This document shows positions 1 to 64,000 of a DNA stretch of 64,000 nt, one piece after another. The stretch spans positions 62,001 through 126,000 of the forward strand of contig CALXWW010000001.1 of the NCBI GenBank assembly GCA_944392545.1. The letters are read 5' to 3'. Position 1 is the first letter of the stretch; each line of letters begins with the position of its first letter. The stretch comes from an uncultured Clostridia bacterium (GTDB lineage Bacteria; Bacillota; Clostridia; TANB77; CAG-508). The translations under genes were made by a program, and so were the position numbers. The notes under the pieces are model-generated. The model worked only from the letters and a program-made list of their open reading frames with translations, was not told where the DNA came from and made no database searches.

Positions 1-44
1 TTTTTTCCTACACCTTTTATATTATCTAGTAAAATAACTTTCAT
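1..44 (-). CDS. rplI: 50S ribosomal protein L9 (5' end only)
   Basis: Only the first 14 codons are in the window. They read MKVILLDNIKGVGK, which matches the conserved L9 N-terminus, and the gene runs off the left edge. A purine-rich ribosome-binding site (AGGAAGGAAG, 51-60) lies just upstream of the ATG at 44-42. It follows gdpP on the same strand, an order common in Bacillota, which supports both calls. L9 is a large-subunit protein that bridges near the L1 stalk. Confidence 0.85.
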   Translation of the reverse strand, partial: MKVILLDNIKGVGK

Positions 45-65
45 ATTCTACTTCCTTCCTTCAAA

Positions 66-98
66 CTTGAACAAAAGAATTACTTTTCTTTGTTCAAG
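66..98 (-). other. Hairpin in the gdpP-rplI gap
   Basis: A 10-bp inverted repeat (CTTGAACAAA / TTTGTTCAAG) lies between the end of gdpP and the L9 ribosome-binding site. It lacks a clean T-run, so it may be a processing site or a weak terminator rather than a full terminator. The remaining gap to 178 shows nothing else I can name. Confidence 0.4.
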
Positions 99-177
99 AT
101 ATAATATAAGATTATATAATTCCTTTTAATAAGTTTAAATAATTGAAAACATAAATAAGAATATCTTTTATCCAAAT

Positions 178-2163
178 TTAAATTTGCTCACTAAAATATT
201 CATTAATTCTATTCATCAGTTCTTGTTTAACTTCATAAATGTCCATTCCTTCTACTTGTGCACCAGCTAAAGTTATATGTCCGCCTCCTCCAAGTTTTTC
301 AAGGATTACTTGAACATTTATATCTCCTATCGAACGTCCACTTATGCACACTTTATCATTTGCTTTTCCTATTACAAACGATGCAGTAATATTACTTATT
401 GTAAGTAATTCATCTGCCGCTTTTGCACATACTACATTTGAATCTTTGTCTTCTTCTTCATAAATTGATATAGCTATAGTATTATACACTAGTTCAGCTT
501 TTCCAATTATGTTAGATATTTTATTATATGTTTCTAAATCACTTTGAAACCATTTCTTTACTTTAATTATATCAACACCACATTTACGCAAGTATGCTGC
601 CGCTTCAAAAGTTCTAACACCCGTTTTAAATGTAAAGTTTTTGGTATCCATCATTATTCCTGAATATAAAGCTTCTGCTTCTAGGTTTGTTAATTCTGGT
701 TCTGAGCTTGCATATTCTATAAGTTCTGTTACAAGTTCTGAGGCTGACGAAGCATAAACCTCATGAAATGTAAGTGTTGCATTTCCTATATAATCTGGAC
801 TTCTTCTGTGATGATCAACAACAAATATTTTTTTAGCTTTAGCAAGTACTTCTTGTGATTCAACATAGTTCTTTTTATTTGTGTCAACAACAACTAGTAA
901 TGTATCGTCATCCATTTCTTGGATAGCTTCTTCTGGCTCTAAAATTATATTTTCGTATTGTTTGTCTTCACTTAATTCTTTTAAAAATGTTTTTAAATTG
1001 TCACCTTTAGGGCTTAATATAATACTAGCTTGTTTATTTAACTTCATAGCTAATCTATATATACCCATACTAGCACCCATGCAATCCATATCTGAATTAT
1101 TATGCCCCATTATCATTACTTTGCTTGATTCATTAATTAAGCCTTCTAAAGCATGTGCAATAATTCTAGCCTTTACTTTAGTTCTTTTTTCTAATTCTTG
1201 TGTTCTTCCTCCAAAGAATGTATATTTATCTCCTTCGTGGATAACTGCTTGGTCTCCACCTCTTCCTAGAACTATATCTAATGCTGCTTGTGCTGTTTTA
1301 TATTTTTCTAAATTATTTTTTCCATCATTTGATACAGCTATACTCAATGTAAATTGCATTTTATCAGATGGCTGTAAATCTTTTATCACATCAAGGATAT
1401 CAAATTTTTTATCTTCTATTTCTTTTATATATTTCCTTTCGAATATACATACAAAAGAATCTCTTTCCGATTTTAATATTAAACCGTTATATTCTGATGC
1501 CCAATTATATAGTCTCTTTTCTATTTCTGCCATTAATTGTGTTTTCTCATCATCTGGTATTCTTTGTATAATTTCTTCATAGTTATCTATCATTATGATA
1601 CCTATATACATATCCTTATCATCGAATAAGTTTTCTAATTCAACTAATTTCGTATCATCGATAAAATATATAATAATTATATACTCATCCCTCAATGGCA
1701 TATAATCACCATATAGCTTATATGTTTTTTTATCAATTTTTATCTCATCATATATTTTTTCTTTTCTATCATTATTCTTTATCTCTAACTTAACATCGTT
1801 TAAGATTTTAGCCAGATAATTATTTATATCTATATTTGCAAATTCCTGATTAAACTTTGTGTTTCTAAATATTAAATTTCCATTTGTTTCCGCAATCACT
1901 AATGGAAACGGTGAATTTACTAATGCAATTTTTGCTACTTTATCAACGCTAAAAGTCAATTTATTAATATGTTCTGTTAGTTCCTCTTGTCTTTTATTGT
2001 TAGTCCAATATGCATATGTTAAAAGAGCTGCATATATAATAATTGATGGAATTACAAGCCAATAATTATATATGCATATTACTACTAAAAGTATTGCAAT
2101 TATTGCCAAATATATTTTCGTTTTTGATACTATTTTTTGTAATATTTTTTTATTATGGTTCAT
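178..2163 (-). CDS. gdpP: GdpP/YybT-type cyclic-di-AMP phosphodiesterase
   Basis: Membrane phosphodiesterase that hydrolyses c-di-AMP, the second messenger controlling potassium and osmolyte balance and wall stress. Visible architecture of the 661-residue protein: two N-terminal transmembrane helices (about residues 10-55), a degenerate PAS region, a degenerate GGDEF domain (about 170-300), then the DHH domain with HNNSDMDCMG and FVVDHHRR, and a C-terminal DHHA1 domain with GGGGHITLAGAQ. Length matches the family. The start was set at the ATG at 2163 because a GGAGG ribosome-binding site sits between it and the upstream in-frame ATG. It is followed by rplI, the usual synteny. Confidence 0.95.
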   Translation of the reverse strand: MNHNKKILQKIVSKTKIYLAIIAILLVVICIYNYWLVIPSIIIYAALLTYAYWTNNKRQEELTEHINKLTFSVDKVAKIALVNSPFPLVIAETNGNLIFRNTKFNQEFANIDINNYLAKILNDVKLEIKNNDRKEKIYDEIKIDKKTYKLYGDYMPLRDEYIIIIYFIDDTKLVELENLFDDKDMYIGIIMIDNYEEIIQRIPDDEKTQLMAEIEKRLYNWASEYNGLILKSERDSFVCIFERKYIKEIEDKKFDILDVIKDLQPSDKMQFTLSIAVSNDGKNNLEKYKTAQAALDIVLGRGGDQAVIHEGDKYTFFGGRTQELEKRTKVKARIIAHALEGLINESSKVMIMGHNNSDMDCMGASMGIYRLAMKLNKQASIILSPKGDNLKTFLKELSEDKQYENIILEPEEAIQEMDDDTLLVVVDTNKKNYVESQEVLAKAKKIFVVDHHRRSPDYIGNATLTFHEVYASSASELVTELIEYASSEPELTNLEAEALYSGIMMDTKNFTFKTGVRTFEAAAYLRKCGVDIIKVKKWFQSDLETYNKISNIIGKAELVYNTIAISIYEEEDKDSNVVCAKAADELLTISNITASFVIGKANDKVCISGRSIGDINVQVILEKLGGGGHITLAGAQVEGMDIYEVKQELMNRINEYFSEQI

Positions 2164-2233
2164 AAAAACCTCCATTTAAACATTATATATTGTACTATTT
2201 TTAGCATTTTTTGTCAAGTTTGCATAAAATAAT

Positions 2234-2277
2234 AGAAGAACACATATTTCGTTATTAATACGAATTGTGCGTTCTTC
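2234..2277 (-). terminator. rpoC terminator
   Basis: An inverted repeat AGAAGAACGCACA / TGTGTTCTTCT with an AT-rich inner stem follows the rpoC stop codon and is followed by a T-rich tract on the minus strand. It is a good candidate intrinsic terminator for the rpoBC transcript. Confidence 0.7.
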
Positions 2278-2289
2278 TTATTCTAATTT

Positions 2290-5200
2290 CTATCCTTCTT
2301 TATTTTCTATATTTTGTTCTTCTGTATTTATATGAATATTTTTGTATGCTGCCATACCAGTTCCTGCTGGAATTAATTTACCTATGATAACATTTTCTTT
2401 TAGTCCAATTAATTCATCTACTTTACCTTTAACAGCTGCTTCTGTAAGTACTCTTGTTGTTTCTTGGAATGATGCTGCTGATAAGAAGCTCTCTGTCGCA
2501 AGTGATGCTTTAGTAATTCCAAGTAGTACACGTTTATATGTAGCTGGTATTCCACCTTCTGCTAGTACTTTTTCGTTTGCATCTTCTACTTCATATACGT
2601 CTACTAATGAACCTGCAAATAGTGGTGTATCTCCATTGTCTTCTACTCTTACTTTCTTAAGCATTTGTCTTGCTATTACTTCAACGTGTTTATCATTGAT
2701 ATCAACACCTTGGTTTCTATATACCTTTTGTACTTCTTGTACTAGGTATAAGTAAACTCCATCTGGTCCGTTTATTGCTAGTATTTCATTTGGGTTTATA
2801 GAACCTTCTGTAATTGGAGAACCTTTCTTTATTTCGTCTCCTTCTCTTACACGAAGTTTTGATCCAAATGGTATTGTATATTTTTTAGCGTCGTCTTTTC
2901 CTGTAACTGTAACTTCTTTTCTAGTTTTGTCGTCTGAAATGCTAACTTTACCATCAATTTCTGAGATTATAGCTAATCCCTTTGGTTTACGAGCTTCAAA
3001 TAGCTCTTCAACTCTAGGAAGACCTTGTGTAATATCTGCAACACCTGCAACACCACCAGAGTGGATAGTTCTCATTGTAAGCTGTGTACCAGGCTCACCA
3101 ATTGATTGTGCTGCTATAATACCAACTGATTCTCCTATATTTACTTCTTCACGAGTAGCTAAGCCCATTCCATAACATTTAGCACATACTCCATGTTTTG
3201 TTCTACATTCAAGAACAGAACGAACTTTAACACTTGTAATTCCTGCCGCAACAATTTTATCAGCAATATTTTCAGTGATTAATGTGTCCTTATCCACAAT
3301 TAATTCATTTGTTTGTGGATTATATATGTCTTCTAGTGGATATCTACCAAGTAATCTTTCTTCCATCTTTTCAACTACTTGATTTCCATCTTTAATATCT
3401 GATACTTCTATTCCTCTTGTACTTCCACAATCATGTTCTCTAACAATTATATCTTGTGATACATCAACAAGTCTTCTTGTTAAATATCCAGAATCGGCTG
3501 TTCTTAAAGCTGTATCTGCAAGACCTTTTCTAGCACCATGGGCTGATATAAAGTATTCTAGAGCATCTAGTCCTTCTCTGAATGATGAAGTAATAGGAAT
3601 TTCAACTGTTTTACCAGTTGTAGATGCCATAAGTCCACGCATACCTGCAATTTGTCTTAATTGGTTTAAGTTACCTCTCGCACCAGATTCAGACATCATA
3701 TATACTGGGTTCATTTTCTCAAAGTTATCCTTCATTGCATCTGTAACTTTATCTGTAGCTTCTTCCCAAATTTTGATTACAGAATTATATCTTTCTGCAT
3801 CTGTTATTAAACCACGTCTATATTGTTTTGTTACATTATCAACTTGAGCCTGAGCATCTGCTAATATTTGCTTTTTAGCTGGTGGCACTTTAACGTCATC
3901 CACTGATACTGTAATACCAGCTGTTGTAGAATATTTATATCCTGTTGCTTTTATATAGTCTAGAAGTTCTGCTGTTTTGCTTAATCCATGTTTATTTATA
4001 CATTTTGCAATAATTTTTCCAAGATTTTTCTTCATTACTGTGAAGTTTAATTCTGGTTCAAACATTGTATCTGGATTGCTTCTATCTACAAATCCTAAAT
4101 CTTGTGGTATTCCTTCATTATATAGTAATCTTCCAACAGTTGTTTTAACCATTTTGCTCTTTTTCTCTCCATTAACTTCTTTAGTAATACGTACATTTAT
4201 CATTGCATGCATTCCTAAATCATGGTTAACATTAGCCATAATTGCTTCTTCTGGTGATGAATAATATCCTCCTTCACCTGGTTCTCCTGGTACTTCCATT
4301 GTTAAGTAATATGCACCAAGTATCATATCTTGTGTAGGTACTGTAACTGGTTTACCATCTTGAGGTTTTAAAAGGTTATTTACAGAAAGCATTAAATATC
4401 TTGCTTCTGCTTGTGCTTCTGGTGATAATGGTAAGTGAATAGCCATTTGGTCACCATCAAAGTCAGCATTGAAAGCTGTACAAACTAATGGGTGAAGTTT
4501 TATAGCTCTACCTTCAACTAAAACTGGTTCAAACGCTTGAATACCAAGTCTATGTAAGGTAGGTGCACGGTTCAACATTACTGGATGGTCTTTTATAACA
4601 TCCTCTAATATATCCCATACTTCTGGACGTAATCTTTCTACCATTCTTTTTGCATTTTTAATGTTATGTGCTATTCCGCGTCCAACTAACTCCTTCATAA
4701 CAAATGGTTTAAATAGTTCTACTGCCATTTCTTTTGGAACACCACATTGATAAATCTTAAGTTCTGGTCCAACAACAATAACTGAACGTCCAGAATAGTC
4801 AACACGTTTTCCAAGTAAGTTTTGTCTAAATCTACCTTGTTTTCCTTTTAATAAATCAGATAATGATTTTAAAGGTCTATTTCCAGCACCTGTTACTGGT
4901 CTACCACGTCTACCATTATCTATTAATGCATCCACAGATTCTTGTAACATTCTCTTTTCATTTCTTACAATTATTTCTGGTGCACCTAATTCTAATAATC
5001 TCTTTAATCTGTTATTTCTATTTATAACTCTTCTGTATAAATCATTTAAGTCAGATGTTGCAAATCTACCACCATCTAATTGAACCATTGGTCTTAAATC
5101 CGGTGGTATAACTGGTATAACACTCATAACCATCCACTCAGGTCTATTTCCTGATAGTCTAAATGATTCTACAGTATCTAATCTTTTTACAAGTTTCGCT

Positions 5201-5811
5201 TTCTTTTGTTCACTTGCTTTTTCTAATTCTTTTTTAAGTTTGCTAGCTAATTTATCTAAATCTATTTCTGCAAGTAATTCTCTTATTGCTTCTGCACCCA
5301 TTTCTGCTCTAAAAGAGCCTCTACCATATTTTTCTTCTGCTTCATGATATTCTTTTTCTGAAAGCACTTGTCCTTTAGTAAGTCCTGTCTCTCCTTTATC
5401 AATAACTATATATGAAGCAAAATATATTACTCTTTCTAAGCTTCTTGGTGATACATCTAGCATAAGTCCTATTCTACTTGGTATTCCTTTAAAATACCAA
5501 ATATGTGCTACTGGTGCTGCAAGTTCAATATGTCCCATTCTTTCACGTCTAACTTTCGCTTTAGTTACTTCAACACCACATCTATCACAAACTATTCCTT
5601 TATATCTTACTCTTTTATATTTACCACAATGACATTCCCAGTCCTTTGTTGGTCCGAATATTCTTTCACAGAATAAACCATCTCTTTCTGGTTTTAAAGT
5701 TCTGTAGTTTATAGTCTCTGGTTTCTTTACTTCACCTTTAGACCACTCTCTTACTTTTTCATCTGATGCTATACCTATTTTGATTTTATCAAAAATATCT
5801 AATTCGTCCAC
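2290..5811 (-). CDS. rpoC: DNA-directed RNA polymerase subunit beta'
   Basis: Catalytic clamp subunit of RNA polymerase, 1173 residues, normal for Clostridia. The N-terminal zinc site (CHCGKYK...CDRCGVE) and the active-site magnesium motif [10 protein letters not shown] (about residue 447) are both present. The second zinc-binding cluster ([13 protein letters not shown]) lies in the C-terminal half. The start codon is GTG at 5811, preceded by AGGGGG. It lies 139 bp downstream of rpoB on the same strand; I see no terminator between them, so they should be co-transcribed. Confidence 0.98.
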
Positions 5812-5950
5812 TCGGTTTAGCCCCCTTAAACTTATTTTTCAATTTGCTTCTTCAAGAGTTCTTAAGTATTACACTGCTGTACAATTCCCTAAAGTAAACT
5901 TTAGAACCCTTTAAAGAAACTATTCAATTAAAATATCTTTTTCGTTTAGA

Positions 5951-8900
5951 TTATTTCTCATCTTCAATATCTTCATCATTTAATAAATTATCTAAACCTA
6001 AATCTGTATCTGCAAGATTTATTTCATCATCAGATAGTTCTTCAAATAACGCTTCATCATCTTCTTGCTCTTCATCTGCTAAAACTGCATCTTCGCTATA
6101 ACCGTCATTTAACTCTTTTACGTCTAAAACGTCATCTCCTATTTTCTTGTCATCAATGTTATAGTCTATTCCATCATCTATATTTTCTTTAAGTTCTAGC
6201 TCTTGGTTATCTGGTGATAATAGTCTTACGTCTAAGCCTAAAGCTTGAAGTTCTTTAATTAATACCTTAAATCCTTCTGGAACTCCTGGTTCTGGAACAT
6301 TCTCGCCTTTGACTATAGCTTCATAAGTTTTAACACGTCCTACTGTATCATCTGATTTAACAGTAAGCATTTCTTGTAATGTATATGCTGCACCATATGC
6401 TTCTAATGCCCAAACTTCCATCTCTCCAAAACGTTGTCCACCAAATTGTGCCTTACCACCTAGTGGTTGTTGTGTAACTAATGAGTATGGTCCAGTTGAA
6501 CGAGCATGTATTTTATCATCAACTAAATGATGTAGTTTTAACATATACATAACACCAACTGTAACTGGATGGTCAAATGGATCTCCTGTTCTACCATCAT
6601 ATAGAGTTGTTTTTCCATCTTCTGAATATCCTGATTTTCTAAATAATTCTCTTATTTCTTCGTCTGTTGCACCATCGAATACTGGTGTTGCAACTTTCCA
6701 TCCTAATAGTTTAGCTGCCATTCCCAAGTGTACTTCTAGAACTTGACCCAAGTTCATACGAGAAGGAACACCAAGTGGGTTTAAAACTATATCTACTGGA
6801 GTACCATCTGGCATAAATGGCATATCTTCTTCAGGTAATATTCTTGAAATAACACCTTTGTTACCATGACGTCCAGCCATTTTATCTCCAACTGATATTT
6901 TTCTTTTTTGAGCTATATAGCAACGAATTACTTGATTTACACCAGGTCCTAATTCATCTGAATTTTCTCTAGTAAATATCTTAACATCTACTATTGTACC
7001 TGCTTCTCCATGTGGTACACGAAGTGATGTATCTCTAACTTCCCTTGCTTTTTCTCCAAATATTGCACGAAGTAATCTTTCCTCTGCTGTAAGTTCTGTT
7101 TCTCCTTTTGGAGTAACTTTACCAACTAATATATCTCCAGGTCTTACTTCTGCACCAATTCTTATAATTCCGTTTTCATCTAGGTCTTTTAATACATCAT
7201 CACCAACATTTGGTATATCTCTTGTTATTTCTTCTGGACCTAATTTTGTATCACGGCATTCACAATCATATTCTTCAATATGGATTGATGTATATACGTC
7301 TTCTTTAACAAGTCTTTCGCTAATTAATACAGCATCCTCGTAGTTATATCCTTCCCAAGTAGTAAATGCAATTAATACATTTCTACCAAGTGACATTTCT
7401 CCGTTTTTAGTTGAAGGACCGTCTGCTAATAAATCTCCTTCTTTAACTTTCTCACCTTTAACAACTACTGGTCTTTGATTAATACATGTACCACCATTAG
7501 TTCTTTTGAATTTTCTTAACTTATATGTATCTAATCCATCTTTATTATTTCTAACAATAATTTCATCACCAGTTACTTTTTCTACAATACCTGCATTTTT
7601 AGCTGTAACTGTTATTCCTGAGTCTTTTGCAGCTCTGTATTCGATACCTGTACCTACTATTGGTGACTCTGGCATTAATAGTGGAACTGCTTGACGTTGC
7701 ATGTTAGCACCCATTAATGAACGTTTAGCATCATCATGCTCTACGAATGGAATCATTGCAGCTGCAACAGATACAAGTTGTTTTGGAGAAACGTCTACAA
7801 AATCAACTTGTGACTTGTCAACCATTGTAATTTCTTCTCTCATTCTTACTTTTATCTTTTCGTTTACAAATCTTCCTTCTTCGTCTAATGGTTCTGATGC
7901 TTGAGCTATAATGTATTTATCTTCTTCGTCTGCTGGCATATACACTACTTCATCAGTAACTTTACCAGTTTCATGGTCTACTTTTCTATATGGTGTCTCA
8001 ACAAATCCATATTCATTTATTGTTGCAAATGATGAAAGTGCTGATATAAGTCCAACGTTAGGTCCTTCTGGAGACTCTATAGGACATAATCTACCATAGT
8101 GAGTATAGTGAATATCTCTAACTTCGAATCCTGCTCTCTCTCTTGAAAGACCTCCAGGTCCTAATGCAGAAATTCTTCTTTTATGTGTAAGCTCAGAAAG
8201 TGGATTTGTTTGATCCATAAATTGTGATAATTGTGAGCTTCCAAAGAATTCTCTTATTGATGATGTAATTGGTTTTGTATTAATCAATGTTTGTGGTGTT
8301 ATTACGTCTAGGTCTTGTATTGTCATTCTTTCACGAACAACTCTTTCTAATCTTGTTAAACCAATTCTAAATTGATTTTGTAATAGTTCTCCAACGCATC
8401 TTATACGTCTATTTCCCAAATGGTCTATATCATCAATTACTCCTAAACCATGATCTAAGTTTAGTAAATAACTAATTGATGCAATAATATCTTCTGTTGT
8501 GATATGCTTTGGAACTAATTCATCTATTCTTTCTTTTATAGTATCATGAAGTTCCTCTTCTTCTGTACTATCTATAATTGATTTCAATACGTCATAATTT
8601 ACATATTCTTTAATATGTAAGTCGCTTACGTCGACATTTGGTAAATATTTATGAATATTTACTGTTCCATTACCTATAATTCTTACTTTTGTATCATCTA
8701 CTTTAACGTCAACTATATTAATTCCAGCATTTTGGATATTTTCTGCAATTTCTTCGGAAATTACACTATCTTTTTCCACAAGTACTTCACCAGTCTCTGG
8801 GTCTACTATATTTTCAAAAGCAATTTTTCCAGAAATTCTTGAAGCTAAACTTAATTTCTTATTGAATTTATATCTTCCTACTTTTGCTAAATCATATCTT

Positions 8901-9685
8901 CTTGGATCGAAGAATAATCCATTAAATAAGTTTCTAGCAGCATCAACAGTTGGAAGTTCTCCTGGTCTTAATTTTTTATATATTTCAATTAATGCTTCTT
9001 CTTGTGTCTTTATTGGATCTTTTTGAATTGAAGCCTCTATTTTAGCTTCTTCACCAAATAACTCTCTTATTTGTTCATCTGTAATTACACCAATAGCACG
9101 TAATAATGAAGTCACAGGTATCTTTCTTGTTCTATCAACCCTTGCCCAGAATACATCATTTGCATCTGTTTCGTATTCTATCCACGCACCTCTTAAAGGC
9201 ATTACAGTTGAAGTATATATTTTCTTTCCTGTCTTATCATAAGCTGAATCATAGTAACATCCAGGTGAACGAACTAACTGGCTTACTACAACTCTTTCTG
9301 CACCATTGATAATAAAGGTACCACTATCTGTCATAAGAGGGAAATCTCCAAGATAAATTTCTTGTTCTTTAATTTCACCAGTCTCACGGTTGATAAGTCT
9401 TACCTTAACATGTAATCTTGTTGAATATGTAGCATCTCTTTCTTTAGCTTCTTCTACTGTGTATTTTGTTTTTTCTTCCATGTAGTAGTCTAGAAATTCT
9501 AGAATTAAATTTCCTGAATAATCAACTATCGGAGATATATCTCTTAATATTTCTCCTAGTCCTTCTTCTACGAACCAGTCGTATGAATCTTTTTGGACTT
9601 TGATAAGATTTGGCATTTCGATTGAATCGCCGATTTTTGCAAAAGTCTTACGAGAACATTTCTCGTGTTTAATTTCTTTTACCAA
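5951..9685 (-). CDS. rpoB: DNA-directed RNA polymerase subunit beta
   Basis: 1244-residue beta subunit of RNA polymerase. The rifampicin-binding region ([20 protein letters not shown], then [12 protein letters not shown], about residues 480-515) has the usual sensitive-type residues. The C-terminus extends into a long acidic Asp/Glu tail after the conserved [11 protein letters not shown]. The start codon is TTG at 9685, with AGGGGTGA at good spacing; no ATG fits better. It is first in a two-gene rpoB-rpoC unit driven by the promoter at 10039-10066. The usual rplJ-rplL genes are not upstream; a DGR-type locus is there instead. Confidence 0.98.
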
Positions 9686-10032
9686 AGAAAATCACCCCTA
9701 AAAAAGATTAAGCAGAATAAATATATATACTTTATCAAGAAGTCCTTCTTGTTTACGATATTATGTATACGTTTTTATGGTTTACTGCTCTCTAAACCTT
9801 TATTTCCGTAAATAATATTGTAACAATTCCTCTTCTTTCTAAATTTACATAACGAATGAAAAACGGCAATAAAAAGGCAGGTTGGCATTTTCTTAATTTT
9901 GCCAACTAACCTTCTTCTGTTTATTTGTTAAAATTTATTTTCCGAATTTAAATTTATTATTTTAATCACCCTTATTGTTTATTTAAGAGTTATTAAAGTT
10001 TTACCTAGCCGAACGATAAAACTCCCATGATA
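9686..10032 (-). promoter_or_regulatory. Long structured 5' leader of rpoBC
   Basis: About 350 nt separate the predicted start of transcription (near 10032) from the rpoB start codon. The leader begins with a hairpin at 9998-10022 (GTTTTA / TAAAAC stem around a GC-rich loop), then an AT-rich linker, then a terminator hairpin at 9871-9911, then about 185 nt more before the ribosome-binding site. That order (promoter, 5' structure, terminator, gene) is the layout of an attenuator. No known leader family was recognised; it does not obviously match the L10 leader. Confidence 0.55.
9871..9911 (-). terminator. Intrinsic terminator inside the rpoB leader
   Basis: Stem GTTGGCA / TGCCAAC (7 bp perfect), extended past a 2x2 internal loop by GGT / GCC, with a 12-nt AT-rich loop and an immediate TTTTT on the minus strand. 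It lies downstream of the rpoB promoter, so it would stop most rpoBC transcripts unless it is read through or antiterminated. Confidence 0.75.
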
Positions 10033-10038
10033 TATTAT

Positions 10039-10066
10039 TTTATACTATTTTGCATATGCTTGTCAA
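10039..10066 (-). promoter_or_regulatory. Sigma-A type promoter for rpoBC
   Basis: A perfect -35 box TTGACA (10066-10061) is followed by a 16-bp spacer and a TATAAA -10 box (10044-10039) on the minus strand. It is the only strong promoter between the DGR-type locus and rpoB and implies independent transcription of rpoBC. Confidence 0.75.
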
Positions 10067-10181
10067 TGTTTTTTGTAATATTTCTGTAATATTTTTTCTT
10101 GGTGCATTCAAAATTCAATAGCAACAAAATCCAACATATAACTTATGCAACTATTTTTGATATTTCTATATTATCATAATT

Positions 10182-10644
10182 TTAAAACTCATGTCCATTA
10201 TGTGTTGTCATACTTTTAAATATTTCTTTAAAATATTTTCCATACTTTTCTTCTAAATACTTACTTAATGCCAAATAAATATTTATCATCTTCTTTATAT
10301 ACTTTTACTCCTTTACACAAAAGACTGTTTATGTCTTTTCAATTTCTTTATTATATTTTCCATTTTTTCTAATTATTTCTTTTAACTCAGTTTTTTCTAA
10401 GTTTAAATCATATATCACATATCCATATTTTGTTTCATTTAATTTTTCCACATATTTTTCAAATGCTACTACTGGAAATCCTACCTTACATATATTTTTC
10501 TTGTAACATGTATTTTAAGTTTAATTTTTTACTTATTAATACTGCATCTTCTCCTGCAGTTACATAGAATGTACCTGTCTTTGCAAAAACTATATTGCCT
10601 TTTTCTCTCTTTTTTAATAAATCTAACATCTCACTAAATGACAT
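10182..10644 (-). pseudogene. Broken MutS-domain-I-like (msl) accessory gene of a DGR
   Basis: The intact part starts at ATG 10644 (AGGTGGT upstream) and reads through FAKTGTFYVTAGEDAVLISK, a MutS domain I-like pattern, to a stop near 10486. The family pattern continues in other frames: CKVGFPVVAFEKYVEKL, then YGYVIYDLN, ending at 10329, and then a further segment (DDKYLF...KYLEEKYGKYFKEIF) to a stop at 10182. At least two frame changes are needed to join them, so the gene is disrupted. MutS-like ORFs are described as DGR accessory genes and this one lies directly after the variable target gene. Frameshift positions are inferred by eye. Confidence 0.65.
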
Positions 10645-10715
10645 TTTAATTACACCACCTACTTTATATTTAATTTTGGTGGCGTTAGTACTACTTTTTA
10701 TCTCTAAAACGCTGT

Positions 10716-10758
10716 AAGGCGCCATGCACCCTTGTTAAGGCGTGGCGCCATACACCCT
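10716..10758. repeat. GC-rich hairpin and direct repeats after the variable region
   Basis: On the plus strand GGCGCCATRCACCCT occurs twice (from 10718 and from 10744, 26 bp apart). Because GGCGCC is self-complementary, the two copies also form a hairpin (GGCGCCA / TGGCGCC plus inner CGCC / GGTG pairs). It is very GC-rich against an AT-rich background and lies about 100 bp past the target gene's stop codon. DGR loci often have a hairpin or cruciform just after the variable repeat that is needed for retrohoming. Confidence 0.65.
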
Positions 10759-10856
10759 CTAACGTACTTCCAGTTCACTAGACTTACAATTTTGGTGTTC
10801 TACTTTTTTAATTAACTTTTTATTCTTTTTGCTCTACCATTCTATCAGCACTCGTT

Positions 10857-10985
10857 CTACAAATACAAGTTGAGACGGAATCCAAGGTGGTAGATGTTGC
10901 GAGTCGTAACATTACCGTAACGGTCAACAGTGAAATTATCGCTGCGGTCGTAGTTGCTTCCTCTACTAGTACATGCGTACACACC
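10857..10985 (-). other. Predicted DGR variable repeat (VR) at the 3' end of the target gene
   Basis: The final ~43 codons switch to about 50% G+C while the rest of the gene is AT-rich. They are dominated by codons that arise from AAC by adenine substitution (AAC, TAC, GAC, AGC, CAC, CGC), giving residues such as RGSNYDRSDNF and RNIYH. The stretch ends in the conserved lectin-fold core LGFRLNLYL, which is where VRs normally stop. The boundaries are estimates, since no template repeat is in the window to align against. Confidence 0.65.
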
Positions 10986-12122
10986 ACTGCTGCTAGTGTA
11001 ATTTGAATATTCTGTAGTCCATTCTTTTACATTTGAGCCCATATCATTTATTTTACATACTTCATCTGCATTTGTTCCTGTATTTGCTAAACTAGAGTTT
11101 TTACTTGTTTGATTTGCATAGTTTAATCCCGTTGCTTCTTGTATATATACTATTGCTGTATCCCATGCATAACTATTCATTAAATCACTTTTTACACTTG
11201 TGTTTCCATAAGTATTTATTGCTACTTTTGATGCATCTATCTGATTTATACAATTCCACAATGTTCCTGTTTTATATGACATACTATCTTCTGAATAACC
11301 ATTAGATATTTTTGATGCTGCTTTATAATCTGCTGTACTACTTCCACTCGCATAGCTTGCTTCATATCTTCCTATATAATATCCACCATTTGAACTTACA
11401 CTATCTATAAATCCTTTTAAGTCTTTTGCTGTTGCATTTTTCCCATCTGTTCCATCACTTGATACTCCAGGTCTATAATCCACAAGTTCTTTAAACTTCG
11501 ATTCTATTACTACACTCTCTGATTGATCTGTATAATTTGCTGCATCTTGAACTAATTCTGGATTTCCAGATACATCAAATGTATATCTTCCTAATTTTAT
11601 TTCACCACTTGGGCTTCCATTATCTTTTGTAAATGTTCCTACTGGTATCCACACATATTGACTACCTTGTACTGCTGTATCTTTTGATGCATTTACATCT
11701 TCTATTACTATTCCCTGCTGTACTGTATTTCCTGAATCAGACGCTATTCTAAATCCTGCTGGCACCCATATTTCATTATTTTTTGAATCTACTACTTTTG
11801 TTTTTTCATCAAATGCTTCTCCACCTTTTACTTCTTCTACTTTTGGTGTTTGTGGTGCTGGTGGATTTTGATCTTCTATTCCTACTAATATTCCATTTAT
11901 ATATTCCTCTGCGCCTGTCAATTCTTCCTGCTCATCTGTCTGTGCTTGTTCTGTTAAGCTCTTTCCTTCTTGTGCTCTTTGTATTAATCCTCCTTCTCCA
12001 AGCACAACATTTATTGATACTGTTGCTAGAATTATTAGAATTACTATTGTTATTACCAACGCAATTAATGTTATTCCTTTTTCTGCTTTTAAGGTTTTTT
12101 GAAACTTTTTATTTTTACTCAT
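10857..12122 (-). CDS. DGR-type variable surface protein (pilin-like anchor plus FGE/C-type-lectin fold)
   Basis: 421 residues. The N-terminus is prepilin-like: a basic leader ending EKG followed by ITLIALVITIVILIILATVS, so processing after the Gly and export by a type IV pilin-like system is plausible, although the usual Glu at +5 is Ala. From about residue 105 the sequence resembles the formylglycine-generating-enzyme/C-type-lectin fold (VWVPAGF, YVWIPVGTF, YYIGRYEASY, NDMGSNVKEWT, final LGFRLNLYL). This fold is the commonest DGR target type. The last 40-45 codons are GC-rich and full of NAC/NRC codons. The likely role is a surface ligand-binding protein with a diversifiable site. Start codon ATG 12122 has AAAGGAG upstream. 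Confidence 0.8.
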   Translation of the reverse strand: MSKNKKFQKTLKAEKGITLIALVITIVILIILATVSINVVLGEGGLIQRAQEGKSLTEQAQTDEQEELTGAEEYINGILVGIEDQNPPAPQTPKVEEVKGGEAFDEKTKVVDSKNNEIWVPAGFRIASDSGNTVQQGIVIEDVNASKDTAVQGSQYVWIPVGTFTKDNGSPSGEIKLGRYTFDVSGNPELVQDAANYTDQSESVVIESKFKELVDYRPGVSSDGTDGKNATAKDLKGFIDSVSSNGGYYIGRYEASYASGSSTADYKAASKISNGYSEDSMSYKTGTLWNCINQIDASKVAINTYGNTSVKSDLMNSYAWDTAIVYIQEATGLNYANQTSKNSSLANTGTNADEVCKINDMGSNVKEWTTEYSNYTSSSGVYACTSRGSNYDRSDNFTVDRYGNVTTRNIYHLGFRLNLYL

Positions 12123-12147
12123 TTTTTCCTTTTCTCCTTTCTTTTGT

Positions 12148-12288
12148 TTATCTTTTATTTTTTAATATTGCCTTCTTTCTTTCTGTTAATTCATTTTGCT
12201 TTTTCTTTTTCATATGTTTTTTCTTGTCCGTTTCTAATTTATCTTTTTTGCCCAATTCTTCAAACTTAAAAAGTACCTTTTTGTACAT
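12148..12288 (-). CDS. Small lysine-rich ORF upstream of the target gene
   Basis: A 46-codon ORF starting MYKKVLFKFEELGKKDK, with about 40% Lys/Arg, lies inside the predicted leader of the DGR target gene, 25 bp before its start. No convincing ribosome-binding site is visible and the AT-rich context can produce Lys codons by chance. It could be a leader peptide, a small nucleic-acid-binding protein, or nothing. Confidence 0.3.
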   Translation of the reverse strand: MYKKVLFKFEELGKKDKLETDKKKHMKKKKQNELTERKKAILKNKR

Positions 12289-12344
12289 TTTATTTTGTAC
12301 TTCTAAGTTTCAAATCACCTTAATTTTTTTGTACCTTTTGGTAC
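12273..12344. repeat. Paired GTAC palindromes upstream of the target gene
   Basis: Two similar sites, GTACCTTTTTGTAC (12273-12286) and GTACCTTTTGGTAC (12331-12344), are 58 bp apart with a further GTAC at 12297. They lie between the predicted target promoter and the target start codon. They may be operator sites or small leader hairpins. Confidence 0.4.
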
Positions 12345-12374
12345 TTTTTTAGTTTTCTTTTTTTGGTCATTTTT

Positions 12375-12403
12375 ATTTTACCTCAAGATTTTATTTTTTG
12401 CAA
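12375..12403 (-). promoter_or_regulatory. Predicted promoter of the DGR target gene
   Basis: TTGCAA (12403-12398), a 17-bp spacer and TAAAAT (12380-12375) on the minus strand. It would give a leader of about 245 nt that includes the paired GTAC sites and the lysine-rich ORF. Confidence 0.5.
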
Positions 12404-12520
12404 TATGGATTGTAAATATCTTTTTTCTAACTTTTTTATTTTCTAACTTTTTTATTTTTTCTTAATTCTATTACATATTATAAATACTTTTATGTTTTCG
12501 AAAATTTATCATATATATCT

Positions 12521-12549
12521 TTCATACATATATTAAAATATGATATAAT
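12521..12549 (+). promoter_or_regulatory. Promoter placed for leaderless transcription of the radical SAM gene
   Basis: A perfect TATAAT (12544-12549) ends only 9 bp before the ATG at 12559, with a weak -35 TTCATA 17 bp upstream. Transcription would begin within about three bases of the start codon. No Shine-Dalgarno sequence is present. Confidence 0.5.
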
Positions 12550-12558
12550 CTTATCATT

Positions 12559-13491
12559 ATGGAAGAATTAGAAAGATATAAACACCTAAATAAATATTTG
12601 AAAGAAAAATTTGGAGAACGTACACTTAAAATTTGTATCGATGGTGGATTTACTTGTCCAAATAGAGATGGATCAAAATCATTTGATGGATGTATTTTTT
12701 GTAGTGAAAAGGGATCTGGAGAACATATTAAAATTGCTAATAATATTTCTCAACAAGTAAAAAATTATTTTAATAGCTATAAAGCTGAAAGAGCTAATAA
12801 ATTTATTGTGTATTTTCAAAACTTTACCAATACTTATGATTCTATTGAAAATTTAAAAGCTAAATATAATGCAGCTTTAATAGATGATAGAATTGTTGGA
12901 ATTTCTATTGCAACTAGACCAGACTGTATTAATGAAGAAATTGTTAAGCTTCTAAAAAGCTATTCTGATAAATATTATGTTTCTGTTGAACTTGGATTGC
13001 AAACAGCTAATGAAAAAATAGGTAAACTAATTAATAGATGTTATACTAACATAGACTTTACAAATGCTGTTAATCTATTAAACAAATACAGTATTGACAT
13101 AGTAACCCATATAATGATAGGCCTTCCAACAGAGTCAGAACAAGACATAAAAGATACTGTAGATTTTCTAAACCAACATAATATTCAAGGATTAAAAATT
13201 CATTCTTGTTATATTGTTAAAAACACTAAATTAGAAGAATTATATAATTCTAATTTATATACACCATTAGAATTAGACTATTATTTAAATTCTTGTGCAT
13301 ATGTATTAACTCATATTAATTCTAATATTATCATACATAGAGTGTCTGGAGATGCGCCAAAAGATTTGCTTGTCGCCCCACAATGGAATCTTCATAAAAA
13401 GTGGATTATTAATGGCTTAGATAAGCTTTTAAATGAAAGAGATTTGTGGCAAGGAATGCATTACAACATAAAAATAAAACAAGAGTCATAA
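12559..13491 (+). CDS. TIGR01212 (YhcC/YtqA) family radical SAM protein
   Basis: 310-residue radical S-adenosylmethionine protein. The cluster-binding cysteines are in GGFTCPNRDG followed by DGCIFC (C-x9-C-x2-C), the spacing of the YhcC/YtqA family rather than the classic CxxxCxxC. Family length and start agree: the N-terminus (YKHLNKYLKEKFG, then DGGFTCPN) begins where homologs do. The substrate is not established from sequence. There is no ribosome-binding site and a -10 box sits right before the ATG, so it may be translated as a leaderless mRNA. A terminator overlaps its last codons. Confidence 0.88.
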   Translation: MEELERYKHLNKYLKEKFGERTLKICIDGGFTCPNRDGSKSFDGCIFCSEKGSGEHIKIANNISQQVKNYFNSYKAERANKFIVYFQNFTNTYDSIENLKAKYNAALIDDRIVGISIATRPDCINEEIVKLLKSYSDKYYVSVELGLQTANEKIGKLINRCYTNIDFTNAVNLLNKYSIDIVTHIMIGLPTESEQDIKDTVDFLNQHNIQGLKIHSCYIVKNTKLEELYNSNLYTPLELDYYLNSCAYVLTHINSNIIIHRVSGDAPKDLLVAPQWNLHKKWIINGLDKLLNERDLWQGMHYNIKIKQES

Positions 13492-13546
13492 AAAATAATT
13501 TATAAGCATATATTATATAATATTATTTCTAAAACTCTTGTTTTTT
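13476..13546 (+). terminator. Terminator of the radical SAM gene
   Basis: AAAACAAGAGT and ACTCTTGTTTT form an 11-bp stem whose left arm lies within the last codons, and the right arm runs into TTTTTT. The loop is long (47 nt) and AT-rich, so the hairpin is plausible but unusual. Confidence 0.5.
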
Positions 13547-13560
13547 ATTTTGTAATTCTA

Positions 13561-13668
13561 TTATATTTTGATATGATATAGCGGTTTATTATACCCTTGT
13601 ATCTTATCTGGATTTTTCTCATAATCAATACAACGTATTGTTACTATATCTTCTTTTATTAGTTCCAT
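13561..13668 (-). CDS. Possible small ORF (35 codons)
   Basis: Reads MELIKEDIVTIRCIDYEKNP... to a TAA at 13561. Its ATG overlaps the end of a preceding 17-codon ORF (13659-13712, MELCDYCKKHYVRR) that has AAGAAGG upstream and a CxxC motif. The two may be one small zinc-ribbon-like gene broken by a frameshift. No homolog recognised. The surrounding 13547-13776 stretch has nothing else identifiable. Confidence 0.25.
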   Translation of the reverse strand: MELIKEDIVTIRCIDYEKNPDKIQGYNKPLYHIKI

Positions 13669-13776
13669 GTTCTTCTCACATAATGTTTTTTACAATAATC
13701 ACATAATTCCATACATTCCTTCTTTTAGATAAACTGTTGTATATAAACTTTATTATATGATACTATTTTTTCACAC

Positions 13777-13806
13777 AAAAAGAGCAGTCATTTAACTGCT
13801 CTTTTT
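13777..13806. terminator. Terminator of the GC-rich small gene
   Basis: AAAAGAGCAGT / ACTGCTCTTTTT perfect 11-bp stem with a 7-nt loop, followed by TTTTTGTG on the minus strand. It lies directly after the stop codon of the gene at 13815-14039. Confidence 0.85.
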
Positions 13807-13814
13807 GCTTAGGA

Positions 13815-14039
13815 TTATCTGTTGCCGCCTGCCTGGCCGGATACACCACTCTTCGGACTGTAGAAGGTATGGTTACCATCCTTGTCCTTCGAGTTCATCT
13901 GATTCACCTGAACATCGTGGCTCGGTTTGGTTCCCGAATAGTTGCACCAGGAAACGCCGTCAGAGTCATGACGTCTGGAATCACCAGCAGTCCCATGGTC
14001 AGAGACCATTCTGCTACCATTGTTGTTGTCCCAAGACAT
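13815..14039 (-). CDS. GC-rich 74-residue hydrophilic protein of unknown function
   Basis: Starts at ATG 14039 with AAGGAG eight bases upstream; the in-frame GTG at 14048 lies inside the ribosome-binding site and is unlikely. The product begins MSWDNNNGSRMVSDHGTAGD and ends SGVSGQAGGNR. It is rich in Gly, Asn, Asp and Ser, has one Cys and no membrane segment. Base composition is about 53% G+C and codons end mostly in C or G, unlike every neighbour. It has its own consensus promoter and strong terminator, so it is a well-expressed single-gene unit. I do not recognise the family. A structured RNA with a chance reading frame is the alternative. Confidence 0.65.
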   Translation of the reverse strand: MSWDNNNGSRMVSDHGTAGDSRRHDSDGVSWCNYSGTKPSHDVQVNQMNSKDKDGNHTFYSPKSGVSGQAGGNR

Positions 14040-14084
14040 ATGCAACACTCCTTAAAATTAATTCAAGCTACTGCTTGTAGATTT

Positions 14085-14113
14085 ATTTTAGCGTTTTTTC
14101 ATTATTATGTCAA
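14085..14113 (-). promoter_or_regulatory. Consensus sigma-A promoter of the GC-rich small gene
   Basis: TTGACA (14113-14108), exact 17-bp spacer, TAAAAT (14090-14085). The predicted start of transcription is near 14078, about 40 nt before the start codon. Confidence 0.8.
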
Positions 14114-14142
14114 ATTGTGGTAACAAATTTTTCTCCCCTTTA

Positions 14143-14177
14143 CAAAAAAGAGCTAACATTGATGCAAGTCTAACTCT
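14143..14177 (-). terminator. Terminator after the tRNA-like gene
   Basis: AGAGTTA / TAGCTCT (7 bp with one G-U) followed by TTTTTT on the minus strand, starting 23 bases after the encoded CCA of the tRNA-like sequence. Confidence 0.6.
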
Positions 14178-14199
14178 TAGGAATTCTTTTATGTTAAAA

Positions 14200-14275
14200 T
14201 GGTTGCAATGGTCTGACTCGAACTGACATACCTTAGTTTATGAAACTAAGAAGCTACCTTTACTACCCTACCGCA
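14200..14275 (-). tRNA. tRNA-Met(CAU)-like gene, degenerate
   Basis: A 76-nt stretch ending in encoded CCA has a perfect 5-bp anticodon stem with loop TTCATAA (anticodon CAU at 34-36), a normal T-loop TTCGAGT, GG at 18-19 and A21. The acceptor stem has two G-U pairs and one A-C mismatch, the T stem has one mismatch, position 8 is G instead of U, and the D stem barely pairs. The length and 3' end resemble initiator tRNA, but these defects suggest a decaying tRNA or an unusual one. It is followed by a terminator. Confidence 0.55.
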
Positions 14276-14444
14276 ATAGATTTTACAATAAAATCTAGTT
14301 CTTATTGTAATAACCTATTCTACTTTAATATGATATATTTTAACGTGCATATTCCCTTGCACACATATATATTACTATATATTTTGTTTAAACACAAAAT
14401 AGTTTCAACTTTCACATTTATATTTTACCATTTTTATACATTTG

Positions 14445-14804
14445 TCATCCCATCAATCTCTCTTTCCATTCGGTCTCTCTAAATCCAATTAAAATATCCT
14501 TTTCTGTAACTAATATAGGTCTCTTTACAAGCATACCATCACTTGCAAGTAGTTTTATTTTATCTTCTTCCGACATATTTATTAGTTTGTCCTTTAGATT
14601 TAACTCCTTATATTTCATCCCGGTTGTATTAAACCACTTCTTTATATCCTTCTTGCTTTGCTTTATCCATTTATTTAATTCTTTCTCTGTTGGGTTATTC
14701 TCTATAATATGTCTATCTGTAAACTCTATATCATTGCTTTCTAACCATTTTTTAGCCTTTTGACATGTTGAACATTTAGGATATTCTATAAATAAATTTT
14801 TCAT
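14445..14804 (-). CDS. ArsC/Spx-family protein
   Basis: 119 residues of the arsenate-reductase-like thioredoxin fold (the group containing Spx, MgsR and YffB). The N-terminus is FIEYPKCSTCQKAKKWLE with a CxxC redox pair, and the C-terminal KRPILV and IGFRETEW match the family. No arsenic genes are nearby, so an Spx/MgsR-like regulatory or general thiol reductase role is at least as likely as arsenate reduction. It is a single gene. Confidence 0.8.
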   Translation of the reverse strand: MKNLFIEYPKCSTCQKAKKWLESNDIEFTDRHIIENNPTEKELNKWIKQSKKDIKKWFNTTGMKYKELNLKDKLINMSEEDKIKLLASDGMLVKRPILVTEKDILIGFRETEWKERLMG

Positions 14805-14963
14805 ATTTTTCCTCCTTTAACTTATTATATAATTTATACCATAAAATAAACTATTATACAATTATATTATTAACATTATATTTTTTTACTGATAATATGT
14901 TTTTTCCTTTACATTTCTATATTTTCTTATATAATATATATAGTGTATAAATAGGAGTAATAT

Positions 14964-15485
14964 ATGGAAAAAAGAGATTTGTATGATATAAATAGAAAAC
15001 CTACTGGAGAAACTATTTTTAAAGGAGAAAAGATACCTCCTAATAGATATATTATTGTAGTTCTTTCTTTTATTCAAAATTCTAAAGGAGAATTTCTAAT
15101 TCAAAAGCGAAGTAAACAAAAGGACGGAAAGTTCGCTTCAACAGGAGGACATGTAAAAACAGGAGAAACTAGTATTGAAGGTATGATATCTGAAATACGT
15201 GAGGAAATTGGACTTAATATTACCCCTAATGAATTAGAATTAATTTATTCTGGAAGAGAAGATACTGAAAGGGTGTTTTTTGATATATATTACTTAAAGA
15301 AAGATTTTGATATTTCAGATTTAACTTTACAAAAAGAAGAAGTAGATTTTGTAGGATGGGATTCTATTAGCAGAATAGAAGAATTAATAGCTAATAATTT
15401 ATTTTTAGAAAATCATGTAGAAGAATTTTATAGGATGATTGATATTTTTAAGAAAAGAGGTGTTGATATTGAGCACTGCAAATAA
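14964..15485 (+). CDS. Nudix hydrolase
   Basis: 173 residues with a full Nudix box: GGHVKTGETS...EIREEIGL (G-x5-E-x7-REUxEExGU) at about residues 61-83. The flanking IQKRSKQKDGKFASTGGH pattern is typical of isopentenyl-diphosphate-isomerase-like or general NTP-cleaning Nudix enzymes. The substrate cannot be told. The start has AGGAG at good spacing. It overlaps the next gene by 17 bp, so the two are translationally coupled. Confidence 0.88.
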   Translation: MEKRDLYDINRKPTGETIFKGEKIPPNRYIIVVLSFIQNSKGEFLIQKRSKQKDGKFASTGGHVKTGETSIEGMISEIREEIGLNITPNELELIYSGREDTERVFFDIYYLKKDFDISDLTLQKEEVDFVGWDSISRIEELIANNLFLENHVEEFYRMIDIFKKRGVDIEHCK

Positions 15486-16347
15486 TTTTCTAGGTAAAAT
15501 TGTAAAAATAAAGGTTGATAGACCTCTTGGTAGTAAGCACCCTAAACATAGTTTTATTTATCCTGTAAATTACGGATATGTTCCTAACACAATAAGTGGT
15601 GATGGTGAAGAATTAGATGCATATATATTAGGCACTTTTGAGCCATTAGATGAATTTACAGGAAAATGCATTGCAATTATTCATAGAACTAATGATGATG
15701 ATGACAAATTAATAGTTGTTCCTGAAGATAAGACATATTCAGATGCTGAGATTATGGCTTTAACTGAATTTCAGGAGAGATTTTTTACTAGTATCATTAT
15801 CAGAGAAGATAACATTTTAAAAGAATCAAATGTTTCTTTTCATCCATCACTCTATATATTAACAGGCCCTCCTGGAGTTGGAAAAACCACAATTTCTAAT
15901 GAATTAGCTCAAAGCCTAGATAAAAGTGTTGTTATAGAGGGAGATGATATATATAATCAAGTTGTTAGTAGCCATGTAAGTCCATGGAAGGAAGGAAATC
16001 ACTTAGAAATTTTCTGGGAAATCTGTCTTAATACAATAGATATATATTTAAAAAATAATTATAATGTTGTTTTCAACTATATAATATCTCCTAAAGATTT
16101 AAATATATTAAAAACCAAATTTAAGAATTACACCCTAAGATTTTCTGTGTTACTAGCTAATAAAGAGACATTACTTGCTAGAGACTCTAAAAGGCCACTT
16201 GATTGCCAAATGCACGAGAGGTGTATTATACTACTAGAAAAATTTCAAACCCAATATGTAAGCTCTAATAATATAATAAACACTACAAATGCAAGTGTAA
16301 AAGATATTATTAACACTTTAAAAACTGACGACAAGTTTATTATATAA
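15469..16347 (+). CDS. Inorganic pyrophosphatase-P-loop kinase fusion
   Basis: 292 residues. The first ~115 are family I soluble pyrophosphatase-like (DRPLGSKHPKHSFIYPVNYGY, then SGDGEELDAYILG), shorter than a full PPase. The rest is a P-loop kinase-like domain with Walker A GPPGVGKTT at residues 133-141 and an acidic motif EGDDIY, resembling AAA_33/zeta-type small-molecule kinases. TTG at 15469 is chosen as start because AGAGGTG lies six bases upstream and homologous PPase domains begin there; the longer frame begins inside the Nudix gene without a ribosome-binding site. It may recycle pyrophosphate or phosphorylate a nucleotide-like substrate together with the flanking Nudix enzymes. Confidence 0.75.
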   Translation: MSTANNFLGKIVKIKVDRPLGSKHPKHSFIYPVNYGYVPNTISGDGEELDAYILGTFEPLDEFTGKCIAIIHRTNDDDDKLIVVPEDKTYSDAEIMALTEFQERFFTSIIIREDNILKESNVSFHPSLYILTGPPGVGKTTISNELAQSLDKSVVIEGDDIYNQVVSSHVSPWKEGNHLEIFWEICLNTIDIYLKNNYNVVFNYIISPKDLNILKTKFKNYTLRFSVLLANKETLLARDSKRPLDCQMHERCIILLEKFQTQYVSSNNIINTTNASVKDIINTLKTDDKFII

Positions 16348-16372
16348 TATAAAATTATGGAAGTGTATAAAT

Positions 16373-16882
16373 ATGAATATAGAAATAAGAAAAGCAAAAT
16401 TAGAAGATTGTGAAGAACTATCATATCTAAAAAGAGAAATATGGGAAACAACCTATAGAGGTATTTATCCTGACGAAAAATTTGATTCTTATAATTACGT
16501 GGGAAATGCTCATAAATTCGAGAATATTATACTAAGTAATGATATTTTCTTATATGTTGCTAGTGATAATGGTAAATTAGTAGGATATGTTGCTTTTGGT
16601 TCTCCATTAAGACCATTTAGAGATTACTCTAAAGAAATAGTTTTATTATACATAAAAAAAGAGTATCAAGGTATTGGTATCGGAAAAAAATTTTTTAATT
16701 TAGGATATGAGTATATAAAATCTCTAGGTGAAACAAAATTTTTAATTTCTTGTAATAAATATAATTTACCGGCTCAAGGTTTTTATGAAAAAATGGGAGG
16801 TAAAAAAGTATATATAGATGATGATATGGATAATAAAAGTATACCTCAAATAAAATATGAATATATAATTAATCGACACTAA
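16373..16882 (+). CDS. GNAT family N-acetyltransferase
   Basis: 169 residues with the GNAT acetyl-CoA loop (KKEYQGIGIGKKFF, about residues 98-111) and the C-terminal NLPAQGFYEKMGG pattern. The beginning IEIRKAKLEDCEELSYLKRE is the usual first strand and helix. The substrate is unknown. It sits 25 bp after the pyrophosphatase-kinase gene and 25 bp before a second Nudix gene, so it belongs to the same operon. Confidence 0.87.
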   Translation: MNIEIRKAKLEDCEELSYLKREIWETTYRGIYPDEKFDSYNYVGNAHKFENIILSNDIFLYVASDNGKLVGYVAFGSPLRPFRDYSKEIVLLYIKKEYQGIGIGKKFFNLGYEYIKSLGETKFLISCNKYNLPAQGFYEKMGGKKVYIDDDMDNKSIPQIKYEYIINRH

Positions 16883-16907
16883 TAAAATATAAAGGAGAAT
16901 TAAAGTT

Positions 16908-17408
16908 ATGGAAATGGTAGATAAATTAGATAATAAAAGACAAATGCTAAATAAAACAGCTGAACGTTCTGAAAAAACAAACGGAGAATATCGTCAATCT
17001 GTACATACATGGATAATGAATAGTAAAGGAGAATTTTTAATTCAAAAAAGATCTCCTAACAAAAAATTTTTTCCTAATATGTGGTCTCAAACTGGTGGAG
17101 GAGTTGATGAAGGAGAAACTACTTTACAAGCAGCACTAAGAGAATGTAAAGAGGAACTAGGAATCACTATAGATTTAATCAATATTGAACTAATTTTATC
17201 TTTTAAAAGAAAATTTGATTTTGTAGATGTATGGCTTGTAAAACAGGATATTGATATTTCTAATATATTATTGCAAGAAGAGGAAGTTTCTGACGTAAAA
17301 TGGGCTTCAATATATGAAATTAGAGAGTTAATGAAAACAAATAGACTTGCAAAAAGTATTGAAATATATTTTGATATGTTTATTAATTTAATAGATTATC
17401 CTTTTTAA
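16908..17408 (+). CDS. Nudix hydrolase (IPP-isomerase-like subgroup)
   Basis: 166 residues. The Nudix box reads GGGVDEGET...RECKEELGI; the upstream VHTWIMNSKGEFLIQKRS and MWSQTGGG are typical of the YfcD/IDI-like group. AAAGGAG precedes the ATG. It is the last gene of the four-gene plus-strand unit and is followed by a strong bidirectional terminator. It is clearly distinct from the first Nudix gene, not a recent duplicate. Confidence 0.87.
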   Translation: MEMVDKLDNKRQMLNKTAERSEKTNGEYRQSVHTWIMNSKGEFLIQKRSPNKKFFPNMWSQTGGGVDEGETTLQAALRECKEELGITIDLINIELILSFKRKFDFVDVWLVKQDIDISNILLQEEEVSDVKWASIYEIRELMKTNRLAKSIEIYFDMFINLIDYPF

Positions 17409-17483
17409 ACAAGTTATCTTTGTAAAATATTAAATAGTTAAATTTTATAATCAATTTATTCATAATTGTATAGTATATAAAAA

Positions 17484-17529
17484 TTAGCAGTTTGTAAAAG
17501 CTTTTTCTTAAGATTTTACAAACTGCTAA
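17484..17529. terminator. Bidirectional terminator
   Basis: A 16-bp perfect stem TTAGCAGTTTGTAAAA / TTTTACAAACTGCTAA lies between the convergent Nudix operon and histidine kinase gene, with A/T tracts on both sides. Confidence 0.85.
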
Positions 17530-17536
17530 CTTTAAT

Positions 17537-19603
17537 TCATTGTTCTTTTTCAAATTCTATTGTTACTTTAAATAGATCTCCATCTAGATGAATATTAAAC
17601 TTACCTTGTTGAAGTTCTGTTAAACTTGTTGCTATAGAAAGTCCTAGTCCGCTTCCCTCTGTATTTCTTGATGCTTCTCCTCTTACAAATCTTTGCATTA
17701 ATTCATCTGCACTTATGTTTAACTTTTGTTTAGAGATATTTTTTAGTTCAATCGAAACCACATTTCCTTTATCCAAAATATCTGTATATACTCTTGTTCC
17801 ATCCATTGCATATTTTGATATATTTGAATACATATTTTCTAGCACTCTATACATGTACCTACTATCTGCTTTAATATATACGTCTTTTTCTGGAAATGTT
17901 ATTACCTCCTCAAGTTCATGTGCCTTAAATTTGTCTTCAAATTCTCCTGATACTTGCTTTATCAATTCATTTACATTTAATTTTTCCATATTAAGTTTTA
18001 TTGTTCCTGAAGAAGCCTTAGATGCCTCTACTAAATCCTCTGTTAACTTTTTTAATCTTTGAGATTTGTTATCTAAAATTTCTAAATATTCCTTCGCCTT
18101 TTCTCCGTCCATTCCTTCTTTTTTTAATAAATCCACATAATTTATAATCGAAGTTAGAGGTGTTTTTATATCATGTGATACATTTGTAATGAGCTCGGTT
18201 TTTAGTCTTTCACTTTTTAGTCTTTCTTCTATTGCATTAGATAAACCTCCAGCTATATCATTAACTTCTTCTGACATATCTTGCATCTCTCTTGATAGTT
18301 CTTTCTGATCCAAATCTATATCTGTATTTCCTTTATATAGTTCATGTATTGCTTCTTTAACTTTTGCAAAAGATTTGACTGTTTTTGATAAATATCTAAA
18401 CGTAAATACATATAATGTAATTGATAAAATTACTCCTATAAATCCATCAGACCAAAGGATTGCAAAACATATTAGATTAGTTATTATAAACAATATAAAG
18501 TACAATAATAATTTCTTAGTTAATTTTAGGTCCTTAATAAAATTAACTATTTTCATATATACCCAATATATAAATGTTGTCTTTATAAAAGTATGTGTTT
18601 TTAATCTCTTTACAATTGTTTCAAAGAATAATATACAAGCCAAGTAAATTATTAAAAGTCCTACTCCTATTATTGAAAGACCTATTACAAATGAAGCCAT
18701 TGTAGAAATTCCACTCACACTAGCAATAAAACATACTCCTATTCCTCCTATAATTGTAGATATAAGCGCTGCAATTTCTATTAAAATTTTGTCATACCAG
18801 TTTAGTGATATTCCTTCTCTTTTACTTGTTTTTCCTATACCAAGTATAATCACTGGTATTAATAGTATTATTAATACAATTACTGCTGGTATTAATAATA
18901 CTGCTCTTTGATTTATTCCTAATAATATTGAATAGAAAATTTTATCTGTAGACAAATTATCTAAATATATCATATCATCTAATACCGCAGAATAAATTGT
19001 ATATGATTTTTTCTCATCTGTCTTGCTACTTTCTGTATTTGATGATTCTTCAAGAATACTTGAGTCTGATATTTCTAAAGCTCTCTGACTTATACCACTT
19101 TCTATATATTCTATATTGTCATTATTTAGTCTATTTATACTAGTTTCTATATTTCCATCTTGATAATTCCAATATCTTTGATTTTCCATTATACTATTTC
19201 TTATTTTTTCAACAGTACTTGTTTCTAGTGAATAGCTTAGGTTAGTATATGCTTCTTTTGTATCATTGTCAATTATTAACCAAATAACATTGTTTTCATA
19301 ATATTGAACAAGATAATTTATCTTTGTAATTCCACTATTTTCTTTTATTTCTTCTGTATACACATAATAACCATATTTTTTTTCTTTTAAATTATTTACG
19401 GCAGACAGAGCACTAAATACTTCAGTTGCATAATTCTCCGCAAAAGTATTAGTTTCATAATAACTTAAATTTTGTTTTATTGCATTTCTTTCTAATGGAT
19501 AAGTTAATGCTAGTATTAAAATTATAAATATTGCCATAAATACAGGGAACAATACATATGCTATATTCTTTAGTATTCTCGGTACACAAAGTTTTCTTTT
19601 CAT
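17537..19603 (-). CDS. Sensor histidine kinase
   Basis: 688 residues. One N-terminal transmembrane helix (about 14-36), a ~190-residue extracellular sensor region, then several transmembrane helices between about 225 and 410. This is followed by a HisKA domain with the phospho-acceptor in NVSHDIKTPLTSI and a HATPase_c domain ending SEGSGLGLSIATSL. The multi-helix membrane part is larger than in VanS-like kinases. It pairs with the response regulator gene 31 bp upstream. The signal is unknown and no resistance or transport gene is adjacent. Confidence 0.92.
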   Translation of the reverse strand: MKRKLCVPRILKNIAYVLFPVFMAIFIILILALTYPLERNAIKQNLSYYETNTFAENYATEVFSALSAVNNLKEKKYGYYVYTEEIKENSGITKINYLVQYYENNVIWLIIDNDTKEAYTNLSYSLETSTVEKIRNSIMENQRYWNYQDGNIETSINRLNNDNIEYIESGISQRALEISDSSILEESSNTESSKTDEKKSYTIYSAVLDDMIYLDNLSTDKIFYSILLGINQRAVLLIPAVIVLIILLIPVIILGIGKTSKREGISLNWYDKILIEIAALISTIIGGIGVCFIASVSGISTMASFVIGLSIIGVGLLIIYLACILFFETIVKRLKTHTFIKTTFIYWVYMKIVNFIKDLKLTKKLLLYFILFIITNLICFAILWSDGFIGVILSITLYVFTFRYLSKTVKSFAKVKEAIHELYKGNTDIDLDQKELSREMQDMSEEVNDIAGGLSNAIEERLKSERLKTELITNVSHDIKTPLTSIINYVDLLKKEGMDGEKAKEYLEILDNKSQRLKKLTEDLVEASKASSGTIKLNMEKLNVNELIKQVSGEFEDKFKAHELEEVITFPEKDVYIKADSRYMYRVLENMYSNISKYAMDGTRVYTDILDKGNVVSIELKNISKQKLNISADELMQRFVRGEASRNTEGSGLGLSIATSLTELQQGKFNIHLDGDLFKVTIEFEKEQ

Positions 19604-19634
19604 TTACTTCCTCCATTTCTAAAACTTTTATTAA

Positions 19635-20339
19635 TTAATCTATCTTTTCTATTTTATATCCTATTCCCCATATAACTTTTAGGTACTTGGGCTCTCTTGG
19701 ATTTATTTCTATTTTTTCCCTTATGTGTCTTATATGTACTGCTATGATATTTTCTGCACCATAACTTTCTTCTTCCCATACATTTTCATATATTTGTTCA
19801 ATTGAATAAACTATTCCCTTGTTTTTGGTTAAAAATTTAAGTATATTATATTCTGTAGGGGTTAATTTAACTTCTTTTCCGTCTACCTCTACCGTTTTAG
19901 TATCATCATTTATTACTAAATCTCCTGATTTATATATATTACTATTATTTTCCTTTTTTACCATAGAACCTAAGCTCGTATATCTTCTGATTTGTGAATT
20001 AACCCTCGCTATTAATTCTAATGGATTAAAGGGTTTAGTGACATAGTCATCCGCACCGTTATTTAGTCCAGAAATTTTATCATAATCCTCTGATTTGGCA
20101 GATAACATTATTATCGGTATTGATTTATCTTTTCTTATAATATTAGCTGTCTCTATGCCATCTAATTTTGGCATCATTATATCTAGTATAATAAGTTGAA
20201 TATCATTATTTTTCCTTAATATTTCTAATGCTTCATATCCATCATAAGCTTTTAAAATATTATATCCTTCTTTACTTAAATATATCTCTATTGCCTTTAC
20301 TATTTCCTTATCATCATCACATACTAAAATATTATACAT
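19635..20339 (-). CDS. OmpR/PhoB family response regulator
   Basis: 234 residues. The receiver domain has the acidic pocket (VCDDD), phospho-acceptor Asp in LIILDIMMPKLDG and the conserved Lys in YVTKPFNPLEL. The C-terminal winged helix (LTPTEYNILKFLTKNKG...VHIRHIREKIE) is OmpR type, most like the VanR/CssR group. It is the first gene of a two-gene unit with the downstream kinase; AAAGGAG precedes the ATG. Confidence 0.95.
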   Translation of the reverse strand: MYNILVCDDDKEIVKAIEIYLSKEGYNILKAYDGYEALEILRKNNDIQLIILDIMMPKLDGIETANIIRKDKSIPIIMLSAKSEDYDKISGLNNGADDYVTKPFNPLELIARVNSQIRRYTSLGSMVKKENNSNIYKSGDLVINDDTKTVEVDGKEVKLTPTEYNILKFLTKNKGIVYSIEQIYENVWEEESYGAENIIAVHIRHIREKIEINPREPKYLKVIWGIGYKIEKID

Positions 20340-20560
20340 AAAATTACTCCTTTTTAATTTAACTGTCTACATAACTATTATATCACATCTACCTTTTTCA
20401 CAAAAATAGTATAGCATAATTTTATTAAGAAAAAAGGAGGTATTTATTAATTTTTTATTAATTATCTGTCTTAATGTCGAATTTTGTCGGCTTATTTTTG
20501 TTGTTATATGTATCAACCTATGTTATACTTTTAGTATCATATTAGAAAGGAGGTAAACCT

Positions 20561-21097
20561 ATGGAACAGGAAACTCTATCACTTATATTATCAAAATTAA
20601 ATGAAATGGATACAAAGTTTGACAGTTTAAACGCCAAGATTGATTTAGTTCATAAGACTCTTAATGATAAAATAGATAATGTATTTAATGTGCTTAATAA
20701 GAGAATTGATGACGCAGTTATTGAACTTAACCAAAAATATGATGCACTTGATAAGAAAATCGATAACATTAATGAATCTCTTAACAAGAAAATCGATGAC
20801 GTTAATGAATCTCTTAACAAGAAAATCGATGACGTTAATGAATCTCTTAACAAGAAAATCGACGACGTTAATGAATCTCTTAACAAGAAAATCGACGACG
20901 TTAATGAATCTCTTAACAAGAAAATCGATGATGCTGTTATTGCCCTAACAGAAAGAATGGACTTTAGAATTGATGACGCATCTGAAACATTGAATGCAAA
21001 AATTGACTTTACATATAAGAGCCTATCTAATTCTTTAAATAGACTTGAGTCATATACTAAAAGCAACTTTGCTGAAATACATAATAATAATGTCTAA
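20561..21097 (+). CDS. Hendecad-repeat coiled-coil protein
   Basis: 178 residues, almost entirely predicted coiled coil, with no signal peptide or membrane segment. The centre contains five copies of the 11-residue unit NESLNKKIDDV, flanked by degenerate versions (NAKIDLV, NDKIDNV, NKRIDDA, DKKIDNI). Eleven-residue periodicity fits a right-handed hendecad coiled coil. A strong AAAGGAGG ribosome-binding site and a terminator on the far side suggest a single expressed gene. Similar repeats occur in phage tail-fibre-like and cytoskeletal proteins, but I cannot assign a function. Confidence 0.75.
   Translation: MEQETLSLILSKLNEMDTKFDSLNAKIDLVHKTLNDKIDNVFNVLNKRIDDAVIELNQKYDALDKKIDNINESLNKKIDDVNESLNKKIDDVNESLNKKIDDVNESLNKKIDDVNESLNKKIDDAVIALTERMDFRIDDASETLNAKIDFTYKSLSNSLNRLESYTKSNFAEIHNNNV
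20771..20935 (+). repeat. Five 33-bp in-frame tandem repeats
   Basis: The unit begins AATGAATCTCTTAACAAGAA and repeats five times with only C/T differences at the GAT/GAC codons. The near identity implies recent expansion, so copy number may vary between strains without shifting frame. Confidence 0.92.
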
Positions 21098-21116
21098 ATT
21101 TCATTTTCATTTAAAT

Positions 21117-21177
21117 CTTAAAGTGGCTTACAAATGTAGTTTAACTAAATAAAACTATATCTGTAAGCCACTTTAAG
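21117..21177. terminator. Bidirectional terminator
   Basis: CTTAAAGTGGCTTACA / TGTAAGCCACTTTAAG forms a 16-bp perfect stem around a smaller inner stem. It lies between the convergent coiled-coil gene and exoA. Confidence 0.8.
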
Positions 21178-21219
21178 ACTACTTTTACTTATTCATCCAT
21201 ATATCTTACTGTTTTTATA

Positions 21220-21987
21220 TTATATTTCTATTTCTAATCCAACAGGGCAATGGTCACTTCCTAATATCTCTGGATATATATAGCTGTCCTTTATTTTCTC
21301 TTTTATACTATCTGATACTATAAAATAATCAATTCTCCATCCTACATTTTTTTCTCTGGCCTTGAACATATATGACCACCATGTATACGCTTCTGTTTTA
21401 TCTGGGTATATATATCTAAAACTGTCTGTAAAACCAGATTCTAATAATTCTGTCATTTTATTTCTTTCTTCATCAGTAAAACCAGCATTTCTTCTATTGG
21501 TTTTAGGATTTTTTAAATCAATTTCTTTATGTGCTACATTTAAATCTCCACACATAATTACAGGCTTTTTCTTATTAAGTTCTAAAAGATATTTTCTAAA
21601 AGCATCTTCCCATGTCATCCTATAATCTAGTCTTTCTAATTCTCTTTTAGAATTTGGTGTATAGCAATTCACCATGTAAAATTTGTCAAATTCTAAAGTA
21701 ATTACTCTTCCTTCTTTATCATGTTCTTCTATTCCTATACCATATGTAACACTCACCGGTTTATTTTTTGTGATTACTGCTGTTCCTGAATATCCTTTTT
21801 TCTCGGCACTATTCCAATAAGTATTGTATCCTTTAAAAATCGCCATAATATTTTCATCTAATTGTTCTTCTTGCATCTTGGTTTCTTGAATACAAAAAAT
21901 ATCTGCTTCTATATCTTTAAAAAATTGTGTAAACCCCTTAGTAATAGCTGCCCTTAATCCATTTACATTCCATGATACTAATTTCAT
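21220..21987 (-). CDS. exoA: Exodeoxyribonuclease III / AP endonuclease
   Basis: 255 residues of the ExoIII (Xth/ExoA) family, which incises at abasic sites and trims 3' ends during base-excision repair. Motifs: MKLVSWNVNGLRA at the start, CIQETKM with the metal-binding Glu, GDLNVAHKEIDL, and the terminal GSDHCPVGLEI containing the catalytic Asp-His pair. Length is typical. GGAGG precedes the ATG. Confidence 0.96.
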   Translation of the reverse strand: MKLVSWNVNGLRAAITKGFTQFFKDIEADIFCIQETKMQEEQLDENIMAIFKGYNTYWNSAEKKGYSGTAVITKNKPVSVTYGIGIEEHDKEGRVITLEFDKFYMVNCYTPNSKRELERLDYRMTWEDAFRKYLLELNKKKPVIMCGDLNVAHKEIDLKNPKTNRRNAGFTDEERNKMTELLESGFTDSFRYIYPDKTEAYTWWSYMFKAREKNVGWRIDYFIVSDSIKEKIKDSYIYPEILGSDHCPVGLEIEI

Positions 21988-22002
21988 TTATCTTTACCTC
22001 CA

Positions 22003-22032
22003 ACAAGAAGAAGGAGATAGTTTCCCATCTCC
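22003..22032 (-). terminator. Probable terminator of the SleB-like gene
   Basis: GGAGAT / ATCTCC stem with an 8-nt loop followed by TTCTTCTTCTT on the minus strand, just before exoA. The stem is short. Confidence 0.45.
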
Positions 22033-22099
22033 TCCCTCTATTTCTATTGCTTTTATTTAATTCTCGTAAAATTTTTATACATTTATTGTCATCAATTAA

Positions 22100-23101
22100 T
22101 TATAATGAGTTAAAATATACGTTTCCACCTATAAGTTCACCTGAATGGTATCCTGCTGCTCTAAATGATAAGTATGAATGGTTTCTTTTTCCATTTAGTG
22201 CATCTAAAACTGCTTGTTTAACATAAGATGGATAGTTACCATTTAATCTTCTTTGCCAATAGTTATCTATAGAATAACAGAATTGGCTAGGTGCCATATA
22301 TTGGCTTAATGGATCTGAACCATAGCTTTTCCAACTACTACTTACAGTTCTATTACATGCCGTTGTAATAACAGCTAGTGCGCCTTCATAACTTGAACTA
22401 CATTCCTGTGCTGTTATTGCACATAACAAATCTAATTCGCTTTCTGAATATGTCCATTTACCACCATTGTAAGTAGTTCTAGAACCACCTCTAGTGGTAA
22501 TTTGTTTTGTTCTTATTTCTACAATTTTATCTACTGGCTCTTTTATAACTTTTGATGAAATTTTAATTTTTTCTATTTCTTTTTTATTTTGATATTTTAC
22601 CCTATATGTTACTTCTCTTATTCCGTTTTCTCCTTCTTGTATAACACTATCCTGTTTAGTTCCGCTTCCTGTTGTAACATCTTTCGTTATTGTTTCATAA
22701 GGTATTGTTTCTTTTTCAACAACTATTTTCTCTACTATTGTAGAATAATTATCCATTATATCTTCAGTTGATACTTCTGAAGATTTTTCTATTTCCTCAA
22801 AAATCTCAACATCTTCTGTCTCTTTTGATATTATTATTGTATTATTATCTGATAGTTCTTCACTTGTGTCTGGTGTTACTTTCTCATCTTCTAATAATAC
22901 AATGTGGTTTTCGTCTAAAATCTCTTTGACACTTGTCTTAGTTGTTAAAACGTCCATCTCATAACCACTTGATAAAACTATTTTAACATTATTAACTTTG
23001 ACATTACCTGCCATTACGCCAACACTTAATAAGAAAATAAGTATTATGCTAATACATACTATCTTTTTCAGCGATATTGACGCTTTATCATCATTTTTCA
23101 T
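22100..23101 (-). CDS. G5/DUF348-containing SleB-like cell wall hydrolase
   Basis: 333 residues. An N-terminal transmembrane anchor (about 12-31) is followed by a DUF348-like segment (VKIVLSSGYEMDVLTTKTSV) and a G5-type domain (about 130-195). The C-terminal Hydrolase_2/SleB catalytic domain starts at about 215 (LDLLCAITAQECSSSYEGAL, with the presumed catalytic Glu) and ends AAGYHSGELIGGNVYF. It resembles YabE-like wall proteins fused to a spore-cortex-lytic or lytic-transglycosylase-like domain. Likely role: peptidoglycan cleavage outside the membrane during growth or sporulation. AAAGGAGGG precedes the ATG. Confidence 0.85.
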   Translation of the reverse strand: MKNDDKASISLKKIVCISIILIFLLSVGVMAGNVKVNNVKIVLSSGYEMDVLTTKTSVKEILDENHIVLLEDEKVTPDTSEELSDNNTIIISKETEDVEIFEEIEKSSEVSTEDIMDNYSTIVEKIVVEKETIPYETITKDVTTGSGTKQDSVIQEGENGIREVTYRVKYQNKKEIEKIKISSKVIKEPVDKIVEIRTKQITTRGGSRTTYNGGKWTYSESELDLLCAITAQECSSSYEGALAVITTACNRTVSSSWKSYGSDPLSQYMAPSQFCYSIDNYWQRRLNGNYPSYVKQAVLDALNGKRNHSYLSFRAAGYHSGELIGGNVYFNSL

Positions 23102-23427
23102 ACGAAATTTGTTCCCTCCTTTAAAAGCAACACATTTATTTTACCACATTTATTATATTTTGTCAAATTTAGGCTTGTCTCTTGTATGTGCTTATATTTA
23201 TAGTATATGCGGCTTGTACAAAAAATATTACCATTTTTTATAAGTTTTGCTATTGGCTTTATATAATATTTTTATCATATTTATTTTATTTTTTTTATAA
23301 CTTAATAAAATTTTTTGTATTTTATTTTCATTTTCACAATAAATTCACATATATAGGTTATAATTCTTGTATAATATTCACTAATATGTTATGATATCAA
23401 TATATTTTATTTAAGGAGGAGAATCTT
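23102..23427. promoter_or_regulatory. Divergent intergenic region (SleB-like gene / lemA)
   Basis: 326 bp of AT-rich sequence between divergent genes. A TATAAT box at 23370-23375 is well placed for lemA transcription, with no strong -35 at standard spacing. I see no other structure. Confidence 0.4.
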
Positions 23428-23985
23428 ATGTTGTGGTGGATTATATTAGCAATAGTTGTAATAATTATTATTGCAATAATAGCGATATACAACAGTTTAG
23501 TAACCATGAGACAAAGAGTCAAAAACGCTTGGAGTCAAATTGATGTACAATTGCAAAGGAGATTTGATTTAATCCCTAATTTAGTTGAAACAGTAAAAGG
23601 ATATATGGGACACGAAGCCGATGTTTTAACAAAAGTTACAGATTTACGTTCTTCTTGGGCAAATGCAAAATCTGTTGATGAAAAAGCTAAACTTGATAAT
23701 CAACTATCTGAATCTTTAAAAACAATAATGGCTGTTGCTGAAAATTATCCTGATTTAAAAGCAAGCCAAAACTTCAGTGAATTGCAAACAGAATTAACAA
23801 ATACAGAAAATAAAATATCTTATTCAAGACAATTTTACAATGACACAGTAACTAGATATAATACAAAATTAGAAATGTTTCCTTCTAATGTTGTTGCATC
23901 TGTATTTAATTTTAAATCAGAAGAATTATTTGAAGTAGCTGATGTAGCTGCTAGACAAAACGTTAAAGTTGACTTTAACAAATAG
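23428..23985 (+). CDS. lemA: LemA family membrane protein
   Basis: 185 residues. One N-terminal transmembrane helix (residues 3-23) is followed by the helical LemA domain, with the hallmark [20 protein letters not shown] and [19 protein letters not shown]. LemA proteins are small anchored helical-bundle proteins of uncertain function, commonly next to HtpX or TPM-domain genes, as here. AAGGAGGAG lies upstream of the ATG. Confidence 0.95.
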
Positions 23986-24052
23986 TTTATAATATGGCCA
24001 CAATAAAATGTGGCTATATTGTTATATATCTTCATTATAAAGGATGGATATT

Positions 24053-24958
24053 ATGTATCAAGATATACGAAATAATAAAATAAAAACTGGATTTATAGTT
24101 TCTTTATTTGTAATAGTAATAGCTCTAATAATTTATTATATTTGTATGGCATTTGATTTAGGATATATGTCTATTATTATTGCAATGATATTTTCTATTG
24201 CTTCTGCTTGGGCTTCATATTATTATAGTGACAAAATAGTTTTATCAATAAATAGAGCTCATCCAGCCTCTTCAGAACAGTATCAAAAACTAAATAATAT
24301 ATTAGACGGATTAATGGTTTCATCAGGACTATCTGATAGACCTAAACTATATGTTGTAGATGACCAACAGCCTAATGCTTTCGCAACAGGGAGAAATCCT
24401 AAAAACGCTGTGATTTGCGTTACTACAGGGTTACTCGAAAAGATGGATTATTATGAACTTGAAGGTGTAATAGCTCACGAATTATCACATATAAAAAATT
24501 ATGATATACGTTTGTCTGCTGTTGTTAGCGTTATGGTAGGTTTTATGGTAATATTAACGGACTGGGTAAGTCGTGCTTTATTCTGGGGTAGATTTAGTGA
24601 TGATGATAATAATGATAATAGCGGTAATCCAGTACTAATGCTTATTGGACTTATTTGCTTAATATTAGCGCCAATATTTGGTCAACTTATGCAACTTGCC
24701 TTATCAAGGCGTAGAGAATATTTAGCAGATGCTAGTGCTATTGAGATTACTAGAAACCCTGATGGATTAATTTCTGCTTTACAAAAATTGGACGCAGATA
24801 CTAACCAATTAAGAACAGCAAATAATTCTACTGCGCATATGTATATTGTAAATCCTTTTAAATCAAACTTAAAAAATGGGAAAAGAAGAAAAACAAATCT
24901 TCTTTCTACTCATCCTTCTATCGAGGATAGAATAGAAGCAATCAGAAATTTAAAATAA
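24053..24958 (+). CDS. htpX: HtpX-like M48 family zinc metalloprotease
   Basis: 301 residues. Two N-terminal transmembrane helices (about 15-60), the zinc-binding HELSHIKNYD (HExxH) near residue 143, two more membrane helices, and the third zinc ligand region RREYLADASA. HtpX-type proteases degrade misfolded membrane proteins. The start was set at ATG 24053 because AAAGG overlaps the in-frame ATG at 24044. It lies 67 bp after lemA, probably in one transcript. Confidence 0.93.
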   Translation: MYQDIRNNKIKTGFIVSLFVIVIALIIYYICMAFDLGYMSIIIAMIFSIASAWASYYYSDKIVLSINRAHPASSEQYQKLNNILDGLMVSSGLSDRPKLYVVDDQQPNAFATGRNPKNAVICVTTGLLEKMDYYELEGVIAHELSHIKNYDIRLSAVVSVMVGFMVILTDWVSRALFWGRFSDDDNNDNSGNPVLMLIGLICLILAPIFGQLMQLALSRRREYLADASAIEITRNPDGLISALQKLDADTNQLRTANNSTAHMYIVNPFKSNLKNGKRRKTNLLSTHPSIEDRIEAIRNLK

Positions 24959-24975
24959 TAAAATTAATCATAGAT

Positions 24976-25016
24976 GAAAAAGAAGATAATAATTTATAAT
25001 TTTATCTTCTTCTTTT
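24976..25016. terminator. Bidirectional terminator
   Basis: AAAAAGAAGATA / TATCTTCTTCTTTT between the convergent htpX and tatD genes, flanked by A/T tracts. Confidence 0.7.
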
Positions 25017-25017
25017 A

Positions 25018-25812
25018 CTATTTAACATTAAATATTCTACAAGTATTTTCATACGTTACTTTTGCTATCTCTTCTAAACTTTTATGTTTTACATTCGCAA
25101 CTTTTTCTGCTATATATTTAACATTTCTTGAATCGTTTCTTTTTCCTCTATTTGGCTCTGGAGATAAATATGGACTATCTGTTTCAATTAGCATTCTCTC
25201 TAATGGGACCATTTCTATTATTTCATTTGCATTCTTCGAATTTTTAAAAGTAATAGGTCCTGCAAAAGATATATAGTATCCTAATTTAAGAGCCTCTTTT
25301 ACTAACTCTCTATTTAATGGGCAGCAGTGAAACACTCCTTTTCTTTCCACTTCATTTGTCTTTAATATTTCTAGAGTATCCATCACAGCATCTCTTGTAT
25401 GGATTACTATAGGTAAATTAAAACTATTTGCAATTTTTATTTGTTTAATAAATACTTCTTTTTGTATATTTCTCTTTTCATCATCTTTTTCCCAATAATA
25501 GTCTAACCCTATTTCTCCTATTGCTAAAATTTTATTTGATTGTCTTTCCATCTCTACAAAATCCACAAGTTCTTTTAATTGATTATTTAATGTTTCTCTC
25601 TTCTCCGGTATGTCATTTGGCGATATTCCTGATATAGTATAAATCCAATCATATTTCTTAGCTATTTCCAATGCATATATAGAAGATTTTAAACTATATC
25701 CTGCGTTTATTAGCTTTGTTATTCCACTATCATATATATTTTTTATCAATTCTTCTCTATCGTAGTTAAATTTTTCATCATTATAATGTGCATGTGAATC
25801 GAAAAATTCCAC
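25018..25812 (-). CDS. tatD: TatD family metal-dependent DNase
   Basis: 264 residues. Metal ligands are visible in order: DSHAHYND (HxH), GEIGLDYYW (Glu), IVIHTRDA and HCCPLN (His residues), ETDSPYLSPE (Asp). TatD proteins are 3'-5' exonucleases or deacylases of the amidohydrolase superfamily. The GTG at 25812 is used as start, preceded by GAGGAGG. It follows acpS after 21 bp on the same strand. Confidence 0.94.
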   Translation of the reverse strand: MEFFDSHAHYNDEKFNYDREELIKNIYDSGITKLINAGYSLKSSIYALEIAKKYDWIYTISGISPNDIPEKRETLNNQLKELVDFVEMERQSNKILAIGEIGLDYYWEKDDEKRNIQKEVFIKQIKIANSFNLPIVIHTRDAVMDTLEILKTNEVERKGVFHCCPLNRELVKEALKLGYYISFAGPITFKNSKNANEIIEMVPLERMLIETDSPYLSPEPNRGKRNDSRNVKYIAEKVANVKHKSLEEIAKVTYENTCRIFNVK

Positions 25813-25833
25813 ACCTATTCCTCCTCTAATAAT

Positions 25834-26235
25834 CTAATTATCAAAAACAGCAACTACACTTGCTACTGCATATTCTTTAATGTGTGAAATACTAATGTCT
25901 ATACTTTTAAGTTCTATGTTATCCGCATTTTTTTTAAAGTTTTTCTGTAACTTATCCACATTTATTACAGGTTTCCCACCCTCTATGTTTATAACTTCTA
26001 TATCTTTCCATAATGCTTCTTCTCTTCCTGATATAAATTGTGAAATAGCTTTAAAGACAGCCTCTTTCGTTGCAAACCTAGCCGCAAAATGTTGATATTT
26101 AATACTACCTGATTTATTGCAATATTCTATCTCTTTTTGGGTATAAATTCTATTTAAAAAATTTTCTCCCAATTCTTCTATGGTCTCTCTTATTCTATCT
26201 ACTTCTATTATATCTATACCTGTTGTAACTCTCAT
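25834..26235 (-). CDS. acpS: Holo-[acyl-carrier-protein] synthase
   Basis: 133 residues. Transfers 4'-phosphopantetheine from CoA to apo-ACP in fatty acid synthesis. The family motifs GIDIIEVDRI at the N-terminus and FAARFATKEAVFKA (magnesium and CoA binding) are present, and the C-terminal ISISHIKEYAVASVVA matches. AAAGGAG precedes the ATG. It probably shares a transcript with tatD. Confidence 0.96.
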   Translation of the reverse strand: MRVTTGIDIIEVDRIRETIEELGENFLNRIYTQKEIEYCNKSGSIKYQHFAARFATKEAVFKAISQFISGREEALWKDIEVINIEGGKPVINVDKLQKNFKKNADNIELKSIDISISHIKEYAVASVVAVFDN

Positions 26236-26252
26236 ATTATCTCCTTTATATT

Positions 26253-26277
26253 AAAAAGCCCATATTAAAGGGCTTTT
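26253..26277 (-). terminator. Terminator before acpS
   Basis: AAAGCCC / GGGCTTT stem with an 8-nt loop and TTTTTA on the minus strand, just after the gene at 26283-27533. It would separate that gene from acpS. Confidence 0.75.
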
Positions 26278-26282
26278 ATTCT

Positions 26283-27533
26283 TTATGCCAAACTAGCATA
26301 TATTATTGTAAGAATATTTATTATCAATATTGTAATTATTACCACTCTTGTAATTTTATTATTTTTGTTTAATTCTTCAACATTATGTCTTTTATATGAT
26401 ACATCATACTCATTTTTTATTTTAGAATATGTTAACTCTATATCTAGATTCTTCATCCAGATTACTTCTAACCTTCTTCCAAATTCTTCATTTGTCATAT
26501 CTTGTATCCATAATTGTTTTGTAAAATTTATTAACCCTTCTTCTGCTTTTTTAAATTTTCTTCTAAAATCATAGTTTAATTTATTTAATAGTATCTTCTT
26601 GTATAAAACTAATATGTATGTATATAAATACTCGCTTTCATACTTTTGAGGAACTATTGTAAAATTAGAAGTATTTATATTTGAAGTAAATAGTACTGTA
26701 CTTGTAGATGTAAAACCATATTTTATATATTGATTTTTATACATCAACTTTTTTTCTTCAAATTTGTCTGTTTCCCTCGTATATTTGTCATCTAATATTT
26801 GAGAGCTTGCAGGAAGTACAGAGCGATATTTTTCAAATAAATTATCCAGCTCTTCTTCTTTTGTATTTTCATTCCAGTCCTTTTGATCAAGACAAGCATA
26901 TGAATATACAAAAAACTTTTCCGTACCTATATTAGCTTCATTAGTAATATTTTCTGTTCCTGTTAATTCTTTTATTAAAACTGAAATATCTTTTACATTT
27001 TTAAATGTATTTGATTGTATTTTTATATTTTCGTATTCTTTTAAATTATATGCAATGGAATTAATTTCTCTAAATTTATAGTTAAAATTCAGTATATCAG
27101 AAAAATTTTCACTATTTTCTAAATTTGTTTTAAATACTAAAAAACATATTCCTGTCTTAAAGCATATAATTTTAATCTCTGATATTTCAAAAAAGATTCC
27201 GTTTTCATCGTTTACTTTACCTTGCAAATTTTCTGATAGTTCATAATTAAATATATTACATTCATGTTCTGCGAGTAATGTTGCTTTAACTGTAGTATCT
27301 AACTTTTTAAAATCTCTTAATCCTTGTTTATTAGCTTCAAACGACCAAAACATATAGTCTCTTATATTAGGTAGAAAATATGTATATAAATGTATATCTT
27401 TTTGCTTATCAAATATTCTTAATTTACACTTTTTATTTCTTAATAGTCCTTGTAAATATTTTTTATATTTTTCTTCTTCAATTACATACGGATAAATAAA
27501 ATAAGTATACTGGTATTTTGTCATAAGTTCCAT
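26283..27533 (-). CDS. Hypothetical protein with C-terminal membrane anchor
   Basis: 416 residues, not recognised. The body is cytoplasmic-looking, rich in Lys, Asn, Phe and Tyr. A single C-terminal hydrophobic segment (VVIITILIINILTIIYASLA) would anchor it with the body inside. Recurrent features are YFIYPYVI near the start, YTYFLPNIRDYMFW and LWIQDMTNEEFGRRLE. AGGAGG is eight bases before the ATG. It follows the WG-repeat gene after 19 bp, so the two are probably co-expressed and may act together at the membrane. Confidence 0.8.
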   Translation of the reverse strand: MELMTKYQYTYFIYPYVIEEEKYKKYLQGLLRNKKCKLRIFDKQKDIHLYTYFLPNIRDYMFWSFEANKQGLRDFKKLDTTVKATLLAEHECNIFNYELSENLQGKVNDENGIFFEISEIKIICFKTGICFLVFKTNLENSENFSDILNFNYKFREINSIAYNLKEYENIKIQSNTFKNVKDISVLIKELTGTENITNEANIGTEKFFVYSYACLDQKDWNENTKEEELDNLFEKYRSVLPASSQILDDKYTRETDKFEEKKLMYKNQYIKYGFTSTSTVLFTSNINTSNFTIVPQKYESEYLYTYILVLYKKILLNKLNYDFRRKFKKAEEGLINFTKQLWIQDMTNEEFGRRLEVIWMKNLDIELTYSKIKNEYDVSYKRHNVEELNKNNKITRVVIITILIINILTIIYASLA

Positions 27534-27552
27534 TGATATTTCCTCCTATGTT

Positions 27553-29082
27553 TTATTTATCAGTAAAATAATATAAGTTTAAATCTTCACCTAAATGCCA
27601 TTTACCAATAAACTCTACTAAAATATTATTATCTAAATTATATGATGGTGCTACTGCTATTCGTCCTTGTGAGTCCACCGAACCCCATAGTCCATTTTGT
27701 TTTACACTTGCATATCCATAATCGTTTTGTTCTCTTGCATCATCATATATATAATTTACTACAACATTTCCATTTTTATCTACAAATCCATATTTTCCTT
27801 CTTCATTTCTACTTAAGAAAATTGTATTTCCATTTAATATTTCTTGGCTTGTTTTTTCTTCAAATCTAAAATTATAATATTTATATGTATCATTATCTCT
27901 TACCTTTATATATCCTTTTGTCTCATTAACTTCTGATACGATTACATTTGATAATTTCACATTAAGATCTGAATCTAATAAATCCGATGTATAGTCTTTA
28001 TTTATTCCCTCATAAAGGTTAGATGCCGCCCTATATGATATATTCGAATATTTTAAGTCTACCAATATTTTTTTTGTATCATCTATAATTCCATATTTTC
28101 CATTATCTGCTACTATATATTTATTTCCTTCTGCATATGTAATACTATCATATTTTATATCTATTACATTTTTTCCTGAAGTTATAGAAACAACTCCATA
28201 ATTTCCATCATTTTCAATAATTGCATTTTCTCCAGCTATAGATATTATATCCTCATAATCTCCATCTAAATATTTATTTCCCTCTGTATCTACTACTTCC
28301 CAGTTGTCATTTTCTTTAACTATATAGTATTTTCCTCCACCATATACATTTTTTATAGCATCATATTTTTCCTCTACTGCTACTGTCTTTGTATATGTTA
28401 TTACTCCATATTGGTTGTCTTCATTTTTTACTATGTATCCATCTTCAAATCTAGTAGAAATTGGTTTTATCTCTCTATATTTGTTATCAATAATTACTGA
28501 CCCCACATTGTCAATTATTCCTAACTTTCCACTTTTTTCTGTAAGTAAACTATTTTCTACACCTTTTAAAGCATTTATCGAGTCGTATTCACAATTTGCT
28601 ATTTGTGTACCGTTAGTATCAATCAATCCATATTTTCCATCTTTTGATACTTTTAATATTCCTGCCTGATACCACAAATTATTGCTTTCGTCATAATTCT
28701 CTATCGCTTCAACTGTATCATAAGTTGTAAATAATTCCTCTCCCTTTTCATTTAATACTATTGTATTATAAGTGTTTTCATTATAGTTTACATCTGTTGT
28801 ACATATAAATATAGCTTTTTGATTATCTGGTATCACTATATATTCATCATATGTTGGCTCTATTATTGTATTTCCTCTTGAATCTATAACTCCCCATTTT
28901 CCGTTTGTATATATAGGAAAATATCTTAATATTACAGATTTCTCTTTGACTGTATCTTCAGAACTAAATAGCTTTTTTATTCCTATAACAAACATAACTA
29001 TTACTGCTATTGCTATTAATACAGCAAAAACCTTCTTTATGTTTAACTTTGGTTCTCCTTCATATCTTTTACCTCTACTCAT
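27553..29082 (-). CDS. WG-repeat protein with N-terminal membrane anchor
   Basis: 509 residues. A short basic start and one transmembrane helix (about 22-40) are followed by about ten WG repeats, seen as GKWGVIDSRGN, GKYGLIDTNGT, GKLGIIDNVGS, NQYGVITYTK, GNYGVVSITS and GKYGFVDKNGN-type units of 35-50 residues. WG repeats probably form a beta-propeller-like or solenoid binding surface outside the cell. The start was set at ATG 29082, which follows GGAGG; the upstream in-frame TTG overlaps it. Confidence 0.88.
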   Translation of the reverse strand: MSRGKRYEGEPKLNIKKVFAVLIAIAVIVMFVIGIKKLFSSEDTVKEKSVILRYFPIYTNGKWGVIDSRGNTIIEPTYDEYIVIPDNQKAIFICTTDVNYNENTYNTIVLNEKGEELFTTYDTVEAIENYDESNNLWYQAGILKVSKDGKYGLIDTNGTQIANCEYDSINALKGVENSLLTEKSGKLGIIDNVGSVIIDNKYREIKPISTRFEDGYIVKNEDNQYGVITYTKTVAVEEKYDAIKNVYGGGKYYIVKENDNWEVVDTEGNKYLDGDYEDIISIAGENAIIENDGNYGVVSITSGKNVIDIKYDSITYAEGNKYIVADNGKYGIIDDTKKILVDLKYSNISYRAASNLYEGINKDYTSDLLDSDLNVKLSNVIVSEVNETKGYIKVRDNDTYKYYNFRFEEKTSQEILNGNTIFLSRNEEGKYGFVDKNGNVVVNYIYDDAREQNDYGYASVKQNGLWGSVDSQGRIAVAPSYNLDNNILVEFIGKWHLGEDLNLYYFTDK

Positions 29083-29251
29083 AGTGACCTCCAAAATAGA
29101 TATTTTTTTACATGTATACTATATCATATTTACGGGTACAATTACAACATTATTATACATTTTTCACAAAAATAGACTTATTTTATTAATACTTAAGTAA
29201 ATATTTTAATAAATATTTAAATCTAAAAAATAATTTAAATATTAAAAACTT

Positions 29252-29303
29252 AAAAATTTGGTAGATAATCTCAAAATAATTTTTGAGCCCCCACCAAATT
29301 TTT
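29252..29303 (-). terminator. spoIIE terminator
   Basis: AAATTTGGT / ACCAAATTTTT outer stem enclosing a CTCAAAA / TTTTGAG inner stem, with a T-run on the minus strand, about 100 bp after spoIIE. The 29304-29398 remainder shows nothing else. Confidence 0.65.
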
Positions 29304-29398
29304 TCTTAGGAATTCTGTTAAAATCTACTTGACTGATAACTAGATAAAACCTTCTTGATAAAATATTATCTTATTTTATATTTAATTACAGTCTAATT

Positions 29399-31888
29399 TT
29401 ATTTTTTAGTAATTTTCGCTACGATTACACTCATATCGTCTTTTTGCTTACCGTAGTCATTGTCTATCGCTTCTCCAATGATTATATCTGCTATCTTTTG
29501 AGCATCGTTTATTTCTATATCTTCTAATAAGTACTTTAACCATAATTGCTTATTTACATATTCTTTATTTGAATCTAGTACTCCATCTGTACACATCACA
29601 AGTATGTCTCCTTCTTGAAGATCGTAATCATATACAACTAAATCTACGTTACTCAATATTCCAGTAGGAAGTGCCATAGATTTTAGTAATTGGACGTTTT
29701 TGCCCCTTTTTACATATGTTGGACAAGCACAGTTTTTTATAAATTCCATATTTCCATTAAACAAATCTAGTATTTCTATATCTAAAGTTGCATACATATC
29801 TTCTTCTGTATTTGCTGAAAGTGTAGAATTTATTAGTTTCAAAGATACTTCTTTTTCGAATCCAGCAGATAATAATCTTTCTAACATTTTTACTGCTATT
29901 TTACTACTTTTCATAGCCTCTGGTCCAGACCCCATGCCATCACTTAATGCTAGCAGATACTTGCCGTCTTGTAATTTTATCTGCAAACTACTATCTCCAG
30001 ATACCGGTGATCCCGATTTTGTTGATTTTGCAGTACCTATCTGTATATTGTACTTATCGTCCGATATATATGTGAATTTGCAAGTATCTTTATTTAATCT
30101 TAATCCACATACCTGATTTTGTAGAATTAAATTTTGTTCTAATACTTTATTTAATATTTTGTTTATTTTTCTTACATCACATTCTGTTCCGTCTAAATTA
30201 TCGCATACGTCTGTATATATATCAACAATATACCTTTTGGAATTAGTTTGCTTTATTTCTATATTCTTTATTTCTATATCTTTTTGTTCTAGCAATTTTA
30301 GTATTTCTTCTTTTTGAATAGAAAATTCATCATCTTCTTTATTAATATCATCTGCCATTTTTGAAATAGCCTCTGATACTCCTCTTAATTGTTCTGATAT
30401 GTTTTTCTTACTTTCATCCAACTTTTTCTTCCAAATAAAGTTTATTTTACTAACTCTATATGAATAATTTATCGCTTTAACTATTTTATACACATCTTCG
30501 TTTGCCTGGTTCTTAGTGTTTTCAAATCCTACAACATAGTTGTTATTTTTCTCCATTATCTTAACAAATTCTTTCTCTGTTATCACGTCATTTTCTACTA
30601 AGTAATTAAATATGTCTGTTATTAATTCTTCCGTAGGATAGTATATCTCTTCATAAAGCATATTATCTTCTAGTTCTTCTAAATTTTTCTTTAACTCTTC
30701 CATAAAAATATCTATATTTGCCTTTTCTTGCGCCTTTAATTCTTTTTCTGAAAGTATTGTTGCTGCTGCTTCGCTATAGCTCTCTGCCATATCAAAAATA
30801 GTATCAGACATACTGTTTAATTTAAATATAGTATCTTTATTTTCTTCTAAATCTCTTTCCGTTCTTTCTGGTAATAGTTTTGTACTTCCAACCAAATCTT
30901 CTATATTAATCTCTATGTTTTTAGGAATGATTAAAAGTCCCAATGAAGCTATTAGTATCTCTTGAAATACTATAAGGTCTACTGTATTTCCATTGGCAGC
31001 ATACGCTAAAATTACATTTCCTAGCGTAAATCCCGCTATTACGCCTAATCTACCCAACCTATTTAAAAGCCCTGCAATCAATCCAGATATTGCATACGCT
31101 GCAATCATTATAGGTTCTGTACCTGTAATAATTCCTAGAACTACTCCTATAGTTATTCCACCAGTTGCACCTACTAGCATACCATTTTTCCATCCAAGTA
31201 CTAAAACTATTAATATACTTAAAATATTTTTTAATGAAAAACCAAAAATGCTTAAACTTCCAAACGCTGTTATGGTTATTGCAAGTAAAAGGCTTGTCCC
31301 TGTTACTTCCTCTATAGAAAATGCTCTTCTTTTTCCAAAATCTATTATCATTGTAATTGAATTTGTAAATATTTTATAAAATATGTAGGCTGTCATGGCA
31401 AGCATTATACTGGTTAATAAATCAAACACGTAAAAAGTTCTAAAGAACATTGGTATTATTTGTACCAGTATAACTGCAAAGAATAAGTGAAATCCTATCT
31501 TTCGTCTTTCATTAACATTATCCTGTATTTTAGGTCTTACTACTAAGACCATTGAAAATAAAACTAATGAAGTTATAAAATATATAATTAAATTATTAAA
31601 TCCAAATCCAATAAATGTTCCTATTAAAGATAATACATACATTATCCCAATAGGTCTATTATTACTTAAAGAGCTTGCAATAATGGCTAGTCCAAATGGA
31701 GACAATGAAAACATTAAAGCACTTTCATCAAATCCTACCATAGATATTAAAAAAGTTACTGCATATAGCATAATGTTTTGTCTTGCAAATAACCTTTTTA
31801 GCACATCTTTTGCACTAACTTTTTTATTTTCTTCAATATTGTCGTCATTTTGATTATCCAATAAGTCTCTTGTTATATTTTGAAACAT
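29399..31888 (-). CDS. spoIIE: Stage II sporulation protein E (SpoIIE)
   Basis: 829 residues. The N-terminal third has about ten transmembrane helices, followed by a central regulatory region and a C-terminal PP2C-type serine phosphatase domain (DGMGSGPEAMKSS near residue 650, CTDGVLDSN, DDMSVIVAKI). SpoIIE dephosphorylates SpoIIAA to activate sigma-F in the forespore and sits at the asymmetric septum. The start was set at ATG 31888 after GAGGTGG; the upstream GTG overlaps that site. A Spo0A-type promoter lies at 31977-32009. This gene marks the organism as an endospore former. Confidence 0.95.
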   Translation of the reverse strand: MFQNITRDLLDNQNDDNIEENKKVSAKDVLKRLFARQNIMLYAVTFLISMVGFDESALMFSLSPFGLAIIASSLSNNRPIGIMYVLSLIGTFIGFGFNNLIIYFITSLVLFSMVLVVRPKIQDNVNERRKIGFHLFFAVILVQIIPMFFRTFYVFDLLTSIMLAMTAYIFYKIFTNSITMIIDFGKRRAFSIEEVTGTSLLLAITITAFGSLSIFGFSLKNILSILIVLVLGWKNGMLVGATGGITIGVVLGIITGTEPIMIAAYAISGLIAGLLNRLGRLGVIAGFTLGNVILAYAANGNTVDLIVFQEILIASLGLLIIPKNIEINIEDLVGSTKLLPERTERDLEENKDTIFKLNSMSDTIFDMAESYSEAAATILSEKELKAQEKANIDIFMEELKKNLEELEDNMLYEEIYYPTEELITDIFNYLVENDVITEKEFVKIMEKNNNYVVGFENTKNQANEDVYKIVKAINYSYRVSKINFIWKKKLDESKKNISEQLRGVSEAISKMADDINKEDDEFSIQKEEILKLLEQKDIEIKNIEIKQTNSKRYIVDIYTDVCDNLDGTECDVRKINKILNKVLEQNLILQNQVCGLRLNKDTCKFTYISDDKYNIQIGTAKSTKSGSPVSGDSSLQIKLQDGKYLLALSDGMGSGPEAMKSSKIAVKMLERLLSAGFEKEVSLKLINSTLSANTEEDMYATLDIEILDLFNGNMEFIKNCACPTYVKRGKNVQLLKSMALPTGILSNVDLVVYDYDLQEGDILVMCTDGVLDSNKEYVNKQLWLKYLLEDIEINDAQKIADIIIGEAIDNDYGKQKDDMSVIVAKITKK

Positions 31889-31976
31889 AGTAACCACCTC
31901 TACCTTTTTATTTATGCATTAATGTTCTTATTAAATAGTTTTCATTTGTGTTAATAGTATTTCTTAATGCTACCCT

Positions 31977-32009
31977 ATTATAGTCTTTTTTTTAGATGTT
32001 TTTTGTCAC
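31977..32009 (-). promoter_or_regulatory. Spo0A-dependent-type promoter of spoIIE
   Basis: GTGACA (32009-32004), a 21-bp spacer, then a perfect TATAAT (31982-31977) on the minus strand. The over-long spacer with a good -10 is the hallmark of Spo0A-activated sigma-A promoters such as spoIIE and spoIIG of Bacillus. The -35 overlaps a sequence close to a Spo0A box (TTTTGTCACA on the plus strand), and TCACATTT / AAATGTGA arms (32006-32013, 32042-32049) flank the upstream side. The rest of the 31889-32250 gap is AT-rich without genes. Confidence 0.65.
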
Positions 32010-32191
32010 ATTTAATCCATAATATAAAAAAGTTTTTTACAAAATGTGATGTGCTTTTTATTATTTTATTCTTATTTAACAATTTTCTCATATTATTTTA
32101 TCTTAAAATAGCACTTTTTTCAATAATTTGCTGATAAAAATTTAATTTTATACTTCTCAAGATATATTATTTACTTTAATACTTAATACAG

Positions 32192-32230
32192 TATTGAGGT
32201 AGAAAACATTTAAAGTTTTCTACCTCAATA
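32192..32230. terminator. Strong hairpin after the first giant surface-protein gene
   Basis: A 16-bp perfect stem TATTGAGGTAGAAAAC / GTTTTCTACCTCAATA with a 7-nt loop, 21 bp after the stop at 32251. The T-run is poor, so it may act as a terminator or as an mRNA 3'-end stabiliser. Confidence 0.6.
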
Positions 32231-32250
32231 AATTAGTATCTGTATTTTAT

Positions 32251-35200
32251 TTATTTGTTGTCATTCTTTTTTAATACTTTTACTTTAATTAATACAATTC
32301 CAACTACCAGTATTGCCGCTACAATTCCAGCTATCATATAGAAGAAGTTATTCTCACCAAACGGTGTTAATATAACTATTCTTTCTGCTACACTACTATC
32401 TACTTCTGAAGCATCATCTAATAGTGGATCTTGATTTCCTACCACTGAGTATGCCATCCTTCTACCATTTTCATTAGATGTTTTTACAATTTCAACCATG
32501 TTAGTATATTGTAAGTCATCCTCTGTATTCTCTGGCGTAATTAATTGTGATAATACTAATGTTTTGCTTACTTCATCTCCTGGCGCTAATTCTGTGTTAA
32601 AGTTTGAAGTTTGAATTATATTATTAAATTTTGCAATGTTATTTGTTAATCTTCCATTTACTAAATCGCCATTCAACAAGTCCTCATTTGATATAACTGA
32701 CCATCCATCCTTACTATTTGCGCTATTATTTGCCTCAAATTGTAAATTGTTTTGTACGTAATCTACTACTTGTTCCGCTGTAGTTGTCGATACATGTGCA
32801 CCTGAAATATCTCCTTTATAGTAGAAATTCTTTTGAGCCCCATCAACATAATCTACCTCACCTACGTTTGTAACTTTTATAGCGTATGTTACTTGGATCG
32901 TAGCACCATGCATTAACTCTTCATCCATTGTAATCTGTACTAAACCTTTATCTGTATCTCTTACAATGTTTTCTATTTCATCTCTGTATGAATATCTATG
33001 TTTACTTTCGTCCCCATAGTATTCTTTATACATTCCTATAGCATCTCCTTCTTGATAGTAATCGTTTCCTCCAACTCGGTTATCGTCTGCATCTATTTTG
33101 TTTTTGTCTATGCTATATTCTTTATGGTCTTGCCACAACGCATTGTTTGCAGCTTCATTTATATCAAATAATACACTATTATTTGCAAGTGTTACTTTAA
33201 TGTTTGCTATAGATTTATCTATTTCAAGTTGTGCTTTTGGTCTTTCCGTTAATCCTAAATCTATATTATTTAACGTGTAGTTACTATTATATTGGTTGTT
33301 TCCGACATAATCTTTGCTTGAGTTAGATGAGTTGTTTAATGTTCCTTTATCTCCATCAGATTGTTGTCTATCATACTCAAATTCAACTACTATAACTCCT
33401 GTTTCAGCTGTCATATATGTATTGTCCATAAGTTCGTTATATAAGCTTGAATCTCCACTATATGGTGAAGCTAAAACTTCTGCTATATGATTTGTTACGT
33501 CTTTATTACTGTAATCTATTACTCTGTCTCTACCTGCAACTTCTCTTGCCGAATTTACCGGTCCTATAATATTTAATCCAGATCTATTTGAAGTACTCCA
33601 TATATCTTTTGCATCTGAGTAATTTGTCGAGTCACTATCTGCTTTATATATATCATATCCGTATGTACCACTTTCATTTTGTGTCTCTGTATTTGTGTAT
33701 CCTACATACTTTCCGGATGAATCCGTTTGTCCTGATTGATCTATTCCGTCTTGATATGTTGTAGACTTGAAGTCTTGTCCATTGTATGATACTGATTGCT
33801 CTCCTGATGGAATAGCTGTTGCCTCAGTATCCCCATAGTAAAATCTTATTACATAGTCTCCTGGTATATAACTTTCAAAGGCGTATCTACCATCTCCGTT
33901 TGTTGTTGTTTCTTGCCAAATATATTCTGAACCATCTATACATTTTTCAACTAATTGTACTGTCACTCCGCTTATTCCTGTCTCTTCCTCTTGTCTTATA
34001 CCGTCTCCTATAATTGCATCTGTAGAATTATTTGGGTCTCCGAATGTTTCAGTACGTTCATCTTCCCATACAGTACCATTTGCACGTCTTATAGCATCTT
34101 CATCTATTATTACTCTTAAAGACGGTGCTCTATCTGTGTCATCTTCAAAGTTCTTTTCATATTTTTCTACTTTCATATCTTTTTCTTCAAGGTTACCTGG
34201 GTTAGAATCCCTATCTAATAATCCAGCTATATCTTTAGAACCTTTGCTTACTCCGTTTGGAAGTTTTGTTCCATCTTTGTAGTATGTCATATATCCATTT
34301 ATTTCAGCAATATTTTCTTTAGCATTAGTATCCTCATCTAATATTATTTTGTTTTCTTGTTTGTTTACTTCGAATGTTAAATAAATATATGCACTCTCTC
34401 CAGTCGCTAGTTTTTTATTTTCTAATCCTCTAATATATAGATTTTGATACTGTTCTCCTAAGTTTTTCTCATTTCCATATCGACTTTTTCCTTCTTCTGC
34501 TTTAACATCTCTTGAATTGTCTATGAAGGCTAAAGCTGTTGTGCTCTCTCTGTCTATTATATCTTGATCTTGTGCCATCATTTCATAGTATTGATCTTTA
34601 CTTACAGTAGTACTAGTATTATTTCCATCTTTATACATTATCCATGATAAGTTTGGTTTGTATGTATATTCTGAATCATAGTAATCCACTACTTCTTTTA
34701 TCTGTGACATTATACTCATTGATTGGTTCTTTACTGTAATCTTGTATGTTATATATACTTCTAAATCAGATCCTGGGTGATTTAATTCTGATGAATTATA
34801 GTTGTAATCAGTTTCATATATTTCTCTGTTATATCCACTGTTATAGTATGCCTCATAATCTGACATTCTTACATTTATGTCCCAATATGTATTATTGTCA
34901 TTTCCGTCTGCATTATTTGAGCCTTCTTCCTGTTCTGCTCTTTTATCATAAGAATATATCACTGTTTTGTTATTTATTTTTAATGCTGCTTTATATACAT
35001 CTTTTCTAACAGCCGCATCAAATTCCGGCCTTCTATATAGTCCTAAATTTATATATAATTGTCCCGGACGAACTGAGTATAAATCAATTTTTCCATTAAA
35101 TGGTGAACCTGAATATGCTTGTATATAACAATCTTCTATAAATTGTAGTTTTCTTAATGTTTCTTTATTTCCACCTGCAATATCATTGTATATACGTTTC

Positions 35201-37242
35201 ATTTCATTATCACTTGGAAATTCTCCATGGCTTTCTATATATTCTCTTACCTTCCTTGAAATTTCTCCTTCTGAGAAATTAGTAGTTTCTATACCATTTT
35301 TATCATATTCAAATCCATCTACTAATTGTACTTCTGTTTTAGCATATGTTCCATCATCATTTAATGTATATCCCATTAAATCTAATTGAGTATATACTGC
35401 ATTTTTACTTCCTACACCTAAAGTGTTGCTCGAAGGATAATTTTCTGGATATGATGCTATTTCTGAAAATCTTTCATCCAATTCTTTTCTAGAAATGTCT
35501 ATTCCTTTAACCCTACCTTCTTCAGACTCTGTACCTTTTGATGTTACCTTCCATTCTGTTGTATTATATAATCCTGCATTTAGCATTTGCTCAACCGAAT
35601 TATATTGTCCTTTTTCAGTATTTAAGTATTCTGTTGGTTGATATCTTTGTCCATTATATTCAAATACCACATAGTATTTCTTTAGTGGATCCAAGCCTAA
35701 GAATAAATATTCTCCATTCTCATCCGTATATGTAGGATTTATTGTATGATATATGTTTGATGGATCTGTACTTTCTTTACTATTGTCAGTATATAATTTT
35801 GCTACATTTCCATCTTCATCATATAACGTTACTTTTACATTTTTTAATCTTATATCTACATTTTCTCCCGTTGTGTTACTTACACCATCAACCATTGATT
35901 CTTTTCCTGTTGGTACATCTTCCCATACATGTCCACCAAGTTTCGTCATAATATCTATCTTGTCAGTTTCTAAATATGTTTTATATAATTGTCTTTTTCC
36001 CTCTAGTGTACTTATGTGATCTTGTAATGGGAAATCTTCCAATTTAGAATATGCTGTACAAGAATTTCCAGTATGGTCATGTCTCCATTTTACAACATAT
36101 GAATGTGCATCCATTTCACAAACATTTGCCGATGCGCTCATCCATTGAAATTCTATATGTAAAGCAAGCCTGCTTACAGCTTGTTTTGAATCTGTTGTTC
36201 CTTTATTTGGATTTGATATTTTTAAGTAAAATTCATCTTCTCCTGCTGAAACTCCTTTTGGATATACCTGTTTAGAATAATCCACATATGAGCCGTCATC
36301 CGTTTTTGGCTCAAAGAATTCCAAATCATATTCTTTACCATCATATATATATTTTTGTATCTCTACCCTATCTTTTACAATCTCGCCATTAGAATTATAT
36401 CCTATGAAGTACATGTCTGATATTCCACCGAATGTCACTCCTTCATAAGTACCATTTATATAGTCTATTGACAAAGGTCCTATTGTTAAGGTTTGTGCTT
36501 CATAATCAACTAGGGTTTTAACATCTTCTAGCTTAGTTTGGTCTTTAGCATTAATTTTTGTTTCTGTTGTGCTTGCCCCTTCTGCATTTGCTGTTCTGTC
36601 AAAAAACTCCTCATATCTTAAAGCTTCTTGGTATAGTTTCTTTCCTTCTTTACTAATAGGTTCGTCATCTCCTCTTTTTGTTGCAAAGTCTGTACACCAT
36701 AATGCATTTTGTTTAACTTCATTCCATTCTCCCATTGGTGGGTATGTTACTATATATGCCACATCCGGATGATACTCGCCATTAGGATCTATTAAATTAT
36801 GATGGTTTCCCGTACAATACATATATGGATAACTTGTCTCTTCGTTGTTTTCAAATTTTCTACAGTAACCATAAGTTGTTGGCCATTGCTTTTCATTTCC
36901 TTGCAAATCCCCATATTTCAGCGCTGTTTCTATTGTTATAAAATATAATTCCTTACGAAACATTGTCCCATGGTTTACGCAGTAGAACTCTCTTCCTTCT
37001 GCAATAGCTAAAGCTGGGGCTGTAGGCGATGTGTATTGGTTTGTAAATTCTCTTATTTCTAAGCTTCCATCTTTATGTGTTACCACTGTTTCTGCAATCT
37101 TTTCTATCGGATTTCCTTTATATGCAGTAAAATTGGTTGTTCCGTCTTCTGCAAAAGAAATTCTACTTAGTAGCATTAAAATAAAACTTATAATTCCAAT
37201 TGCTATTATTATAAAGATTTTCTTTGCTTTATTTGTCTCCAT
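32251..37242 (-). CDS. Giant SdrD_B-domain surface protein
   Basis: 1663 residues. An N-terminal signal/anchor (IFIIIAIGIISFILMLLSRI) precedes a large extracellular region. Two SdrD_B/Cna_B-like domains are recognisable: one at about 440-530 (LGGHVWEDVPTGKE, DENGEYLFLGLDPLKKYYV), and one at about 1060-1130 (GTVWEDERTETFGDP, GDGRYAFESYIPGDYVIRF). A C-terminal transmembrane helix followed by VKVLKKNDNK anchors it; there is no LPxTG sortase motif. It is second of a two-gene unit 22 bp after the gene at 37264-42309. Probable surface or adhesive structural protein; the partner is unknown. Confidence 0.85.
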   Translation of the reverse strand: METNKAKKIFIIIAIGIISFILMLLSRISFAEDGTTNFTAYKGNPIEKIAETVVTHKDGSLEIREFTNQYTSPTAPALAIAEGREFYCVNHGTMFRKELYFITIETALKYGDLQGNEKQWPTTYGYCRKFENNEETSYPYMYCTGNHHNLIDPNGEYHPDVAYIVTYPPMGEWNEVKQNALWCTDFATKRGDDEPISKEGKKLYQEALRYEEFFDRTANAEGASTTETKINAKDQTKLEDVKTLVDYEAQTLTIGPLSIDYINGTYEGVTFGGISDMYFIGYNSNGEIVKDRVEIQKYIYDGKEYDLEFFEPKTDDGSYVDYSKQVYPKGVSAGEDEFYLKISNPNKGTTDSKQAVSRLALHIEFQWMSASANVCEMDAHSYVVKWRHDHTGNSCTAYSKLEDFPLQDHISTLEGKRQLYKTYLETDKIDIMTKLGGHVWEDVPTGKESMVDGVSNTTGENVDIRLKNVKVTLYDEDGNVAKLYTDNSKESTDPSNIYHTINPTYTDENGEYLFLGLDPLKKYYVVFEYNGQRYQPTEYLNTEKGQYNSVEQMLNAGLYNTTEWKVTSKGTESEEGRVKGIDISRKELDERFSEIASYPENYPSSNTLGVGSKNAVYTQLDLMGYTLNDDGTYAKTEVQLVDGFEYDKNGIETTNFSEGEISRKVREYIESHGEFPSDNEMKRIYNDIAGGNKETLRKLQFIEDCYIQAYSGSPFNGKIDLYSVRPGQLYINLGLYRRPEFDAAVRKDVYKAALKINNKTVIYSYDKRAEQEEGSNNADGNDNNTYWDINVRMSDYEAYYNSGYNREIYETDYNYNSSELNHPGSDLEVYITYKITVKNQSMSIMSQIKEVVDYYDSEYTYKPNLSWIMYKDGNNTSTTVSKDQYYEMMAQDQDIIDRESTTALAFIDNSRDVKAEEGKSRYGNEKNLGEQYQNLYIRGLENKKLATGESAYIYLTFEVNKQENKIILDEDTNAKENIAEINGYMTYYKDGTKLPNGVSKGSKDIAGLLDRDSNPGNLEEKDMKVEKYEKNFEDDTDRAPSLRVIIDEDAIRRANGTVWEDERTETFGDPNNSTDAIIGDGIRQEEETGISGVTVQLVEKCIDGSEYIWQETTTNGDGRYAFESYIPGDYVIRFYYGDTEATAIPSGEQSVSYNGQDFKSTTYQDGIDQSGQTDSSGKYVGYTNTETQNESGTYGYDIYKADSDSTNYSDAKDIWSTSNRSGLNIIGPVNSAREVAGRDRVIDYSNKDVTNHIAEVLASPYSGDSSLYNELMDNTYMTAETGVIVVEFEYDRQQSDGDKGTLNNSSNSSKDYVGNNQYNSNYTLNNIDLGLTERPKAQLEIDKSIANIKVTLANNSVLFDINEAANNALWQDHKEYSIDKNKIDADDNRVGGNDYYQEGDAIGMYKEYYGDESKHRYSYRDEIENIVRDTDKGLVQITMDEELMHGATIQVTYAIKVTNVGEVDYVDGAQKNFYYKGDISGAHVSTTTAEQVVDYVQNNLQFEANNSANSKDGWSVISNEDLLNGDLVNGRLTNNIAKFNNIIQTSNFNTELAPGDEVSKTLVLSQLITPENTEDDLQYTNMVEIVKTSNENGRRMAYSVVGNQDPLLDDASEVDSSVAERIVILTPFGENNFFYMIAGIVAAILVVGIVLIKVKVLKKNDNK

Positions 37243-37263
37243 TTTTCTACTTCCTCCTTTCTT

Positions 37264-40200
37264 TTAATTCTTCTTATCCAAAACACGTTTTTTAATTCCA
37301 TATATTCCAAATCCTAATATAGCTGTTACTAATAAGATTATAGCTGTATATGTTATTATTTTACCTGTTACTAATGATACAACTACTTCCGCTTTAGACA
37401 TGTCGTCTTCTGAGTTAATATTGTTTCCTGATGTTGAGTCTATATCTTGTAAGCCTAATTCGTTGTAACTTTCGTAAATTTCTGCGTTATTATCTAAGGT
37501 GTCTAATAAATCTTCTGTTATTCGTATACTTACTACTAAAGTTACTTCTTTAGTTTCTCCTGGGTTTATTACTTCGTTCGCTAAACTTGCATTATATATA
37601 TTACCATTTTCTGATAAATACCAGTCTGGATTTAATTCTGTGCTAAAGTTTACTTTCTGTGGTAAGTAGTCTACTATCTTAGTTACATATCCAGGTACTG
37701 AACCTTCATTTGTTACTGCTATCTTGTATTCAATTACCGCACTACTTTGTCCAACATTTTTCTCAAGCACTTCAACTTTTGCTACTTTTGTATCTCTACC
37801 ATATTCGTCAACTCTTGTTCCTATTGTAGGTGTTGTAAGAGTTATTTTGCTTATGTATTTATCTAATCTTAAGTCAAATTTATTTGCTGTATATATACCC
37901 ACGTCTATATTTCTTACATTTTCTCCATTTACTGTTAAAACGTCTGTAATACCAGCTACTCTTCTCTCTCCATTTAATGTCAAATTAACATCTATAGCGT
38001 CTGAGTTAAATCTTTCGTTTACTCCCTCTTTTTGATATTCTGTTAAACTATAGTTTGAAGAATCATATACAAATACTACAACATATTCACCATTTGGTAA
38101 GTTATCAAATTGATATGTACCATTATCTGATGTCATTGTTATCTTATCTTCGTTTGTATCTGGGTCCCTAACTATTGCACTATTATCTTTATTTAATAGT
38201 ATAACTTGCATATTTGCTACTATTGGCTCTGATGAATCTCTTTGTCCGTCTAAATTCTCATCTATCCATGCTGTTCCTGTTATTTTATATCTATTTGGTT
38301 CACTTGGATTATTTCCTCCATCATGATTTGCATTCGGATCATATTCTATTATTGCTGTTACTTCATTAGAGACAACTTTTTCAAATCCCGTTGCTTCCAA
38401 TGTTGCTACTGTTTTTATTTCTCTATCATTTTTATCTGGTAGCATATCTGCTTTTACTCTTACTTCAACTGTTGCTGAAGTTCCCGGATTCATTTCAGGA
38501 ATTGTTATTGTAAATTTTCTGTCACTTGCTATTTCCAAAGTTTTGGTTGTTTCGTTATATGTATAAGTTGCTTTTACAAAACTTAATCCTTCTGGTATTT
38601 CCATTTCCATTTTATTTTTAACTGAAGTTATTTTTCCGTTATTTGTTATTGTAAAGTTATAACTATATTCTGTTCCTTCTTTAATGTATTGTTTTTCAAG
38701 TTCTGCTTGTTCTATGCTCATTTCTACTTTTTCTGCATGAAATCTTCTAACATTTGAGTATTGCTCATTTATTCCATCTGCTTTCGCTGTCATTATTGTA
38801 GTTAAATCTCCATAGAAATCTTCTACTTCAAATTCAACATATACATAAGTTTTAGTACGTAAATTAATATCTATAGGTTCATCTCCTGTATTCTGACCCT
38901 GATCACTGTCCATAAATGCTCTTATGCTCTTTAATTCTTCTACATTTACGGAGATATTATTTCCGTCTATAGTAACTCCATCTGTAATTTTATCTATATA
39001 AGTTTTACTGTCTGAGTAATATACGTTTCTGATTTTTATTCCCTTTGGTAAACTTAAGTTAAGTGTTACATTTGATAAATCTTTATCATTTGACACGTTC
39101 TCTATAGTTGTATCATATCTAATAATTTTGCCTTTTTTTAACGTATCACTTTCATATGTGTCTGGGGCATTAATTATTTTTAAATCTCCTTCTAATACTG
39201 TAAATGTAAATGGTGAAGATTGTAATTCTTCTGTTACATTGTCTGCCACCAAAGACACAACGTTTTGAATATCCTTATCTCCAGGATATCTATGTTCTAT
39301 AGTTGGAAGTTCTCCTTCTCCTGTGTCTATAGTTACTGTTCCTTTTTCTATTCTTAACTCATATCTCACGCTAACAGTTTGTCCAGCTGCTATATTTCCT
39401 AGTGATATTATTTTCTCTCTTTCTGCACTATCTACATATGCTCTAGTTCCTTCTTTTATTTCTGTATGCACTGTTCCCTCAGGGGCTACGACTTTTAATT
39501 TAGCATTTTCTAACGCTTTATCTCCTGTATTCTTTACTGTAGCTGTTATTTCTACCACTTGTTCTTCTCTCACTACTTCTGTTGCTGTAGAAAGTGTTAT
39601 TTCTGCTTCCGGTCCTGTACCTGTTGAAAATCCTATTATAGATGATACTTTATTTTCTGGCATTAATCCTATTTCAGAATCATTTGTATAATATACTTTG
39701 TACATTGCATATGTATTATTGTTTGGTGTTAAGTTTTCAGGTATTTCTACATCATAGTTAAAGTTTATTCTAATTCCCGAACTCATTTTATAATCTTCAT
39801 TAAATACTACTAAAAATGACTTCGAACTTGTCTTTGCTGTTTCTGACCAACCATTATTTGAATTTGATAATTCTCTTCCTGCATTTGCATTATCTGAATA
39901 ATATACTTTATAGTTTTCTGCCTCTACTCCTGATAATGTAATTTCTGATGCTAATGACATTGTAAATGTTGAACCCATGTCTGTATCTGTATCTATTTTT
40001 TTATTTCCTTGTGCTGGAATTCTTCCTAAAACTGAAATTCCACTTATGTCATTTGAATAATTGTTTATTAAAGTTCCACTTATTGTAGCTGTCCTCTTTG
40101 CTGCATATGTATCTATTTCCACATTTATTGGGCTATCTGATATTGATAGTACATCTTGTTCTCCGTCTTTGTAGTTACTTATTCCACTTGCTGCGACTAC

Positions 40201-42309
40201 TCCATTTGGTGCAACAAATGTTATATTTTCAGATACTGTTCCTTTTGACTTCGTTGCTGTTTCGTTTTCGTTTGTATATTGCATTGTTATTTGGTCACTT
40301 CCGCTTGGTGTTAGTGTATCTGTTGTTAAATCTGTATTTAATACTATTATTGCACCTTTATATTCTGCATCTATTGCATACTCTGTTTGATTTCCTTGTA
40401 ATTCTACTGTTATTACTTTATGCCCATTCTCTTCTGACAATTTTGAACTCTTTACTTCTAAACCATTGTCTAGTAATATGTTTGTACTTTTTAGTTTAAC
40501 CTCTTTTATATATGAAGGTAGGGTTATCTTTAATGTTGGATTTTTGAATAATGCATTATAAACACTAGAAGTGTCTAAAACAGCTCTAATTTCCACATTT
40601 TCATTTGTCAAAACTGTTGTTAGCTCTTTTTTGCTTACAGATAGTTCTACTTTTGTTTCTGGTTCTTTAAGTGATATTTGCGCTACTTCTTTAGATGTTG
40701 TTATATCACTCTTGCCTTCTACTTCTACCTTTATACTGTCAAAGTCTTGCATTTTTTCTATAGAATAATTCATTTCGTCTTTTAAAGCTTTTATTATATT
40801 TATTTCTAGTTTTCCTTCTGTAATTGGTGCAGTTGTTGTTATTACTAATTTATTATTGTTGCTAGAACTTATGTCTAAACTATATACTCCGTTTTCTAGT
40901 TTTGTTTCTTTGTTTATTTTTCCAAGCTCTGTTTCGTTAGAATCTTTTACTATGATTTCTCCATCTTCTCCTAATATTTTGTTAAATACTGCTTGGCTAA
41001 TCTCTACTCTTTTATTATATGCACAATTTTTTCCATCTATTGTTGTAGAATCTTCTTGCTCTTCTGATATAACAAATTTATCATATTCTTGCACTAATTC
41101 TATCGCTGTTGTCAATTTGCTACTATTAATTGTTGCCACATATTTTGTAGTATATTCTGTTTCGTTTTTGTCTTTTGCTTCATAGTTTGCGTATACATAT
41201 CCTTTGCTAATATCTTTAGTCGCCTGAACTTCATAATCTGCTATTGTTCCTAATGTATCTGTATATTTAACTTCTAATACTGCTGTTTTTGTTATATTTG
41301 CTTCCTCGTTATTATATACATTTAGGTTTGATACTGCTGTAATACTACTATCTATTCCATTTTGAACAGCATAGTCATAAACATCTTTTCCTTCAAACAA
41401 ATATGTTACTAAATATTCGTCTGTAGTATTTTTCTTCCAAGAAGTACTATCTTGCAAATTTGATACATTTATTATTACTTTTCCTGTTTCTGTATCATAT
41501 GAGTAGTTACTACTTGTAAATTCTACTCCATCTTTCTTTCCATTAGTTGCTTCTGTTTTTGTTGCTATTGCTGTTACTGATGTTGGCTTTGTGCTGTTTA
41601 TCTCTGGTACAGTTAATTCTATTAAAGTATTTTTGATAGGTAATATACTTTCCTTTACATTAGAATTTACTTTTGCTTGTACCATTACGCCATAATTATC
41701 ATTTATGTGATAAGGAATATACTTAGTAGTCTCTACTTTCAATTCTGCCTCTGCCGTTCCTCTCCAAGAAAGCTTATTTATTACTTCTTTTTCTATAGAA
41801 TTGCTTTTTCCTTCTCCATCTACATAATTTCCTGTAAATTTAGTCATTGTCTCCTTTGCAAAGTAATCTAAAGAAACATTCTCCTTGTTCAATATTTCAA
41901 TTGGAAGTTCTATAGTAAGATCTGAACCTTTATTTAATTTGTTTAATATGATTTTACTATTTTCAGTATCAATACTTTGGATGTTTTCATTCTCAATGTC
42001 ATCTTTTAGTTTAAAGTTTGAATTTTGAAATTGTACAGTTCCGTTTTCTAGATACCCTGCATTATTAACTTTTATATTGAGATACAGTTTTGCATCTTCC
42101 GAACCCATATCAAATGTTTGGTTATGTATTTCTCCATAAAAATATGAGTTAAATTCTACATTCTTGTTATTTGTTTTAGATGTTTGCTCATTTAACTCTT
42201 CATCACTTAGTGCATATGATATTGTGAATTCCCCAAGAACCGCCATATTAGCGCCCATTAACACTATAACCATTATTAATGCGATAATTTTTTCAAATAG
42301 TTTACTCAT
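37264..42309 (-). CDS. Giant DUF11/SdrD_B surface protein
   Basis: 1681 residues from ATG 42309 (GGAGG seven bases upstream); the earlier in-frame start at 42381 lacks a site. A signal sequence (FEKIIALIMVIVLMGANMAV) precedes repeated beta-sandwich modules resembling DUF11/CARDB (VVEITATVKNTGDKALENAK; YSYNFTITNNGKITSVKNKM). An SdrD_B domain (GTAWIDENLDGQRDSSEP, DNGTYQFDNLPNGEYVVVF) lies at about 1395-1460, and a transmembrane helix plus KKRVLDKKN ends the protein. No sortase motif. It is first in a two-gene unit with the neighbouring giant protein. Confidence 0.85.
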   Translation of the reverse strand: MSKLFEKIIALIMVIVLMGANMAVLGEFTISYALSDEELNEQTSKTNNKNVEFNSYFYGEIHNQTFDMGSEDAKLYLNIKVNNAGYLENGTVQFQNSNFKLKDDIENENIQSIDTENSKIILNKLNKGSDLTIELPIEILNKENVSLDYFAKETMTKFTGNYVDGEGKSNSIEKEVINKLSWRGTAEAELKVETTKYIPYHINDNYGVMVQAKVNSNVKESILPIKNTLIELTVPEINSTKPTSVTAIATKTEATNGKKDGVEFTSSNYSYDTETGKVIINVSNLQDSTSWKKNTTDEYLVTYLFEGKDVYDYAVQNGIDSSITAVSNLNVYNNEEANITKTAVLEVKYTDTLGTIADYEVQATKDISKGYVYANYEAKDKNETEYTTKYVATINSSKLTTAIELVQEYDKFVISEEQEDSTTIDGKNCAYNKRVEISQAVFNKILGEDGEIIVKDSNETELGKINKETKLENGVYSLDISSSNNNKLVITTTAPITEGKLEINIIKALKDEMNYSIEKMQDFDSIKVEVEGKSDITTSKEVAQISLKEPETKVELSVSKKELTTVLTNENVEIRAVLDTSSVYNALFKNPTLKITLPSYIKEVKLKSTNILLDNGLEVKSSKLSEENGHKVITVELQGNQTEYAIDAEYKGAIIVLNTDLTTDTLTPSGSDQITMQYTNENETATKSKGTVSENITFVAPNGVVAASGISNYKDGEQDVLSISDSPINVEIDTYAAKRTATISGTLINNYSNDISGISVLGRIPAQGNKKIDTDTDMGSTFTMSLASEITLSGVEAENYKVYYSDNANAGRELSNSNNGWSETAKTSSKSFLVVFNEDYKMSSGIRINFNYDVEIPENLTPNNNTYAMYKVYYTNDSEIGLMPENKVSSIIGFSTGTGPEAEITLSTATEVVREEQVVEITATVKNTGDKALENAKLKVVAPEGTVHTEIKEGTRAYVDSAEREKIISLGNIAAGQTVSVRYELRIEKGTVTIDTGEGELPTIEHRYPGDKDIQNVVSLVADNVTEELQSSPFTFTVLEGDLKIINAPDTYESDTLKKGKIIRYDTTIENVSNDKDLSNVTLNLSLPKGIKIRNVYYSDSKTYIDKITDGVTIDGNNISVNVEELKSIRAFMDSDQGQNTGDEPIDINLRTKTYVYVEFEVEDFYGDLTTIMTAKADGINEQYSNVRRFHAEKVEMSIEQAELEKQYIKEGTEYSYNFTITNNGKITSVKNKMEMEIPEGLSFVKATYTYNETTKTLEIASDRKFTITIPEMNPGTSATVEVRVKADMLPDKNDREIKTVATLEATGFEKVVSNEVTAIIEYDPNANHDGGNNPSEPNRYKITGTAWIDENLDGQRDSSEPIVANMQVILLNKDNSAIVRDPDTNEDKITMTSDNGTYQFDNLPNGEYVVVFVYDSSNYSLTEYQKEGVNERFNSDAIDVNLTLNGERRVAGITDVLTVNGENVRNIDVGIYTANKFDLRLDKYISKITLTTPTIGTRVDEYGRDTKVAKVEVLEKNVGQSSAVIEYKIAVTNEGSVPGYVTKIVDYLPQKVNFSTELNPDWYLSENGNIYNASLANEVINPGETKEVTLVVSIRITEDLLDTLDNNAEIYESYNELGLQDIDSTSGNNINSEDDMSKAEVVVSLVTGKIITYTAIILLVTAILGFGIYGIKKRVLDKKN

Positions 42310-42695
42310 ATAACAACCTCCGATTATATAACATATAAATATATTATACGACATTCTTGCTGTTTTTTCAATACTTACCAAGCTTTTCCTTAACTTTTTA
42401 TGTACATCTTATGTTTGTTTGTCTCATTTTTACCTAAATATACTTTTTAGGCATTATAATATATTATATAATAATTATATTTTAGCATTTTTTATTAATA
42501 TTTCAACTTATATACTTACTATATTTTGATTATTGCTTAATACTCTTTTACGGAAACTTGAATAATACGAGAAATATTAAAATTATATTACATTTTCTTT
42601 ACAGTTTTACAGTTTATGATTTTAGTAACTATTTTTATTATTTTGAATATTATATTATAGTTTTTTAAACATATATTATATAGAGGTGATTAATT
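42310..42695. promoter_or_regulatory. Divergent AT-rich region upstream of the surface-protein unit
   Basis: About 385 bp between divergent units. It contains a small inverted repeat CCTAAA / TTTAGG (42433-42451), adjacent to a TATAAT-like box for the minus-strand giant genes, and a weak AT-rich promoter region for the plus-strand small genes. No ORF or structured RNA recognised. Confidence 0.35.
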
Positions 42696-42845
42696 ATGAA
42701 TAATAATATGAACATGGCAGAGCTTATGTCAATGCTAGCTAAAATGGATAAAAAAGAATTAGAAAAAAACATTAATAAAGTAAGTCAAATATTAAAGAAT
42801 AATGATGCTAATTCTATTATAAATGAAATTAAAAAGAATAAATAG
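42696..42845 (+). CDS. Small hydrophilic protein (49 residues)
   Basis: Reads MNNNMNMAELMSMLAKMDKK and continues as an amphipathic helix rich in Lys and Asn to TAG at 42845. AGAGGTGATTA precedes the ATG at good spacing. It is first of three closely spaced small genes (gap 23 bp, then an overlap). No known family. The pattern of MxxLMSMLAKMD helices also appears in the next protein, suggesting related binding modes. Confidence 0.6.
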   Translation: MNNNMNMAELMSMLAKMDKKELEKNINKVSQILKNNDANSIINEIKKNK

Positions 42846-42868
42846 TTTATGTATAGGAGGAGATTCGT

Positions 42869-43258
42869 ATGAATGATAATGATATGAGTAATATAATGAA
42901 ACAACTTAATAATATGTTACAAAGCAACGAATTTCCTGATAATATTAAAGAAGCTATTAATGGTTTTAAAAACTCATCAAGTAATAATAAAAATAACAAC
43001 AATAGTCCTAAAGATGATAATCTCGACTGTAATACTTCTTCTGAAATAGATATAAATACAATATTAAAAATGAAACAAATTATAGATTCTATGAATACAA
43101 ACAAAAATGATCCTAGGTCCAATCTCCTAATGTCACTAAAGCCATATTTAAAAGAGAGCAGGCAAAAAAAAGTAGATCAGTATATTCAATTGTTTGGCTT
43201 AAGCAAAGCTTTTGAAATGTTTAATTTTTTAGGTGGTGAGAATAATAATGGTATATAA
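42869..43258 (+). CDS. Hypothetical protein (129 residues)
   Basis: The N-terminal helix (MSNIMKQLNNMLQSNEFPDN) resembles the preceding small protein. An Asn/Ser-rich linker follows, then a C-terminal segment LLMSLKPYLKESRQKKVDQY ending in a Phe-rich helix. I recall similar LKPYL...R..KVD segments from small Clostridia proteins near sporulation genes, but I cannot name the family. AGGAGGAG precedes the ATG. It overlaps the next gene by 11 bp. Confidence 0.7.
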   Translation: MNDNDMSNIMKQLNNMLQSNEFPDNIKEAINGFKNSSSNNKNNNNSPKDDNLDCNTSSEIDINTILKMKQIIDSMNTNKNDPRSNLLMSLKPYLKESRQKKVDQYIQLFGLSKAFEMFNFLGGENNNGI

Positions 43259-43574
43259 TTATCCACATTTTCCTACAAAGTCATATAGAAATTATCCACA
43301 TAATGTGAACATTAATCCGCTTTATACAAAAAGCATGCCAATTAAAATGAATAGACCTCCTAGGGAAAATAATGTTTCGCCACAGAAGAATAATAATATA
43401 AAATCTAATAAAAAGCTAAAAGATGAAAAACTTGAGGATACATATTTTGAAATTCTAGGAATAAAACTATATTATGATGATATTTTATTACTATGTCTTA
43501 TTTTCTTTCTTTATAAAGAGGGAGTACAAGATGAATATTTATTTATAGCCTTAATAATGCTTCTTTTGTCTTAA
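43248..43574 (+). CDS. Hypothetical protein with hydrophobic C-terminus (108 residues)
   Basis: The start was set at ATG 43248 (GGTGGTGAG upstream), not at the GTG at 43233. A Tyr/Pro/Asn/Lys-rich N-terminal half (PHFPTKSYRNYPHN) is followed by YFEILGIKLYYDDILLLCLI and a terminal hydrophobic stretch LFIALIMLLLS. The two hydrophobic segments around an acidic YKEGVQDEY turn could form a membrane hairpin. It is the last of the three-gene unit, with a terminator directly after. Function unknown. Confidence 0.68.
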   Translation: MVYNYPHFPTKSYRNYPHNVNINPLYTKSMPIKMNRPPRENNVSPQKNNNIKSNKKLKDEKLEDTYFEILGIKLYYDDILLLCLIFFLYKEGVQDEYLFIALIMLLLS

Positions 43575-43576
43575 AA

Positions 43577-43610
43577 ACTCCATAAGAATTAAAATGTTCT
43601 TATGGAGTTC
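43577..43610. terminator. Bidirectional terminator
   Basis: AACTCCATAAGAA / TTCTTATGGAGTT 13-bp perfect stem between the convergent small-gene unit and minC. Confidence 0.82.
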
Positions 43611-43631
43611 AATTTGTTTTATATTTTTATA

Positions 43632-44249
43632 TTATTCTAAAATTAATTCATCTTTATCATTTATATATGCTGACGTTTTTATTTTTTTAATTTCACCATC
43701 TTCTTTTTCTATTTCTTTTACTATATTAGCAATTCTTATTTGTACTGCATCTATTTCAGATGCTTCTATAACTGCATCTTTGTTCCCTTTAGCCCCTGCA
43801 TGCGCAAGCCCTCTTAAAGTACCTAGTATCACTATATTCTCACTTGCTATCACTTCTGCCCCAGCATTTACGTCACCAATTATTACTATACTCCCCTCAA
43901 ATTCTAGTCTCTGACCCGATCTCAATGAACCTTTATGAAATTTAGTTTCTGAAGTAGCTACTTCTTTATAGAAGGTTTTTTTAATTCCATGTAATCCTAA
44001 AACTTTAGGACTATCAAATTCAATTTGTATATTTAAGAACTTCTTTATAATTCCTTGTATCTCATCCATTTCTTTGTTTTTGAGCACTTTTCCAGTAATT
44101 AATATCGGTGTCTTGTCTTCTTTATATAGATTTTTTAATTCTATTATTTTTCTTTTTAGTTCTGATATAATTTCTCTTTGTTCAGCATTTTCATCTATTC
44201 TGATAGATACTTGATTTTTCTTAATACTTATACTTATACAACTTCCCAT
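43632..44249 (-). CDS. minC: Septum site-determining protein MinC
   Basis: 205 residues. The C-terminal beta-helix domain of MinC is clear from LRSGQRLEFEGSIVIIGDVN and GTLRGLAHAGAKGN (about residues 105-155); the N-terminal domain is diverged. MinC inhibits FtsZ polymerisation away from midcell and normally acts with MinD. It is last in the mre-PBP2 cluster, 19 bp after the PBP gene. minD, usually next, is not here; the strand flips after minC. Confidence 0.92.
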   Translation of the reverse strand: MGSCISISIKKNQVSIRIDENAEQREIISELKRKIIELKNLYKEDKTPILITGKVLKNKEMDEIQGIIKKFLNIQIEFDSPKVLGLHGIKKTFYKEVATSETKFHKGSLRSGQRLEFEGSIVIIGDVNAGAEVIASENIVILGTLRGLAHAGAKGNKDAVIEASEIDAVQIRIANIVKEIEKEDGEIKKIKTSAYINDKDELILE

Positions 44250-44268
44250 ATTTCACACTCACCTTTAT

Positions 44269-46350
44269 TTATCTTACACTCTCTATGCTAGAATTTGCAT
44301 TTTTATCTTCTGTTACTTTTTCCGAATTCATACCAAAATATTCTTCCATAACTTTTTTAGCAACTTCTGCAGTATAGCCTCCAGAGCCCGCTTTTTCTAC
44401 TAGTACCACGACAGCTATTTCAGGTTCGTCATAAGGTGCAAATCCAACAAACCAACCATGTGCCTCTCCTTCTATTCCTGTTTGTGCCGAACCTGTTTTA
44501 CCAGCTATATCTATGTCAAAGTCCGAAAAAGTTGAATATGCTGTTCCTCCGGTTTCGCTTGTAACTCCTCTCATGCCTTCCCTAATAGCATCTAAATTTT
44601 CTTTAGATATGTCTAAATCTTCTGTCAATTCGTTTTCTGTTTCAATTGTATTTTTAGTATAATTTTCTATTTCTTCTCTTGATACTTCTGTCCCATCAGG
44701 GTTAATTATTGATTTTATTATACTTACATCAACATTTTTTCCTCCGTTTGCAACCATACTTATATATCTGGCCATTTGTACTGGTGTATATTCATTAAAG
44801 CTCTGTCCTATCGACGCAGATAGCGTGTCTGATGGGTACCATGTATTATATCCTATACTTTCTCCATATTCTCTGCTTGCTACAGTTCCTCTTTCTTCTC
44901 CTGTTAGTTCTATTCCTGTTCTCTTTCCTAACCCATAGCGTCCTGCATACTCCGCAATAGTATCTATTCCCATCCTATAGCCCAAATCATAAAAGAAATA
45001 GTTGCAAGAATATTTTATTGCTTGTGTTAAGTTCAAATATCCATGTCCCGTTCCATAACTTCTGTAATACCAGCAAGCTTGATTATCCCCGTAAGGATAT
45101 ACTCCTGTATCATTTATCAAAGTGGAAGTAGTTATTTCTTCTGTATCTAAAGCTGCTGAAGCCACAACCATCTTAAATGTAGAACCTGGCGGATACGCAC
45201 TACTAATTGCTCTATTTACATACTTGCCTGTTGTATCATCCCCATCATATTCTTCTGAATATTTCTCTGGGTTATAATCCGGATAACTTGCCATCGCTAG
45301 TATTTCCCCAGTATTTACATTCATCACAACTACTGCACCAGCATCCGCATCATTTCCTTCTCCAAATTTTCCTGATGCTATATCTTTTATATTTCGTTCT
45401 AGTGCATCCTCTGCCACTTTTTGTAAGTTTGCATCTATTGTAAGAATTATATCTGAACCAGAAACCGCTTCTTTGGAAATATATTCACTGGTTATTGCAC
45501 CATCCACTGTCATGTCTACTTGTTTTATTCCGTCGGTTCCTTTTAAGTACTCCTCAAAGACTTTTTGTATTCCATCTTTTCCTATTATATCATCATTTCT
45601 ATACGTATCTTTTCTTTCATTATATTCATCCTCACTTATTGCACCAACATACCCTAAGATGTGTGACGCTAAATTATCTGAGGTATATGATACTATTGGC
45701 TCTGTGATAACATTTATACCTGCAAGTTTTGCATTTTGCTCTCTTATTTGTACGGCGGAAGTATTGCTAATATTTTTTGCTATTGTAACAGATTTTGTAC
45801 TACTATACCCTTTATTTGAAATTTCATATCTTACAGCCATAATTTTTCTTGCTACATTTATATCTTCTTCATTTATTTCATATCTTTCTTTTAATTTATA
45901 AAAAACTTGCTCTGCTGTATAATTTTCATCTATATCATTTTCGTTTTTCCATTTTTTCTGTTTTTCTTCGCTTTCCTCAGTAAATTCAAACGGATCGACA
46001 CTTATTGGTAAATTATCTATATACTCATCTTTGTTACTCTCTAATATTTTGATAAATCTATCTATTGCTGAATTTAGTTCTTCATCACTTACTTTAGTAC
46101 TATAAATTTCTACGCTATATCCTGCTTCCGTTCTTACTAGCTCTACTCCTATTCTATCTTTTATCGAACCTCTAGCAGCTTTAACTACGGTTTCTCTTGT
46201 AAGTCTTGAATTGGATGTTTCTCTATACTCTTCGCCATGTATAATCTGTAAATTAAATAATTGTATTAACAATATTATTCCAACTATGTACACGATTATT
46301 GTAAGCATGTTATATCTGATTCTGTCACTTTTATTTTTTTCTTTATTCAA
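44269..46350 (-). CDS. mrdA: Penicillin-binding protein 2 (elongasome transpeptidase)
   Basis: 693-residue class B PBP. One N-terminal transmembrane helix (about 14-34), a dimerisation/pedestal domain, then the transpeptidase domain with PPGSTFKM (active Ser, about residue 390), SCN (KYSCNYFFYDLG) and KTG (GKTGSAQTG, about 617). It cross-links lateral-wall peptidoglycan with MreBCD. The start is TTG at 46350 with GGTGAGG upstream. Gene order mreB-mreC-mreD-mrdA-minC is the classic shape cluster. Confidence 0.95.
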   Translation of the reverse strand: MNKEKNKSDRIRYNMLTIIVYIVGIILLIQLFNLQIIHGEEYRETSNSRLTRETVVKAARGSIKDRIGVELVRTEAGYSVEIYSTKVSDEELNSAIDRFIKILESNKDEYIDNLPISVDPFEFTEESEEKQKKWKNENDIDENYTAEQVFYKLKERYEINEEDINVARKIMAVRYEISNKGYSSTKSVTIAKNISNTSAVQIREQNAKLAGINVITEPIVSYTSDNLASHILGYVGAISEDEYNERKDTYRNDDIIGKDGIQKVFEEYLKGTDGIKQVDMTVDGAITSEYISKEAVSGSDIILTIDANLQKVAEDALERNIKDIASGKFGEGNDADAGAVVVMNVNTGEILAMASYPDYNPEKYSEEYDGDDTTGKYVNRAISSAYPPGSTFKMVVASAALDTEEITTSTLINDTGVYPYGDNQACWYYRSYGTGHGYLNLTQAIKYSCNYFFYDLGYRMGIDTIAEYAGRYGLGKRTGIELTGEERGTVASREYGESIGYNTWYPSDTLSASIGQSFNEYTPVQMARYISMVANGGKNVDVSIIKSIINPDGTEVSREEIENYTKNTIETENELTEDLDISKENLDAIREGMRGVTSETGGTAYSTFSDFDIDIAGKTGSAQTGIEGEAHGWFVGFAPYDEPEIAVVVLVEKAGSGGYTAEVAKKVMEEYFGMNSEKVTEDKNANSSIESVR

Positions 46351-46371
46351 TACCTCACCACCATTCTCATC

Positions 46372-46905
46372 TTAAAAATATCTAGTAAGTATGTTTTTTG
46401 TTTTAAAAACCTCTTCTAATGCATGTCCTGCTTTTTGTATCAATGGATATATAACTATTGTAATTAGCAAGTTGTATATTATCTCTATAATTAGTATTCG
46501 TACAAATTGAATTATTTCCGCATTAATGTCTAAAGCAATTATATTAAATATGTATCCTCCTATTTCATATATCGCCGTAGCTGCTGATATCATAAGCATA
46601 ATTGTAATTCTGCTCTCTTTCGAAAAGTTTCTATCTAAATATTCACCAAACAATCCTATTGTCCCAAGCATAATTCCTGATATTCCAATTTGACGTCCTA
46701 TTACCACATCTATAAAAAATCCAAATATTATACCAAATATCAACCCTAACTTTTTACCAGCAAATAATCCTATACATAGTACAAATATTACAAATAAGTT
46801 TGGTTTTATATTTGCTATTGTAAACCAAGTAAAAAAGTTCGATTGTATGAAATATATTATTAAAAAACTTACAATTATTAATACTATTGATAGGAATTTT
46901 TTCAA
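46372..46905 (-). CDS. mreD: Rod shape-determining protein MreD
   Basis: 177 residues, five or six transmembrane helices, no large soluble domain. The start FLSIVLIIVSFLIIYFIQSN and FGFFIDVVIGRQIGISGIML match MreD. It is a membrane component of the elongasome, placed between mreC and PBP2. The start codon is TTG at 46905, after GAAAGGAAG. Confidence 0.92.
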   Translation of the reverse strand: MKKFLSIVLIIVSFLIIYFIQSNFFTWFTIANIKPNLFVIFVLCIGLFAGKKLGLIFGIIFGFFIDVVIGRQIGISGIMLGTIGLFGEYLDRNFSKESRITIMLMISAATAIYEIGGYIFNIIALDINAEIIQFVRILIIEIIYNLLITIVIYPLIQKAGHALEEVFKTKNILTRYF

Positions 46906-46954
46906 GTCAAATTTCTTCCTTTCTAAACTTCACTTTTTTATTTATATTTGTTTT

Positions 46955-47782
46955 TTAATCATTTACAGTATTAGTTATTACTAATACTGTATTTAGTTTG
47001 TTAAAATCTACTGCTGTTTTTATAGTAGCATATCTATCAGTTATATTGCTAGTGTTGACAACTTCTGTTATTGTTCCTATATGAATTCCTTTTGGATATA
47101 TTCCACCTATTCCTGAAGTTTCCACTGAATCTCCCTGTAAAACAACTGCATCTGTTGGTATAAAGTTAGCCCTTAATGTTGATTTATCCTCTAAAGTTCC
47201 TTGCACAACAATTGTATCTTCTGTTGTACTTATCTTACTTGTAACGGCACTTGCAGTATCAACTATAGTTTGAACTTTCGCAGTATTTTTTGTTACAGAT
47301 ATCACATGTCCTACTAATCCACTATCTGCAATAACTGTCATTTCCTCTTTTATTCCATCAACTGAACCTACATTTATGATTATCGTACTACTATAATTAC
47401 TAATATCTCTATTTATGACATCCGCTGGTACTGTAGTATAATCTGTGTATTTATCTTTTAAATTCACATATTCTTTTAACGTATCATTCTCTGCTTTTAT
47501 TATTTCTAGTTCTCTTAACGACTGTTCTAATTCGCTATTTTTCTTTTTTAGTTCTTCATTTTCTGTTTTTAATGTATCCATATCTGCAAAGAAACTATCA
47601 TTTCCAGATATTTTATTTTTCAAATAGGTAAATCCATTTTGTATTGGCATAACAAACGCATTACATATATTTTGAATATATGATACCTGATTAGCGTCAC
47701 TATTAGTAAATGCTACTAATAGTATAATAATTATTATTGTTATAACAATACCTGCAATTCCTTTTTTCTTATTTTTATACAT
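46955..47782 (-). CDS. mreC: Rod shape-determining protein MreC
   Basis: 275 residues. One N-terminal transmembrane helix (about 8-27), a coiled coil (about 65-105) and the MreC beta-domains, with ADVINRDISNYSSTIIINVG and DSGLVGHVISVTKNTAKVQ. It connects cytoplasmic MreB to wall-synthesising PBPs outside. It lies 22 bp after mreB and before mreD in the same operon. Confidence 0.95.
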   Translation of the reverse strand: MYKNKKKGIAGIVITIIIIILLVAFTNSDANQVSYIQNICNAFVMPIQNGFTYLKNKISGNDSFFADMDTLKTENEELKKKNSELEQSLRELEIIKAENDTLKEYVNLKDKYTDYTTVPADVINRDISNYSSTIIINVGSVDGIKEEMTVIADSGLVGHVISVTKNTAKVQTIVDTASAVTSKISTTEDTIVVQGTLEDKSTLRANFIPTDAVVLQGDSVETSGIGGIYPKGIHIGTITEVVNTSNITDRYATIKTAVDFNKLNTVLVITNTVND

Positions 47783-47804
47783 TTTAAGTTATCAGTCCTT
47801 TTCG

Positions 47805-48836
47805 TTATTTTCTTTTTCGTGCATTTATTAAAATATTCTTTAATTTTTCTAAATCTTCTAATGTTTTTCCTGTTCCTTTAACCACACAATCTAATGGTTC
47901 TTGTGCAATATACACTGGCATTTCTGTTCTTTCAGCTATTAGTTTATCTATATTTTTTATTAATGAACCGCCACCGGCAAGAACAATTCCTTTTTCCATA
48001 ATATCTGAAGACAACTCCGGAGGAGTCCTTTCTAATGTTTGTTTTATTACTTCTACTATTTTTTCAATTGATTCTCTCATAGCTTCTTCTACTTGGCTAG
48101 AAGTAATTTGTACTGTTTGAGGTAGCCCAGTAGTTAAGTCTCTGCCACTTACTTCCATTGTAAGCTCTGTTAGCAATGGTTTAGCACATCCTATTTCTTT
48201 TTTTATTTGCTCTGCTGTTGTATCTCCTATTGCAAGATTCATTTCTTTTCTTACATAATTGACAATATCTTCATCCAATTCGTCTCCTGCAATTCTTATA
48301 GAGTTACTTACAACAATTCCTCCTAATGATATTACTGCAACTTCCGTCGTTCCTCCACCTATATCTACAACGATATTTCCGGTTGGCTCTGCTACTTCTA
48401 ACCCAATTCCTATAGCTGCTGCCATTGGTTCTTCGATTAAATAAACTTCTTTTGCACCAGCTTGTAGAATTGCTTCTTCTACTGCTCTTTCTTCCACTTC
48501 AGTTATGCCAGATGGTACGCCTACTACTACTCTGGGTTTATTTACATTATATCTCTGACATATTTTATATATTATATTCTTAAGCATTAATTGAGTCGCT
48601 GTAAAATCTGCTATTACTCCATCTTTCATTGGTCTTACAGCCTTTATTCCTTCAGGAGTTCTCCCTAACATTTCTTTTGCTTCATGTCCTGTTGCAAGTA
48701 TTCTATGCATTTTTTTATCTATCGCAACAACTGAAGGTTCATTTAATACTATTCCTTTTCCTTTTAATGTAACCAAGGTATTAGCTGTTCCTAAATCTAT
48801 ACCTATATCTTTTGATCTTATTACAAATAAACTCAT
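47805..48836 (-). CDS. mreB: Rod shape-determining protein MreB
   Basis: 343-residue actin-like ATPase that positions the lateral-wall machinery. Visible nucleotide-binding motifs: DIGIDLGTANTLV at the start, GNIVVDIGGGTTEVAVIS and GIVLAGGGSLIKNID. Length and sequence are typical, ending with KLKNILINARKRK. It lies 14 bp after radC. Confidence 0.98.
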   Translation of the reverse strand: MSLFVIRSKDIGIDLGTANTLVTLKGKGIVLNEPSVVAIDKKMHRILATGHEAKEMLGRTPEGIKAVRPMKDGVIADFTATQLMLKNIIYKICQRYNVNKPRVVVGVPSGITEVEERAVEEAILQAGAKEVYLIEEPMAAAIGIGLEVAEPTGNIVVDIGGGTTEVAVISLGGIVVSNSIRIAGDELDEDIVNYVRKEMNLAIGDTTAEQIKKEIGCAKPLLTELTMEVSGRDLTTGLPQTVQITSSQVEEAMRESIEKIVEVIKQTLERTPPELSSDIMEKGIVLAGGGSLIKNIDKLIAERTEMPVYIAQEPLDCVVKGTGKTLEDLEKLKNILINARKRK

Positions 48837-48850
48837 TAATATGCCCCTCT

Positions 48851-49561
48851 CTAAAAATCACTCTTTATTTTCTCATCCTTAAGCATTATTTGAAAAATAC
48901 TAGCATATCCATTTTCTCCAATAACAATATGGTCTAGTAATTCTATGCCCATTGTTTTTGACGCTTTTAGTAGTCTTTCTGTAAATTCAAAGTCTTTTTT
49001 GCTTGGTGTTGGATCACCACTTGGATGATTATGTACTAAAATAATCTTTGGTTCCCCTAATTTGATAACTTCATGTAATATATCTTTTGGTGTTACTATA
49101 ACAAAATTTGTACCCCCAAAACAGATATCTACAATTTTAATTATTACATTTTTAGAATTAAGGATTATAGCTTTTACAACCTCTCGTTTCTCATATCTCA
49201 TTTCATTAGTTAGTATTTTGGCTACATCTTTTGGTGAATTAATTTGTGTTTGACTAGTATCAAAAGGTTTTGACATTCTTTTAGTAAGTTCACAAATTGC
49301 TTTTAATTGTATAGCTTTTACTCTTCCAATCCCTTTTATACTCATAAATTCTTTTATAGATATATTTTGCAAAAAACTTAAATTATTTTCTCCGTTCTTT
49401 TCTAATGCCAATATTCTCTGAGCAATATTAACACTACTCTCATCTTTTGTTCCACTTTTAATTATGATAGCAATCAATTCTGCATTTGATAAAGCATTTT
49501 CTCCATACATTTCTAATTTTTCATATGGTCTTTCTGATATAGGTAACTCTTTAACTTTCAT
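48851..49561 (-). CDS. radC: RadC family JAB/MPN domain protein
   Basis: 236 residues. A helix-hairpin-helix-like N-terminal part (LLNI-type FMSIKGIGRVKAIQLKA) is followed by the JAB domain with VHNHPSGDPTPSKKD (His-x-His plus Ser and Asp zinc-binding set, about residue 175). Despite its name, a DNA-repair role is not established. It heads the mreBCD cluster in many Bacillota, as here. Confidence 0.95.
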   Translation of the reverse strand: MKVKELPISERPYEKLEMYGENALSNAELIAIIIKSGTKDESSVNIAQRILALEKNGENNLSFLQNISIKEFMSIKGIGRVKAIQLKAICELTKRMSKPFDTSQTQINSPKDVAKILTNEMRYEKREVVKAIILNSKNVIIKIVDICFGGTNFVIVTPKDILHEVIKLGEPKIILVHNHPSGDPTPSKKDFEFTERLLKASKTMGIELLDHIVIGENGYASIFQIMLKDEKIKSDF

Positions 49562-49614
49562 AAGGTTTCATTCCTTTCTTAAAAAGCCCTATATATCCAT
49601 TCAAAATATTAGTT

Positions 49615-49872
49615 CTATATTTTTTTATAAATAAATATAGCGAGCACCATACCTATAATACTTGATATGTTTATTTCAAACATTAATCCAAATGTTATTG
49701 ATATAACTTGCAAGTCTAATGTTATTGGTTCAGCTAGTCCAAATGTTTCTCCATAAGATAGCCACCATAAAAAGTCAACACGTCCTGCAAGATTTCCAAG
49801 TAACCCTCCTACTACAATTCCAGATAAAATGAATATTATAAGTATCCATATATTTTTTTCTCTCGTTGCCAT
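49615..49872 (-). CDS. DUF4321 small membrane protein
   Basis: 85 residues with two or three predicted membrane helices (ILIIFILSGIVVGGLLGNLA near the start, SIIGMVLAIFIYK at the end). It matches the DUF4321 family found directly upstream of radC-mreB in Clostridia. Function unknown; the setting suggests a cell-envelope role. An AGGAGG site lies before the ATG. The 49873-50124 stretch beyond it is AT-rich promoter sequence only. Confidence 0.8.
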   Translation of the reverse strand: MATREKNIWILIIFILSGIVVGGLLGNLAGRVDFLWWLSYGETFGLAEPITLDLQVISITFGLMFEINISSIIGMVLAIFIYKKI

Positions 49873-50124
49873 ATTTATTATATCCTCCTCTTTTGCATAT
49901 ATTCACATATTTTATACCTATGTATTATATATTGTATACAATTTTTTTTCAAGATTTACAGGAAAGTTTTTCTATTTATTTTTATGTTTTATTATGTTAA
50001 AATAAATTTATTAAAATATAAAAATATCTTTTATTTTATTTCTTTTTATGATATATTTATAGTTACATTTTTTATATTTAAAATATAATATATAATAGTA
50101 TAGTTACTGGAGGATTTTTATTTA

Positions 50125-50772
50125 ATGAAATTTGAAAAGCTTAATGAAAATAAAATTAGAATAACTTTATCTATGCACGACTTGGAAGAAAAGGACATAG
50201 ATTTTCATGACTTTATGTCTAACTCAATAGAATCTCAGGATTTGTTTTTAGATATGCTTGAAGAAGCCGAGGAAAAAATAGGCTTTAAAGCGAAGGATTG
50301 TAAAGTAAAAATAGAAGCTTTAGCTATGACAGAAAATGATTTTGTTTTAACTATAACTAAAATTCTACCAGAAGGAAACAAAAAAACTTTATATACCACT
50401 CCTAAAAAGAAGCCAAAAGTAAAAAGGAAAGTAAATAGCATAAATGAATCTTGTTTAATTTACAAATTCAATTCTTTTGATGATTATTGTAACTTTATTG
50501 AATTTATGTTACATAACAAACTTATAGATGCTACTAAAATTGCAAATAAAATTCTTGTATATTTATATAATGACAATTACTATCTGGTATTATCTAACTT
50601 AAACATTACATATAGAAAGATTTCTACATTTTTTACAATAATTACGGAATTTGCTTCATATATTCCAGAACCAGATTTGTATCTTTGCAGATTATCTGAG
50701 TCAGGAACAGTGTTTATAAAAAATAATGCCTTCAAAAAAGGATTTGGATATTTTGAAAAAAATAAAATCTAA
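50125..50772 (+). CDS. mecA: MecA-type adaptor protein
   Basis: 215 residues. The N-terminal substrate-binding domain (MKFEKLNENKIRITLSMHDL) and the C-terminal ClpC-binding part (FNSFDDYCNFIEFM) match the MecA/YpbH family. In Bacillus MecA delivers ComK and other substrates to ClpCP and inhibits Spo0A. The ATG follows GGAGG. Single gene flanked by a terminator. Confidence 0.88.
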   Translation: MKFEKLNENKIRITLSMHDLEEKDIDFHDFMSNSIESQDLFLDMLEEAEEKIGFKAKDCKVKIEALAMTENDFVLTITKILPEGNKKTLYTTPKKKPKVKRKVNSINESCLIYKFNSFDDYCNFIEFMLHNKLIDATKIANKILVYLYNDNYYLVLSNLNITYRKISTFFTIITEFASYIPEPDLYLCRLSESGTVFIKNNAFKKGFGYFEKNKI

Positions 50773-50790
50773 TATTTACAGCATTGCAGT

Positions 50791-50829
50791 AAAAAAGAAC
50801 GAAAATTTTACATTATTTCGTTCTTTTTT
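50791..50829. terminator. Bidirectional terminator
   Basis: AAAAAAGAACGAAA / TTTCGTTCTTTTTT 14-bp perfect stem between the convergent mecA and M23 genes. Confidence 0.88.
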
Positions 50830-50833
50830 GTTA

Positions 50834-51832
50834 TTAATATGTATAATATTGCGGGTCATACGTTACCCCATTCTTTCTTACTTCAAAATGTAGATGATTC
50901 CCTGTTGAATTTCCTGTTGATCCTACTCTTGCAATTAGTTCTCCTTGGCTAACGCTTTCGCCTGTTGAAACTAATAATTCGCTGCAATGAGCATATACTG
51001 TTGTTACACCATTTCCATGTGATACTATAACATAATTTCCAAATCCATCTCCAGCATTACCAGAAAATGTTACTGTTCCTGACGCTGCTGCTTTTATAGA
51101 TGTTCCATATGGTGCAGCTATATCAAGCCCTGCATGTGTATGATCCCTTACGCTGTCATTACTTCCATATCTTGAAGTAATAACTCCTGATACTGGATTT
51201 ATAAGACTAATTCCTAAACTTACCTTTGCTGATGAAGAACCTGTACTATAGTTTGATGCTGGTGCATATGAATAACTGTATGTTGGTACAACTACTTTTT
51301 CTTCATATAGTTTTGATACACAAGTTTTTACACTTGTAAATTTCTTTAATTCTTTTCCATATTTTTCTACAATACCTAAATCATCTTGATTAGCACTATC
51401 TTTATCTTCTAATTCTTCTATTACCTTTTCTGCATCCTTAAATGATGACAAATAGTATTTTTCTTTTTTATCTTCTGTTATTGCATAATATTTATAATAT
51501 GGAGTTCCATTTTCTGTAACTTTTGCATATATTTCATCATCATTTGTTTCTATATCTTTCTTTAACAAACATAATTTATATGTAGGCATAGCATCTATCT
51601 GAATAAAAGCTATGTTTTCTTCTTCATCTTCTTGTGTGTATTGGTTTATTTTTGATTGTAGTTCACTTTTATTTGAAGTAAAACCTATAACTTCACCATT
51701 TAAACTCACCTCATATGTTGGGTTGTAAAATAGTACCACAAGTCCTATTAGGACAACAGCCGCTAAAAACATTAAAATTAATAATTTTATAGATTTTCTA
51801 GTAGTTATTGCAACCTTTTTTAAAATATTAAT
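50834..51832 (-). CDS. M23 family metallopeptidase with N-terminal anchor, probable ATT start
   Basis: A C-terminal lysostaphin-like peptidase domain (RYGSNDSVRDHTHAGLDIAA with its zinc ligands, HGNGVTTVYAHCSE, GNSTGNHLHFEV) follows an N-terminal membrane anchor and a SPOR/YabE-like middle. The first ATG (51772) would begin inside the membrane helix with no basic residues before it and no ribosome-binding site. Twenty more codons in frame lead back to ATT at 51832, nine bases after AAAGGA, giving MNILKKVAITTRKSIKLLIL before the helix. No ATG, GTG or TTG lies between. 332 residues with this start. Likely peptidoglycan remodelling outside the membrane. Confidence 0.8.
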   Translation of the reverse strand: MNILKKVAITTRKSIKLLILMFLAAVVLIGLVVLFYNPTYEVSLNGEVIGFTSNKSELQSKINQYTQEDEEENIAFIQIDAMPTYKLCLLKKDIETNDDEIYAKVTENGTPYYKYYAITEDKKEKYYLSSFKDAEKVIEELEDKDSANQDDLGIVEKYGKELKKFTSVKTCVSKLYEEKVVVPTYSYSYAPASNYSTGSSSAKVSLGISLINPVSGVITSRYGSNDSVRDHTHAGLDIAAPYGTSIKAAASGTVTFSGNAGDGFGNYVIVSHGNGVTTVYAHCSELLVSTGESVSQGELIARVGSTGNSTGNHLHFEVRKNGVTYDPQYYTY

Positions 51833-51854
51833 ATTAAACAGTCCTTTCTTAAAT

Positions 51855-51881
51855 AAAAAATCTTATTTCCGTAAGATTTTC
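51855..51881 (-). terminator. Small hairpin upstream of the M23 gene
   Basis: AAATCTTA / TAAGATTT stem with a 6-nt loop followed by a TTTTTTATTT tract on the minus strand, before the M23 ribosome-binding site. It acts as a second terminator for the coat genes or as part of the M23 leader. Confidence 0.5.
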
Positions 51882-51917
51882 TACACTAAAATATTTTTTA
51901 TATTGATATTTTATATT

Positions 51918-51957
51918 AAAAAAAGATTTTAAACAATTTGTAAATATGTTTAAAATC
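51918..51957 (-). terminator. Terminator after the coat protein genes
   Basis: GATTTTAAAC / GTTTAAAATC 10-bp stem followed by TTTTTTT on the minus strand, about 70 bp after the CotF-like gene. Confidence 0.7.
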
Positions 51958-52024
51958 CTTTTTTATTTTAGTTTTATTTCTATTTTCTTTAATTTACTCT
52001 TAATATCTTCTTTTTCCTTATAAT

Positions 52025-52267
52025 TTATTGCAATTCTGTTTTTACAGTTTGTATTTCCGTAACACTAGCAGGCGCTGCTGATTTATAATACCCTTTTGCT
52101 TCAGCAGTTTTAAAAAGTTCATATTGAAAACTTTCATCACTGTTTCTTATTTGCTGAAAAGTTTGTCTTAATTGCATATTTTCAGTTTCTGTTATTGCTG
52201 TTTGATACGAGCCCAAACTCGCTTTTATTCCTGATAAAATATCATTTACCATTGTTTTTTCATCCAT
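52025..52267 (-). CDS. CotF-family spore coat protein
   Basis: 80 residues. MVNDILSGIKASLGSYQTAI followed by YELFKTAEAKGYYKSA matches the coat protein F helical-bundle family. GGAGGTATAAGTA precedes the ATG. It pairs with the gene at 52311-52499 and together they resemble the two-gene CotF-like cassettes of Clostridia. Expected in late mother-cell expression. Confidence 0.82.
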   Translation of the reverse strand: MDEKTMVNDILSGIKASLGSYQTAITETENMQLRQTFQQIRNSDESFQYELFKTAEAKGYYKSAAPASVTEIQTVKTELQ

Positions 52268-52310
52268 TACTTATACCTCCACATTTTTATTTTTCGAGTA
52301 TTTTAAACAA

Positions 52311-52499
52311 CTAATTATTTAAAAAAGACATCAATTTTTGTTTTGTATTAAGACTATCTTGTGCTGCTTTTGTAAACATTTGCTTTATTTGAGGATCTAC
52401 TGCTTGAGATGCATATGTGTTTAACTTTTGATAAGTAGTCTCGTGTGCACCAATAAAATGTCTTAAGTTTTGTAGCTCTACTTGGCTTAAATTAGGCAT
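52311..52499 (-). CDS. CotF-like spore coat protein
   Basis: 62 residues; LSQVELQNLRHFIGAHETTY then MFTKAAQDSLNTKQKLMSFL is a short ferritin-like/CotF helical domain. GAAAGGA precedes the ATG. It lies 43 bp upstream of the second coat gene on the same strand. Confidence 0.78.
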   Translation of the reverse strand: MPNLSQVELQNLRHFIGAHETTYQKLNTYASQAVDPQIKQMFTKAAQDSLNTKQKLMSFLNN

Positions 52500-52563
52500 T
52501 AAAGATCATTCCTTTCATTATTATTTTCAATTTATATTATGTGTATTTTTTCTATTTATATAC

Positions 52564-52594
52564 AAAAAGATTAGAGTAATATTTACTCTAATCT
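52564..52594 (-). terminator. Terminator of the nucleotidase-pcrA unit
   Basis: AGATTAGAGTAA / TTACTCTAATCT 12-bp perfect stem with a 3-nt loop and TTTTT on the minus strand, after the gene at 52612. Confidence 0.85.
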
Positions 52595-52611
52595 CACTTT
52601 AGTTTTTTAAT

Positions 52612-53169
52612 TTACATTAAAATATTTTCTATTTCTCTCCAATTATTTACTCTAATAATATTATTACTTCTTAATTCATCATTAGTTAATTTTTTATTAT
52701 GATATGCTGTAAATAACAGCTTAGTTTCTGCTTTTCCTTTTAAATTATTTATATTATCATCTATTCTAATATCCGCATCAATCAATTCCTTATTATTGGC
52801 AAATATATATTTATTAGAATTAAGAAATGAAAAATTTTTATATAAATATTCAAATTTATCTTTTAATACTTTCCCTGATAAGCTTTCGTCATCTCTAAAA
52901 ACATAAGCAGTTACTATATATATGTCATATATTTTATTAAGTTTTTCTAATACTACTTTAGCATCTTCTGACTGCTTTCCATATTCATATAAATTGTTTC
53001 TGCCAAAAAACTCTATCCACTCATTCATTTTGTTTTCCGGGATAAGATCATTTATATAATATGAACAAGCATCATCTTCTTTATAGTTAGTTTTTAAAAA
53101 ATCATTTACCATTTCTATAAAGTTTTTTTCACAAATCACATCATCCATGTCTATTATTAATTTCTTCAT
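52612..53169 (-). CDS. 5'-nucleotidase-like HAD phosphatase (NT5C family)
   Basis: 185 residues. The HAD motif I LIIDMDDVICEKN is at the N-terminus (residues 3-15), with a DIYIVTAYVFRD motif II region and ADIRIDDNINNL as motif IV. This fits the 5'(3')-deoxyribonucleotidase NT5C-like group (phosphate removal from dNMPs). It lies 43 bp after pcrA on the same strand and ends in a terminator. AGGAG precedes the ATG. Confidence 0.85.
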   Translation of the reverse strand: MKKLIIDMDDVICEKNFIEMVNDFLKTNYKEDDACSYYINDLIPENKMNEWIEFFGRNNLYEYGKQSEDAKVVLEKLNKIYDIYIVTAYVFRDDESLSGKVLKDKFEYLYKNFSFLNSNKYIFANNKELIDADIRIDDNINNLKGKAETKLLFTAYHNKKLTNDELRSNNIIRVNNWREIENILM

Positions 53170-53212
53170 ATTTTCTCCTATACTGCTTTAAAATATATTA
53201 TAATTTATTTTT

Positions 53213-55516
53213 TTAAATGATTTCAAGATTAGCAAATTTAGCCATAAGCCTCTTATGCCCTGCTTTGTCAAATGAAATATCTAATTTAAAGTCATCTCCT
53301 TCTTCCTCTATTTTATTAATTACTCCTTCTCCGAATCTCTTATGATATATACGTTGCCCTTCTTTATATTTAGAAATATCTGCTTCTGAATTTACTTTTT
53401 TATTATTTAATGAGTTTAGAAAACTTTCTGCTGTCTTAAATTTGAATCCAGAATCAAATGAATTTGCTGCCACTTTGTCTGTTCCAAAGTTATTGGTACT
53501 ACCTATCTTATATGTTTTTACTTGCTTGCTAGTTCCATATTCCCATTTATATGTGTTATCTTCAAATTCTTCTTTTTTTGAATTATCAAAGCTATCATAT
53601 CCATCTAATAAGTCTGAAGGAATTTCATTTACAAATCTAGATACTTGGTTATAACTTGTTGAACCAAATATTGTTCTTTTTTTAGAACAAGTTAAATATA
53701 GATACTGTTTTGCTCTAGTAATTCCTACATAGAATAAACGTCTTTCTTCTTCTATCTCTTTTGGCTCTCCAATTGATTTATTTCCAGGAAATATTCCTTC
53801 TTCTAATCCAACTAGAAACACAACTGGGAATTCTAGTCCTTTTGCACTATGTAATGTCATAAGGGTTACAGAATCTTCAGAGTCTTCCATTCCATCAATA
53901 TCACTACTTAATGTAATTCCCTCTAAAAAATCTCCTAAAGTATTCTCTGCTTCTTCTTCTTCAAATTCTATAGCAACTGTTAAAAATTCTTCTAAGTTCT
54001 CTATTCTAGATTCTGCCTCAGTAGTATTTTCAAGTTCTAATGCTTTTACATATCCTGTTTTATTTAAAGTTTCTTTTATTAATTCAGATATGCTTAATTC
54101 TTCTATTTTACTTCTTAAGTATTCTATTGTTTGAATAAATTCCTCTGCATTTACTTTTACTCTATTTAGTCCATACTCGTCTGCATGTTTTATAATATCA
54201 AACATAGAGAGTCCTGTTTTTTCTGATATCTCTTGTATATTATCTATACTTGTTTTACCTATACCTCTTTTAGGTTCATTTATTATTCTTTTCAAAGAAA
54301 TATTATCAGAGAAGTTATAGATTAATCTTAAGTATGAAATGATATCTTTAATTTCTTTTCTTTCATAGAACTTAAGTCCCCCAACAATTTTATATGGTAT
54401 ACTTTCTCTTCTTAGTATTTCCTCTATCGCTCTTGACTGTGAATTCATCCTGTATAGAACTGTAAAATCTGAATATTTAAAATATTCTTCCCTCCTTAAA
54501 TGATTTATTTCTTCTGCAACAAATCTTCCTTCGTCATATTCATCATCAGATTTATGTATTACTGGCAATTTTCCTTCTTCATTTTCTGTCCATAATTTTT
54601 TTTCATATTTATTCTCATTATGTTTTATTACACTATTGGCAGCTTTTAATATATTTCCAGTGCATCTATAATTTTGCTCTAATTTTACTATTTTTGTTCC
54701 AGGAAAATCTTTTTCAAAATTTAAAATATTTGTAATATCTGCACCTCTAAAGCTATATATTCCTTGATCATTATCTCCCACAACTGTTATATTTCCATAT
54801 TTAGAAGCTAAAATTGTAACTAAAGTAAACTGTGCCTTATTTGTGTCTTGATATTCATCTACTAAAACATAATGGAATTTGTTTGTATAATATTCTAAAG
54901 CGTCTTCATTTTCTGTAAGTATTTTTATTGTATAGTTAATAATGTCATCAAAATCTATTGCATTATTTTCTTTTAGTCTTTGTTGGTAAAGTTCATATAT
55001 TCTACCAATTACTTCTTTTCTATAGTCCCCTGCATATTTAGTTTGATATGCTTTTGGCTCTAGCATTTCATTTTTAGCATTACTAATTTCAGCTAAAACA
55101 CTTCTATCTGTAAACATTTTATCATCTACTTTTAATGCTTTCATACACTCTTTAATAAGTGTCCTTTGGTCGGAAGTATCAAAAATCAAAAAAGAATGAT
55201 CAAACCCTAATCTATCTATATATTTTCTTAAAATGCGCACACAAATAGAGTGAAAAGTTCCTATCCACATATCCTTTGCTACTTCTCCTACAAGCTTTTC
55301 TACTCTTTCTTTCATTTCATTTGCTGCTTTATTAGTAAAAGTAATTGCTAATATATTCCATGGTTTAATATATTTTTCACTCATTAAATATGCTATCTTA
55401 TGAGTTAATACCTTTGTTTTTCCGCTTCCTGCACCAGCTATTACTAGACATGGCCCTTCTGTTTCTAAAACTGCTTCTTTTTGTTTATTATTTAAACCTT
55501 CTATTAAATCTTGCAT
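53213..55516 (-). CDS. pcrA: ATP-dependent DNA helicase PcrA (UvrD/Rep family)
   Basis: 767-residue superfamily 1A helicase. Walker A GAGSGKTKVL (about residue 29), motif II VDEYQDTNKAQ, motif III GDNDQGIYSFRGA, motif V SVTLMTLHSAKGLEFPVVFL and motif VI VGITRAKQYLYL. The C-terminal tail ends with the PcrA Tudor-like RNA polymerase-binding region (YHKRFGEGVINKIEEEGDDF). Functions in nucleotide-excision repair, replication restart and R-loop removal. Upstream gap 55517-55649 is AT-rich without a gene. Confidence 0.97.
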   Translation of the reverse strand: MQDLIEGLNNKQKEAVLETEGPCLVIAGAGSGKTKVLTHKIAYLMSEKYIKPWNILAITFTNKAANEMKERVEKLVGEVAKDMWIGTFHSICVRILRKYIDRLGFDHSFLIFDTSDQRTLIKECMKALKVDDKMFTDRSVLAEISNAKNEMLEPKAYQTKYAGDYRKEVIGRIYELYQQRLKENNAIDFDDIINYTIKILTENEDALEYYTNKFHYVLVDEYQDTNKAQFTLVTILASKYGNITVVGDNDQGIYSFRGADITNILNFEKDFPGTKIVKLEQNYRCTGNILKAANSVIKHNENKYEKKLWTENEEGKLPVIHKSDDEYDEGRFVAEEINHLRREEYFKYSDFTVLYRMNSQSRAIEEILRRESIPYKIVGGLKFYERKEIKDIISYLRLIYNFSDNISLKRIINEPKRGIGKTSIDNIQEISEKTGLSMFDIIKHADEYGLNRVKVNAEEFIQTIEYLRSKIEELSISELIKETLNKTGYVKALELENTTEAESRIENLEEFLTVAIEFEEEEAENTLGDFLEGITLSSDIDGMEDSEDSVTLMTLHSAKGLEFPVVFLVGLEEGIFPGNKSIGEPKEIEEERRLFYVGITRAKQYLYLTCSKKRTIFGSTSYNQVSRFVNEIPSDLLDGYDSFDNSKKEEFEDNTYKWEYGTSKQVKTYKIGSTNNFGTDKVAANSFDSGFKFKTAESFLNSLNNKKVNSEADISKYKEGQRIYHKRFGEGVINKIEEEGDDFKLDISFDKAGHKRLMAKFANLEII

Positions 55517-55649
55517 TTTATATAATTCCTTTCCTTAACTTATGTAAATTGCTATTTTTTCTTAACTTTGCCTATACACTCTAAACATTTATTTGCTATT
55601 TAATTCTACCTTATCTTCATATCTTTTTCAAGCAGACATTGCAATTTCT

Positions 55650-57209
55650 TTAATCTTTATATAATATATCAATATTTTCATTATATTCTTCTACTTTAAA
55701 CCCTTTATTTACTAAAATCTCTTTAGAAGTTTCATCTCTATCAATCACATAAATTGTATCATCATTTATTTCGTTATTATAAAAAACATATCTTCCATAG
55801 GACCATATAGCGCCTCTATCTATAACTGCTGTTTCTTTGAATTCTTGTGGACAAGTTTTACTTCCAATTAATGTGTATATATATGGTTGTATAGCTCTAA
55901 CTCTAAAATTCACTTTTTTTTCATCAAATCTTTCATTTTCTTCTATATATTCCGTTACCCCCACAACTTCACTATTAAATGATAAATTTATGTTTTCTTT
56001 TCCATAAACGAAAAAATAATATGATAAAAATGCTATATAAAATACAATATATATTACAATTATAAATTTAAAAATTTCTTTTCTATTTCCTGATACATAT
56101 ATTATTCCAAGTGCTGCATAGTATATAAGTGAAATATATATAGCATTCATTCTACTTATACCAGGTTCTATCAAAATATTACACATTACTACCGCTAAGA
56201 AATTTACTGTCATTATTATATCTAATGATAATTGTTTCTCCTTTATGTTTTCTTTTATCTTTTTTATAGAATCTATAAATCCTATTACAACAAAAGGTAT
56301 ACTTATATAATATAGCGTTCCAAATATAGGAAATGCATTATAATCATCTATATCAAATGTGAACATCGATTTAATCAAATACAAAATGTTATGAAGAATA
56401 TTAGTAAAGTTTATTTCTGTAGCTCTAAATGTCCACATTTTTAGAATTGATACAAAAGGTAATTTTATTTCTTCTATTATTCCATAATTTACTAGTACAG
56501 ATAAAATAAGTGGAACAGCAAATAGTCCTAGTGAAATTCCAAATATTATTATGTCTGAAATTTTTATTTTCTTTATATATAGCATATATGTGAATAAAAT
56601 TAATAATATAATTGGTATTATTATATAGCTTAATGCATATGTATATAATGTTATTCCAAAAAATAATCCTGCTAGAAAATATAGTATTTTAGATTTCTTA
56701 TTAACTGCTATAGTTAGTATATATATTGAAATTAATAACATTGAAGATAGTAAATTGCAATCTAATGCCCATCTTGACTGCATAAAATGCCATGGGCAAA
56801 TAACAATTAGAAATTCTACTAATATTGCAAGTTTCTTATCCTTAAATTCTTTTGTTAGTAAAAATCCAAATATCATAAATAATATTGAAAATATAAATGC
56901 TGGAACTCTAACTACTGTAAGACTAAATCCAAACACCTTAATAAGTATTGCAGCTAAATATGTATATAGCGCACTTTGACCTCCTCCATAATTAATCATA
57001 TATACGGGATAAATATTTCCAAATCTATCAGTGCCATAATTTGCTATTGCATAAGCATCATACATTGTTCCGGCTTCATCCACGTTGATTCCTATAGGAA
57101 TTTGTCCAAGTCCTACTACTCTTGTTATAATTCCAAACAACATAACTGTAACTAGTATAATAATATATTTATCTACCTTCTCTTTTATACCTATTTGTTC
57201 TTTTTCCAT
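55650..57209 (-). CDS. GT-C family membrane glycosyltransferase
   Basis: 519 residues with about eleven transmembrane helices. The first external loop has the GT-C acidic motif GINVDEAGTMYDAYAIANYG. A large extracellular C-terminal domain follows. It resembles PMT/ArnT-type (GT39/GT83) enzymes that use polyprenyl-phosphate sugars to glycosylate proteins or surface polymers. It is followed upstream-to-downstream by a transglutaminase-like gene and a leucine-rich protein gene on the same strand. The acceptor is unknown. Confidence 0.8.
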   Translation of the reverse strand: MEKEQIGIKEKVDKYIIILVTVMLFGIITRVVGLGQIPIGINVDEAGTMYDAYAIANYGTDRFGNIYPVYMINYGGGQSALYTYLAAILIKVFGFSLTVVRVPAFIFSILFMIFGFLLTKEFKDKKLAILVEFLIVICPWHFMQSRWALDCNLLSSMLLISIYILTIAVNKKSKILYFLAGLFFGITLYTYALSYIIIPIILLILFTYMLYIKKIKISDIIIFGISLGLFAVPLILSVLVNYGIIEEIKLPFVSILKMWTFRATEINFTNILHNILYLIKSMFTFDIDDYNAFPIFGTLYYISIPFVVIGFIDSIKKIKENIKEKQLSLDIIMTVNFLAVVMCNILIEPGISRMNAIYISLIYYAALGIIYVSGNRKEIFKFIIVIYIVFYIAFLSYYFFVYGKENINLSFNSEVVGVTEYIEENERFDEKKVNFRVRAIQPYIYTLIGSKTCPQEFKETAVIDRGAIWSYGRYVFYNNEINDDTIYVIDRDETSKEILVNKGFKVEEYNENIDILYKD

Positions 57210-57235
57210 AGTTATTCCTCTTTTTTACTATATTT

Positions 57236-58315
57236 TTATTTAGAAACTTCTTTATCATTTGCATGTATGTTTTCTATTCCACTATCTCTTTGATCACCTT
57301 TACAACTTATGGATTTAATATCCATTTTTATAGTCTCTTTAAAATTACATTTATTAGCTACAGGTACTCCTTCCTCTAGTCTTTTGCTATACTGGCTATC
57401 CCTATATACTCTTCCAAATATAATAGTTCTACTTCTAGTCATTGAAGAAGGCTTTTTAAACTCTGGAAACAATTCTACTGATACATTACATCTAGGAAGT
57501 TCTATATTGTACGGTATATGGTATGGTTTGTCCTTCTCAGAACATTTTAAAAAGTCCTTATCACTTTTCAAACAATATCTAGGTCTTACCCCTCTTCTTA
57601 TACTTGTATAATCCCAAGTTAAATCGGTGTTAAACCATTCCCCATCTAATTTCACAATATTGTATGTATGAGTAGTATCATCTTCTCCTTCAATGCTCTT
57701 GCAAATTATCGATTCAATTCCTACTAAACTCAAAGTTTGTTTTAGTACCTCACAGTATCCTTGACAAACGCATGTATTTAATAGCACAGCATTTTCAAGA
57801 TTTCTACATGCTTCTTCATTTAGTTTAGCATATTCACTCCCATCTTTTATAGCATCATGATCATAATCAATCATATTTGCAAGTCTTCTATAAATGGATT
57901 TAAATTTTTCTTTATCACTTTTTCCGTATAAATCTTCCACTATTTTTTCTAGTTTATGCCTAATTATTGAATATTTTAAAATATTCATTTTCCTTGCACA
58001 ATTATTTTCTCTTGCACCAACTAAAATTTCTTTTATGCCGTGTCTTGTAAGGATAGCCACCGGTGCTTCTGCTATTGTATCACAATAATAGTAGATGTTT
58101 AAATCACCAGAATTAGTACTTATTTCTAGTTCTTCTAATCTTTCAATATCTGATTGGTTTATTCCTATATTTAGCCATTTATGCCCTCTACTCATATCTA
58201 TTACTTCTTTTAATAAAGTTGTAGGTACTTTTTCTAACAATAGTACATACTTACCATTTTCTATTTTAATTACTTTAATTCTATGTATTAAATCTTCTTT
58301 GCTATTGCTATTCAT
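57236..58315 (-). CDS. Transglutaminase-like protein
   Basis: 359 residues. The C-terminal domain has a transglutaminase-like triad: Cys in CVCQGYCEVLK (about residue 183), His in DTTHTYNIV (about 215) and Asp in DLTWD (about 232). The N-terminal 150 residues contain a repeat-like segment (LEELEISTNSGDLNIYYYCD) similar to the next protein's leucine-rich part. No signal peptide or membrane helix is visible, so it looks cytoplasmic. Likely a cysteine protease or cross-linker of the transglutaminase/CEP1 fold. It lies 26 bp before the glycosyltransferase gene in operon order. Confidence 0.8.
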   Translation of the reverse strand: MNSNSKEDLIHRIKVIKIENGKYVLLLEKVPTTLLKEVIDMSRGHKWLNIGINQSDIERLEELEISTNSGDLNIYYYCDTIAEAPVAILTRHGIKEILVGARENNCARKMNILKYSIIRHKLEKIVEDLYGKSDKEKFKSIYRRLANMIDYDHDAIKDGSEYAKLNEEACRNLENAVLLNTCVCQGYCEVLKQTLSLVGIESIICKSIEGEDDTTHTYNIVKLDGEWFNTDLTWDYTSIRRGVRPRYCLKSDKDFLKCSEKDKPYHIPYNIELPRCNVSVELFPEFKKPSSMTRSRTIIFGRVYRDSQYSKRLEEGVPVANKCNFKETIKMDIKSISCKGDQRDSGIENIHANDKEVSK

Positions 58316-58359
58316 GGCTTTTATCCTACCTTTTAAAAGTTTATATTATTATTTTATGT

Positions 58360-58959
58360 TTATGAACTAAATGATTTATTCTCTTGTTTTATACATTTGT
58401 TTTTGGCTAAAGATCGAAGTTTCTTTTTTGCCAACAAATTCACATTACAGTTATTAAAATATATATTTTTTATTAAACTATTGTTTAAATCTATTGCCAT
58501 TTTTCTTGTTATATTCATTTCATTTAATGTAATCTGGTTTAATTTATTAATTTTATCTAAATTAATAAGCATTATCTTATTACAATTATCTAGATATATT
58601 TCATTAATATTAGATTGTCTGAAAACTTCTCCAATTGCTATATTTTCACAAAACGAAAGCTTAAGCTTTCGTAAATCTAATTTGCATTTATCATTGAAGT
58701 GACAATTAATTAGTTCTAATGTTTCTAATTTACTTAAGTTCTCTAATATCTCTATTTCTTTTTGACATAATCTATAATTTTTTAGTATACATTTTTTTAA
58801 ATTGCTGAAGAGTGATAAATCATCTATTAAAAAATCCTCAAAATAATCTAGTTTAATAATTTCTATTTGTTTTAAGTCTTCTTTAGTTATTTCTTCAATT
58901 CTTTTACTCAATATTCCTTGTAAATTTGTTTTTAGCTCTAAACTTTTTATCTCTACCAT
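58360..58959 (-). CDS. Leucine-rich-repeat-like protein
   Basis: 199 residues without signal peptide. Irregular leucine-rich units are visible: LENLSKLETLELINCHF, INEIYLDNCNKIMLINLDKI and LNQITLNEMNI, with Leu-x-Leu and Asn at repeat spacing of about 22. A solenoid binding protein is likely. It is the first gene of the three-gene unit (leucine-rich protein, transglutaminase-like, glycosyltransferase). The rest is unrecognised; AGGAAAAAAGT precedes the ATG. Confidence 0.65.
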   Translation of the reverse strand: MVEIKSLELKTNLQGILSKRIEEITKEDLKQIEIIKLDYFEDFLIDDLSLFSNLKKCILKNYRLCQKEIEILENLSKLETLELINCHFNDKCKLDLRKLKLSFCENIAIGEVFRQSNINEIYLDNCNKIMLINLDKINKLNQITLNEMNITRKMAIDLNNSLIKNIYFNNCNVNLLAKKKLRSLAKNKCIKQENKSFSS

Positions 58960-59036
58960 ACTTTTTTCCTATTCTTTTTTTACTTTTATATCCAAAATAA
59001 TACTATAATACTAGCATAAAATCAATAATATTTTAG

Positions 59037-59339
59037 TTATATATTCATGGCAAAAACTCCTATAATAAATCCTAATATATTCCCTATAGCGCACAGTCTC
59101 CCATTATATAACTTATTTGCCTCTAATGTAAGCTCTCCTGACACTATATAAATCATTGCACCTGCTGAGAAAGCCAAACATACTGCAATCACTTCTATAG
59201 AGATTTTACCTACTATTCCTCCAATTAAAGCCCCAATTCCCGTTGTTACTCCAGATAATATTACATAGTATATGACTTTTGAAATTTTCATACCGCTATA
59301 TTTCATCGGTACTGCCATAGCTATACCTTCTGGTAGATT
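59037..59339 (-). pseudogene. 3' fragment of a ZIP-family metal transporter gene
   Basis: About 100 codons remain. They begin at NLPEGIAMAVPMKYSGMK, the conserved metal-binding core of ZIP transporters, and continue through FSAGAMIYIVSGEL...EANKLYNGR to the natural stop. Upstream of the Asn codon the frame meets TAG at 59342-59340, and the sequence changes to the RhuM-recombinase element. The 5' half of the gene is missing here. An internal ATG at 59318 could start a 93-residue stub, but it would lack the N-terminal helices, so it is treated as non-functional. Confidence 0.8.
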
Positions 59340-59358
59340 CTAAAGTAGACAGTTAGTT

Positions 59359-60381
59359 TTAGTTCTTTTTTCTCATATTATTTTTACATTCTTCTATTAT
59401 TCTATCAAAATCAGAAATATATTTTTTATCTTGTTCTTCTCTAAACTTCTCGTACTCATTTTCTGCAAATTCTTTTGCCAACTCTGCTGAAATAGTTCCT
59501 TTACCTTTTAGTACATCATACCTATTAGTTTTTAACATAGTGTTTAATTCTTCAACCCAATCTTTCATTTTCATTGGTATTTGTCTTTTTGCCCTATTCT
59601 CTGCAATGTCTAAATACATATTTACTATGTCTTGTAAAAACTCTAATTCTTTTGATGTTAAATAGTTTTTTGCAATAGAAACATCACTTTTTAAAATTTT
59701 TCCATCAGGAGATTGTTTCCAAGAAGTTAAGCCCATATGTTCTTTTTTACTGCTTGCTCTATGATATATAATTTCAGCGGCAGTCTCATTTGTAATAGCA
59801 TAATGAAATTTATTTTGAATAGTTGCATAAAAATCCTTTGCAATTTCAGAATTTTTATTATAATCAATACTGCATTCAGCAAAAATATCTGTTACTTTTT
59901 GATAAAATCTTCTTTCACTTGTTCTAATCTCCTTTATGATTTCTAATAATTCATCAAAATAATCTTTTCCATATTTTGCTGGATTTTTTAATTTTTCCTT
60001 ATTTATGCTATATCCTTTTATAATATATGATTTTAATATTTCTGTAGCCCATTGCCTAAACTTTGTTGCTTTTTTTGAGTTTGCTCTATATCCCACAGCA
60101 ATAATCATATCTAAATTATAATAATCTATATTTCTAGTAACTCTCCTTCCTCCTTCATTTTGAACTGTTGCAAATTTTGCAACAGTTGAATTTCTTTCAA
60201 GTTCTCCTTCCAAATATATATTGTTTATATGCCTAGAAATATCTGATTTATCCTTATCGAATAATTCTGCAATTTTATTTAGTGGAAGCCAAATTGTTTC
60301 ATTGTATAAAAAAGCTTCTACCTCTATTTTACTATTTTCATCTTCGTAAATAATTAAATCTCCTTTAGTTAATTCTTGCAT
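59359..60381 (-). CDS. RhuM family protein
   Basis: 340 residues. The N-terminal Bro/KilA-like domain (YNETIWLPLNKIAELFDKDK; ISRHINNIYLEGEL) and the second part VGYRANSKKATKFRQWATEI define the virulence-RhuM family, common on mobile elements and in defence-related islands. The biochemical function is unknown; a DNA-binding role is inferred from KilA-N-like homology. It lies between the recombinase gene and the element end, so it is probably cargo. AGGAGG precedes the ATG. Confidence 0.85.
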   Translation of the reverse strand: MQELTKGDLIIYEDENSKIEVEAFLYNETIWLPLNKIAELFDKDKSDISRHINNIYLEGELERNSTVAKFATVQNEGGRRVTRNIDYYNLDMIIAVGYRANSKKATKFRQWATEILKSYIIKGYSINKEKLKNPAKYGKDYFDELLEIIKEIRTSERRFYQKVTDIFAECSIDYNKNSEIAKDFYATIQNKFHYAITNETAAEIIYHRASSKKEHMGLTSWKQSPDGKILKSDVSIAKNYLTSKELEFLQDIVNMYLDIAENRAKRQIPMKMKDWVEELNTMLKTNRYDVLKGKGTISAELAKEFAENEYEKFREEQDKKYISDFDRIIEECKNNMRKKN

Positions 60382-60500
60382 TAGTGACCTCCTTTTATCG
60401 TGAACTTTTGTTTGTATTTTATAGTTTTTTTATCTATTTGTCAATGGTTCTGTCCAAATTCTTTCAGAATTATATAAAAATATTATCTATTCAGTTTAGA

Positions 60501-62051
60501 TTATTTATAAATACCATTCAGTTTTTTGAAATTAAAATATAGGTCTACTTGTTTGTCTTGATGTATCTCTATTCTGTTAATCAACACTTTCATTATCTCT
60601 GGAGTTGGTTTTTCAAGTTTCAAAAATTCTTTCACAAGCTTTTCTATATCGTCATCTTTGTCGTCTGTACATTCCTCGGCTTCTTTTTTTAAGTCTATAT
60701 ACTCTGTTTCTTTAGTCTTTTCAACCTTTTTTAATTTTTCAAAAAGTCTTTCATACATTTCTTCACTAAGTTTGTTATTTAGCTTATCAATATACATTTT
60801 ATCAATATTATTATTTATGATTTCAATTTCTTTTTCTATTTTGTTAAGCATTTTTTTATAATCATATTTTGTTTTACTTTGTTTAATGTTTAACATAATT
60901 TTTTTATTGTCAATTTCAACAAATAATTTCCTTATATAATCAATTATCTGTTTTTCTAATCGCTCATAACTAAAGCCATGAGATGTACATAAATTCAATT
61001 TAGAATTTCTACGGTAATTATTGCATATCATGTCTAATCTTCCATCTTTTCTTGTTCTAACTCCGATTTTGTGCTTACATTCATAGCATATTAGCAATCC
61101 ATCTAATAAAAAATGATTCTTTTTTTCGTTTCTATCATACTTCTGTACTATACCCATTTTTTGCACTCTGTCAAAAACATTTTTATCAATAATTAGTTCG
61201 TGGGTATTTTCTACTATTTGCCATTGTTCTTTTGGATTTGCTCGAAGTTTTCTATTTTTATAGCTTATCCTACTCCTTTTATTTTGAATTGTAACACCAA
61301 TATATGCTTTGTTTTGCAATATGAGTTTGACAGTTTTATTTTCCCAAAAAGTTGCTCTATTATACCTAATTTGGTTAGCTGTTGGAATATTATTGTTATT
61401 TAGATAATCTCTTATTACACCTACGTTATTCCCAGCCAACGCCATATTAAAAATAGTTCTGACAATTTTTGCTTCTTCACCACAAATAATTAAATGATTC
61501 TTATCTTTTGGATCTTTCATATATCCCAAAGGTGTTTTACCTCCTACCCATTTTCCTTGTTTTTGCATAGTGTGTAATGCTGTTTTTATTTTTTTAGATA
61601 AATCTTTTGAATACATATCATTTAATATTGATTTAAAAGGTGCAATATCATTATTTCCATTGTTTGTAGCAAAAGTATCTATGTTATCCGTTACAGAAAC
61701 ATATCTAACATTATTTTCTGGAAACCACTTTTCTATATATTCTCCTGTTTCTATGTAATCACGACCTAGACGAGATAAATCCTTTGTTACAACCATATTT
61801 ACCTTGCCTAATTCTATGTCTTTAATCATTCGCTTAAAATCTGGTCTATTAAAGTTTGTTCCTGTGTATCCAGGGTCTATGTAAATATCTACGAGTTCAT
61901 ACTCCCAACCTAGTTTTTCTACATATTCAGTTAATAATGCTTTTTGATTTGTTATACTTTCGCTTTCATCATATCCTTTATCTATATCTTCTTTTGATAA
62001 TCTAATATATATTGCGACCTTGTATATTGTTCTCTTTATTTTTTCAAGCAT
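60501..62051 (-). CDS. Large serine recombinase (integrase)
   Basis: 516 residues. The resolvase domain begins KVAIYIRLSKEDIDKGYDES with the catalytic Ser in RLS and the DLSRLGRDYIETGEY motif; a recombinase domain follows. A zinc ribbon (CYECKHKIG...CNNYRR...CTSHG) comes next, then a long coiled coil (about 400-470). This is the architecture of integrases that move Tn4451/Tn5397-type elements and phages. The start was set at ATG 62051 behind AAAGGAG, not the longer frame. It lies about 1.1 kb from the left junction. Confidence 0.93.
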   Translation of the reverse strand: MLEKIKRTIYKVAIYIRLSKEDIDKGYDESESITNQKALLTEYVEKLGWEYELVDIYIDPGYTGTNFNRPDFKRMIKDIELGKVNMVVTKDLSRLGRDYIETGEYIEKWFPENNVRYVSVTDNIDTFATNNGNNDIAPFKSILNDMYSKDLSKKIKTALHTMQKQGKWVGGKTPLGYMKDPKDKNHLIICGEEAKIVRTIFNMALAGNNVGVIRDYLNNNNIPTANQIRYNRATFWENKTVKLILQNKAYIGVTIQNKRSRISYKNRKLRANPKEQWQIVENTHELIIDKNVFDRVQKMGIVQKYDRNEKKNHFLLDGLLICYECKHKIGVRTRKDGRLDMICNNYRRNSKLNLCTSHGFSYERLEKQIIDYIRKLFVEIDNKKIMLNIKQSKTKYDYKKMLNKIEKEIEIINNNIDKMYIDKLNNKLSEEMYERLFEKLKKVEKTKETEYIDLKKEAEECTDDKDDDIEKLVKEFLKLEKPTPEIMKVLINRIEIHQDKQVDLYFNFKKLNGIYK

Positions 62052-62082
62052 CTTTTCTCCTTTCCATGCCTGATAAAAATAA

Positions 62083-62128
62083 TTTGAATTCATAATAAAA
62101 TTATGAACTATTTTATTACGAATTCAAA
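62083..62128 (-). repeat. 19-bp inverted repeat upstream of the recombinase gene
   Basis: TTTGAATTCRTAATAAAAT and its complement, 8 nt apart, with only one G/A position differing (a G-U pair in RNA). On the minus strand it is followed by TTATTTTTATC, so it can act as a terminator or attenuator before the recombinase ribosome-binding site. It could also be a protein-binding site. Confidence 0.65.
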
Positions 62129-62146
62129 TACTCAACACACAATACT

Positions 62147-62242
62147 TTAATTAATTTTCCTTAATAATAAGTTTGATATAATCTTTTCTAATTCTTCTCC
62201 TTGTTCATCAAAATAAATTTTTATTAAAAATTCCTCTTGCAT
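62147..62242 (-). CDS. 31-residue helper ORF upstream of the recombinase
   Basis: Reads MQEEFLIKIYFDEQGEELEK to a TAA at 62147, preceded by AAGGTGATAAT at proper spacing. Similar tiny acidic proteins occur just upstream of large serine recombinase genes in Tn4451-like and related conjugative elements. No function is known. Confidence 0.6.
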   Translation of the reverse strand: MQEEFLIKIYFDEQGEELEKIISNLLLRKIN

Positions 62243-62306
62243 ATTATCACCTTACTTCTATCAAAATAAATAATCTTACTCAATTTATATGTAAGTAAAA
62301 AAATGA

Positions 62307-62519
62307 TTATGATAAATTATTTGTTTCTCTTGCTTCTGCTCTCTTTTCCGCCTCTGTTTTTGCCTCAGCAATATTTAATACAATATTTCTAGGATACATT
62401 TTAAATGCTTGTCTCATTTCCATACCAAAATTTTGCAAATTAATTTTTTCATTTTATCTTTAATGTAACATATATTCCAAGGCTACTTGACCATATGCAA
62501 CAACTTCTTTTTTATTCAT
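62307..62519 (-). pseudogene. Small element gene with two in-frame stops
   Basis: Begins MNKKEVVAYGQVALEYMLH, then TAA AGA TAA in the same frame, then continues as a well-formed protein (NEKINLQNFGMEMRQAFKMY and PRNIVLNIAEAK) to its own stop. Both halves look like one short conserved mobile-element protein, so two point changes appear to have broken it. The ATG overlaps the end of the gene at 62512-62757. Confidence 0.65.
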
Positions 62520-62757
62520 AGCTTACACCTCCAATAAAGGTTTCAAATAGTGTAATGATATTATTCCATTTTTCTTCAGAATTTTCCGTTATACATATTT
62601 TACATTTTTCTATATACGAATAGTCTTTTTTTCTTCTAATGATTATTTCTAATTTTTGATATTTATTTGCTTCATAACGTATTTCTGCATATATCTTACT
62701 GCTCTTATTGTTTAATTTGTCTGCTAGTTTAAACACTTTTAACAATTTTTCTTCCAT
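62512..62757 (-). CDS. Hypothetical element protein (81 residues)
   Basis: 81 residues, Lys-rich, with a helical N-terminus (EEKLLKVFKLADKLNNKSSK) and a beta-rich middle (YQKLEIIIRRKKDYSYI). AGAGAGGTAAT precedes the ATG. It overlaps the next small gene by 8 bp, so they are coupled. I do not recognise the family; the position next to a serine recombinase suggests a role in transfer or regulation. Confidence 0.6.
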   Translation of the reverse strand: MEEKLLKVFKLADKLNNKSSKIYAEIRYEANKYQKLEIIIRRKKDYSYIEKCKICITENSEEKWNNIITLFETFIGGVSYE

Positions 62758-62763
62758 AAAATA

Positions 62764-63186
62764 TTACCTCTCTTTTATATATTTAGGTACATCTATAGCC
62801 CTACCAAATTTTTCATCAAACTCATACCTATGTTTTGAAGGATTGTAATTATAGGCACTGCTATTCCATTTTCTAAATGCTTCATTATTCATATGTCCTC
62901 TTTTTGACAATTCTCTTACATCTTGGTTGTGCTGTGCTTGTACCATAGGATACTGATCGTCTATTCTCTTTTGTTCTCGTTTATTCTTCATAAAATTATT
63001 TTGATTAATTTTTCTATTTTGCTGCGAAATATCTTTTCTGCATTGTTTTTCTTCAGCATATCTCAGATCTGTTTTTATTATTTTAGTTATATATGCTGAA
63101 CTCGTACCAATGTTTTCTGCAATTTCATTTACTTTTAAATGCTTTTCAAAAAATAACTCTATAATTAAATTTTTTTTCTTTTCCAT
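62764..63186 (-). CDS. HTH DNA-binding protein of the mobile element
   Basis: 140 residues. An N-terminal helix-turn-helix (ELFFEKHLKVNEIAENIGTS then AYITKIIKTD, residues 10-40) resembles sigma-like or resolvase-type HTH. The rest is polar and charged (QNNFMKNKREQKRIDDQYP; GHMNNEAFRKWNSSAYNYNP). Such proteins accompany serine recombinases in clostridial elements, presumably as regulators. AGGTG precedes the ATG. It lies 6 bp upstream of the 81-residue gene. Confidence 0.7.
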   Translation of the reverse strand: MEKKKNLIIELFFEKHLKVNEIAENIGTSSAYITKIIKTDLRYAEEKQCRKDISQQNRKINQNNFMKNKREQKRIDDQYPMVQAQHNQDVRELSKRGHMNNEAFRKWNSSAYNYNPSKHRYEFDEKFGRAIDVPKYIKER

Positions 63187-63252
63187 TTCTTACACCTGAT
63201 TTGGTTAATTTTTTGTCAACACTTTTTTTGCATAGCAATTCTATTAGAAATC

Positions 63253-63423
63253 TTATTTAATTTCTAATTCTTCCATCTTTTTCTTAAAAGCTTGTTCTTT
63301 CTTTTTTCTGTTTTTCAATTCTCTATATTTCTTATATGTGTCTATTAGTTTTGGTAGTACATAATCTAAACAGAAAAATAAAACAACAAGACATACTATC
63401 AATAATGCAAATCTCAAAACCAT
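63253..63423 (-). CDS. Small membrane-anchored protein (56 residues)
   Basis: Starts at ATG 63423, immediately after AAAGGAG; the longer frame lacks a site. One transmembrane helix (FALLIVCLVVLFFCLDYVL) is followed by a highly charged cytoplasmic tail (KYRELKNRKKKEQAFKKKME). Function unknown. Confidence 0.65.
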   Translation of the reverse strand: MVLRFALLIVCLVVLFFCLDYVLPKLIDTYKKYRELKNRKKKEQAFKKKMEELEIK

Positions 63424-63452
63424 CTTTTTTACTCCTTTCCTTAATAAATTTG

Positions 63453-63489
63453 AAAAAGCAGACAAGAGCTTTTTTCTCTCATCTGCTTT
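63453..63489 (-). terminator. Hairpin terminator upstream of the anchored protein gene
   Basis: AAAGCAGA / TCTGCTTT outer arms with GAG / CTC inner pairs, followed by TTTTTC on the minus strand, about 30 bp before the next start codon. It separates that gene from the HTH_16-sigma unit, or serves as an attenuator. Confidence 0.7.
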
Positions 63490-63579
63490 ACAATATAGTG
63501 TGTCCTTAATTTGCCCTTCATTATATTTACTTACGAAAATTTGTCAAAATCCGACCGTAATTTAAATTTTTTTTATTTT

Positions 63580-63759
63580 TTAGAATTTATAATTTTTTAT
63601 AGCAACTATCAGTCTCTCTATTATGTATTGGTATCTATCTTCGTCTTCAAATGAAAGTCTTTCTATCATTTTCCTTTTTCTGTTAATTATTTTTATTAGA
63701 GATATTTCATCTCCAGCTTGTGCTTTTTTTCCTAAATCATATAAACTTTCTTTTTGCAT
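63580..63759 (-). CDS. Small HTH_16-type protein
   Basis: 59 residues: MQKESLYDLGKKAQAGDEIS and MIERLSFEDEDRYQYIIERL. This matches the short helix-turn-helix_16 proteins that sit beside sigma-70-like genes in Tn916-type elements. It starts one base after the stop of the sigma-like gene, so the two are coupled. It is too short for the region 2 of a full sigma factor. Confidence 0.75.
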   Translation of the reverse strand: MQKESLYDLGKKAQAGDEISLIKIINRKRKMIERLSFEDEDRYQYIIERLIVAIKNYKF

Positions 63760-63760
63760 A

Positions 63761-64000
63761 CTATTTTCTTCCTTTCATATAATTTTTTAGCTTTTTTATA
63801 GCCCTTCTTTTTATTCTTGTTACTGAATCTGAACAAATTTCTAATATCTTACTTGCTTCATTACTTGTAAACTGTTTTTCAAACAAAAGAAAAACCACTG
63901 TCATTTCAATATTAGACAGTGATTTTAAAGCTTTTAATAAATTTATATTTTCAATTTGTTCTATTAGGTCATTTATACCAATAATTTTGTGTCTATCATC
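63761..64000 (-). CDS. Sigma-70-like factor of the mobile element (3' end)
   Basis: Only the C-terminal 79 residues are in the window; the gene continues past 64000. The region 4 HTH is visible (FTSNEASKILEICSDSVTRI then KRRAIKKLKNYM). Conjugative elements of the Tn916/CTn type carry such a sigma-like protein with a small HTH_16 neighbour, as seen here. Confidence 0.78.
   Translation of the reverse strand, partial: DDRHKIIGINDLIEQIENINLLKALKSLSNIEMTVVFLLFEKQFTSNEASKILEICSDSVTRIKRRAIKKLKNYMKGRK

What the first reader, a model, noticed from the sequence alone, without database searches (positions are those of the whole stretch)
13777..14113. Highly promoted GC-rich small gene of unknown function
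A 74-codon gene at about 53% G+C stands in ~30% G+C surroundings, with a textbook promoter, ribosome-binding site and terminator. Codons end in C/G as in very highly expressed or foreign genes. The product is a soluble Gly/Asn/Asp/Ser-rich peptide. Several short hairpins (for example ATGGTC / GACCAT) leave open a structured or dual-function RNA. It may be an abundant protein or RNA not yet described.
Basis: partly seen in the sequence, partly recalled or inferred. Interest (0 to 1): 0.6.

Follow-up and report, generated by a model that had tools for sequence, protein, structure and literature searches.

The report
Phage-borne strongly promoted small-protein cassette
A tiny gut-bacterium gene that looks out of place turns out to be a real protein gene from an undescribed family that phages carry as a self-switched-on passenger and that also turns up alone on bacterial chromosomes; what the protein does is not known.

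Summary
In detail: a 74-codon minus-strand ORF (14039..13815, 51% G+C; other genes here average 28%) with near-consensus promoter, leader hairpin, RBS and intrinsic terminator. It is a protein gene, not an RNA: against an 82%-identical relative, 88% of silent but only 12% of replacement sites differ. Profile searches found nine members (eight independent loci) of a family matching nothing in Pfam, NCBIfam, PHROGs, PADLOC or PDB, seen only in the window's bacterial family, in about 2% of genomes. Every member keeps TTGACA-N17-TA(T/A)(A/T)AT and a terminator; most keep a leader hairpin. Three lie in phage regions with different terminases, always between the late regulator (phrog_36) and the packaging genes. 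Related phages have about 85-107 bp there and no gene, the criterion for a 'moron'. The other five loci, including this one, are solo chromosomal copies. The codons are foreign, not those of a highly expressed host gene (EF-Tu shows the opposite bias), and the coding region has no conserved RNA fold. Best reading: a phage moron cassette stranded on the chromosome, making a small soluble protein during lysogeny. An anti-superinfection role is the leading guess but is unshown. New family of a known kind; moderate interest.

The parts
14108..14113 (-). -35 box TTGACA
   Evidence: TTGACA in all eight loci at 17-nt spacing
14085..14090 (-). -10 box TAAAAT
   Evidence: TA(T/A)(A/T)AT in all eight loci, 45-57 nt before the start codon
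14064..14077 (-). leader hairpin CAAGC-AGTA-GCTTG region (CAAGCAGTAGCTTG)
   Evidence: hairpin of differing sequence in most leaders; summed strength reached by 5 of 2000 shuffles
14048..14053 (-). ribosome-binding site AAGGAG
   Evidence: sequence
13815..14039 (-). 74-codon gene for a hydrophilic protein of an undescribed family
   Evidence: nine members aligned; silent sites 88% different, replacement sites 12%, against G143
13777..13806 (-). intrinsic terminator AAAAAGAGCAGT-TAAATG-ACTGCTCTTTTT
   Evidence: nearly the same terminator sequence in four independent loci, once per locus

Best explanation
The feature is a phage 'moron' cassette: a self-contained unit (strong sigma-70-type promoter, leader hairpin, RBS, 63-77-codon gene, intrinsic terminator) that temperate phages of one family of gut Clostridia carry at the junction between the late regulator and the DNA-packaging genes, and that also persists as solo copies on chromosomes, as here. 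Shown: real conserved protein, autonomous transcription signals, placement in three unrelated phage genomes, absence from related phages at the same junction, patchy spread. Inferred: with its own housekeeping-type promoter it is transcribed while the rest of the prophage is silent; the leader hairpin protects the short mRNA; the terminator keeps this transcription out of the late operon; and the 7-9 kDa hydrophilic protein (mostly disordered N-terminus, weakly predicted C-terminal beta-strands) acts in the host cell. My best guess for its action is protection of the lysogen against competing phages (about 0.3); that step is weakly supported.
For: Protein under selection. Promoter in all eight loci, leader hairpins, shared terminator. 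In G143, G313 and G086 it lies between a phrog_36 late regulator and TerS/HNH/TerL/portal, with TerL proteins of different groups. Related phages have about 85 and 107 bp at this junction and no gene against about 1.2 and 1.5 kb in G143 and G086. Patchy distribution, about 2% of genomes, foreign codons, and a low-divergence block shared with G016 point to horizontal spread. [quoted passage not shown]
Against: Five of eight loci, the window included, are not in recognisable prophages, so a host-first origin is possible. No relative in phage, plasmid or viral-contig collections. The phage relatives with an empty junction are distant (TerL about 50% identical). No expression data. That the three phage regions are intact or inducible was not tested. 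No defence-family match.
Confidence: 0.7

Rival explanations
1. It is primarily a bacterial gene for a small cellular protein (for example stress-related), which phages have picked up several times.
For: Five of eight loci sit among ordinary chromosomal genes with intact ORF and signals.
Against: Only about 2% of genomes of the bacterial family have it; absent from nearly all genus relatives and at no shared site; foreign codons; three unrelated phages carry it at the same junction.
Confidence: 0.15
2. It is a regulatory element of the phage late switch, like lambda pR'-tR': a constitutive promoter and early terminator upstream of the packaging genes that the late regulator overrides.
For: Position directly after the late regulator and before TerS, with strong promoter and early terminator.
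Against: The product is a conserved protein; related phages lack the unit; solo copies keep promoter and terminator without late genes.
Confidence: 0.08
3. The transcript is a structured or dual-function RNA.
For: Coding RNAs of the family fold more stably than synonymous-codon shuffles (mean z -1.9 against -0.45 for 60 control segments); recurrent leader hairpin.
Against: The window copy itself is unremarkable (z -0.9). RNAalifold finds no consensus structure on the codon alignment. Silent sites are saturated while the protein is conserved. No Rfam match.
Confidence: 0.04

Closest known systems
P22 pid moron (86-aa Pid protein of Salmonella phage P22; PMC3573128)
   Same: [quoted passage not shown] the protein, not an RNA, is active.
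   Different: Unrelated sequence; pid runs against its neighbours, here the gene runs with the late genes; pid is not reported as solo chromosomal copies in what I read. Pid's target operon is known; this protein's target is not.
Prophage accessory loci expressed in lysogens (e.g. BstA, PMC8585504; survey PMC7067206)
   Same: Predicted constitutive expression of one passenger gene in an otherwise silent prophage.
   Different: No sequence relation tested or expected; defence function not shown here; this protein is far smaller than typical defence proteins.
Lambda pR'-tR' late-promoter leader (from general knowledge)
   Same: Strong promoter and early terminator between the late regulator and packaging genes.
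   Different: Here the transcript encodes a conserved protein, related phages lack the unit, and it persists without late genes.

Membership tests
Phage moron (accessory) locus | Gene inserted at a junction that is uninterrupted in related phages | tested here: met
   Regulator to HNH or TerS distance about 85 and 107 bp without the gene in relatives of the G143 and G086 phages; distant relatives only; not testable for G313
Phage moron (accessory) locus | Own promoter and terminator | tested here: met
   (sequence signals, not measured transcription)
Phage moron (accessory) locus | Composition differing from the surrounding genome | tested here: met
Phage moron (accessory) locus | Expressed in the lysogen and not needed for phage growth | not testable with these tools
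   No expression or deletion data
Phage moron (accessory) locus | The window copy itself lies in a phage | tested here: not met
   Neighbours are chromosomal genes; only a possible Cys-rich remnant in G016. The family is moron-type; the window copy is a solo copy
Structured non-coding RNA | Conserved base pairing with freely changing coding frame | tested here: not met
   Frame and protein conserved; no consensus fold of the coding region; no Rfam match
Anti-phage defence gene | Similarity to a known defence protein | tested here: not met
   No PADLOC match for any member
Anti-phage defence gene | Protects the carrier from other phages | not testable with these tools
   Inferred only from moron biology

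The most novel reading that the evidence does not exclude
A new class of very small, strongly and constitutively expressed prophage proteins that moves as a promoter-hairpin-gene-terminator cassette into one fixed junction of unrelated phages and is then kept by the host as a solo gene because it blocks other phages.
Probability: 0.25. Interest if true: 0.6.

Novelty: new member of a known kind. Interest (0 to 1): 0.38.

Why it matters
It adds an undescribed protein family to the phage accessory genes of uncultured gut Clostridia and marks the late-regulator/terminase junction as a place to look for more. The cassette is small and self-contained, so its effect on host and phages can be tested directly. 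It also shows how G+C-rich codons in an AT-rich genome can be misread as a sign of high expression, although the genome's own highly expressed genes do the opposite.

Tried and rejected
Known families: none. Phage and plasmid records and viral contigs: no relative. Weak genome hits (G559, G655, G740, G208, G014, G801) looked at and judged chance, being near threshold and mostly within long unrelated frames. Antisense overlapping gene: not open in all members, and silent sites are saturated. Conserved RNA fold: RNAalifold gives none; the family-wide excess of coding-RNA folding is unexplained. Integration repeat of the tRNA-Met end near the gene: none of 11 bases or more within 12.5-16 kb. Structure prediction and fold search: confidence too low to use (mean pLDDT 49 and 54), no match at E <= 0.001. 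The first alignment had one member on the wrong strand and was discarded.

Full report
Observation. The minus strand of the window carries a 74-codon ORF at 14039..13815 with AAGGAG 8 nt before ATG, TTGACA-17-TAAAAT ending 45 nt upstream of the start (11 of 12 consensus bases) and a perfect terminator at 13806..13777. At 51% G+C it is the most G+C-rich 225-bp stretch of the 64 kb.

Protein or RNA. A relative in a rabbit-gut Clostridia MAG (L036, the same place as G143) is 82% identical in protein but only 73% in DNA; 88% of silent sites and 12% of replacement sites differ. Profile searches added G313, G255, G291, G123, G086 and G033. The nine members (eight independent loci) align with ten invariant columns. 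RNAalifold finds no common fold of the coding region. So the selected product is the protein. One oddity: the coding RNAs of the family fold more stably than synonymous-codon shuffles (mean z -1.9 against -0.45 in 60 control segments, P about 1e-4), although not notably in the window copy; no shared structure accounts for it.

Codon usage. EF-Tu of the same genome uses 6% G-ending NNR codons and no C or G at four-fold sites; the window gene uses 86% and 51%. Well-expressed host genes do raise C-ending NNY codons (EF-Tu 0.37, HU of G291 0.77), but the gene does not follow the rest of that pattern. All members have more C/G at four-fold sites than the genes compared beside them. Foreign origin or a separate compositional pressure fits; host translational optimisation does not.

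The cassette. All eight loci have TTGACA-17-TA(T/A)(A/T)AT 45-57 nt upstream of the start. Most have a 5-6-bp hairpin between the -10 box and the RBS whose sequence differs from locus to locus (CAAGC/GCTTG, ACCTA/TAGGT, GTCTA/TAGAC, CATCT/AGATG, CAGTC/GACTG); the summed strength is reached by 5 of 2000 shuffles, though single hairpins are not significant and G123 is weak. All loci end in intrinsic terminators; four have nearly the same sequence (GAGCAGT..(A/G)CTGCTC, once per locus) and a fifth is a shorter version. The unit therefore seems to have spread together with its signals.

Where it lies. In G143, G313 and G086 it lies among phage genes: after a phrog_36 late transcriptional regulator and before terminase small subunit or HNH, terminase large subunit and portal. 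The three large terminases match different phage groups. In a human faecal phage related to that of G143 (TerL 49%) the regulator is followed after about 85 bp by HNH and TerS; in one related to G086 (TerL 53%) the regulator is followed after 107 bp by the homologous TerS (41% identity). In G143 and G086 the same junctions are about 1.2 and 1.5 kb. [quoted passage not shown] In the other five loci, the window included, neighbours are ordinary chromosomal genes. The window site (between a radical-SAM gene and an ArsC-family gene) is arranged differently and lacks the gene in the genus relatives compared. Between the window genome and G016 the block 13492-14275 differs by about 1%, the adjoining radical-SAM gene by 6.6%, as expected if the block was exchanged recently. 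A Cys-rich small ORF follows the gene in all three phages, and G016 has a 50-aa ORF with four Cys in the same place that is broken in the window; similarity is too weak to prove descent (E = 0.44).

Spread. Seven of 326 sampled genomes of the order, all in one family; G033 and G016 were seen in other draws; no convincing hit outside that family in samples of the class (391 genomes, narrower profile) or phylum (199). No relative in the phage, plasmid or viral-contig collections.

Mechanism. Shown by sequence: conserved protein, autonomous signals, phage placement, empty junctions, patchy spread. [quoted passage not shown] Guess: protection against competing phages. The closest worked example is P22 Pid, an 86-aa protein from a late-region moron, whose protein rather than RNA is active (PMC3573128). 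The fold could not be predicted with confidence.

Verdict.

Noticed in passing
window 14200..14275 (-): A tRNA-Met gene with its own terminator stands directly upstream of the cassette in the window and G016, but no tRNA is found in the stretches flanking the radical-SAM gene in the other genus genomes compared; it may have come with the cassette or mark an integration site.
   Followed up: partly
window 13561..13740 (-): Reading frame of a Cys-rich small protein just downstream of the cassette is broken in the window; an intact 50-aa ORF with four Cys exists in G016, and Cys-rich ORFs follow the gene in the three phages.
   Followed up: partly
window 20747..20928: 33-bp tandem repeats inside a predicted coiled-coil ORF (20561..21097), with copy number differing from G016.
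   Followed up: no
L049 (G291) 9343..9776 and 6655..7088: A 434-bp duplication of the murA 5' end (98% identical) brackets about 2.3 kb of other DNA, starting right after the cassette terminator.
   Followed up: partly
window 12505..20500 against L037: Divergence between the two sister species jumps from gene to gene (silent sites 0% to 29%; e.g. the GNAT gene at 16373..16882 has one difference), suggesting recombination between species.
   Followed up: no
window 10857..12122 (-): A 421-aa protein with a pilin-like N-terminus (GITLIALVITIVILIILATVSINVVLGEGG) and no Pfam match; a similar N-terminus starts downstream of the cassette in G255 (L048).
   Followed up: no
coding regions of the eight family loci: Coding RNAs fold more stably than synonymous-codon shuffles across the family although no common structure exists; cause unknown.
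   Followed up: partly
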